Shown here: in pieces, positions 1 through 41,034 of the stretch
Layout: each line of letters starts with the position of its first letter
How positions within the stretch are numbered: position 1 is the stretch's first letter
Assembly: GCA_902543855.1 (NCBI GenBank)
Contig: CACBZW010000003.1
Coordinates: 1-41,034 of the forward strand
DNA: 41,034 nucleotides
Direction of reading: 5' to 3'
Source: an uncultured Alphaproteobacteria bacterium
GTDB lineage: Bacteria > Pseudomonadota > Alphaproteobacteria > HIMB59
The notes under the pieces: generated by a model
Told to the model about the DNA's origin: nothing
The model's database searches: none
The model's input: the letters and a program-made list of their open reading frames with translations, nothing else
Position numbers and translations under genes: made by a program

Positions 1-1188
1 TTAGTTTAAAGCCCTAACTGCCTTTTGAGCTGCATCTTCTAAATTATCTGCCGAAATAATTGAGAGCCCAGATTTGTTTAAAATTTCTTTCCCTAAGTCA
101 ACATTGGTTCCTTCTAATCTTACTACCAATGGAACTTGAATAGATAGCTCTTTAGCTGCAGCTACCACACCCTCAGCGATAATGTCACATTTCATAATGC
201 CACCAAAAATATTTACCAAAATAGCTTTTACATTTGGATCTTGCAGAATTATAGAAAAAGCTTTAGCTACTCTCTCTTTTGTCGCTCCTCCTCCTACATC
301 TAGAAAATTTGCAGGACTGCCACCATGTAATTTTATTATATCCATTGTACCCATTGCAAGACCAGCTCCATTTACCATGCATCCAATTTGACCATCTAAT
401 TTGACGTAGTTAAGCTCATGTTTTGAAGCCTCAATCTCTGCTGGGTCCTCTTCAGTTTCATCTCTCATTGAAGCTACATCTTTATGTTTATAAAGGGCAT
501 TGTCATCTATCGATACCTTCGCATCTAAAGCCAAAAAATTACCCTCACCAGTCAATACAAAAGGATTAACTTCTACTAGAGAGGCATCTGAAGACAAAAA
601 ACTATTGTAAATTTTTTGAATTTGATCACAAAAATCATTTGATAGGTTTTGATCTATCTTTAGACCTTCAGTTAATTTATTTAAACTATTTTGGTCAATA
701 ATACTGTCCCCAGGGACATTAACAGTAATAATTTTTTCAGGTTGCTTTTCTGCTACCTCCTCGATTTCCATACCACCCTCAGTAGAGGCTATAATTGAAA
801 TTGAAGATGTCGCTCTATCAACGAGCATACTTAGATAGTACTCTTTTTTGATATCACACCCTTCCTCAATATAAAGTCTATTTACCTGTTTTCCACTTGG
901 ACCAGTTTGTTTTGTAACTAAAGTTTTACCAAACATTTTTTTTGCGTTTTCTTTGGCTTCATCTTTTGAGAAGCAAACTCTCACACCACCTTTGTCATCA
1001 CCACTATCTGTAAATTTTCCCGCGCCTCTTCCACCTGCATGAATTTGAGACTTCACGACCATAACGGGTGTTTTGATAGAGTCTACAGCAGTTTCTATAT
1101 CGCTATCATCTAATACTGGGTAGCCATTTAAAACTCTAACGTTATTATTTTTTAATAATATTTTCGCTTGGTATTCGTGCAGATTCAT
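1..1188 (-). CDS. sucC: Succinyl-CoA synthetase (ADP-forming) beta subunit
   Basis: 395 aa, [12 protein letters not shown] start, ATP-grasp pattern, [12 protein letters not shown] and [13 protein letters not shown] motifs typical of SucC. Confidence 0.97.
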
Positions 1189-2159
1189 TTTTTTTCTCCT
1201 TTTATGCTTAAAACTATTTTTCCTATATGGTCAGATTTTTCCATAACCTCATGTGCTTTATTTGCATCACTCATATTAAAAGTTTCAAAAATTGTTGGTT
1301 TATATTTATCATTCTCTATCAAAGGCCATATTTCTTTGACAACCTGATCAACAATATTTCCCTTTTCAGATGGAGATCTTGATCTTAATGTTGATCCAGA
1401 TATTTTTAATTGTTTATTCATTATATGTAAAAGATTAGTTTCTGCTTTAATCCCACCGAGAGCAGCAATATAAGTAAGTCTTCCTTTAAAGTTTAATATT
1501 TTTAAATTTTTTTTTAAATAATCTCCTCCAACCATATCTAATATTACATCAACCTTTAATTTTTTCTCATTAAAATATTCCTCAAAATCTGTATCTTTGT
1601 AGTTAATAGCATCAGTGGCTCCTAATTCGATACAACTCTTACATTTCCCACTCGTACCAGCGGTTACAAAAATATTTTTTGTATAATTTTTAAGAATTGA
1701 AATAGCAGTTGTGCCGATACCACTACTTCCACCATGTATCAAAATCGCCTCATCTCTTTGAAATTTAGATACATTGAAAATATTCTCAAAAACAGTGAGT
1801 GTGGTTTCTGGTAAGCAGCCAGCTTCATGTAAATTTAAATTTTTTGGTAATGACATTACTTGTTTTTCATTGACATTTACGTACTCCGCATATCCACCAC
1901 CTCCAAGAATTGCACAAACTTGGTCTCCTAAACTAAAGTTTTTTACTGACTTTCCTAATTTGGTAACTATTCCCGAACACTCTAATCCAATAATTTCACT
2001 CTCACCTGAGGGTGGTGGATAATGTCCGTTTTTTTGGAGAATATCTGCTCTATTTATTCCAGCGAAATGAATTTCAATTTGGATTTGTTCATCAAGAGGG
2101 TCAGCGATCTCTTTTTCGTCTAAAAACAAACTTCCATATTTATAATTTATAAACTTCAA
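1185..2159 (-). CDS. NAD(P)H:quinone oxidoreductase / zinc-free alcohol dehydrogenase-like (MDR superfamily, PIG3-type)
   Basis: [32 protein letters not shown] and [12 protein letters not shown] motifs. The ORF track starts at a TTG at 2195. An in-frame TTG at 2159..2157 gives MKFINYKYG..., which aligns better with family N-termini. Overlaps the sucC start by 4 bp. Confidence 0.85.
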
Positions 2160-2178
2160 TTTAACTGCCTGTGGTATT

Positions 2179-2195
2179 TTGTATACATTATACAA
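2179..2195. promoter_or_regulatory. Probable GntR-family operator (17-bp palindrome TTGTATACATTATACAA)
   Basis: Perfect 7-bp inverted repeat (TTGTATA/TATACAA) around CAT. Nearly identical to the palindrome at 6108-6124. Upstream of the TTT transporter operon and of the likely qor start. Confidence 0.7.
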
Positions 2196-2344
2196 TTAAA
2201 TAACACAATCACTGTTGTAAATGTCAAGAAAATCAATGCTAAAACATGGTTTTTTCTAATTTTAAATAAATGCTAATTAAGAATATATTTTTAATATTCT
2301 CTTAAATAGTTTATTGTACTGCTTAACCTATAGGAGGAAACAAT

Positions 2345-3322
2345 ATGTCAATAATCAAAAAATTAGCATTAGTTATTGTTTCACTTTCACTTGTCGCTGT
2401 TAGTTCAGTGTCTTCTGCGAAGCCTTTTAGTCCAAAGAAGCCAGTTGAACTTATTATCCCAGCTGGTCAAGGTGGTGGAGCTGACGAAATTGCTAGATTA
2501 GTTCAAGGTGTTATTGAAAAGAATGACTATGCGTCTAAGCCTGTGATTCCAATTAACAAAGCTGGTGGATCAGGTGGTGAGGCTATGACTTATGTTAAGA
2601 AAAAAGCTGGTGATGAGCACACACTTATCATCACTCTTAACAACGTTCTTACAACACCGGTTAACCAACCAGAATTAGGTATCGACTTCTTCAATGATTT
2701 CACACCTTTAGCAAGACTTATCACTGATACATTCTTAGTTTGGATTGCAACAGAGGGTAAGAACACTGCTGGTGTTGAAACTTTTGATGATTTCATCGAC
2801 CTCGCAAGAGGAAATGGTCTAGTGATGGGTGGTACAGGAAGTATGTCTGAGGACGAATTACTTCTTGGTATGATGAGAGGTCAATTTGGATTTGATGCTA
2901 AGTATGTTCCATACAGCGGCGGTGGTGCTGTTGCAAAGGGACTTGTTGGTGGCGAGTCTGACTTCACATTAAACAACCCTTCAGAGCAAATGGGTTTCTA
3001 TCAATCAGGTGACTCAAAAGCATTAGTTATGATGACTCCTGAGAGAAATCCTGCATTCCCTGAAGTACCATCTTCATATGAATTAGGTTATCCTGATCTT
3101 GAGTACTACATGATGAGAGCATTTATGGCTCCAGCTGGTATTGATGCAGAGGTAGAGAAGTACTACACAGGACTTCTTCACACTGTTTATCATGATAACG
3201 AGTTCCAAACTTTCAACATCGACGACGGAAAGTTAATGAGCTGGTTAGAGGGTTTTGGTCTTAAAGATTTCTTAGCAATCGAATATGCTAAGCACGGTGA
3301 GATCATTAAAAACTTTAACTAA
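2345..3322 (+). CDS. Tripartite tricarboxylate transporter substrate-binding protein (TctC/Bug family)
   Basis: Signal peptide, then KPVELIIPAGQGGGADEIAR and YVPYSGGGAVAKGLVGGESDFTLNNPSE; followed by TctB- and TctA-like genes; AGGAGG SD. Confidence 0.92.
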   Translation: MSIIKKLALVIVSLSLVAVSSVSSAKPFSPKKPVELIIPAGQGGGADEIARLVQGVIEKNDYASKPVIPINKAGGSGGEAMTYVKKKAGDEHTLIITLNNVLTTPVNQPELGIDFFNDFTPLARLITDTFLVWIATEGKNTAGVETFDDFIDLARGNGLVMGGTGSMSEDELLLGMMRGQFGFDAKYVPYSGGGAVAKGLVGGESDFTLNNPSEQMGFYQSGDSKALVMMTPERNPAFPEVPSSYELGYPDLEYYMMRAFMAPAGIDAEVEKYYTGLLHTVYHDNEFQTFNIDDGKLMSWLEGFGLKDFLAIEYAKHGEIIKNFN

Positions 3323-3341
3323 TACTTAAATTAAGAGTGAT

Positions 3342-3866
3342 ATGAGCATAACAAACAAAATAACTGTCAAAAGAGCAGAAATTGCAGTGGCGGTTATTTT
3401 AGCGTTATGCTCAATCGCTCTGATGATTAAAAGTGCTGAGAATAGAATTACATGGAACGCGGAAGAAAACATGGGTGCGGGATTTCTTCCTTTTTACCTT
3501 TCTCTTGGCATGTTTATTTGTACCGTCCTTACCATAATAAAATTTGTTCTAAAAAGGTCACCACAATCTAAAGATGACTCTCCTTTTATTGATGCTGAAG
3601 CATTCAAATATATTGCAGTAACAATTATTTCATTAGTTATTTTAGTTTTAGCAATAGGCTACTTGGGAATTTACTTTTCACTTATCTTTTTTTTAGCTTT
3701 TTATCTTAGATATTTTAGTTCTAAAAGTGTCCTATTTATATCTGTATTTTCTTTAATCACACCAGTTTTAACCTTTTTATTTTTTGAATGGCTTTTAAAA
3801 ATACCTTTACCTCAAGGTATTTCAGAGCCCTTATTTTATCCAGTATACGATTTTATGTATTCATAA
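3342..3866 (+). CDS. Tripartite tricarboxylate transporter small membrane subunit (TctB family)
   Basis: 174 aa, about 4 TM segments, located between TctC and TctA. Confidence 0.88.
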   Translation: MSITNKITVKRAEIAVAVILALCSIALMIKSAENRITWNAEENMGAGFLPFYLSLGMFICTVLTIIKFVLKRSPQSKDDSPFIDAEAFKYIAVTIISLVILVLAIGYLGIYFSLIFFLAFYLRYFSSKSVLFISVFSLITPVLTFLFFEWLLKIPLPQGISEPLFYPVYDFMYS

Positions 3867-3894
3867 TGAGATTGGTAAAGTAAAGACATAAAAA

Positions 3895-5418
3895 ATGGAT
3901 GTATTTATACTTCTTTTAGAGGGAATTTTTGTATCCTTTCAACCCTTAAACCTTGGTCTTTTAATATTCGGCTGTCTAATTGGTTTATTCGTGGGTGCAA
4001 TGCCTGGTCTTGGTTCAGTTAATGGTGTTGCTATACTTATTCCAATTACATTTATTATACCACCCACTGCAGCAATAATATTTTTAGCAGCTGTCTATTA
4101 CGGTGCTATGTATGGAGGTGCCATAAGTTCAGTTATGCTAGGTATACCTGGAGCTTCAACTGCTGTAGCTACAGTTTTTGATGGAAGACCCTTAGCTGTT
4201 AAAGGAGAAGCTATGACAGCTTTAACTGCAGCAGCAGTCGGCTCTTTCGTTGGTGGTACTGTATCTGTAATTTTATTTACTTTATTTGCACCACCTCTGG
4301 CTGAGGTAGCACTAAGATTTAATGCGCCTGAAACCTTTGCATTAATGGTAATGGCATTTGCGACATTTGTAGGCTTAGGTGGAGATGACGTTCCAAAAAC
4401 TATTTTTTCTATATTAATTGGATTAGCTTTATCAACTATAGGCTTAGATCTAATTACAGGAAAGCCAAGATTAATTTTCTTTAATATCCCTGGATTTCTT
4501 CATGGAATTAATTTCCTTGTACTTGCTATCGGAATTTACGGAATTGGCGAAATGCTTTGGACCCTTGAAGAAACAAAAGGTAAAGTTCAAATGTCAAAAT
4601 TATCAGTCAACATGAAGGAAGTTGGAAGAGCATTTGGCGCTCTTAAAAAAACTATAATGGCAATGAACATTGGTTCTTTTCTAGGTTTCTTTGTAGGAAT
4701 TCTCCCTGCGGCAGGTGCCACACCGGCATCACTTATGTCATATGGAATTACAAAACAATTATCAAAAAATTCAAAAGAATTTGGCTCAGGTGTCCCTGCT
4801 GGAGTTGTTGCTCCAGAATGTGCAAATAATTCTGCTAGCACTGGAAGCATGCTCCCTATGTTAACATTAGGTATTCCAGGGTCACCTACAACTGCTATTT
4901 TACTTGGGGGGATGATTTTATGGGGACTTACACCAGGTCCTCTTTTATTTACTCAAGAGCCCGAGTTTGTTTGGGGCTTAATTGGTAGTCTTTACATTGC
5001 TAACTTCTTTACACTGGTTTTAAATATTGCGTTAATTCCAGCTTTTTTAATGGTATTAAGGATACCATTTGCCATCTTGGCCCCAGTTATTTTTGTTCTT
5101 TGTGTAACAGGCGGTTATGCACCTACACAAAGTCTTCACGACGTATGGTTAATGTTGCTATTCGGTTTTGCAGGATACATTTTGAGAAAATTAGATTACC
5201 CTGTGGCACCAGCTGTTTTATCTATTGTTCTTGGTCCATTAGCTGAAAAAGCCTTAAGACAGTCTCTAATTTTATCTGATGGTAGTATGGGAATATTTTT
5301 TGATATGTCAGAAAAACCTATTGCTGCAATCATAATGTATATTGCAATTGTACTTTTAATTATGCCAGCATTTGGCCCTCTCTATAGAAAATTTTTTAAA
5401 AAAGCACAGACAACTTAA
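3895..5418 (+). CDS. Tripartite tricarboxylate transporter large membrane subunit (TctA family)
   Basis: 507 aa polytopic; GAMPGLGSVNGVAILIPITF, PGASTAVATVFDGRPLA, GFFVGILPAAGATPASLMSYGITKQLSK, LTLGIPGSPTTAILLGGMILWGLTPGP are TctA signatures. Confidence 0.96.
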   Translation: MDVFILLLEGIFVSFQPLNLGLLIFGCLIGLFVGAMPGLGSVNGVAILIPITFIIPPTAAIIFLAAVYYGAMYGGAISSVMLGIPGASTAVATVFDGRPLAVKGEAMTALTAAAVGSFVGGTVSVILFTLFAPPLAEVALRFNAPETFALMVMAFATFVGLGGDDVPKTIFSILIGLALSTIGLDLITGKPRLIFFNIPGFLHGINFLVLAIGIYGIGEMLWTLEETKGKVQMSKLSVNMKEVGRAFGALKKTIMAMNIGSFLGFFVGILPAAGATPASLMSYGITKQLSKNSKEFGSGVPAGVVAPECANNSASTGSMLPMLTLGIPGSPTTAILLGGMILWGLTPGPLLFTQEPEFVWGLIGSLYIANFFTLVLNIALIPAFLMVLRIPFAILAPVIFVLCVTGGYAPTQSLHDVWLMLLFGFAGYILRKLDYPVAPAVLSIVLGPLAEKALRQSLILSDGSMGIFFDMSEKPIAAIIMYIAIVLLIMPAFGPLYRKFFKKAQTT

Positions 5419-6078
5419 ATGATCCAAAAAATAGGACCGGTAAACCTAAAAGGTAAGGTATACGATTCACTAAAAAAATATATTTTGTCACTTAATATAT
5501 ATTTAAAACAAAGTGATTTTCATCTAGATGAAAGACAATTGTCTGAAAAGCTAGGAGTTAGTCGGACACCTATTCGAGAAGCTGTAGCTAAATTAGAGCA
5601 AGAGGGAATTGTTAAAACAGTCCCAAGAAGAGGCGTATTTGTGCACAGAAAATCAAAAAAAGAATTGATTGATATTGTAACTGTATGGGCAGGTCTAGAG
5701 GGTTATGCAGCTCATTTAATTATTGCTAATTCCACCAAAGATGAGATTGAAAGTTTAAATAAGTATTGTCATTACTCAAAAGAGAACGTTTTGTCTGAAC
5801 TTGATAACTACTCAAATGATAATATTAAATTTCATAATCAAATTATGAAATTAACTAAAGTAAAATTAATGGGAGAAATTTTAGAGTCACAGTTAATTCA
5901 TTTACAATACTTGAGGAAAAAATTTGTAATAGAGTCTCATAGAGCTGTGAAATCAATTGATGAACATAATGACATTGTTAGATCTCTTGTCGCAGGTCAG
6001 GGATCAAAAGCAGAAAAACTTCTTAAAAATCACGCACTTACTTTAGTTGATAAGATACAAGAAAGCATTAATTCTTAA
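5419..6078 (+). CDS. GntR family transcriptional regulator, FCD (FadR-type) C-terminal domain
   Basis: N-terminal wHTH LDERQLSEKLGVSRTPIREAVAKLEQEGIVKTVPRRGVFV; FCD-like helical C-terminus. ATG directly follows the TctA stop codon. Confidence 0.95.
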   Translation: MIQKIGPVNLKGKVYDSLKKYILSLNIYLKQSDFHLDERQLSEKLGVSRTPIREAVAKLEQEGIVKTVPRRGVFVHRKSKKELIDIVTVWAGLEGYAAHLIIANSTKDEIESLNKYCHYSKENVLSELDNYSNDNIKFHNQIMKLTKVKLMGEILESQLIHLQYLRKKFVIESHRAVKSIDEHNDIVRSLVAGQGSKAEKLLKNHALTLVDKIQESINS

Positions 6079-6107
6079 GGCAAAATTCTTTGCAAGACCT
6101 CTAAATC

Positions 6108-6124
6108 TGGTATACATTATACCA
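6108..6124. promoter_or_regulatory. Probable GntR-family operator (17-bp palindrome TGGTATACATTATACCA)
   Basis: Perfect 7-bp inverted repeat (TGGTATA/TATACCA) around CAT, 18 bp before the start of the ThDP enzyme gene. Near duplicate of 2179-2195. Confidence 0.75.
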
Positions 6125-6141
6125 CCAGGGAGAGGTTAAAA

Positions 6142-7818
6142 ATGTCTACAGGATCTAATGAACAAATGATAACTGGCGGGGAGCTGGTTGCTAAAGCTCT
6201 TAAAGCAGAGGGAGTTGAGGTTATTTACACTTTATGTGGGGGACACATTATTGATATTTACAATGGATGTCTAAACGAAGGAATTAAAATTATTGACGTA
6301 CGTCATGAAGAAGTTGCCTCTCATGCAGCTGATGGTTATGCAAGAATGACAGGTAAACCTGGGTGTGCAGTTGTTACTGCTGGACCAGGCACGACACATG
6401 CATTAACAGGAGTAGCAAATGCTTTTAGAGCTGAAATCCCAATGCTTTTAATAGGAGGACAAAGTTCACTCACACAACATAAAATGGGATCTTTACAAGA
6501 TTTACCTCACGTAGACATGATGCAACCAATTACAAAATTTGCAGCAACTGTAATGTCAACCGAGAGATGTGCAGACATGGTATCAATGGCTTTTAGGGAA
6601 ACTAGAAATGGATCTTTTGGTCCATCATTTTTAGAAATTCCAAGAGACATACTTGACTCTTCAATTCCAATGAGCAAAGCCGTCTTACCAGAAGCTGGTA
6701 AATATAGTGCTTCATCAAAAACATTAGCAGACCCAGTAGATGTACAAAAAGCTGCAGACATAATTTCAAATGCAGAGAGACCATGCATACTTTTAGGTCA
6801 ACAGGTTTGGACTTGCCAATCTACGAAAGATGCAATCGACTTTGTTAAAAATATGAATATCCCTGCTTATTTAAATGGTGCAGCAAGAGGTTCAATGCCT
6901 CCTGGAGACCCACATCACTTTCACAGAACAAGAAGAAATGCCTTTACCAAGTCAGATTGTATCATAATTGTTGGAACACCTTTTGATTTTAGAATGGGTT
7001 ACGGTAAAAGATTAAATCCTAACGCAACTGTTATTCAAATTGATATGGACTATAGAACTGTTGGAAAAAATAGAGATATATCACTTGGTTTAGTTGGACA
7101 TATAGGAACAACTCTAAAGGCTATCTCTGAAGCAGGAACAAAAAAAGATCGATCAGATTGGTTTAATGAACTTCGATCTGGAGAAGAGGCAGCTTTAGAA
7201 AAATTGATGCCTACATTTACAACAGATAAATCTCCTATTAGTCCTTATAGAGTAGCTTGGGAACTCAACCAGTTTTTAAATGAAGATACTATATACATAG
7301 GTGATGGAGGAGACGTTGTAACCATAAGTGCTCAAGCAGTTCAACCTAGAATGCCTGGTGCTTGGATGGACCCAGGGCCCCTTGGAACTTTAGGTGTCGG
7401 AGTACCATACGCGCTTGCAGCCAAATTAGCTGCACCTGAAAAAGAAATTCTTTTATATTGTGGTGATGGTGCTTTTTCGATGACCGGAATGGACTTCGAG
7501 GCTTTTGTCAGACACAAAGCACCTGTTTTAACAGTTATTGGTAATAACTCTGCTCAAAACCAGATCAGATTTGGTCAAATTATGAAGTATGGTGAAGATA
7601 AAGGAAATGTTGGAAACATCTTGGGTGATGTTAACTTTGATGAGTTTGCAAAAATCTTTGGTGGTCATGGCGAAGCTGTTAGAGAAGCAAAAGAAATCCA
7701 ACCTGCCCTTCAAAGAGCTAGAGAAGCCGTAAAGTCAGGTATACCTGCAATCGTAAATATTTGGGTGGATAAAGAAGAATTTGCTCCTGGTACAAAAAAC
7801 CAGACTATGTACAAATAA
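6142..7818 (+). CDS. ThDP-dependent enzyme, 2-hydroxyacyl-CoA lyase / acetolactate-synthase-like (ILVBL/HACL-type)
   Basis: 558 aa; GGELVAKALKAEGVEVIYTLCGGHI, RHEEVASHAADGYARMTG (catalytic Glu region), ThDP motif GDGAFSMTGMDFEAFVRHKAPVLTVIGNN. Next to a formyl-CoA-transferase-like gene. Confidence 0.85.
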   Translation: MSTGSNEQMITGGELVAKALKAEGVEVIYTLCGGHIIDIYNGCLNEGIKIIDVRHEEVASHAADGYARMTGKPGCAVVTAGPGTTHALTGVANAFRAEIPMLLIGGQSSLTQHKMGSLQDLPHVDMMQPITKFAATVMSTERCADMVSMAFRETRNGSFGPSFLEIPRDILDSSIPMSKAVLPEAGKYSASSKTLADPVDVQKAADIISNAERPCILLGQQVWTCQSTKDAIDFVKNMNIPAYLNGAARGSMPPGDPHHFHRTRRNAFTKSDCIIIVGTPFDFRMGYGKRLNPNATVIQIDMDYRTVGKNRDISLGLVGHIGTTLKAISEAGTKKDRSDWFNELRSGEEAALEKLMPTFTTDKSPISPYRVAWELNQFLNEDTIYIGDGGDVVTISAQAVQPRMPGAWMDPGPLGTLGVGVPYALAAKLAAPEKEILLYCGDGAFSMTGMDFEAFVRHKAPVLTVIGNNSAQNQIRFGQIMKYGEDKGNVGNILGDVNFDEFAKIFGGHGEAVREAKEIQPALQRAREAVKSGIPAIVNIWVDKEEFAPGTKNQTMYK

Positions 7819-7834
7819 ACTTTAGGAGGAAACT

Positions 7835-9082
7835 ATGGAAGCTTTAAAAGGTGTCAAAATATTAGACATGACACACGTCCAGTCCGGACCAACTTGCACA
7901 CAATTACTAGCTTGGTTTGGTGCAGATGTCGTAAAAGTTGAAAGACCAGGAGTGGGTGATGCTACAAGAGGTCAGCTAAGAGACGTTCCTGATGCAGACA
8001 GTTTGTACTTTACAATGCTAAACTCAAATAAAAGAAGCATAACATTAAACCCAAAGAAACCAGAGGGTTCAAAAATATTTACTAAGTTAATCCAAGAGTG
8101 TGATGTCATGGTAGAAAATTTTGCTCCTGGTGCTTTAGATAGAATGGGCTTTTCATGGGAAAAAATACAAGAAATAAATCCAAGAATGATTTATGCGTCT
8201 GTTAAAGGTTTTGGTCCTGGCAAATATGAAGATTGTAAAGTTTATGAGAATGTTGCTCAGTGCGCAGGTGGATCTGCTTCAACTACAGGTATGCTTGGAG
8301 AAGTTCCTTTAGTCACCGGTGCACAAATAGGAGATAGTGGAACAGGACTACACTTAGCATTGGGTATAGTTACTGCTTTATTCCATAGAGAAAAGTCAGG
8401 AAAGGGACAAAGAGTATCTGCCGCAATGCAAGATGGAGTTTTAAATCTTTGCAGAGTTAAACTTCGTGACCAACAAAGACTTTCAAGAGGGCCTTTAAAA
8501 GAATACTCTCAATTTGGAGAAGACATTCCTTTTGGTGACTCTACGCCTCGCGCAGGTAACGACTCAGGTGGTGGTCAGCCAGGAAGAATTCTAAAATGTA
8601 AAGGTTGGGAAAAGGATCCTAATGCATATACATATTTTATTACCCAGGCGGCTGTTTGGGAAAAAGTATGTGATGTTATTGGTAAACCCGAATGGAAAGA
8701 GGATGAAAATTACTCAACTCCTGCTAAAAGACTACCAAGGTTAAACGAAATATTTGATACAATTGAGTCATGGACAATGACTAAGACTAAATTTGAGGTT
8801 ATGGATATATGTAACCCTTTAGATATACCAGTTGGTCCAATATTATCTCTAAAAGAATTAGCTGAAGATCAAGGCCTGAGAGACACTAATACTATAGTCG
8901 AAGTCGATCACCCTGAACGAGGGAAATATTTGACTGTTGGTAATCCAATTAAGTTATCTGACTCCCCAGCAAAAGTTGAAAGATCTCCACTTCTCGGAGA
9001 GCATACTGATGAGATATTAAAAGAATTTTGTCAGATGAGTGACGATGAAATTAAAGCTGTAAGAGAGGCCGGAGCAGTATAA
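7835..9082 (+). CDS. Class III (CaiB/BaiF, Frc family) CoA transferase, formyl-CoA transferase-like
   Basis: [69 protein letters not shown] are highly Frc-like; AGGAGG SD. Confidence 0.92.
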
Positions 9083-9108
9083 GATATATTTTAATTTAAG
9101 GAGCAATA

Positions 9109-10026
9109 ATGAAAATAATTTTAATGGGGCAACAGGCATTTGGAAAAAGTGCTTTAGAAAAATTCCATACAGAAACAGACCATGAAGTAGTAGCGGTATA
9201 TTGTGCACCTGACAAAGAGGGTAAACCAGTCGATCCTGTTAAAGAATACGCTCAAAGTGTTAGTTTGCCTGTTTACCAACCCTCAAATTTTAAAGACCAA
9301 GAGGTACTAGACCAAATTAAGTCTCATGGTGCGGACTTATGTGTCATGGCTTATGTAATAATTTTTGTGCCTGAAGGAGCGAGAGATATTCCTACTCATG
9401 GATCTATTTGTTTTCACCCCTCACTACTTCCACTCCATAGAGGACCAAGTTCAATAAACTGGCCTATAATTGGTGGCTCCACAAAAACAGGTCTTTCAAT
9501 TTTTTATCCAAATGATGGGCTAGATGAGGGTGAAATATTACTTCAAAAAGAAGTTGATATTGGTCCTGATGATACTTTAGGAGATGTTTACTTTAAAAAG
9601 ATATTTCCATTAGGTCTTGAAGCTTGTGTTGAAGCTGCAAATTTAATTGAGTCTGGTAATGCACCAAAGACACCTCAAGATGACTCTAAAGCAACATATG
9701 AGTCTTGGTGTAAAAAAAGTGATGCAAGAATTGATTGGAAAAAACCCGGAAACGAAATTTATAATTTAATAAGGGGTTGCAACCCTCAGCCTGGTGCATG
9801 GGCTGAATTCATGGGTGATGAGTATGTCTTTTATGACACTAAGTTTATTGACGAGCAAAGTGCTGAGCATTTTCCAGGTCAAATCATATCAATTAATGCT
9901 GAAAACGTCAGAATCGCAGTTAAAGGTGGATTTATTGAGGTATCAAGATTTAAATCAGACCAAGGTAAATTATTTGTTAAAGACATGAATACTGCAGTAT
10001 TTACAGAGGGTGATTTATTCTCATAA
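9109..10026 (+). CDS. Formyltransferase-family protein resembling the hydrolase domain of 10-formyltetrahydrofolate dehydrogenase (stand-alone)
   Basis: MKIILMGQQAFGKSAL, HGSICFHPSLLPLHRGPSSINWPIIGG, NDGLDEGEILLQKEVDIGPDDT; C-terminal OB-like region follows. Resembles the ALDH1L1 N-terminal domain more than FMT; the FMT N-x-H signature is C-F-H. Confidence 0.85.
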   Translation: MKIILMGQQAFGKSALEKFHTETDHEVVAVYCAPDKEGKPVDPVKEYAQSVSLPVYQPSNFKDQEVLDQIKSHGADLCVMAYVIIFVPEGARDIPTHGSICFHPSLLPLHRGPSSINWPIIGGSTKTGLSIFYPNDGLDEGEILLQKEVDIGPDDTLGDVYFKKIFPLGLEACVEAANLIESGNAPKTPQDDSKATYESWCKKSDARIDWKKPGNEIYNLIRGCNPQPGAWAEFMGDEYVFYDTKFIDEQSAEHFPGQIISINAENVRIAVKGGFIEVSRFKSDQGKLFVKDMNTAVFTEGDLFS

Positions 10027-10035
10027 TAGCTTTTA

Positions 10036-10530
10036 GTGGCTAAACTTAATAAAGATTCACTTAAGACCTTATCATATATAACTTATTTCATAATACTTTT
10101 TGTATTCTGGTTTATTTTATCTGGTTACCTTAAATCGCTTTTACTTTTTTTTGGACTAGTCAGTGTTCTTTTTGTTTTTTGGATGTCTTATAGAGCTAAA
10201 GCTCTCGAGGAAGACTCTCTTCCTTTAAAAATTATTCTTAGATTACCATTTTATTGGATTTGGTTATTTAAAGAAATTTTTAAATCTGGAATTACGACAA
10301 CAGCTTTAATATGGAATGGTAAATACTCTCCACAACTAATAAGTGTTAAAGCATCTCAGAAGAATAGAACAGGTATTGCAAACTATGCAAACGCTATAAC
10401 TCTTACTCCGGGTACAGTAACAATAGAAGTAGATAAAAAAACATTTCTAGTTCACGCATTAAGTAAGAAGCTATCAGAAGACTTGCAAACAGATGATATG
10501 AACAAAGTAATTACGGATTTAGATAAATGA
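10036..10530 (+). CDS. mrpE: Na+/H+ antiporter subunit E (MrpE/MnhE)
   Basis: 164 aa, GTG start; PFYWIWLFKEIFKSGITTT and NAITLTPGTVTIEVD typical of MnhE. Confidence 0.93.
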   Translation: MAKLNKDSLKTLSYITYFIILFVFWFILSGYLKSLLLFFGLVSVLFVFWMSYRAKALEEDSLPLKIILRLPFYWIWLFKEIFKSGITTTALIWNGKYSPQLISVKASQKNRTGIANYANAITLTPGTVTIEVDKKTFLVHALSKKLSEDLQTDDMNKVITDLDK

Positions 10531-10796
10531 TTTTTTTTGCAACTTTAATTGTTCTGGGCGTCTCTGTAGCATTATGTTTAGTTCGAGCAATCAAAGGACC
10601 AACTCCTTTTGATAGGATATTATCTATATCAAGCATTGGAACTATTATAGCCATAGGTATCAGTGTTCATGGTTTTGCATTTGATAGACCTGATTTTGTC
10701 GATATTTCTTTGATGTATATACTTTTGAATTTTTTAGGCACCATTGCAATACTTAGGTATTACAAAATAAAAAGAAAAAAAAGTAATGTCGTATAA
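10527..10796 (+). CDS. mrpF: Na+/H+ antiporter subunit F (MrpF/MnhF)
   Basis: 89 aa, 3 TM, RAIKGPTPFDRILSISSIGT; overlaps mrpE. Confidence 0.92.
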   Translation: MIFFATLIVLGVSVALCLVRAIKGPTPFDRILSISSIGTIIAIGISVHGFAFDRPDFVDISLMYILLNFLGTIAILRYYKIKRKKSNVV

Positions 10797-11100
10797 TTAT
10801 ATCGAGTTAATTTCTTTAGTCTTATTAGCTATTGGCTGCTTCTTCATTTTATCTGGAAGTCTAGGCCTTATAAAGTTACCCGATGTATTTAGTCGAATTC
10901 ATGCTGCTGGTTTAATTGATACTCTAGGATCAGGTTTTATAGTCTTAGCTTTGATAGTTTATTCTGGTTTTAGTTTATTAAGTCTTAAACTTTTATTAAT
11001 ACCGTTATTTTTAATTTTTACTAGCCCTGTAACAGGCCATGCAATAGCTCTATTTGCACATGAGTCGGGGTATAAGCCAAAGGGAAAAAATAAAAAATGA
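10786..11100 (+). CDS. mrpG: Na+/H+ antiporter subunit G (MrpG/MnhG)
   Basis: SLGLIKLPDVFSRIHAAGLIDTLGSGFIVLAL; SPVTGHAIALFAHESG. Confidence 0.94.
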   Translation: MSYNYIELISLVLLAIGCFFILSGSLGLIKLPDVFSRIHAAGLIDTLGSGFIVLALIVYSGFSLLSLKLLLIPLFLIFTSPVTGHAIALFAHESGYKPKGKNKK

Positions 11101-11666
11101 ACTTTTTATTAATTAATTTTTTCTTAATTTCGCTTCTATTGGTAACAACCTTTTTTATTTTTAAAACCACGTCATTAATAAGTATTGTTGCACTCACAGG
11201 CGCTTTTACTTTGTTATGCTCAGCTATATATGTGAATTTAGATGCGGTTGATGTAGCATTTACTGAAGCTGCAGTTGGTTCTGGTATATCAACAATTTTA
11301 ATGGTAATGGCTGCTGCGAAATTACCAGAAGGAAAAAAAAATAAATTAATAAACTTATTTCCAAGCATTATTCTTGCAGTAGCGATATCACTTATATTGA
11401 TTATTATAATTGCAAACCTCCCTTTATTAGGAGATCCTAATGCACCAATACATCTTCATGTAGTTCCAGAGTACTTAAAGGAAAGTAAAGATTTTTTTCA
11501 TATACCTAATGTTGTTACTAATATTTTAGCAAGTTATAGAGGTTTTGATACTTTGGGAGAAACAATAGTAATATTTACCGCAGGCTTAGGTGTCATTGCT
11601 TTATTAACTAGCAACACTCTTAATCGTAAAACTAATTTTAAAAAAAATAAAAAAAATGAGAGATAA
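11097..11666 (+). CDS. MrpA C-terminal-like protein (MbhD/DUF4040 plus MbhE-like region)
   Basis: 189 aa; LDAVDVAFTEAAVGSGISTILMVMAA and PNVVTNILASYRGFDTLGETIVIFTAG, which normally form the MrpA C-terminus. Confidence 0.88.
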   Translation: MNFLLINFFLISLLLVTTFFIFKTTSLISIVALTGAFTLLCSAIYVNLDAVDVAFTEAAVGSGISTILMVMAAAKLPEGKKNKLINLFPSIILAVAISLILIIIIANLPLLGDPNAPIHLHVVPEYLKESKDFFHIPNVVTNILASYRGFDTLGETIVIFTAGLGVIALLTSNTLNRKTNFKKNKKNER

Positions 11667-12093
11667 AATTTCATCTAGTCCAGTATTAAGCGTTGTTAGC
11701 AAAATTCTTTTTGCACCGATTATTATATTTGGGCTTTACGTTCAATTTCATGGTGACTATGGACCAGGCGGTGGATTTCAGGCTGGGGTAATAGTAGCGG
11801 CAGCATTTATATTGTATTCAATGATATTTGGGCTTTCAAAAGGAGAAACTTTAGTTCCAATAATGATCAATCGATATTTAATGTGCATAGGTGTTTTGTT
11901 ATATGCAGGTGTTGGAATAGTTTCAATATTTCTTGATGGGATGTATTTAGATTACAATGTTTTGTCATCAAACCCATCAACTGGTCAACATATTGGTATT
12001 ATATTAGTTGAGCTAGGAGTAGGCATTACAGTTGCAACTGTAATGATTGCTTTGTATCACTCTTTTGCTTCCTTTGGGGAAATTAATGAGTAA
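11656..12093 (+). CDS. mrpB: Na+/H+ antiporter subunit B (MrpB/MnhB)
   Basis: PIIIFGLYVQFHGDYGPGGGFQAGVIVAAAFILY signature. Confidence 0.95.
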   Translation: MRDKISSSPVLSVVSKILFAPIIIFGLYVQFHGDYGPGGGFQAGVIVAAAFILYSMIFGLSKGETLVPIMINRYLMCIGVLLYAGVGIVSIFLDGMYLDYNVLSSNPSTGQHIGIILVELGVGITVATVMIALYHSFASFGEINE

Positions 12094-12448
12094 TTTTATT
12101 TATTTTTGGAATCATTTTGCCTTTATTTTACTTATGGTTGGTGGATTATTTATAATCATCACAAGTCAAAACTATTTAAAAAAAGTAGTTGGCTTAGCAA
12201 TTTTTCAAACTGCAGTTTTTGTATTTTTTGTATCACTTGCAAAAGTTTTAGATGGAACCGCCCCTATATTAACAAAAATGGCAAATGCCTATTCAAATCC
12301 ATTGCCACACGTCTTAATACTGACCGCTATCGTCGTTGGAGTGGCTACTTCTGCGCTTGGATTAGCTTTAGTATTACAAATTTACAAGAACTACGAAACA
12401 ATTGAAGAAAAAGAAATAGAGTCTTTGGAGCTAAAGTCAGATAAATAA
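12086..12448 (+). CDS. mrpC: Na+/H+ antiporter subunit C (MrpC, NuoK-like)
   Basis: NuoK-like; NPLPHVLILTAIVVGVATSALGLALVLQIYK. ATG at 12086 (codon 14 of the tracked ORF), overlapping the mrpB stop. Confidence 0.93.
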   Translation: MSNFIYFWNHFAFILLMVGGLFIIITSQNYLKKVVGLAIFQTAVFVFFVSLAKVLDGTAPILTKMANAYSNPLPHVLILTAIVVGVATSALGLALVLQIYKNYETIEEKEIESLELKSDK

Positions 12449-13945
12449 ATGTTTGATATATTTTTAGACGATGCTCCTGCATTGGTAGTAGTTTTACCTC
12501 TACTTATTTCTGCAATTATTGCATTTATGCCATCAAAAATATGGCCTTGGATAATTTCAATCATCACTTTGTTCTTACATTTATTTTTATCTTTACATCT
12601 TCTTAAAGAAATTTCTGTTTCTGGTTTAATTATATATGAGTTTGGAAATTGGGAACCACCATGGGGTATTTCTTTTAAAATAGATGGGGTGAATATTGGA
12701 CTTCAATTGTTATTTTCAATTTTTGTTTTGGTATCAACATTTTACTCAAGAAAAATCTTCTTGAATGAAATTGATTATAGGGACTCTGGAAAGGCCTACT
12801 CTTTGTGGTTATTGGCAGTTGGAAGCCTGAACGGGATAATTTTAACTAATGATATTTTCAATTTATTTGTCTTTTTAGAAATATCTGCATTAGCCTCTAT
12901 TTCTTTAATTGCCTTAGGTGCAGGACAAAATAGAAAAGCATTACTTGCAGCTTTTAATTATCTAATTATCGGGGCGATCGGGGCTACGTTTTATGTAATT
13001 GGGGTTGGCTTTGCCTACGCTATGACAGGTACGTTGAACATGAATGATCTTGTAATTCAACTGGCCCAATATTCCGATGGCCAGTTAGCCATCTTCGCAG
13101 GTATGTCATTCATGCTTATAGGTCTTATGGTAAAGGCTGCAATTTTTCCTGTCCATATTTGGTTACCACCTGCATATAGTTATGCTCCATCAGCTGTCTC
13201 AACACTTTTGGCTGCTTTAGCAACAAAAACAATTCTTTATTTTTTTGTGAGACTTTTGTACGAAGTATTCATAATTTATCCGAGCTATTTAAGTTTGTTT
13301 TTAGATTTTGTTTTATATCCTCTATCTTTACTCGCTATATTCATTGGGACTGTAATAGCCATCTATCAAGATGATATCAAAAAACTTTTGGCATTTTCCT
13401 CAATTGCGCAAATTGGTTACATCACACTGGCTTTTAGCCTTAAAGACCACAGTGGAGTGGCTTCGGGCTTTGTGCATATATTAAATCATGCTTTGATCAA
13501 AGGAGGATTATTTATGGCTGTTGGTTACTTCGCTATTCTTTATAAGGATCGAGTAACCCTAAACAGTTTAAAAGGTTTTGGCTATAAATACCCCATAACT
13601 TCATTTGCTTTATTAATTTGTGGATTATCTTTAATTGGATTACCTCTAACAAATGGCTTCATTTCAAAATTATATTTATTTCAAGCTCTTTATACAAACC
13701 AGATGTATTTTTCAATCGCTTTAGTTGCGGTAAGCTCCGCATTAGCTGTTGTATATTTCTGGAAAATAGTGGAACAGATGTGGTTTTCAGAAATTAAATT
13801 TAAATCTGAAAAAGAAGATGCTTATATTTATTTACCAATATGGATAGTTACAATTTCAATCATTGTTTTTGGGATATATTCAACACCAATAATTGAATTT
13901 TCTAACTTGTCCGCAGACTATTTAATATCAGGTTATCAAAATTGA
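12449..13945 (+). CDS. mrpD: Proton antiporter-type membrane subunit 1 (MrpD/NuoN-like)
   Basis: 498 aa; FVFLEISALASISLIALGAG, GLMVKAAIFPVHIWLPPAYSYAPSAVSTLLAALATK. Confidence 0.93.
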   Translation: MFDIFLDDAPALVVVLPLLISAIIAFMPSKIWPWIISIITLFLHLFLSLHLLKEISVSGLIIYEFGNWEPPWGISFKIDGVNIGLQLLFSIFVLVSTFYSRKIFLNEIDYRDSGKAYSLWLLAVGSLNGIILTNDIFNLFVFLEISALASISLIALGAGQNRKALLAAFNYLIIGAIGATFYVIGVGFAYAMTGTLNMNDLVIQLAQYSDGQLAIFAGMSFMLIGLMVKAAIFPVHIWLPPAYSYAPSAVSTLLAALATKTILYFFVRLLYEVFIIYPSYLSLFLDFVLYPLSLLAIFIGTVIAIYQDDIKKLLAFSSIAQIGYITLAFSLKDHSGVASGFVHILNHALIKGGLFMAVGYFAILYKDRVTLNSLKGFGYKYPITSFALLICGLSLIGLPLTNGFISKLYLFQALYTNQMYFSIALVAVSSALAVVYFWKIVEQMWFSEIKFKSEKEDAYIYLPIWIVTISIIVFGIYSTPIIEFSNLSADYLISGYQN

Positions 13946-15393
13946 GTAATTCGTTTTTAATTATACTGGGTATTATCACCCCACTTTTTGCAGCATTATT
14001 TTCTTATGTCTGTAGATATAATAATAACTTAAGAGACTCTTTTGGTATAATTGGAGGTCTCATAACCTTTGTAATCAGTTTAAAAATTTTTCATGGAATA
14101 CAAAATAATGAGGTATATCAAATAACTTTTTTTACACTTTTTGATGGGGTAGATTTTGCTTTTAAAGTATCAGCTCTTGGATCTATTTTTAGTTTAGTGG
14201 CATCTTCATTATGGATACTGGCATCTATCTACACTATTGGTTATATGAGGGGTGCTGGTGAAAAAAATCAAACAAGATTTGTAATTTTTTATTCAATCGC
14301 AATCCATGCTGCATTGGCAATAGCTTGGTCTGGAAATCTTCTAGTCTTATTTATTTTTTATGAAATATTAACTTTTTCAACTTTCCCTTTGGTTGGACAT
14401 AAGCAAAACGCTGAGTCGCAATCTGCAGGAAGGCTCTATTTGTCGATTTTAGTGGGTACCTCTTTAATATTTTTCTTACCAGCTATATTTTGGATTTGGC
14501 TTAAAACAGGGACTTTAGATTTTCAAGATGGGGGAATACTTATGAATAAATTCCCAGCAGAGTACCTATCTTTTCTAATAGCTATGCTTGTGTTTGGTAT
14601 AGGTAAAGCAGCAATTATGCCTATTCATCGTTGGTTGCCTGCTGCAATGGTGGCGCCAACTCCAGTTTCTGCATTACTCCACGCCGTTGCTGTAGTAAAA
14701 GCTGGTGTATTTAGCTTTCTCGTGGTCGTTGTTTATATTGTTGGTCCAGACTTTTTACTTCAAACAAAAAGCTCTGACTGGTTAGTCTGGTTAGCATGTT
14801 TCACTATAATGGCTTCTAGTATCATAGCGATAACAAAAGATGACTTAAAAGCGAGATTAGCTTATTCTACTATAAGTCAACTTTCCTATATTATTTTGGG
14901 AGCAGCTTTGGCTTCATCTTTAGCTCTAAAAGGGGCATCTTTTCATATTATAACTCATGCTTTAGGTAAGATAACTCTATTCTTTTGTGCAGGTGCTATT
15001 TATGTAACTGCCCATATTAAAAAGGTAAGTGACCTAAAAGGTATGGGCTACAAATTACCATTAATATTTTTTGCTTACACTTTAGGGGCTCTTTCTATCA
15101 TTGGGGTTCCTCCCTTTATTGGTTCTTGGAGTAAATTTTATTTAATCATGGGCTCTATTGAGAGAGAATTTATAATCGTTGCAATAATCTTAGGTATTTC
15201 CTCATTGCTAAATATTTATTATCTATTACAGCCTGTAGTAATAGGCTTCACCCAAAACTCTAAGAAAGAAATAAAATTAATTAAAGCCCCTTTAACTGTT
15301 TGGCCACCATTAATTACAGGTTTAGGCTGTTTAGTTTTCTTTTTTTATGCAAACTATTTTTTGAATAATATTAGTGGAGTAATAGTGAATTAA
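13942..15393 (+). CDS. Proton antiporter-type membrane subunit 2 (NuoL/NuoM/MrpD-like)
   Basis: 483 aa; FIFYEILTFSTFPLVGHK, GIGKAAIMPIHRWLPAAMVAPTPVSALLHAVAVVKAGV; TTG start overlapping the previous stop. Confidence 0.92.
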   Translation: MSNSFLIILGIITPLFAALFSYVCRYNNNLRDSFGIIGGLITFVISLKIFHGIQNNEVYQITFFTLFDGVDFAFKVSALGSIFSLVASSLWILASIYTIGYMRGAGEKNQTRFVIFYSIAIHAALAIAWSGNLLVLFIFYEILTFSTFPLVGHKQNAESQSAGRLYLSILVGTSLIFFLPAIFWIWLKTGTLDFQDGGILMNKFPAEYLSFLIAMLVFGIGKAAIMPIHRWLPAAMVAPTPVSALLHAVAVVKAGVFSFLVVVVYIVGPDFLLQTKSSDWLVWLACFTIMASSIIAITKDDLKARLAYSTISQLSYIILGAALASSLALKGASFHIITHALGKITLFFCAGAIYVTAHIKKVSDLKGMGYKLPLIFFAYTLGALSIIGVPPFIGSWSKFYLIMGSIEREFIIVAIILGISSLLNIYYLLQPVVIGFTQNSKKEIKLIKAPLTVWPPLITGLGCLVFFFYANYFLNNISGVIVN

Positions 15394-15627
15394 ATGAAAA
15401 AAAATGATTTAAAGAGTATGGGTAAAAGCTTTACAAAGTACATACTTATAATCGGAGCACTTTTAATTCTTTTAGACTTTACGTTTCACAGACATGAATA
15501 CTTTTCCTTTGCCGAGATATATGGCTTCCCAGCATTTTTCGGTTTTGTAAGTTTTGTTTTTATAGTCATGTTAGGAAAGTGGCTGAGGAAATTCTTAATG
15601 AGGAAGGAGGATTATTATGATCAGTAA
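15394..15627 (+). CDS. Small membrane protein of unknown function embedded in the Mrp operon
   Basis: 77 aa, two predicted TM segments; contiguous or overlapping with neighbours on both sides. Confidence 0.75.
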   Translation: MKKNDLKSMGKSFTKYILIIGALLILLDFTFHRHEYFSFAEIYGFPAFFGFVSFVFIVMLGKWLRKFLMRKEDYYDQ

Positions 15628-17299
15628 TTTTATTCCCGGTTTAATTATGATAATTACTTCATTCTTATTGCCAACCATTCCTCAATATTTTAGACATCCT
15701 GCGATGTTATTATCGGTGGGTTTATCAGCTTTATCTTTATTTAATGGTTATGGAACTTTTTTAGAGTGGGACATACTTGGTTTAAATTTAATATTATATC
15801 AATCAGATAGTTTAACTCTTCCATTTGCTATTATTTTTCATATTGCAGCTATACTTGTAATAATTTTTAGCTGGCACAGTAAAAATTTAATGGAGCACAT
15901 GGCGACACTAGCTTATGCAGGCTCTGCTATTGGTGCTCTCCACGCAGGAGATTTTTTTAGTTTATTTATTTGGTGGGAAGCAACAGCTCTTACTTCAGTC
16001 TTTATAGTTTTTGCTGGAAATACAAATGCAGCAAAAGATGCAGCTATGAGATATTTGATCATTCAAGTTTCTTCAGGTGTATTACTTTTAATTGGCGCAT
16101 GTTTAATGCTATATCAAACAGGAAACCATAATTTAGCTGTTCTAGATTTAAAAACAAATTTTGGAATTTTTATATTTATTGCTTTTGGAATTAAGGCTGC
16201 ATTTCCTCTTTTAAATGGTTGGCTACAAGACTCTTACCCTGAGTCTTCGGTTACTGGCACAGTGGCACTTTCTGCTTTTACAACAAAATTGGCAATTTAT
16301 GCTTTAGCTAGAACTTTTCCAGGCACTGACTCACTGATTTGGATAGGTGCAATAATGACAGCTTTTCCTGTATTTTTTGCAGTCATAGAAAATGATTTAA
16401 GAAGAGTTTTGTCATTTAGTCTTAATAACCAATTAGGCTTTATGGTTGTTGGTATTGGTATTGGGACAGAACTTTCTCTTAATGGAACGGTAGCGCATGC
16501 GTTCGTTCATATAATTTATAAAGCTCTTTTGTTTATGAGTATGGGTGCTGTTTTATACAGAGCTGGAACAACAAAAGCTTCTGAATTAGGTGGCCTTTAC
16601 AAATATATGCCATTCACAACAATATTTTGCATTATAGGGGCCATGTCTATTTCTGCATTTCCGTTGTTCAGCGGATTTGTCGCCAAATCTTTAATAATGT
16701 CCTCGCTTGGAGGTATGGGAATGGTTTTAATTTACTTTATTTTATTCTTTGCTTCCGCAGGTGTTTTGGAGCACTCTGGGATAAAGATACCTTACTTTGC
16801 TTTTTTTGCACACGAGAGGAAGAATAAAGTTAAAGAGGCTCCAATTAATATGCTCATTGCAATGGGCATCGCTGCTTTTTTATGTATTGCTATAGGTGTA
16901 TTCCCAAAATATTTGTATCAAATACTTCCATACGCAGTTGAGTATCAGCCCTATACTTTAGACCATGTAATAAGTCAGCTACAACTTTTAGTTTTTGCAA
17001 TTATTGCATTTTTATTTTTAGTTAAATTTAAACTTTATCCCTCCGAGATTAGATCAACTGTTTTAAATTCTGATTGGTTTTACAGAAAAATGTTACCTGG
17101 TATTGGTAAACCCTTATTTAAAAAAATAGGTTTATTAACAGATAGTTTATATAAAAATTTAGGTTTATCTTTTAAACAAGTATTAAGTAAATCTTATAAA
17201 TTTAGTAATTTATCCTACATTAAAGTTACAACACCTAGTTTTGCAGGCACAATTCTAATATCAATTTTATTTATAATGTTAGTAATCGTTTTGGTGTGA
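15617..17299 (+). CDS. Proton antiporter-type membrane subunit 3 (MrpD/NuoM-like)
   Basis: 560 aa; FIWWEATALTSVFIVFAG, FGIKAAFPLLNGWLQDSYPESSVTGTVALSAFTTKLAIYALAR; long C-terminal extension. Confidence 0.92.
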   Translation: MISNFIPGLIMIITSFLLPTIPQYFRHPAMLLSVGLSALSLFNGYGTFLEWDILGLNLILYQSDSLTLPFAIIFHIAAILVIIFSWHSKNLMEHMATLAYAGSAIGALHAGDFFSLFIWWEATALTSVFIVFAGNTNAAKDAAMRYLIIQVSSGVLLLIGACLMLYQTGNHNLAVLDLKTNFGIFIFIAFGIKAAFPLLNGWLQDSYPESSVTGTVALSAFTTKLAIYALARTFPGTDSLIWIGAIMTAFPVFFAVIENDLRRVLSFSLNNQLGFMVVGIGIGTELSLNGTVAHAFVHIIYKALLFMSMGAVLYRAGTTKASELGGLYKYMPFTTIFCIIGAMSISAFPLFSGFVAKSLIMSSLGGMGMVLIYFILFFASAGVLEHSGIKIPYFAFFAHERKNKVKEAPINMLIAMGIAAFLCIAIGVFPKYLYQILPYAVEYQPYTLDHVISQLQLLVFAIIAFLFLVKFKLYPSEIRSTVLNSDWFYRKMLPGIGKPLFKKIGLLTDSLYKNLGLSFKQVLSKSYKFSNLSYIKVTTPSFAGTILISILFIMLVIVLV

Positions 17300-17599
17300 T
17301 TATTTTTTTATTTTTGCAGACTCTAGTTTAATAGCTTCTTGTATAAAAATTTGCCAAATTCTAACAATTATTTCAGCGTCAATTTTATTTTTTTTTGCTT
17401 TTGATTGAACAGACTTTAAAATATGAGTAATTCTTTCGTGATCAATTATTTCTTCTCTATTTTCCTTTAATTTAGTGACTTTGTGTATTTCTTTAAATCT
17501 ATCACCAATCAGCTCAATAATCTTGTTATCAATATTATCAATTTTCTTTCTTACTTTTTTAAGCTCTTCAATGTTATTTTTTTTAGTCATTTTTTTCAA
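17300..17599 (-). CDS. Chorismate mutase (AroQ-type)
   Basis: 99 aa helical; EELKKVRKKIDNIDNKIIELIGDRFKEIHKVTKLK...IIDHERITHILKSVQSKA. Confidence 0.85.
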   Translation of the reverse strand: MKKMTKKNNIEELKKVRKKIDNIDNKIIELIGDRFKEIHKVTKLKENREEIIDHERITHILKSVQSKAKKNKIDAEIIVRIWQIFIQEAIKLESAKIKK

Positions 17600-17621
17600 T
17601 ATTGTTGTACAGTAAATCTAT

Positions 17622-18173
17622 ATGAAATTAAAAAATTCTAAACATAAAGTTGCCGTATTTTGCGGATCTATGTTTGGATCAAACAAAAATTTTAAAGATT
17701 TAGCTATAACAGTTACAAAATATCTAGCACAAAATGATTATAACATTGTTTATGGAGGGGGAGAAAATGGATTAATGGGTGTTGTTGCTAAGACAGCATT
17801 AAAATATAACGCCCATGTAACTGGTATCATCCCATCTTTTCTAGATAAGCGTGAGAAAATTCACACAAAAATTAACAAAATATATGTTACGAAAACAATG
17901 GAGCAAAGAAAAAAAAAGTTTTTACAATTGTCAGATAGTTTTGTCGCTTTACCTGGGGGTGGGGGTACAATAGAAGAAATTAGTTTAGTAATCAGCGCTC
18001 TTCAATTGGGTATTATAAAGGGTAAAAAATGTATTTTGTTTAATTATAATAATTATTGGTCTGATATAATTAATCAATACAAGAAAGTAATGAACTCCAA
18101 ATTTGCTTATAAAAACTTTAAAGATTTATTTTCAGTTTGTAATAATCTAAAAGAATTTAAAGAATTATATTAA
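17622..18173 (+). CDS. LOG family protein (TIGR00730; cytokinin-riboside 5'-monophosphate phosphoribohydrolase-like)
   Basis: VAVFCGSMFGSN, YGGGENGLMGVVA, MEQRKKKFLQLSDSFVALPGGGGTIEEI. Confidence 0.93.
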   Translation: MKLKNSKHKVAVFCGSMFGSNKNFKDLAITVTKYLAQNDYNIVYGGGENGLMGVVAKTALKYNAHVTGIIPSFLDKREKIHTKINKIYVTKTMEQRKKKFLQLSDSFVALPGGGGTIEEISLVISALQLGIIKGKKCILFNYNNYWSDIINQYKKVMNSKFAYKNFKDLFSVCNNLKEFKELY

Positions 18174-18955
18174 TTCTTTCTCAAATAACTTAGCCAATTT
18201 TTTAATTCTTTGTGTCTTAACGTATCATTTAACAAAGATTGACTATAACTCTTGTTATTAGGTCTTTTAAAGTCTTTGATTAACCCTTGTATTTGATTTT
18301 TACTAAACAGTTTTTCTTTGAGTAAAATATTTTTTCTTGCATTTAAAATTTGTCCTGTGTATTTAAAATTAAATTCAGGATGATATTGGGTACCCCAAAA
18401 TTTATTGCTTACAAGAGATTGAATTGAGTAATGATTGTCTGACAGAACATGAGATCTATTAGGCTTTTGGGATATATGGTCAATATGAGAAGCAAAAGCA
18501 TCAAATATCAAGGGCTTATCTTTGTACATTGGATGATGCACACCATATTTATTAATACTTATATTATAGGCTATTCCAATTTCTCTACCTTTGGGATTTT
18601 TTTTAACTGAGCCACCATTTGCAACAGTAAAAAGTTGCATACCCCAACAACTACCAAACATATTTACCTTTAATTTTGATAACTTTTTCATGAGAGAAAT
18701 TTGGTTTTTAATTTCTCTTGTATTATCATAAATATTGAGACTTGAACCTGTCCACACAATGCCGGTAAATGATTTGATGAAACTTTCGTCATAATTTTCA
18801 TCTAAGTTCATAGATGGATAAATGAATGTAGTTTTTATTTTTGAATTAATTATTTTTAGTTGGTCTCTGTAAAACTCACATATTGGTTGTAATCCATATC
18901 TAGCTAGTTTACCCCATCCGTTTTTGTCATATCCATTAACTATTAGTAAATTCAT
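18170..18955 (-). CDS. Class I glutamine amidotransferase-like protein
   Basis: VWTGSSLNIYD, FGSCWGMQLFTVANGGSV (nucleophile Cys), GTQYHPEFNF (His-x-Glu). Confidence 0.88.
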   Translation of the reverse strand: MNLLIVNGYDKNGWGKLARYGLQPICEFYRDQLKIINSKIKTTFIYPSMNLDENYDESFIKSFTGIVWTGSSLNIYDNTREIKNQISLMKKLSKLKVNMFGSCWGMQLFTVANGGSVKKNPKGREIGIAYNISINKYGVHHPMYKDKPLIFDAFASHIDHISQKPNRSHVLSDNHYSIQSLVSNKFWGTQYHPEFNFKYTGQILNARKNILLKEKLFSKNQIQGLIKDFKRPNNKSYSQSLLNDTLRHKELKNWLSYLRKN

Positions 18956-18983
18956 TCATATTTAATATATTTAGATTAACCAC

Positions 18984-19856
18984 ATGTCAGCATTTATCTA
19001 CAAGTCTTTGTCCGTACTTTTTTTTGTTTTAATGAGTGTATGTATAAAAGCAACAGGCGACAACTTACCATTATTTGAGGTAGTTTTTTTCAGAAATCTA
19101 TTTGCTCTTATTCCATTGATAGTTGTCATTTATTATTTAAATCTAAAAATATCTTCTATTAACAATTATAAACTTCATTTTTTTAGAGGTTTTGTAGGAA
19201 TTTCAGCAATGAGTCTTTTCTTCATATCTCTTAGATATGTTCCGCTGATCGAAATGCAAACAATCAGTTTTTCATCTGTTTTTTTTATATCTATATTATC
19301 AATTTTTTTTCTGGGTGAAAAAATTGGATATAGGAGGATAATTGCAATCATTATTGGCTTTATAGGAGTAGTAATTATTTTGAAACCGGACGTGAATTTA
19401 TTAAACAACTATTCTGTTTTACCACTTTTAGCTAGTATATTTTTGTCAATGGCAGTGATAATTCTAAAAAAAATATTAATAACTAATAATAATGTTTTAA
19501 CGGTATGGGCCTTTACTTTATTTGGAACAGTTTCAAGTTTATTTTTCTATAGTGATGATTGGATATGGCCAAATAATTTAGACTTAGTTTTTCTAATTGC
19601 CTCGGGTTTTTTAGGGTTTACTGCTCAATTTTGTCTTACTAAATCTTTTCAATTAGCAGATGCCTCTGTTCTTGCTCCTTTAGACTTCACTTCTGTTGTT
19701 TGGGCATTTGTCATCGGTTATATTTTTTTTGGTGAGTTTCTCTCGAAAGAGGTGCTACTAGGAGGTCCATTAATTTTACTTTCAGTCGGATATATTTTTT
19801 ATCGTGAAACTGTCCTTCGAAAAAAAATAGTCCTTGGAAGCAATAAGCAATTTTAG
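18984..19856 (+). CDS. EamA/DMT family transporter
   Basis: 290 aa, about 10 TM with EamA repeats (FFRNLFALIPL, LGEKIGYRRIIAIIIGFIGVVII, LAPLDFTSVVWAFVIGYIFFGE). Confidence 0.92.
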   Translation: MSAFIYKSLSVLFFVLMSVCIKATGDNLPLFEVVFFRNLFALIPLIVVIYYLNLKISSINNYKLHFFRGFVGISAMSLFFISLRYVPLIEMQTISFSSVFFISILSIFFLGEKIGYRRIIAIIIGFIGVVIILKPDVNLLNNYSVLPLLASIFLSMAVIILKKILITNNNVLTVWAFTLFGTVSSLFFYSDDWIWPNNLDLVFLIASGFLGFTAQFCLTKSFQLADASVLAPLDFTSVVWAFVIGYIFFGEFLSKEVLLGGPLILLSVGYIFYRETVLRKKIVLGSNKQF

Positions 19857-19898
19857 AAATTTTTAGACAGATTTAAAATTTTTTGATATTTAATCTTA

Positions 19899-20339
19899 AT
19901 GGAATATTTGCACACAATGGTTCGAGTAAGTGATATTGAGCAATCACTTGACTTTTATTGTAATAAATTAGGATTAATTGAATACTCGAGAAAAGAGAGT
20001 GAAAAGGGTCGATTTACTCTAATTTTTCTTTGTGCTCCTGATGATAAAGACACTGCTAATAGTAAAAAGAAACCTCTTTTAGAATTAACTTACAATTGGG
20101 ACAAAGAAGAATACAAAGGTGGTAGAAATTTTGGTCATCTAGCTTTTAGAGTAGATAATATTTATCAAGTTTGTGAAAATCTGATTAAAAAGAATGTTAT
20201 TATAAACAGACCTCCTAGAGATGGATATATGGCATTCATAAAATCACCAGACGGCATATCAATAGAGTTACTTCAAAAAGGTGAGAGCCTTGAAATAAAA
20301 GAGCCTTGGGCCAGTATGCAAAATAATGGGTCTTGGTAG
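19899..20339 (+). CDS. VOC/glyoxalase family protein, lactoylglutathione lyase-like
   Basis: TMVRVSDIEQSLDFYCNKLGL, LELTYNWDKEEYKGGRNFGHLAFRVDNIYQVCE, IKSPDGISIELLQ. Confidence 0.92.
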   Translation: MEYLHTMVRVSDIEQSLDFYCNKLGLIEYSRKESEKGRFTLIFLCAPDDKDTANSKKKPLLELTYNWDKEEYKGGRNFGHLAFRVDNIYQVCENLIKKNVIINRPPRDGYMAFIKSPDGISIELLQKGESLEIKEPWASMQNNGSW

Positions 20340-20340
20340 A

Positions 20341-20622
20341 TTATATTTCTGAGAGTTTTTTCACTAGATCTTCTCTAGTCAGACTACCATTATTTTGAGC
20401 TAATACATCTAAGGATTTACGTATTATGTCTTCATCTCCTGGTTCCTCAAGATCAGATAATATTATTTCTCTCAGTAATTCTGAATTATCGGATTGTCCA
20501 ATATCATCTAAAATGTATTGAGCAAAGATTTTGTTTCTTGAATTTCTTTTTTCAAATTCTGTTTGCTCTTTTTGGCTTTGCTCTGCTTCAAAGGCTTTTT
20601 GTCTGTCTTTAAATTTGTCCAT
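20341..20622 (-). CDS. DUF1476 protein, alphaproteobacterial F1-ATPase zeta subunit (inhibitor)
   Basis: MDKFKDRQKAFEAEQ... and LSDLEEPGDEDIIRKSLDVL match the zeta-subunit pattern (FxDRExAFE, DFEEPGDEDVxRK). Confidence 0.85.
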   Translation of the reverse strand: MDKFKDRQKAFEAEQSQKEQTEFEKRNSRNKIFAQYILDDIGQSDNSELLREIILSDLEEPGDEDIIRKSLDVLAQNNGSLTREDLVKKLSEI

Positions 20623-20628
20623 AGTTCA

Positions 20629-22119
20629 TTATTTCATAGTTGGCATGTTGAGTGAAGCCCCTGCGACATCATCTGGCCATCTCGATGTTATTGTCTTACG
20701 TTTGGTATAAAAATTAATCCCTTCTTCTCCATGCATTCCATGACCACCAAATATTGAGCCTTTCCAGCCACCAAAAGTATAAAAAGACATTGGAACTGGA
20801 ATAGGAATGTTTATCCCAACCATTCCTATTTGGACATTTTTCATAAAATTTCTCGCTAATGAGCCACTTGATGTATAAATAGAAGTGCCATTGCCAAACT
20901 GATGTTTATTAATCAGTTTTATAGCCTCTTCAAAATTATTCATATTAAGCACAGATAAAACAGGGCCGAAAATCTCCTCTTTGTATATAGTCATACCATC
21001 AGTAACATTATTAAATATTGTAGGACCAACAAAATTACCATTTTCATAACCTTGAAGACTAATTCCTCTTCCATCTAACTCTAATTTCGCACCCTCTTGA
21101 ACACCTTTTTCAATATATGATAGAACTTTTTGTTTGTGTTCCTTTGTAATGAGAGGTCCCATTTCACTTTGAGGGTCTAAAGACTCCCCAACTTTGATTT
21201 TACTTGCCTTCTCCTTTAGCAGATCCATAAATGGTTTTTGAATATTTCCAACAGGCATAGCAACTGATGTTGCCATACAACGTTCACCAGCAGATCCAAA
21301 AGCTGCTCCAATTAGTCCATTTACTGCATCCTCTAAATTCGCGTCTTCCATTATAAGCATATGGTTTTTAGCACCACCAAGAGCCTGAACTCTTTTATTT
21401 GTTTTTGAACATTCTGTGTAAATGTACTTTGCAACAGGTGTTGAGCCAACAAAACTTACTGAAGAAATATCTTCACACTGAAGTATAAGATCTACAATAT
21501 TTTTATCGCCATTTACGACCGTGAGAACGTTATCAGGTAGACCAGCTTCACTCATTAACTCTGCAAGTTTTAAAGAGCATTGAGGAACTTTCTCAGAAGG
21601 TTTTAGCATAAAGGCATTTCCACATGCTATTGATAATGGAAACATCCACATTGGAACCATAGCTGGGAAATTAAATGGTGTAATACCAGCACAAATTCCC
21701 AAAGGCTGCTTAATATCAAACAAATCTACGTTTGTTCCAACGTTAATTGAGTGATTTCCTTTCAATAAATGAGGAATACCGCATGCAAAGTCAACTACTT
21801 CAAGACCTCTCTGCAAAGATCCTTTAGCATCAGAAAAAACTTTCCCATGTTCTTCAGATATTATTTTTGCTATTAAATCAAAATTTTTTTCAATTAAATT
21901 TTTAAATTTAAATAAAATTTCACTTCTTTTTGTAATGGGTGTATTAGCCCATAAAGGTTGTGCTAATTTCATTTTATTGATAATTTTTTCAAACTCATCT
22001 CTTGTTGTTTTTGGAATATGCGCATATTCCTCACCCGTACTAGGTTTATATAATTTTATGAAGTCTTTTGAATTACTAGATATTAATTTAGAGTCAGAGA
22101 AGTTTTCAATTATTTTCAT
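20629..22119 (-). CDS. mmsA: Methylmalonate-semialdehyde dehydrogenase (CoA-acylating)
   Basis: 496 aa ALDH; GICAGITPFNFPAMVPMWMFPLSIACGNAFMLKPSEKVP, GSAGERCMATSVAM. Confidence 0.94.
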   Translation of the reverse strand: MKIIENFSDSKLISSNSKDFIKLYKPSTGEEYAHIPKTTRDEFEKIINKMKLAQPLWANTPITKRSEILFKFKNLIEKNFDLIAKIISEEHGKVFSDAKGSLQRGLEVVDFACGIPHLLKGNHSINVGTNVDLFDIKQPLGICAGITPFNFPAMVPMWMFPLSIACGNAFMLKPSEKVPQCSLKLAELMSEAGLPDNVLTVVNGDKNIVDLILQCEDISSVSFVGSTPVAKYIYTECSKTNKRVQALGGAKNHMLIMEDANLEDAVNGLIGAAFGSAGERCMATSVAMPVGNIQKPFMDLLKEKASKIKVGESLDPQSEMGPLITKEHKQKVLSYIEKGVQEGAKLELDGRGISLQGYENGNFVGPTIFNNVTDGMTIYKEEIFGPVLSVLNMNNFEEAIKLINKHQFGNGTSIYTSSGSLARNFMKNVQIGMVGINIPIPVPMSFYTFGGWKGSIFGGHGMHGEEGINFYTKRKTITSRWPDDVAGASLNMPTMK

Positions 22120-22194
22120 GTGATGTTTTTAATATTAAATTTGTTTTTAGTAAAGATAATTGATTTATTTTAGTTAGTTTGATAATATGGACCT

Positions 22195-22279
22195 TTAAGG
22201 GGTGCTGAAAGGCTGAGAAAGGTAATACTTAACCCTCGAACCTGATCCAGGTAATTCTGGCGTAGGAAGTTTCCCTTAA
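22195..22279 (+). promoter_or_regulatory. TPP riboswitch (THI-box)
   Basis: TTAAGGGGTGC..GGCTGAGAAAGG..ACCCTCGAACCTGATCCAGGTAATTCTGGCGTAGGAAG..CCCTTAA; P1 closes with TTAAGGG/CCCTTAA; directly upstream of the transporter and thi genes. Confidence 0.96.
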
Positions 22280-22305
22280 ATACTTTTAAAACAAGAGCAA
22301 ATTAG

Positions 22306-23691
22306 ATGGAAATTCTTTTTTTAATTTTATTTGGATTAATTTTTACTGCATCATTCTTTTTTTTGAAAAAAAATGAATTATCAGATGATAAATTTGTTAT
22401 TAAAAATAAATATAACTTATTTTTTTCAATATCTTCTTTTGTATCTTCTGCATTGGGTTTTTGGATAATATTTTCGCCTGCCGCAGCAGCTACTTGGGGT
22501 GGAATGGGTAATGTGATTGGTTATGCTCTTGGAGCTGCGATGCCTTTAGTTTTATTCATCTTTATAGGAAAATATGTAAGAAAGGTTTTTCCAAACTCAA
22601 CAGGCTTTCACGATTGTATCGAAAATCGTTTTGGTAAGAACTTATCTCACTTTGTTATAATAGTTTCTTTAGTTTATATGACAGTTTTCTTAATAGCTGA
22701 AATTACAGCTATCTCAAAGTTCTTTAATTTTTTAAATGATACACCTTATTGGATTTCTTCAATGATAATTATATTAATTGCTTTATCGTACGTTCTAATT
22801 GGAGGATTGTCGGCAACAATATTTACCGATTTAATTCAATTCATATTCATTATAGGAATTTGTTTGTTTTTAGTTTTTAAAATTCCATTCCAAGACTTTT
22901 CAGATAACTCTTCATTTATGATCGAAAATACACATTTATTTGATTTTAATAATCAATTCCTATGGATAACAGGTTTGACTTTTTTAGTAGCAGTTACATT
23001 TACCAATCTTTTTCACCATGGTAATTGGCAAAGAATTTATGCTGCTAAAGATAATAAAACGCTTAGTATTGGCTTAGTTATATCTGCTTTAATTATATTT
23101 ATAATTGTTTATTTCATTGGATACTCTGGACTAGTTTCAATCTCACTTTACGCAATGGATGATCCTGATTTAACATTTGTGAAACTTTTCGGTTTACTCG
23201 AGACTTCATTTATAAAATACATTTTTGTAATATTAGCTGCTTCTCTTGTATTGAGTAGTATTGATACATTAATAAATGCTATAAATTCTCAGATAGTCTC
23301 TTTAAGCACAAGTTACTCCTTAAAATCCTCTTCAAACTTATACTTTATTATTGTTTTCTTGGTGGCAGTTTTCATACTATCCTCGCAAGGCTACAATGTC
23401 TTATACGTCTTCTTAATTGCTGATTTAATTTGTTGTTGCTTAGTTTTACCTTTTCTGTTGGGATTATTTGGTTTTAATATCTCTACAAAAAAAATATATA
23501 TAATCTCTTTTTTGAGCTTACTACTGGGAGTATTAATATTTCCTGATCCCTCATTCAGCAAAAATATAATGAGCGATTTTCTGAATATTAATTTCACATT
23601 TATTAATAACTATAAATTATTCTCATCATTTTTAGTGCCAATTCTATTTTCCACAATATTGACACTTTTGATGAAAAGGAAAGGTATATAA
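22306..23691 (+). CDS. Sodium:solute symporter family transporter, probably for thiamine or a thiamine precursor (ThiV-like)
   Basis: 461 aa SSS-type polytopic protein (WGGMGNVIGYALGAAMPLV, YVLIGGLSATIFTDLIQF, FHHGNWQRIYAAKD) directly behind a TPP riboswitch and before thiM. Confidence 0.85.
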   Translation: MEILFLILFGLIFTASFFFLKKNELSDDKFVIKNKYNLFFSISSFVSSALGFWIIFSPAAAATWGGMGNVIGYALGAAMPLVLFIFIGKYVRKVFPNSTGFHDCIENRFGKNLSHFVIIVSLVYMTVFLIAEITAISKFFNFLNDTPYWISSMIIILIALSYVLIGGLSATIFTDLIQFIFIIGICLFLVFKIPFQDFSDNSSFMIENTHLFDFNNQFLWITGLTFLVAVTFTNLFHHGNWQRIYAAKDNKTLSIGLVISALIIFIIVYFIGYSGLVSISLYAMDDPDLTFVKLFGLLETSFIKYIFVILAASLVLSSIDTLINAINSQIVSLSTSYSLKSSSNLYFIIVFLVAVFILSSQGYNVLYVFLIADLICCCLVLPFLLGLFGFNISTKKIYIISFLSLLLGVLIFPDPSFSKNIMSDFLNINFTFINNYKLFSSFLVPILFSTILTLLMKRKGI

Positions 23692-24488
23692 TGGAACATA
23701 TTTATAATGATTTAAAAAACTTAAGAGATAAAGGAGCACTTGTACATTGTATTACAAATTACGTGGCAATGAATATAAACGCTAATATTCTTCTCTCTAT
23801 CGGAGCATCTCCTTTGATGTCTCATGCAACAAATGAACTTAAAGAAATAGCTGCTATATCGTCTTGTCTTGTTAATAATATTGGAACGTTAGACGATAAT
23901 TGGAGGCCTAGCTTCTTAGAGGCTTCTAAATATTATGTTGAACAAGAAAAACCAATCATATTAGACCCTGTAGGTTCAGGTGCGAGTAAGTTAAGAACTC
24001 AAACTTCTCTTGACATTATTAAAAGCTCTAAAAAATTAATTATCAGAGGAAACGCATCTGAAATTCAATCACTAGTAGATCAAAATAAAATATCTTCAAA
24101 GGGAGTTGACTCATCAATTGAAAGTCACGCAGCTATTGAGTCTGGAAAAATTTTATCTAACGAGAATAATTGTGTTGTATTTATAAGCGGTAGAGACGAC
24201 TTCATTATTTATGAAGATAATGTCACTAAAATTTCAAATGGATCAAGTGTAATGACGAAGGTCACAGCTATCGGTTGCTCTTTATCGTGCATAGTAGGAG
24301 CATTTGCTGCTGTAGGTGAAAGTTTGTACAAATCTGCGATAAGCTCAGCGGCTATTTTTTCAATCGCAGGAGAACTCGCAGCATCAAAATCAGAGGGGCC
24401 AGGAGATTTTCAAGTAAATTTCTTGAACAAATTAAATAATATTACAGAAAAAGAAATTTTAGATAATTTAAAAATTACTAGTGTTTAA
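23691..24488 (+). CDS. thiM: Hydroxyethylthiazole kinase
   Basis: VHCITNYVAMNINANILLSIGASPLMSHA, ILDPVGSGASKLRT, IIRGNASEI, VTAIGCSLSCIVGAF. Confidence 0.95.
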   Translation: MEHIYNDLKNLRDKGALVHCITNYVAMNINANILLSIGASPLMSHATNELKEIAAISSCLVNNIGTLDDNWRPSFLEASKYYVEQEKPIILDPVGSGASKLRTQTSLDIIKSSKKLIIRGNASEIQSLVDQNKISSKGVDSSIESHAAIESGKILSNENNCVVFISGRDDFIIYEDNVTKISNGSSVMTKVTAIGCSLSCIVGAFAAVGESLYKSAISSAAIFSIAGELAASKSEGPGDFQVNFLNKLNNITEKEILDNLKITSV

Positions 24489-25104
24489 ATTTTGTTTTGT
24501 TACTGACGATAAACTTACACCATTAAGTAAGTTGGACAATTATTTGAAAATAATATTTGAGAGTAAGGTCGATTGTATTCAATTAAGGTTTAAAAATTTA
24601 AAAACAATTGATTTATACAACTTAGGAAAAGATTTAAAAAAAGATTGTGTTAAATTTAAAAAAACCCTCATTGTCAATGATCGTGTGGATATTGCAAAAT
24701 CTATAAATGCTCATGGTGCACATGTTGGTATGGATGATTTACCCTATAATCAAGCTAGAAAATTATTGGGAAGAAAAGCTATAATAGGAGTTTCAGCAAG
24801 TAATAAAAATGAATTCATAAAGGTAAAAAAGTTAAAGGGAGTTGACTACATAGGGGTTTCAGCCTTCTCGTCAAATACAAAAAAAGAAATGAAAAATTAT
24901 TTTGGTTTAAGCGGGCTTAAAATTTGTGCTAAAGCTACAAAAATTCCTTTAATAGCAATAGGAGGAATCAATATTAGTGATGTAAATAGTATACTTAAAC
25001 TAAAAATCCATGGAGTTGCTATGATATCCTCTTTATTAAAAGGTAATATTAAAAAGAATTGTATGGATGTAAGTAAAATTATTTCAAGTTATGAAAAGAT
25101 ATAA
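24481..25104 (+). CDS. thiE: Thiamine-phosphate synthase
   Basis: VDCIQLRFKNL, LIVNDRVDIAKSINAHGAHVGMDDLPYNQARKLLG, IIGVSASN, GVDYIGVSAFSS, IAIGGINISDV; GTG start. Confidence 0.93.
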   Translation: MFKFCFVTDDKLTPLSKLDNYLKIIFESKVDCIQLRFKNLKTIDLYNLGKDLKKDCVKFKKTLIVNDRVDIAKSINAHGAHVGMDDLPYNQARKLLGRKAIIGVSASNKNEFIKVKKLKGVDYIGVSAFSSNTKKEMKNYFGLSGLKICAKATKIPLIAIGGINISDVNSILKLKIHGVAMISSLLKGNIKKNCMDVSKIISSYEKI

Positions 25105-25882
25105 AACTGTATTAACAATTGCAGGTTCTGACTCATCAGGAGGGGCAGGTATCCAAGCTGATATTAAAACTATAACATACTTTAAATGTTATGCGATGTC
25201 TGTAATTACTGCTTTAACTGCACAAAATACTCAAGAGGTAAAAAGTATTTTTAATACAACCCCAAATTTTATAAGAGAACAACTTAATACGACTTGTAGT
25301 GATATTAAACCAGACTCAATAAAGATTGGTATGTTAAGTGATAAAAAAATTATTCAAGAAATTTCAAAATTTATTGACAACTATCAAATATCTAAAGTTG
25401 TTTTAGACCCTGTTATGGTTTCAACATCTGGTTATTTACTCTTAAAGAAAAGCGCTATATCAAGTTTAACTAAAAACCTCATAACAAAATCTATGATAAT
25501 TACTCCTAATTTGGAGGAGGCACAAATTCTTACAAATACCAAGATTAATAGTAAAGATGATATGATTAATGCAATTCAAATTTTAGAAAAAATTGGCGCT
25601 AAGAATATACTGATCAAAGGTCTAATCAAAAATGGAAAAATATTCGACTGTCTATTTTTAAAAAAAAATAAAAAAATTCACTTTTTTGAGTCTAGAATCA
25701 TTAAAAGTAAAAACACACATGGAACTGGGTGTACTTTATCGTCAGCAATTGCTTCGAATTTAGCTTTAGGTGAAGATATTTTAAATTCTGTCAAAAAATC
25801 AAGAAATTACATAAAAAGAGCCATAATTAAAGGAAGTTTGTATAAAATTGGTAAAGGTAGTGGTCCGGTTTACCATTTTTAA
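25091..25882 (+). CDS. thiD: Hydroxymethylpyrimidine/phosphomethylpyrimidine kinase
   Basis: TIAGSDSSGGAGIQADIKT, ALTAQNTQEV, VLDPVMVSTSGYLLL, TPNLEEAQIL, HGTGCTLSSAIA. Confidence 0.96.
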   Translation: MKRYKTVLTIAGSDSSGGAGIQADIKTITYFKCYAMSVITALTAQNTQEVKSIFNTTPNFIREQLNTTCSDIKPDSIKIGMLSDKKIIQEISKFIDNYQISKVVLDPVMVSTSGYLLLKKSAISSLTKNLITKSMIITPNLEEAQILTNTKINSKDDMINAIQILEKIGAKNILIKGLIKNGKIFDCLFLKKNKKIHFFESRIIKSKNTHGTGCTLSSAIASNLALGEDILNSVKKSRNYIKRAIIKGSLYKIGKGSGPVYHF

Positions 25883-26026
25883 CTTTAAATTTAGAAAAAT
25901 TGCTATAAAAAGTTTACCAATATTTAGGCTTACTATTTGAATACTAATTAAAAAAATCTCATAAAATTTTTAACTATGTTTGGATATGCTAAATATTTAC
26001 TACTTAAGATTAAGAAAGGACTATAA

Positions 26027-26230
26027 ATGACTACAGGAACAGTGAAATGGTTTAACCCAAAAAAAGGATATGGGTTTATTGCCCCTGATGGAGAAGATAA
26101 AGATATCTTTGTCCACATCACAGCTGTTCAACAAGCAGGTTTAGACCGCCTCGATGAAGGCGACAAAGTCGAATTTGAAGTTGTTGAAGACAAAGGCAAA
26201 TCCAAAGCAGATCAGTTAAAAAAAGTTTAA
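26027..26230 (+). CDS. cspA: Cold shock protein
   Basis: [32 protein letters not shown] (RNP1/RNP2 motifs). Confidence 0.97.
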
Positions 26231-26958
26231 TTGATTTTGCGAATACTTTTTATTTTATCGTAGGCTTGATTTATCTCGGATAGTCTGTCTTCAGATTTAA
26301 TGATTAATTCTTGAGGAACACCCTGTGCTCTTAATTGGTCAGGGTGTAACTCTTTACTTAGCTGTATCCATCTTTTTCTAATTTCACCATCAGAAGAACT
26401 TTTCTCAACTCCTAAAATTTTGTATGGATTAATTTGTTTATCCAGCCACATAGTTTTTATACTTTCATATTGAGTTTTATTTAGTCCAAAATAATCAGAA
26501 CAATGTTGAATAAATACTATCTCTGAGTCACTGATTTCACCATCAGCCTCTGCGATATAAAAAAGTAAGTTTAAAATCTGCTCCAAAACTTGAGGCTGTC
26601 CGCGAAATAGCATTCCTATTTGTTGAGCATATTGATGATAGTCATCAGAGCTTTTTTTAGCTTCATTAAATATTTTGCTAACATCGCTTTGAAAATCAGG
26701 AGGTATTTTAAATTTTTCTTTAAAGGCGCTTATTTCATCAGTTGTAACTTGACCATCCGCCTTAGCCAGTTTAGCTGCTAAAATAATTATACCAATCGTT
26801 ATAATTTCTTGTGGTGAATTAGAGGCTATATTAGAGTCGTATTTTTGGTTTCTTATACGATCAACACTGTGACCTGCTATTACACCTAACATAGCTCCTA
26901 TTGGCCCCCCAAGAGCGAAACCAAAAGTCCCAGCTAGAAGTTTTCCCCATACACTCAT
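26227..26958 (-). CDS. TerB/DjlA-like protein with C-terminal J domain
   Basis: N-terminal Gly-rich segment, TerB-like helical region, C-terminal [33 protein letters not shown] (HPD motif). Confidence 0.88.
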
Positions 26959-26987
26959 CTAAAATTTATTCTTATAAGTCTAGTTAA

Positions 26988-28025
26988 TTATTTAAGCCAT
27001 TCGTTAGTTTTATTAATGTCCTTGAGACTGCTTTCTGTGCCATGAGAAAAATGTTTACTCATATCAGGGTAATATTTATAAGAAATTGGTTTTCTACCCA
27101 TAGCAACTGCCATTTCTCTTACATGATGAGGGTCGGCACCGCAACAAATACCAATAAAATTTACATTAATACCCATACATTGTTTGGTGAATTCTGCCAT
27201 TTCAAATCTGTTACATGTTAATCCATCAAGAGCAATATGAGAGACATTCCCATCTAAACAATTACAATTTGGATCTTCTATATACATGTGTGTTGGGAAT
27301 TCTTCAGTTGTTCTGTATGGAACAGGTAATGCAGCGACATGGCATGATACTTTTTCTCTAATGCTTGGCAGCAGCTTCATTGTCATTTCAGGACCACGAT
27401 AACAATTAAGACCAACTACGTCAGCTCCATGGTCTTGCAAAATTTTACAAGCCTCAGCAGCACTATGACCTTCTCTTGTTTTGTCACCTTTAGGTATAGC
27501 AAGATTTACGACAGCTATTAAACCTGCATTTTTAATTTCCTTTAATGCTAATTTAGCCTCCTCAGTCCAACTAATTGTTTCAGCAATAATAAAATCAACA
27601 TTGGCTTCTTTTGCCCAAGCTATTTGTTCTTCAAACATTTTTTGACAATCAATGTGAGATTGTTTGTCATCAGGGTCATAAATATTAGTATTAGCTACAT
27701 TACCAGCTACCATTAAATCTAACTGGGGAAATTCAGCTGCAGCATTTTTTGCAATTTCTAATGCATTTTTTTGAAGAGGTTCTAATAATTCTTCCTTTCC
27801 AATCAAACGTAACTTTTCTCTGTGACCGTAATAAGTAAATGCTTGAACAACATCACTACCCGCTCTAATAAACTCTCTGTGAAGTTGAGTTACCACTTCA
27901 GGATACTCAAGAACAACTTCAGGCACGTAAGTTCCTGCCTGTAAATATCCTCTTCTCTCCATGGCAAAAAGATAGCCTTCTGCGCACAAAATAGGTCCTT
28001 CATTAAGTCTCTTAATTAGATCCAT
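26988..28025 (-). CDS. Betaine-homocysteine S-methyltransferase
   Basis: RLNEGPILCAEGYLFAMERRGYLQAGTYVPEVVLEYPEVVTQLHREFIRAGSDVVQAFTYY; Zn-site motifs GLNC and GICCGADPHHV. Confidence 0.92.
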   Translation of the reverse strand: MDLIKRLNEGPILCAEGYLFAMERRGYLQAGTYVPEVVLEYPEVVTQLHREFIRAGSDVVQAFTYYGHREKLRLIGKEELLEPLQKNALEIAKNAAAEFPQLDLMVAGNVANTNIYDPDDKQSHIDCQKMFEEQIAWAKEANVDFIIAETISWTEEAKLALKEIKNAGLIAVVNLAIPKGDKTREGHSAAEACKILQDHGADVVGLNCYRGPEMTMKLLPSIREKVSCHVAALPVPYRTTEEFPTHMYIEDPNCNCLDGNVSHIALDGLTCNRFEMAEFTKQCMGINVNFIGICCGADPHHVREMAVAMGRKPISYKYYPDMSKHFSHGTESSLKDINKTNEWLK

Positions 28026-28147
28026 TCTACCTCCTAAATAATATTGAGATTATTATAGCTTTTAAAAAAAATTCTATAAAAAAATTTTAAAATATTTTTA
28101 GATTTTACCCATAGAAAATTATTCAAAGATCAGTATGTTTTAGTCAA

Positions 28148-29005
28148 ATGGAATTTGAAAATAAAATTAAGAGTCTTCCAATATGGAAAAATCTTGAAAA
28201 TATTGAACCTTTAGAGGGAGGAATTACAAATCTTAACTTCCTGGTATCAGACTCTGGTTCTAAATCAGTTGTTAGATTAGGATCAGATATACCAGAACAT
28301 TTAGTTTATCGATCAAACGAAATTATTGTTAGTGAAGCAGCATATCAAATAGGGGTATCTCCAAAATTAATTTATAATGAACCTGGAGTATTAGTATTAG
28401 AGTTCATTGAAAGTAAAACTCTTGAACCAAAAACTGTAAGAGAAAATTTAAATAAAATTGTTCCGATCGTAAGAAAAATTCATGATGAAATACCTAATAA
28501 GTTATCAGGTCAGCCTCAAATTTTCTGGGTTTTTTATGTCATAAAGTACTATTCAAATTACTTATTAAATAATAATAGTTCTTACATTTCATTAATTCCA
28601 AGTTTATTAAAAAAAGCAGAAAAGTTAGAAAAACTCTCTTCTCCAAGAGAAATTGTATTTGGTCATAATGATTTATTGGCTGCAAATTTTCTTGATGATG
28701 GCTCTAAAATATGGGTAGTAGATTGGGAGTATGGTGGTTTTAATGATCCTTTATTTGATATAGGAGGTTTATCTTCTAATAATGATTTAGATGAAAATCT
28801 AGAAAATGAAGTTTTAGAAATGTATTTTAAAGAAAAACCATCAAAAGATTTAATAATTAAATATAACGCAATGAAAACCGCAAGTTTACTAAGAGAGACA
28901 ATGTGGAGTATGGTCTCTGAGATCACCTCTAAGATAGAATTTAATTATGTTGAGTATACTTCAGATAATCTCAAAAAATTTGAGGAGTCATTTGATAAAC
29001 TATAA
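28148..29005 (+). CDS. Choline/ethanolamine kinase-like (APH superfamily) phosphotransferase
   Basis: FGHNDLLAANFLDDGSKIWVVDWEYGGFNDPLFDIGGLSSNN (Brenner and DxE/D motifs). Confidence 0.88.
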   Translation: MEFENKIKSLPIWKNLENIEPLEGGITNLNFLVSDSGSKSVVRLGSDIPEHLVYRSNEIIVSEAAYQIGVSPKLIYNEPGVLVLEFIESKTLEPKTVRENLNKIVPIVRKIHDEIPNKLSGQPQIFWVFYVIKYYSNYLLNNNSSYISLIPSLLKKAEKLEKLSSPREIVFGHNDLLAANFLDDGSKIWVVDWEYGGFNDPLFDIGGLSSNNDLDENLENEVLEMYFKEKPSKDLIIKYNAMKTASLLRETMWSMVSEITSKIEFNYVEYTSDNLKKFEESFDKL

Positions 29006-31437
29006 TGATAGATAGTTCAAAAATTGTAGTAATTGGGGGCGGTATAGTAGGTTGCTCTACCGCATATCACTTAGCTGATTTAGGACATGAAGTTGTACTT
29101 ATTGAAAGTGGCAAATTAACCTCTGGTAGTACATGGCATGCTGCTGGACTAGTTGGCCAATTAAGAACAAATGCAAATATTACTCAATTATTAGGATATT
29201 CTGTTGATTTGTATGACAAACTTGAAAAAGAAACAGGACTAGGAACAGGATGGAAGATGAATGGTGGATTGAGACTGGCTTGTAATAAAGAGAGATGGCA
29301 GGAGGTTTTAAGACAAACTACTACAGCTCATTCATTTGGTTTGGAGATGGAGCTACTTACTCCAAAAGAGGCTCAAGATTTATGGCCTATTATGAATATA
29401 GATGATGTTTATGGAGCAGCTTTCCTTCCTACAGATGGACAAGCAAATCCGACAGATATTTCACAAGCATTGGCTAAAGGAGCTAGAAACAAAGGAGCAA
29501 AAATATTTGAGGAAACTAGGGTATCAAAGGTAATTATAAATAATGGCGTAATTGAAGGTATTGAAACATCTAAAGGTAAAGTAAAGTGTGAAAAAATTGT
29601 TTGTTGTTGTGGTCAGTGGACCAGACAGTTTGCACAAGATGTTGGTGTTAATGTCCCTTTAGTATCTTTTCAACATCAATATTTGGTAACTGAAAAAATA
29701 GAGGGTGTTAAATCAGACCTTCCTACTTTAAGAGATCCTGATAGGTTAATTTATTTTAAAGAGGAAGTTGGAGGCCTTGTAATGGGAGGGTATGAACCAA
29801 ACCCTTTATCATGGGCTGAAAAATCAGTCCCAGAAGATTTTCATTTTTCACTTTTAGACTCAAATTACGATCATTTTGAACAAATAATGAATAATGCTCT
29901 TGGAAGGGTTCCTAGTCTTGAAACTGCTGGAGTCAAAGAATTAATAAATGGACCAGAGAGTTTTACACCAGATGGAAACTTTATTTTAGGTGAGAGCCCT
30001 GAATTAAAAAACTTTTATGTTGGTGCAGGTTTCAACGCATATGGGATAGCTGCTGGAGGTGGTGCAGGTATGGCACTTGCAGAATGGGTAGCCAATGGAA
30101 GACCACCTTACGATTTATGGCCAGTTGATATAAGAAGATTTGGAAAACCCCATCAAGATTTGGAGTGGGTAAGAAAAAGAACTTATGAGGCTTATGCCAA
30201 ACATTACACTATGGCATGGCCTTTTGAGGAAAACTCCTCAGTGAGAGAATTTAAAAAATCTCCAATTTATGAAAAACTTAAAAACTCAAATGCATGCTTT
30301 GGTGAAAAAATGGGTTGGGAGAGACCTAATTGGTTTGCACCAAAAGGAAGTGAGCCTAGGGATATTTATTCCTTTGACAGACAAAATTGGTTTGAATTTG
30401 TTGGAAATGAAGTAAAGGCCGCAAGAGAGAGCGCTGTTCTAATTGATCAAACATCTTTCGCTAAGTTTATTGTATCAGGTAAAGACTCACTACAAGCTTT
30501 AGAGTATTTGTGTGCAAATAAAATTGATAGACCAATTGGTTCGACAATCTATACCCAAATGTTGAATGACGATGGTGGAATTGAATGTGATTTAACAATA
30601 ACAGTCTTAGATAAAAACACCTTTTATATCATTACCGGAACAGGTTTTATGACACATGACTATGATTGGATAATTTCAAATATTCCAAATAATTTAGAAG
30701 TAGAAGTTAAAAATATAACATTTGATAATTCAGTTTTTTCATTAATGGGACCAAATTCTAGAAAAATCCTCCAAGGACTAACAAATACAGATTTATCAAA
30801 TGATAATTTTCCATTTGCTACATGTAAAAAAATCAAAATTGCATCAAAAGATGTTTATGCGATTAGAATAACATATATGGGTGAGTTAGGTTGGGAGCTT
30901 CACTTCCCAATAGATTTTTCCTCAGAAATTTACTCAAAGATAATGGAATATGGAAATCAATTTGGACTAGTTAATGCTGGATATCGATGTATAGAGAGTT
31001 GTCGTTTAGAAAAGGGCTACAGAGCTTGGGGTTCAGATATTGGGCCGGACCATACTCCTCTTGAGGCTGGACTAGGATGGGCAACAAAAATTAACTCTGA
31101 AAAAGATTTCATAGGAAAAAAAGCACTGTTAAATCAAAAATCAAAAGGTTTGAATAAGATTTTTGCAGGTTTTACGTGTGATGATCCAAATCAAATACTT
31201 TTAGGAAGAGAAACTATATTTAGAGATGGTAAACAAGTAGGTTGGTTATCAAGTGGGGGTTACGGATACACTATAGGCAAATCTATTGGTTATGGGTACA
31301 TAAGAAGTAAAGATTTTATTGATCAAAACTTTGTAGAAAGTGGTAATTACGAATTAGAGATAGCTACTAAAAAAGTTCCTTGCAATGTGCATCTTTATCC
31401 TATCTATGATAAAGAGATGATTAAGATTAAATCTTAA
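29005..31437 (+). CDS. Dimethylglycine/sarcosine dehydrogenase-like FAD oxidoreductase with GcvT-like C-terminus
   Basis: 810 aa; VVIGGGIVGCSTAYHLADLGHEVVLIES, SGSTWHAAGL (covalent-flavin His region), C-terminal aminomethyltransferase-like folate-binding region. Confidence 0.9.
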   Translation: MIDSSKIVVIGGGIVGCSTAYHLADLGHEVVLIESGKLTSGSTWHAAGLVGQLRTNANITQLLGYSVDLYDKLEKETGLGTGWKMNGGLRLACNKERWQEVLRQTTTAHSFGLEMELLTPKEAQDLWPIMNIDDVYGAAFLPTDGQANPTDISQALAKGARNKGAKIFEETRVSKVIINNGVIEGIETSKGKVKCEKIVCCCGQWTRQFAQDVGVNVPLVSFQHQYLVTEKIEGVKSDLPTLRDPDRLIYFKEEVGGLVMGGYEPNPLSWAEKSVPEDFHFSLLDSNYDHFEQIMNNALGRVPSLETAGVKELINGPESFTPDGNFILGESPELKNFYVGAGFNAYGIAAGGGAGMALAEWVANGRPPYDLWPVDIRRFGKPHQDLEWVRKRTYEAYAKHYTMAWPFEENSSVREFKKSPIYEKLKNSNACFGEKMGWERPNWFAPKGSEPRDIYSFDRQNWFEFVGNEVKAARESAVLIDQTSFAKFIVSGKDSLQALEYLCANKIDRPIGSTIYTQMLNDDGGIECDLTITVLDKNTFYIITGTGFMTHDYDWIISNIPNNLEVEVKNITFDNSVFSLMGPNSRKILQGLTNTDLSNDNFPFATCKKIKIASKDVYAIRITYMGELGWELHFPIDFSSEIYSKIMEYGNQFGLVNAGYRCIESCRLEKGYRAWGSDIGPDHTPLEAGLGWATKINSEKDFIGKKALLNQKSKGLNKIFAGFTCDDPNQILLGRETIFRDGKQVGWLSSGGYGYTIGKSIGYGYIRSKDFIDQNFVESGNYELEIATKKVPCNVHLYPIYDKEMIKIKS

Positions 31438-31972
31438 GCTCTTTTATTTTTAAAAAAGCGTATTTTGTAACAATATTTTGTCTTTTATTTGTTTTTAAAA
31501 TCTCTATTATTTGTTTTTTTTTCATCGGGATTATCTTTATATATTCTCCCTCATTAGGATTAATAATTTTAAAGTTTGTAATTCTAGGCATGTATGCAAG
31601 ATAGATATCAGTAATTTCTTCTAAAATATCTGGAGCAATAATAAGTGACTCCAACTTTTTTATCGAAATAGGTTTGACTCCAAGCTCCTCTTTAATTTCT
31701 CTAATAATAGCTTGTCTACTTGATTCTTTCTTGTTAATCCCACCAGCTACTATTTCCAGAGGGTAGGGTGAAAATTTATTAAAAAAATAATTTGGTCTCA
31801 TCTGTCTTATGAAATAAAAAATTTGATCTTGTTTGTTAAAACAAATAGCTGAGACACTATTTCCATTATAAATGTAGTTTTCTCTTATCTCTTTAAAATC
31901 AAGTTTATTAGTATATTTAATAAATAATTCATAAATGTTTTTATAGATCTTCCTCTTCTTAATATTTGTCAT
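31427..31972 (-). CDS. NUDIX hydrolase (ADP-ribose pyrophosphatase-like)
   Basis: NUDIX box GGINKKESSRQAIIREIKEELGV. Confidence 0.9.
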   Translation of the reverse strand: MTNIKKRKIYKNIYELFIKYTNKLDFKEIRENYIYNGNSVSAICFNKQDQIFYFIRQMRPNYFFNKFSPYPLEIVAGGINKKESSRQAIIREIKEELGVKPISIKKLESLIIAPDILEEITDIYLAYMPRITNFKIINPNEGEYIKIIPMKKKQIIEILKTNKRQNIVTKYAFLKIKELKI

Positions 31973-32024
31973 ATTTTTTGGATCTTGTAAGTTATTTAAC
32001 TTAGTTTATTTTATTGAAATTCAA

Positions 32025-32774
32025 ATGAAAGTTTTAGTTGCTGTTAAAAGGGTCGTTGATTACAAAGTTCAGATTAGAGTAAAAAGCGACAATAGTGGAG
32101 TAGAAACCCAAAATGTTAAAATGTCTGTTAACCCACCAGATGAAAATGCCATTGAAGAGGCAGTAAAGCTTAAGGAACAAGGTCTTGCAAATGAGATAAT
32201 ATCTGTATCTATTGGAGATGATAAATCACAAGATGTTTTAAGAACATCCATGGCTATGGGAATTGACAGGTCCATATTGGTTAAGAGTCAAAACTCTTTA
32301 GAGCCATTAGCAGTTGCTAAAACACTAAAAATAATTATTGATAAAGAAAAACCAGATCTTGTTTTAATGGGCAAACAAGCTATTGATGATGACTCAAATC
32401 AAACAGGTCAGATTTTATCTGCATTATTAAATTGGCCACAAGGATGTTTTATTTCAAATTTAAAAATTGAAAATAATAAAGTTTTTATATCAAGGGAGAT
32501 AGATGAAGGTATTGAAAACCTAGAAACTTCACTTCCAGCTGTTTTAACATGTGATTTAAGATTAAACACACCAAGGTTTGCCTCTCTTCCAAATATAATG
32601 AAGGCAAAAAAAAAACCTCTTGAGACAATTGACATTGACACTCTTGGAATTGATACATCATCAAAAATTAAAACTTTAAAAGTAATTGAGCCTCCAAAAA
32701 GAAAAGCAGGGATTATGGTCAATGATGTTAAAGAATTGGTTCAAAAACTAAAATACGAGGCAAAAGTAATTTAA
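32025..32774 (+). CDS. etfB: Electron transfer flavoprotein beta subunit
   Basis: MKVLVAVKRVVDYKVQIRVK, VNPPDENAIEEAVKLKE, LVLMGKQAIDDDSNQTGQ. Confidence 0.97.
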   Translation: MKVLVAVKRVVDYKVQIRVKSDNSGVETQNVKMSVNPPDENAIEEAVKLKEQGLANEIISVSIGDDKSQDVLRTSMAMGIDRSILVKSQNSLEPLAVAKTLKIIIDKEKPDLVLMGKQAIDDDSNQTGQILSALLNWPQGCFISNLKIENNKVFISREIDEGIENLETSLPAVLTCDLRLNTPRFASLPNIMKAKKKPLETIDIDTLGIDTSSKIKTLKVIEPPKRKAGIMVNDVKELVQKLKYEAKVI

Positions 32775-33728
32775 ATGTCTGTACTTGTAGTAGCGGAACA
32801 TGATAACAAAAATTTAAAATCATCAACTCTTAATACTATTAGCGCTGCCAAAAAATTAAGTGAAGACATTCATCTTTTAATTTTAGGGAATAAAATTGAA
32901 GATCTTGCTAAAAGTTCAAAATCAATACAATTAGTGAAAAAAGTAATTATTTGTGATCATGAGAAATTAGAAAATCAAATACCAGAATTTTCATCTCCTA
33001 TAATTACTAATTTAGCTGAAAACTATACACACATTTTAGCGCCTTCTAGTACATTTGGAAAAAATCTTTTACCTAGAGTATCTGCTCAGTTGGATGTCAC
33101 ACAAATAAGCGATATCATAGGTATAGAGTCCCAAGATACTTTTATCAGGCCTATTTATGCGGGAAACGCTATTTCTTATGTTCAAACTGATCAAAAAATT
33201 AATTTAATTACTGTCAGACCCACTTCTTTCGAAAAATGTGAAGAGGCAGGTGGTGATGCTGCTGTAGAAAATATTACTTTCATTGACTCAGAGGTTAAAA
33301 CAACATTTGTTAGTAGAGAGGTATCAAAAAGTGATAGACCTGAATTGGGTAATGCTAGGGTAGTTGTATCTGGTGGCAGAGGACTAGAAAACTCTGATAA
33401 TTTCAAACTTTTATATGATCTAGCTGATAAACTTAATGCAGCAGTTGGAGCGTCTAGAGCTGCTGTTGACTCAGGATATATTGGCAATGAATACCAAGTC
33501 GGACAAACTGGTAAAATGGTTGCTCCTGAGCTTTATATTGCCGTAGGTATATCAGGTGCAATACAGCATTTAGCGGGCATGAAAGAAAGCAAAGTCATAG
33601 TCGCTATTAATAAGGATTTAGAGGCACCAATATTTAATATAGCTGATTACGGACTTTCTTCTGATTTATTTCAAGCAATACCTGAAATTATTAAAGAGTT
33701 AGATCTACTTAATCAGATAGAATCGTAA
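32775..33728 (+). CDS. etfA: Electron transfer flavoprotein alpha subunit
   Basis: [61 protein letters not shown]. Confidence 0.97.
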
Positions 33729-33750
33729 TATTTAATATATAATCAACATT

Positions 33751-35388
33751 ATGAGCGAAGTGCAGAGAGAAGAATTAAATTACGATGTTGTAATAGTTGG
33801 AGCTGGTCCAGCTGGTTTATCAACAGCAATTAAACTAAAACAACTCGATACAAATTTGTCTATTTGTGTACTAGAAAAAGCATCTGAAGTCGGAGCTCAT
33901 ATTTTAAGTGGTAATGTTTTTGAAACTAAGGCTTTAGATGAACTCATTCCAAATTGGAAAGAACTAAATAGTCCAATCAGTACATCAGTAACATCAGAGG
34001 ATTTTTTATTTTATACAAAAACCAAAAGTATGAAGGTGCCAAACTTTTTTTTACCAAATGTTTTAAAAAATCATGGAAATTACATTATTAGCTTATCTAA
34101 TCTTTGCAAATGGTTAGGTGAATTTGCCGAAAACTTAGGAGTAGAGATTTTTCCAGGATTTGCAGCTAGTAAATTACTTTATGATAATGATCAAAAGGTA
34201 GCTGGTGTTCAAACAGGTGATATGGGTTTAGACAAAGATTTTAAACCTAAAGATAATTATGAACCTGGGATTAATATCAAAGGTAAAGTTACAGTTTTGT
34301 CAGAGGGATGTAGAGGTCACCTAGGAAAAGAAGTTCTTAAAAAATTTAATTTAGACTCCAACAACAAATCTCCTCAACAATACGGTATAGGCTTTAAAGA
34401 AATTTGGGAGATCAACTCTGAAAATCACCAACTTGGTAAAGTTTCACATAGTGTGGGATGGCCTCTTGAAAGTGATACTTATGGAGGTAGTTTTTGTTAT
34501 CATGCTGAAAATAATCAAATATACCTAGGTTACGTAATCGGTTTGGATTATAAAAATCCATACCTTTCTCCTTATGATGAATTTCAACAGTTTAAAACTC
34601 ACCCTGATATCAAAAAATTATTAGATGGTGGTAAAAGAATTTCTTATGGAGCAAGAGCTCTAATAGAGGGAGGATTGCAGAGCCTTCCACAAATGTATAT
34701 GCCTGGGGCATTATTGATAGGATGTGATGCAGGCACTCTAAATATGCCAAAAATTAAAGGATCACATACCGCAATGAAAAGTGGAATAATTGCTGCAGAA
34801 GTCATCAATGATCACATAAATAGTAATAAAGAACTGTCAGAGTATGAGTCAAAATTTAAAAAGTCATGGGTATTTGAAGAATTATACAAAGCAAGAAATG
34901 TAAAGCCCAGTTTTCAATGGGGCCTTATACCTGCAATGATTTTTACTGGATTAGATCAAAAAATATTTGGAGGTAAACTTCCCTTTACCCTTCAACATAA
35001 GCACGCTGATCATGAATCTTTGGTCCCAGCTAAAAAAGCAAAAAAAATTACCTATCCTAAATATGATGGTGTTATTACTTTTGATAAACCCAGCTCAGTT
35101 TATCTATCAGGAACTAACCACGCAGATGATCAACCTAATCATTTGTTACTTAATGATAAAGATCTGTCAACTAATTTTACTATTGAAGAATACGACGAAC
35201 CTGCCCAAAGGTATTGCCCCGCAGGTGTGTATGAAGTTGAATTTGATAATGACCTACAAAAAAAAGTTTTAAAAATTAATTCTCAAAATTGTATTCACTG
35301 TAAGACATGTGATATTAAAGAACCCTCTCAAAATATTGAGTGGGTAACTCCTGAGGGTGGGGGTGGACCTATTTACTCTGGGACCTAA
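33751..35388 (+). CDS. Electron transfer flavoprotein-ubiquinone oxidoreductase
   Basis: VVIVGAGPAGLSTAIKLKQ, EGCRGHLGKEVLKKFNL, C-terminal 4Fe-4S region CPAGVYEV...NCIHCKTCDIK. Confidence 0.96.
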   Translation: MSEVQREELNYDVVIVGAGPAGLSTAIKLKQLDTNLSICVLEKASEVGAHILSGNVFETKALDELIPNWKELNSPISTSVTSEDFLFYTKTKSMKVPNFFLPNVLKNHGNYIISLSNLCKWLGEFAENLGVEIFPGFAASKLLYDNDQKVAGVQTGDMGLDKDFKPKDNYEPGINIKGKVTVLSEGCRGHLGKEVLKKFNLDSNNKSPQQYGIGFKEIWEINSENHQLGKVSHSVGWPLESDTYGGSFCYHAENNQIYLGYVIGLDYKNPYLSPYDEFQQFKTHPDIKKLLDGGKRISYGARALIEGGLQSLPQMYMPGALLIGCDAGTLNMPKIKGSHTAMKSGIIAAEVINDHINSNKELSEYESKFKKSWVFEELYKARNVKPSFQWGLIPAMIFTGLDQKIFGGKLPFTLQHKHADHESLVPAKKAKKITYPKYDGVITFDKPSSVYLSGTNHADDQPNHLLLNDKDLSTNFTIEEYDEPAQRYCPAGVYEVEFDNDLQKKVLKINSQNCIHCKTCDIKEPSQNIEWVTPEGGGGPIYSGT

Positions 35389-35876
35389 TTAAAGTCGTAT
35401 TCAAAGTTTTGCGAAGTTGCATTGATATTTACTAATTTAGCACCGTGCTTTATGTGAAAATGTGTTGCAATAGGTGTCAAAGGAGAAAGTGTGATAAAGC
35501 GATCTATATTTTTCATCTCATCTTTAACAAGCTTTTTTGTTGTAAAAATAGTTTGTTTACCTGCTCCTCTTTTTCTTGACCAAACAGTATAGGCTACAGC
35601 AATGTTTGCGTTTTTTTCATGAAAAGCATTTTTGCTCATTAAGTCTAATTCTTTCATTGTTTGTGGTACATCGTTACAGAATGCTAGACAAATAAAACCC
35701 TCTACATCTTCATTAGATTTTAATCCATAAATCTTGCGGCCATACGATGTGCGAAATTCATTGTCAATGTCTGGTCTAATTGGATCTTCGCTAGTATCCA
35801 CTGAGTCTAGCTCAACTAATTCTGCCTTTGAAAGCCAACTAAAAAAATTACTTAATTTATTTTTGAATTTTTCCAA
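35385..35876 (-). CDS. Conserved hypothetical protein, possibly GNAT-like
   Basis: 163 aa; NIAVAYTVWSRKRGAGKQ and FITLSPLTPIATHFHIKHGAKLVN; fold assignment is a guess. Confidence 0.55.
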   Translation of the reverse strand: MEKFKNKLSNFFSWLSKAELVELDSVDTSEDPIRPDIDNEFRTSYGRKIYGLKSNEDVEGFICLAFCNDVPQTMKELDLMSKNAFHEKNANIAVAYTVWSRKRGAGKQTIFTTKKLVKDEMKNIDRFITLSPLTPIATHFHIKHGAKLVNINATSQNFEYDFN

Positions 35877-35877
35877 A

Positions 35878-37641
35878 TTACAACCATTGATGTTTCATAG
35901 CTAAAACATCTTCATCACCATGTAAAATTATGGAAGCTAAACTATCAATTTTTGGCAAAATACTTGATACATAAATACTTGATGTAGCTATTTTTGCATC
36001 CAGAAATTCATTATCAATTTCGCCTTTATCTTTTAATTCGAGTGATTTTTTGGCAGTTTTAATCATCATCCAACCCCCAAAAATATAACCTAACATCATT
36101 AAATAATTAACACTAGATACAGCAGGTCTTTTTTTATTGTTAGAAGTAGAAACAATGTGTTCAACAACTTTTTTTGCAGAGTCAATTGAACTATCCATTT
36201 TTTTACAAAACTCTTTTAAACGATCTGAACTCGCAGATGCTTCTGTATCAGTTTTAATTTCATCAATTAATTCTAATATGCTTTTACCATTGTCTCTAAG
36301 CGTCTTCCTAAAAACTAAATCATTTGCTTGAATTGCAGTGGTGCCCTCGTATATAGGGAGAATTCTTGCATCTCTATAATGTTGTGCGATACCTGTTTCT
36401 TCAATAAAACCCATTCCACCATGAATTTGAATAGCATTTGATGTAATCTCTAGTGACCTTTCAGTCAACCACCCTTTAATAATAGGTATCATTAAAGATG
36501 ATTTTGTTTCCCAATATTCACTCTCTTCTGACTTAGTCATATCCAAAGTAAAAGCTCCATAAATTGCAAGAGCTCTCATAGCTTCGATTTCTGATTTCAT
36601 AGTCGAGGACAATCGAAGCACATCTGGGTGATGAATAATAGGATCGCCTTTCTGACCATCAATTGGAACTCCTTGAACTCTATCAAAGGCATACATTTTA
36701 GATTGCTGGTAAGCTCTTTCAGAAACAGCAAGTCCCTGCACTCCAACTGAGAACCTCGCATGGTTCATCATTTCGAACATAATATTTAGACCCTGATTTT
36801 CTTCTCCAACCAAATAACCAATAGCTCCATCCTGTTCACCAAACTGTAAAACTGCAGTAGGAGAACCTTTAACACCAAGTTTTTTTTCAATGGACAAACA
36901 GGTTACATCATTTTTTTTACCGATACTGCCGTCATCATTTGGAATAAATTTAGGAACAAGAAAAACAGAAATACCTTTATTGCCCTCTGGCGCTTCAGGT
37001 GTTCTGGCTAAAACCAAATGAATAATATTCTCAGATAAATCATGTTCTCCATAGGTAATATAAATTTTTTGTCCATAAATTTTATAATGACCATTTTCTT
37101 TTATAGCTTTAGTTTTAATCGTAGACAGGTCTGTTCCCGATTGTGGTTCAGTTAAATTCATTGTACCTGTCCAATGACCTGATGCTAATTTTGGTATATA
37201 GAAACTTTTTTGATCTTCTGATGCAGATTTTTGCAGCGCATATATCAAACCTTGTGTTAATAGATGGCAAAGCGCCAATGACATATTAGAACTATGCCAA
37301 ATCTCATTAACAGCGGCAGATAAAGTTACTGGTATCTGCTGACCACCAAATTTTTCTTTGGCCTCTAAGCCAAACCACCCACCATCTCTTAAACTCTCAT
37401 AAGCCTCTTTGTAGCCTTTAGGAGTCACGACTTCACCAGTATCGAGTCTTTTTGATCCCTCATGGTCTCCTGATAGGTTACAAGGGTCTAACACTTCAGA
37501 GGCTATTTTTCCTGCCTCTTCAAGAACAGCTTCAACTAAATCATCAGAAAATTCAGAATAATCACTAACTTTATTTAGTTTGCCTAAATCTATAAGATTT
37601 TTAATTACAAAATTTAAATCTTTAATTGGAGCTTCGTACAT
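35878..37641 (-). CDS. Acyl-CoA dehydrogenase, DmdC-like (3-methylmercaptopropionyl-CoA dehydrogenase family)
   Basis: 587 aa; GTMNLTEPQSGTDLSTIKTKA, MMNHARFSVGVQGLAVSERAYQ, IHGGMGFIEETGIAQHYRDARILPIYEGTTAIQANDLV. Confidence 0.85.
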   Translation of the reverse strand: MYEAPIKDLNFVIKNLIDLGKLNKVSDYSEFSDDLVEAVLEEAGKIASEVLDPCNLSGDHEGSKRLDTGEVVTPKGYKEAYESLRDGGWFGLEAKEKFGGQQIPVTLSAAVNEIWHSSNMSLALCHLLTQGLIYALQKSASEDQKSFYIPKLASGHWTGTMNLTEPQSGTDLSTIKTKAIKENGHYKIYGQKIYITYGEHDLSENIIHLVLARTPEAPEGNKGISVFLVPKFIPNDDGSIGKKNDVTCLSIEKKLGVKGSPTAVLQFGEQDGAIGYLVGEENQGLNIMFEMMNHARFSVGVQGLAVSERAYQQSKMYAFDRVQGVPIDGQKGDPIIHHPDVLRLSSTMKSEIEAMRALAIYGAFTLDMTKSEESEYWETKSSLMIPIIKGWLTERSLEITSNAIQIHGGMGFIEETGIAQHYRDARILPIYEGTTAIQANDLVFRKTLRDNGKSILELIDEIKTDTEASASSDRLKEFCKKMDSSIDSAKKVVEHIVSTSNNKKRPAVSSVNYLMMLGYIFGGWMMIKTAKKSLELKDKGEIDNEFLDAKIATSSIYVSSILPKIDSLASIILHGDEDVLAMKHQWL

Positions 37642-37644
37642 AGC

Positions 37645-38733
37645 TTATATATATACTTTTCTTAAGTTCCTGCCTAAAGAAATTAAAATCTCGTGTTCAT
37701 TAGTCCCAGTTTCGTATGCAATTCTTTCATATGGTTGATTACTTCCAATTATTTCGACAGGTTTGCCCAGATACAATTTGTTATTGGGAACTTTAGACAC
37801 ATCAATCGTAATCAAGTCCATTGAAACTCTTCCTAAAATTCTACATTGATATTTATCTAAATAAACAGATGCTTTATTACTTCCGCTTCTAAGAAATCCA
37901 TCAGAGTAACCAAAATCTATGGTTGCAACTTTTAAGTCTTTTTTAAGTTTATAAGTCTGGCTGTAGCCAATTGAATTTCCTTTTCTGATATTTTGAATTT
38001 GTAATATAGGTGAGTAAATACTCATAACCTGTCTTAGGTTAAATCTTTTTTTATAGAAAGGATTAATTCCGTATAAACTTTTTCCAGGCCTTACATAATT
38101 TAAATGATACTGCTTTCCTAAAAAAATCCCAGATGAATTAGCAATACTTAAAGGTAAGTTAAAATTTTTATTTAGGTCAATAAGTTTATTTAATTGTTTA
38201 CTAGACTCATTTTTTTTTAAATCATCTGCAGAAGATAGGTGAGACATTAAAAAAATAATATTCTTTTTATCGATTAAATTTGAATATTTTTCAAGTTCAC
38301 TAGCTTGAAATCCAAGACGATTCATTCCAGTATCAATATGCAAAACATACTTAAGTTTTTGTGAAGTTTTTAATAAAGATAATTGATCGACATTATTAAT
38401 AATAGGAATTATTTTATATTTTTTTATTTCTTTTAAATCATTGTTTGAAATCACACCTGATAAAAGGTAAATATTTATACTCTTAAAATTTTCTCTCAGC
38501 TTGATAGCATCATCTAACCTAGCAACATAAAAATCTTTACATTTATTTGTTTTTAATATTTTACAACATTCCAAAAGGCCGTGCCCATAGCCATCACCTT
38601 TTATTACGCTTATAATCTTTGAATTACCTGAAAACTTATCGATTTGCCTGTAATTATGCGACAGATTTTCTTTACTCACAAAAATCATTTTTTTATTGAT
38701 TTTTTGGTTTTTTTTAAAGACTAGTTGTTTCAT
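37645..38733 (-). CDS. alr: Alanine racemase
   Basis: VIKGDGYGHGLLECC (PLP Lys region), HIDTGMNRLGF, VRPGKSLYGINPF, GRVSMDLITIDVS. Confidence 0.92.
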   Translation of the reverse strand: MKQLVFKKNQKINKKMIFVSKENLSHNYRQIDKFSGNSKIISVIKGDGYGHGLLECCKILKTNKCKDFYVARLDDAIKLRENFKSINIYLLSGVISNNDLKEIKKYKIIPIINNVDQLSLLKTSQKLKYVLHIDTGMNRLGFQASELEKYSNLIDKKNIIFLMSHLSSADDLKKNESSKQLNKLIDLNKNFNLPLSIANSSGIFLGKQYHLNYVRPGKSLYGINPFYKKRFNLRQVMSIYSPILQIQNIRKGNSIGYSQTYKLKKDLKVATIDFGYSDGFLRSGSNKASVYLDKYQCRILGRVSMDLITIDVSKVPNNKLYLGKPVEIIGSNQPYERIAYETGTNEHEILISLGRNLRKVYI

Positions 38734-38813
38734 ATCATGGATTTTTAGGCTTCAACCTTGTTGTCTTATGCCCTATATTACTTCTACTATTATAATAGAT
38801 ATAGGAGGAGTAA

Positions 38814-39755
38814 ATGAAAAAATTTATTTCATTATTTTATGCTCTAGTCTTATTTGCTGGTTTTACAACTGTAGCTAAAGCAGCAGATCCGATTAGAATA
38901 CCAGTTTTAAACTGGTCTAGCCAAATCGTTATGGCGAACGTTATGGCACAAGCTTTTGAAGAGCTTGGTTATGATGTTGAATTAGTCCCTGCTGAGTCAG
39001 CAACAAGATATGAAGCTGTCAGAGTAGGTGAACTTCACGTTGCTCACGAAACATGGGAGTCAACAATGGCTCTGCCTTTTTATGAAGCTATGGATAAAGG
39101 TGGATTAATTGATGCTGGAAGTCACGACCTTATTACTTTTGAAGAAATGGGTGTTCCTAACTGGGTAATCGAAGATGGATTATGTCCTGGTCTTCCAAGC
39201 TGGGAAGCACTTAAATCTCCAGAGTGTGCAGCAAACTTTGCAACACCAGACTCTGAAGGTAAAGGTAGATGGTTAGAAGGTCCTTATGAGTGGCACACAG
39301 AAGTTATGCCTAACAGACTTAAAGGTCTTGGTATAGATGATTTATGGATGGTAAAATTTGCAGGTACTGCAGATGCATTATGGGCTGAATTAGAAGCAGC
39401 TAAAAAAGAAGGAAGAGGCACAATTATCTTTAACTGGTCTCCAAACTTTACAGATGCAGCTGGTTTTACTTTCATTGATTTTCCTCCATACTTCGAGGGA
39501 TGTAGATTAGAACAAGGTGGTTCTTTAGAGACTACTGGTTGTGGTTCTCCAAAAGGTTGGCTTAAAAAAGCTGCTCACATTAAGTTCCCAATCACTCATA
39601 CATCTGCATATAAGTTCTATACAAAAATGGAATTTACAGCACCTAACATTGGTGAAATGGCAAACTACGTTGACAACGAAGGCATGACTCATGCTGAAGC
39701 TGCAACTGCATATATTGCAAATAATAGAGATCAAATCGATCTATTTATGAAGTAA
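38814..39755 (+). CDS. proX: Glycine betaine/proline-type ABC transporter substrate-binding protein (OpuAC/ProX family)
   Basis: Signal peptide; IRIPVLNWSSQIVMANVMAQAFEELGYDVELVPAES, HVAHETWESTM, NWSPNFTDAAG; followed by ProV-like ATPase. Confidence 0.9.
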   Translation: MKKFISLFYALVLFAGFTTVAKAADPIRIPVLNWSSQIVMANVMAQAFEELGYDVELVPAESATRYEAVRVGELHVAHETWESTMALPFYEAMDKGGLIDAGSHDLITFEEMGVPNWVIEDGLCPGLPSWEALKSPECAANFATPDSEGKGRWLEGPYEWHTEVMPNRLKGLGIDDLWMVKFAGTADALWAELEAAKKEGRGTIIFNWSPNFTDAAGFTFIDFPPYFEGCRLEQGGSLETTGCGSPKGWLKKAAHIKFPITHTSAYKFYTKMEFTAPNIGEMANYVDNEGMTHAEAATAYIANNRDQIDLFMK

Positions 39756-39768
39756 TATTTCCAATTTG

Positions 39769-39796
39769 AATTCCTCCCTCTTTTGAGGGGGGAATT
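39769..39796 (+). terminator. Strong stem-loop between proX and proV (attenuator/terminator or 3' stabiliser)
   Basis: AATTCCTCCCTC-TTTT-GAGGGGGGAATT: 12-bp stem (one G-U), 4-nt loop, followed by AATTTTATTTT. Confidence 0.8.
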
Positions 39797-39822
39797 AATT
39801 TTATTTTAGGAAAGATTAATTT

Positions 39823-40836
39823 ATGTCACCCACTATCAGCTGTTCATCTGTCTATAAAATTTTTGGTAATAACGCTCAGACACTTTTATCTGAAAGTGGA
39901 GGGAATGTAGACGCCAAAAAATTTCAAGAAGCAGGTTGCATAGTTGGCGTTAACAATGCTTCTTTTGATGTAAACCAGGGAGAAATGCTTGTAGTTATGG
40001 GTCTCTCCGGATCAGGAAAATCAACATTACTTAGGTGTATATCTAGACTAACAGACGCAACTTCTGGTAAAATTTTAATTGATGGTGAGGATATTTGCTT
40101 AATGAATAATAAGCAACTAATCGAACTAAGAAGAGAAAAGATGGGAATGGTATTTCAAAATTTCGCTCTTCTTCCACATAAAACAGTTTTAGAAAATATT
40201 GCTTTTCCGCTACAAGTAAAAGGAGTCACTACTGAAAATAGTATTCATAAAGCACTTGAAATGGTTGAACTTGTAGGCCTAAAGGGTAGAGAAAATTACT
40301 TTCCAAGAGAACTCTCTGGTGGACAGCAACAAAGAGTTGGAATTGCGCGGTCATTAGCAGTTGAACCTGATATTTGGTTTTTAGATGAACCTTTCTCCGC
40401 ACTTGATCCTCTAATTAGAAAAGAAATGCAAGACGAGTTTTTGAGACTCCAGTCTGTTTTGAATAAAACAATTATGTTTGTCACTCATGACTTTGACGAA
40501 GCATTAAGGCTTGCTGACAGAATAGCTATTATGAAAGATGGAATAATAGAACAATTAGATAAACCAGATAATATAGTTTTAAATCCTGCTACTGACTATG
40601 TTAGGAAATTTACTGAGGATGTCCCTCGTGAAAAAGTATTGAAGATAGAGTCAATCATGGATGCCTCTGATCCACATGCCTCCGGAGAAATAGCTGTTAA
40701 AAAAGATGATATTATAGAAACCGTAGCAGAAAAAATTTTAAATAGTAAAGAAATTATTAAAGTTGTTGATGATAAAAATTCAGTAGTTGGCTCTATAAAC
40801 CCTTCTAAAGTTATAAAAGTTTTATTCGGTGGATAA
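39823..40836 (+). CDS. proV: Glycine betaine/proline ABC transporter ATP-binding protein
   Basis: Walker A GLSGSGKST, Q-loop, signature LSGGQQQRVGIARSLA, Walker B DIWFLDEPFSALDP; degenerate C-terminal CBS-like tail. Confidence 0.95.
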   Translation: MSPTISCSSVYKIFGNNAQTLLSESGGNVDAKKFQEAGCIVGVNNASFDVNQGEMLVVMGLSGSGKSTLLRCISRLTDATSGKILIDGEDICLMNNKQLIELRREKMGMVFQNFALLPHKTVLENIAFPLQVKGVTTENSIHKALEMVELVGLKGRENYFPRELSGGQQQRVGIARSLAVEPDIWFLDEPFSALDPLIRKEMQDEFLRLQSVLNKTIMFVTHDFDEALRLADRIAIMKDGIIEQLDKPDNIVLNPATDYVRKFTEDVPREKVLKIESIMDASDPHASGEIAVKKDDIIETVAEKILNSKEIIKVVDDKNSVVGSINPSKVIKVLFGG

Positions 40837-41034
40837 GAATTATTTAAATATCATTAGATCTTCAAAACCAGCTCAGTTTGGTATTTTATTAATTGTATTT
40901 TTGCTTTTATACAATTTAGTTCCACATAATGAGGGTAACTATCTTTGGAGACTTCCCTCTTTATTAGCTTTCATACCAATTAAGTTAAATGAGATTATAT
41001 ATGCAGCTTTATATGAATGGTTTCCTCTCAAAGT
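40830..41034 (+). CDS. proW: Glycine betaine/proline ABC transporter permease, N-terminal fragment (truncated by window end)
   Basis: Open frame from GTG at 40830 overlapping the proV stop: (M)DKNYLNIIRSSKPAQFGILLIVFLLLYNLVP..., hydrophobic, no stop to the window end. Confidence 0.65.

Follow-up and report, generated by a model that had tools for sequence, protein, structure and literature searches.

The described proteins closest to the one considered here are the N-terminal hydrolase domains of ALDH1L1 and ALDH1L2 (10-formyltetrahydrofolate dehydrogenase, FDH). In FDH, a carrier domain receives, on its 4'-phosphopantetheine thiol, the formyl group that the N-domain takes from 10-formyl-THF (PMC8748788). 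For the isolated zebrafish N-domain, a first attack by an external thiol, 2-mercaptoethanol, has been proposed (PMC4388273). An analogous transfer from formyl-THF to free CoA was proposed for HypX on the basis of a phosphopantetheine argument, with no direct assay in that work (PMC6802093). The described oxalate pathway consists of Frc, Oxc, and OxlT (PMC12927642). Priming of the Frc cycle is a recognised need in oxalate catabolism, for which E. coli uses YfdE with acetyl-CoA (PMC3720670). Current descriptions of oxalotrophy contain no gene connecting the CoA and folate formyl carriers, and our search of the open-access literature found no paper on a formyltransferase in an oxc-frc operon, nor on formyl-CoA-to-folate transfer outside HypX.

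The fmtL gene and its operon

The window, i.e., the whole stretch of DNA that was analysed, comprises 41,034 nucleotides from an uncultured alphaproteobacterium of the HIMB59 lineage. The gene of interest, fmtL, lies at 9109..10026 on the forward strand, starts with ATG, and ends with the stop codon at 10024-10026. Its 305-aa product, FmtL, is a stand-alone formyltransferase/hydrolase of the FDH N-domain type. Pfam recognises Formyl_trans_N (PF00551) in residues 1-161 (97 bits) and Formyl_trans_C (PF02911) in residues 202-287 (68 bits); each domain exceeds its cut-off. The mrpE gene follows, beginning 9 bases past the fmtL stop, and neither the open reading frames of the window nor Pfam place a carrier or aldehyde dehydrogenase domain between the two; the fusion partner is absent. 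FmtL therefore differs from ALDH1L1 in lacking both the 4'-phosphopantetheine carrier domain and the C-terminal aldehyde dehydrogenase. The open reading frame, the Pfam domains, and the search for solved relatives together confirm the first-pass annotation, which had described a stand-alone ALDH1L1-domain-1-like protein at this position, followed by mrpE and not by an aldehyde dehydrogenase. The motifs HPSLLPLHRGPSSINW and LLQKE are present as it claimed; the one it gave as DDGLDxGE actually reads NDGLDEGE. An apparent fusion in a related locus (L077, a 730-aa open frame) was rejected, the extra frame being an out-of-frame read through frc on a GC-rich contig.

Upstream on the same strand, frc (7835..9082) encodes a 415-aa class III formyl-CoA:oxalate CoA-transferase that scores 693.9 bits against the TIGR03253 cut-off of 504.2 and 540 bits against YfdW (1pqy). 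It is preceded by a gene (6142..7818) for a ThDP-dependent acyl-CoA lyase/decarboxylase, hereafter the TPP enzyme, nearest to actinobacterial 2-hydroxyacyl-CoA lyase (HACL); many related operons carry a true oxalyl-CoA decarboxylase (Oxc) instead. Farther upstream, all on the forward strand, are a GntR/FCD-family regulator conserved with the cassette (5419..6078) and the three components of a tripartite tricarboxylate transporter: the large membrane subunit TctA (3895..5418), conserved nearby in many related loci, the small membrane subunit TctB (3342..3866), and the periplasmic binding protein TctC (2345..3322). Compared with the described oxc-frc operon, the locus shares the Frc equivalog and the GntR regulator, and many related loci share the true Oxc; FmtL, formate-THF ligase, and TctCBA fall outside the described pathway.

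The formyl-CoA enzyme pair named by the first-pass annotation is thus clear for the CoA-transferase only, as the TPP enzyme passes no equivalog cut-off (247.6 bits against 739 for TIGR03254, the oxalyl-CoA decarboxylase model, whereas sister operons encode a true Oxc). It has Ile at the position of the catalytic Glu493 of AcHACL, a residue that is absent in oxalyl-CoA decarboxylases according to the authors who described it (PMC8760513), and the GIYRG motif of Oxc is absent from it as well. The lyase-like type as a whole conserves NQIR[YF]GQ and has neither the HACL catalytic Glu nor GIYRG. Judged by these residues, it is possibly an unrecognised oxalyl-CoA decarboxylase or a new acyl-CoA lyase. 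Because the two kinds of operon have similar Frc proteins, the acid handled is most likely oxalate; a small 2-hydroxyacid is possible. Oriented divergently from gntR, a sucC gene (sucCD as annotated in L219) adjoins the oxalate cassette in loci L080, L082, L164, L177, L181, and L219, and occupies positions 1-1188 of the window; its product might be a source of succinyl-CoA priming the CoA-transferase.

Affinity to FDH N-domains

Among proteins of solved structure, the ALDH1L1 N-domains are the best relatives of FmtL (4qpd, 215 bits, E 1e-62; 1s3i, E 3e-59), ahead of the best Fmt (3tqq, 134 bits, E 6e-38) and ArnA (93 bits, E 2e-25), which bears out the close resemblance originally noted. Identity to 4qpd in the Foldseek alignment is 37% over the whole domain. 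With an AlphaFold2 model of FmtL built from 39 relatives (mean pLDDT 94), Foldseek ranks FDH N-domains first by E-value, followed by Fmt, ArnA, and HypX. By TM-score alone, Fmt structures come slightly above FDH N-domains (0.91 vs 0.85), so it is sequence and residues, more than the fold, that tie FmtL to FDH. The tree that the first-pass annotation had called for, including Fmt, PurU, PurN, ArnA, and ALDH1L1, was built by a quick maximum-likelihood method. It groups FmtL with the ALDH1L1 N-domains (SH-aLRT 98), separately from Fmt and ArnA; in this tree ArnA, PurN, and PurU form long branches, and the exact position of ALDH1L1 inside the group is weakly supported. HypX shares the fold (6j1f, TM 0.67) but just 16% identity; moreover, its fused crotonase-like domain, proposed to split formyl-CoA to CO, is absent in FmtL, the recurrent neighbours of which are oxalate-type genes.

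The active site points in the same direction. FmtL residues His103, Ser105, Asp139, and Tyr197 correspond to FDH His106, Ser108, Asp142, and Tyr200, the residues that characterise the ALDH1L1 hydrolase domain, and their equivalents are invariant in an alignment of 113 FmtL relatives. The catalytic Arg (Arg111) is also kept. Two residues before the catalytic His, in Cys101-Phe102-His103, FmtL has Cys. This position holds Asn in Fmt, ArnA, PurN, and PurU, and Ile in ALDH1L1. The first-pass annotation had correctly noticed that the Asn of the N-x-H signature is replaced by Cys, that FDH likewise lacks it, and that the His and the later Asp are retained. Across the 113 aligned relatives the residue is Cys in 52 and Gln in 61, never Asn. 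The choice between Cys and Gln follows linkage to frc, Cys occurring in 47/83 frc-linked members vs 5/30 others; in the window, codon 101 is at 9409-9411, and the Cys could serve as an internal active-site thiol. Of the folate-site residues described for FDH, F89 is found in 80/83 linked members and Y200 in all.

FmtL falls below the curated cut-offs of the other formyltransferase families: TIGR00460 for Fmt (157.3 vs 201.5 bits), TIGR00655 for PurU (17.8 vs 285.95), TIGR00639 for PurN (45.6 vs 150.1), the ArnA model (119.6 vs 777), and PRK06988. Membership in PurN, PurU, or ArnA is thereby rejected, and the gene context is of the oxalate type, not that of amino-sugar modification. PurU, which uses 10-formyl-THF, has the catalytic His and Asp in common with FmtL but keeps the Asn. 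With Fmt, FmtL shares the two-domain architecture and the fold (3tqq, TM 0.91), but it lies apart in the tree. The first-pass annotation would have been undermined had fmtL been the only fmt of its genome. This idea was rejected: 16 of the 18 related genomes searched carry a canonical fmt as a separate gene above the TIGR00460 cut-off, and the relatives' own Fmt proteins score 250-279 bits. The window's assembly, which is 56% complete, contains from the formyltransferase group fmtL and a PurN-like gene only, the latter separate from fmtL, on another contig (C9), and encoding 181 aa. Judging from the sub-threshold score, the separate Fmt of the relatives, and the missing Asn, FmtL is not the housekeeping Fmt, despite its public annotation as 'Methionyl-tRNA formyltransferase'. 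The family is common, conserved, and mis-named where annotated.

Conservation of linkage and co-occurrence

In 28 genomes of the window's genus, fmtL comes after frc, and every contig that extends far enough upstream also shows the TPP gene. The three most divergent congeners have lost the mrp neighbour and kept TPP-frc-fmtL together with gntR and tctCBA. The conserved unit is therefore the catabolic cassette, and adjacency to mrpE was rejected as a functional link. Searches beyond the genus gave FmtL relatives with 46-59% identity in 30 more genomes of the class, and also in other Proteobacteria.

A set of 80 named loci was retrieved. Of the 120 loci examined, 14 belong to the window's genus, making the independent count lower; in addition, some contigs stop before frc would be visible. 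In 90 of the 120 loci, from Alphaproteobacteria and some other Proteobacteria, frc is nearby and fmtL lies just downstream of it, with a gap below 250 bp in 86 of the 90 (median 56 bp). Linkage with a CoA-transferase and a TPP enzyme thus extends far beyond the genus, contrary to the absence of conserved linkage that the first-pass annotation had named as grounds for abandoning its proposal. The TPP gene of these frc loci is a true oxalyl-CoA decarboxylase in 39 (that of L082 scores 1022 bits to the solved 7ayg) and of the window's lyase-like type in 43. Mapped on the FmtL tree, the two labels require at least 11 and at least 9 changes forced by starred branches, and on a FastTree phylogeny of Frc at least 9. 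On these trees, Oxc and the lyase-like type appear to have swapped repeatedly in the operon while frc-fmtL remained. Formate-THF ligase is encoded directly downstream of fmtL in 56 loci. The order recurs on the plasmid of a Paracoccaceae isolate, where the genes are annotated oxc, frc, 'Methionyl-tRNA formyltransferase', fhs. In 28 of the 120 loci, frc and a TPP gene are both missing from the neighbourhood; fmtL often sits among housekeeping genes there, and some contigs end early.

Co-occurrence was assessed in an even sample of 385 genomes across the class. FmtL is present in 34, a close Frc in 35, and both in 28 (Fisher p 3e-30); counted by genus, the figures are 20, 25, and 18 (p 1e-20), kinship inflating the significance in both cases. 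In some genomes the two genes co-occur even on different contigs or far apart, and a close frc is missing, by the threshold applied, from 6 of the 34 FmtL genomes. Formate-THF ligase is found in 27/30 FmtL genomes vs 16/32 others (p 8e-4); in the window's genus it is present but unlinked to fmtL, and formate dehydrogenase is present too. The search for a purU elsewhere in the genome, another check proposed at the outset, gave no PurU above cut-off in 14 genomes of the genus or in 30 FmtL genomes outside it, compared with 10/32 others (p 9e-4). Among genomes bearing formate-THF ligase, PurU occurs in 0/27 with FmtL vs 3/16 (p 0.045, kinship uncorrected). Since genomes with formate-THF ligase have PurU less often, the contrast is largely confounded, and the value of PurU exclusion as proof of hydrolase function is weakened.

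Proposed formyl transfer between CoA and folate, and its alternatives

FmtL has an FDH active site, no carrier domain, and recurrent neighbours that handle formyl-CoA and 10-formyl-THF, which is most simply read as CoA taking the place of the carrier. The first-pass annotation had offered either hydrolysis of 10-formyl-THF or transfer between CoA and folate. The adjacency of fmtL to formyl-CoA genes and formate-THF ligase favours transfer, and hydrolysis is left at lower confidence. Further support for transfer comes from the constancy of frc-fmtL despite the TPP swap, because formyl-CoA is the Frc intermediate with either TPP type. We therefore propose, with moderate confidence, that in this oxalate-type catabolic operon FmtL acts as a formyl-CoA/tetrahydrofolate formyltransferase; we infer the reaction and CoA as its thiol partner, and transfer may run either way. 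More tentatively, and with slightly greater doubt than hope, we regard FmtL as the founder of a class of free-standing formyl-CoA:tetrahydrofolate formyltransferases forming a direct, previously unrecognised bridge between oxalate (or 2-hydroxyacid) catabolism and folate in many Proteobacteria, marine lineages included, and annotated as a second Fmt. Such transfer is not an entirely new role, as had been suggested, since partial precedents exist in the FDH N-domain (PMC8748788) and in the HypX proposal (PMC6802093). The fold and the chemistry are already known; the free-standing, CoA-linked, operon-embedded form is new.

In the proposed mechanism, the upstream TPP enzyme would produce formyl-CoA and Frc would spend it in activating the next acid. 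FmtL would bind folate as the FDH N-domain does and shuttle the formyl group between N10 of folate and the free CoA thiol. CoA could stand in for the fused carrier of FDH inasmuch as both end in a 4'-phosphopantetheine arm. The small CoA-bound formyl pool would thus be linked to the folate one-carbon pool. Given the energies of thioesters and formyl-folates, formyl transfer to folate should be downhill; the reverse transfer, from folate to CoA, could be pulled by irreversible decarboxylation. Running downhill, FmtL would yield 10-formyl-THF without ATP, and reversed formate-THF ligase could regain ATP. In the uphill direction, working with formate-THF ligase, it would turn formate, at the expense of ATP, into formyl-CoA that primes or replenishes the Frc cycle. 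It should be noted that the oxc-frc cycle has no net production of formyl-CoA, so that steady transfer to folate would require another CoA donor for oxalate. Formate-THF ligase being unlinked in the window's own genus, the 28 loci without a neighbouring frc or TPP gene, and the 6 FmtL genomes lacking frc also speak against transfer.

Of the other functions weighed, FmtL could be a 10-formyl-THF hydrolase that replaces PurU, freeing formate and THF when growth on oxalate or a comparable acid leaves folate over-formylated. The FDH N-domain in isolation takes its name from hydrolysis (PMC4388273), and the lack of PurU in FmtL genomes inside and outside the genus would suit such an enzyme. Apart from the confounding of that deficit, with formate-THF ligase right after fmtL in 56 loci, hydrolysis would set up an ATP-wasting futile cycle within a single operon, and the Asn missing in FmtL is kept by PurU and PurN; we consider this function unlikely, though deserving of attention. 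If FmtL were instead the formyl-CoA hydrolase (EC 3.1.2.10) of oxalate degradation, splitting formyl-CoA straight into formate and CoA, it would account for an activity that has had no gene since 1963 according to a 2023 paper (PMC10192776). FmtL is located in the right operon for it, and the FDH N-domain can, by the proposed mechanism, free formate from a thiol-bound intermediate (PMC4388273). Such an enzyme would nevertheless deplete the formyl-CoA required by Frc and leave the formate-THF ligase linkage unexplained, and the retention of F89 and Y200 suggests that folate binding is under selection, all of which makes it rather improbable.

It is highly improbable, in our opinion, that FmtL uses 10-formyl-THF to formylate another acceptor (an amine, tRNA, or a pathway metabolite). 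The fold common to FmtL, Fmt, and ArnA and the Fmt-like C-terminal domain would fit this role, but FmtL misses the cut-offs of Fmt, ArnA, PurN, and PRK06988, the N-x-H Asn is missing in every member, relatives carry a separate canonical Fmt, and no amino-sugar genes adjoin fmtL in annotated loci. The loci in which fmtL sits amid housekeeping genes could also mean that its linkage is incidental and FmtL a spare Fmt paralogue retained by operon inertia. This is already disfavoured, and we give it hardly any credence, given the repeated re-pairing with two TPP families, the co-occurrence of FmtL and frc even where unlinked, and the divergent congeners that lost the mrp neighbour yet kept TPP-frc-fmtL.

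If formyl transfer between CoA and folate is indeed the function of FmtL, biosynthesis would be able to draw one-carbon units from oxalate without spending the ATP that formate-THF ligase consumes; conversely, the formyl-CoA that starts oxalate breakdown would be made from formate via folate. The FDH N-domain fold would then exist as a bacterial enzyme using free CoA instead of a fused carrier domain. FmtL would also offer formyl-CoA-based designs for synthetic formate assimilation a natural exit to folate.

Several minor observations concern variants of the cassette. Two loci from Candidatus Thioglobus and TMED61 metagenome-assembled genomes (MAGs; L182 and L183) have the order tctCBA-TPP-fmtL, with frc missing from the operon. 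An acid-activating ligase substituting for frc there was considered and rejected, because the neighbouring genes encode an isocitrate dehydrogenase kinase/phosphatase (586 aa) and an amidase (472 aa). In L120 (8749-9609), L127 (4228-5103), and L219 (9677-10540), the product of the gene after formate-THF ligase is a universal stress family protein of some 287 aa and not the FolD that might be expected in that position. The cassette is also present in SAR324 and Gemmatimonadota (Longimicrobiales) MAGs (L136 and L175), which suggests horizontal transfer or misbinning.
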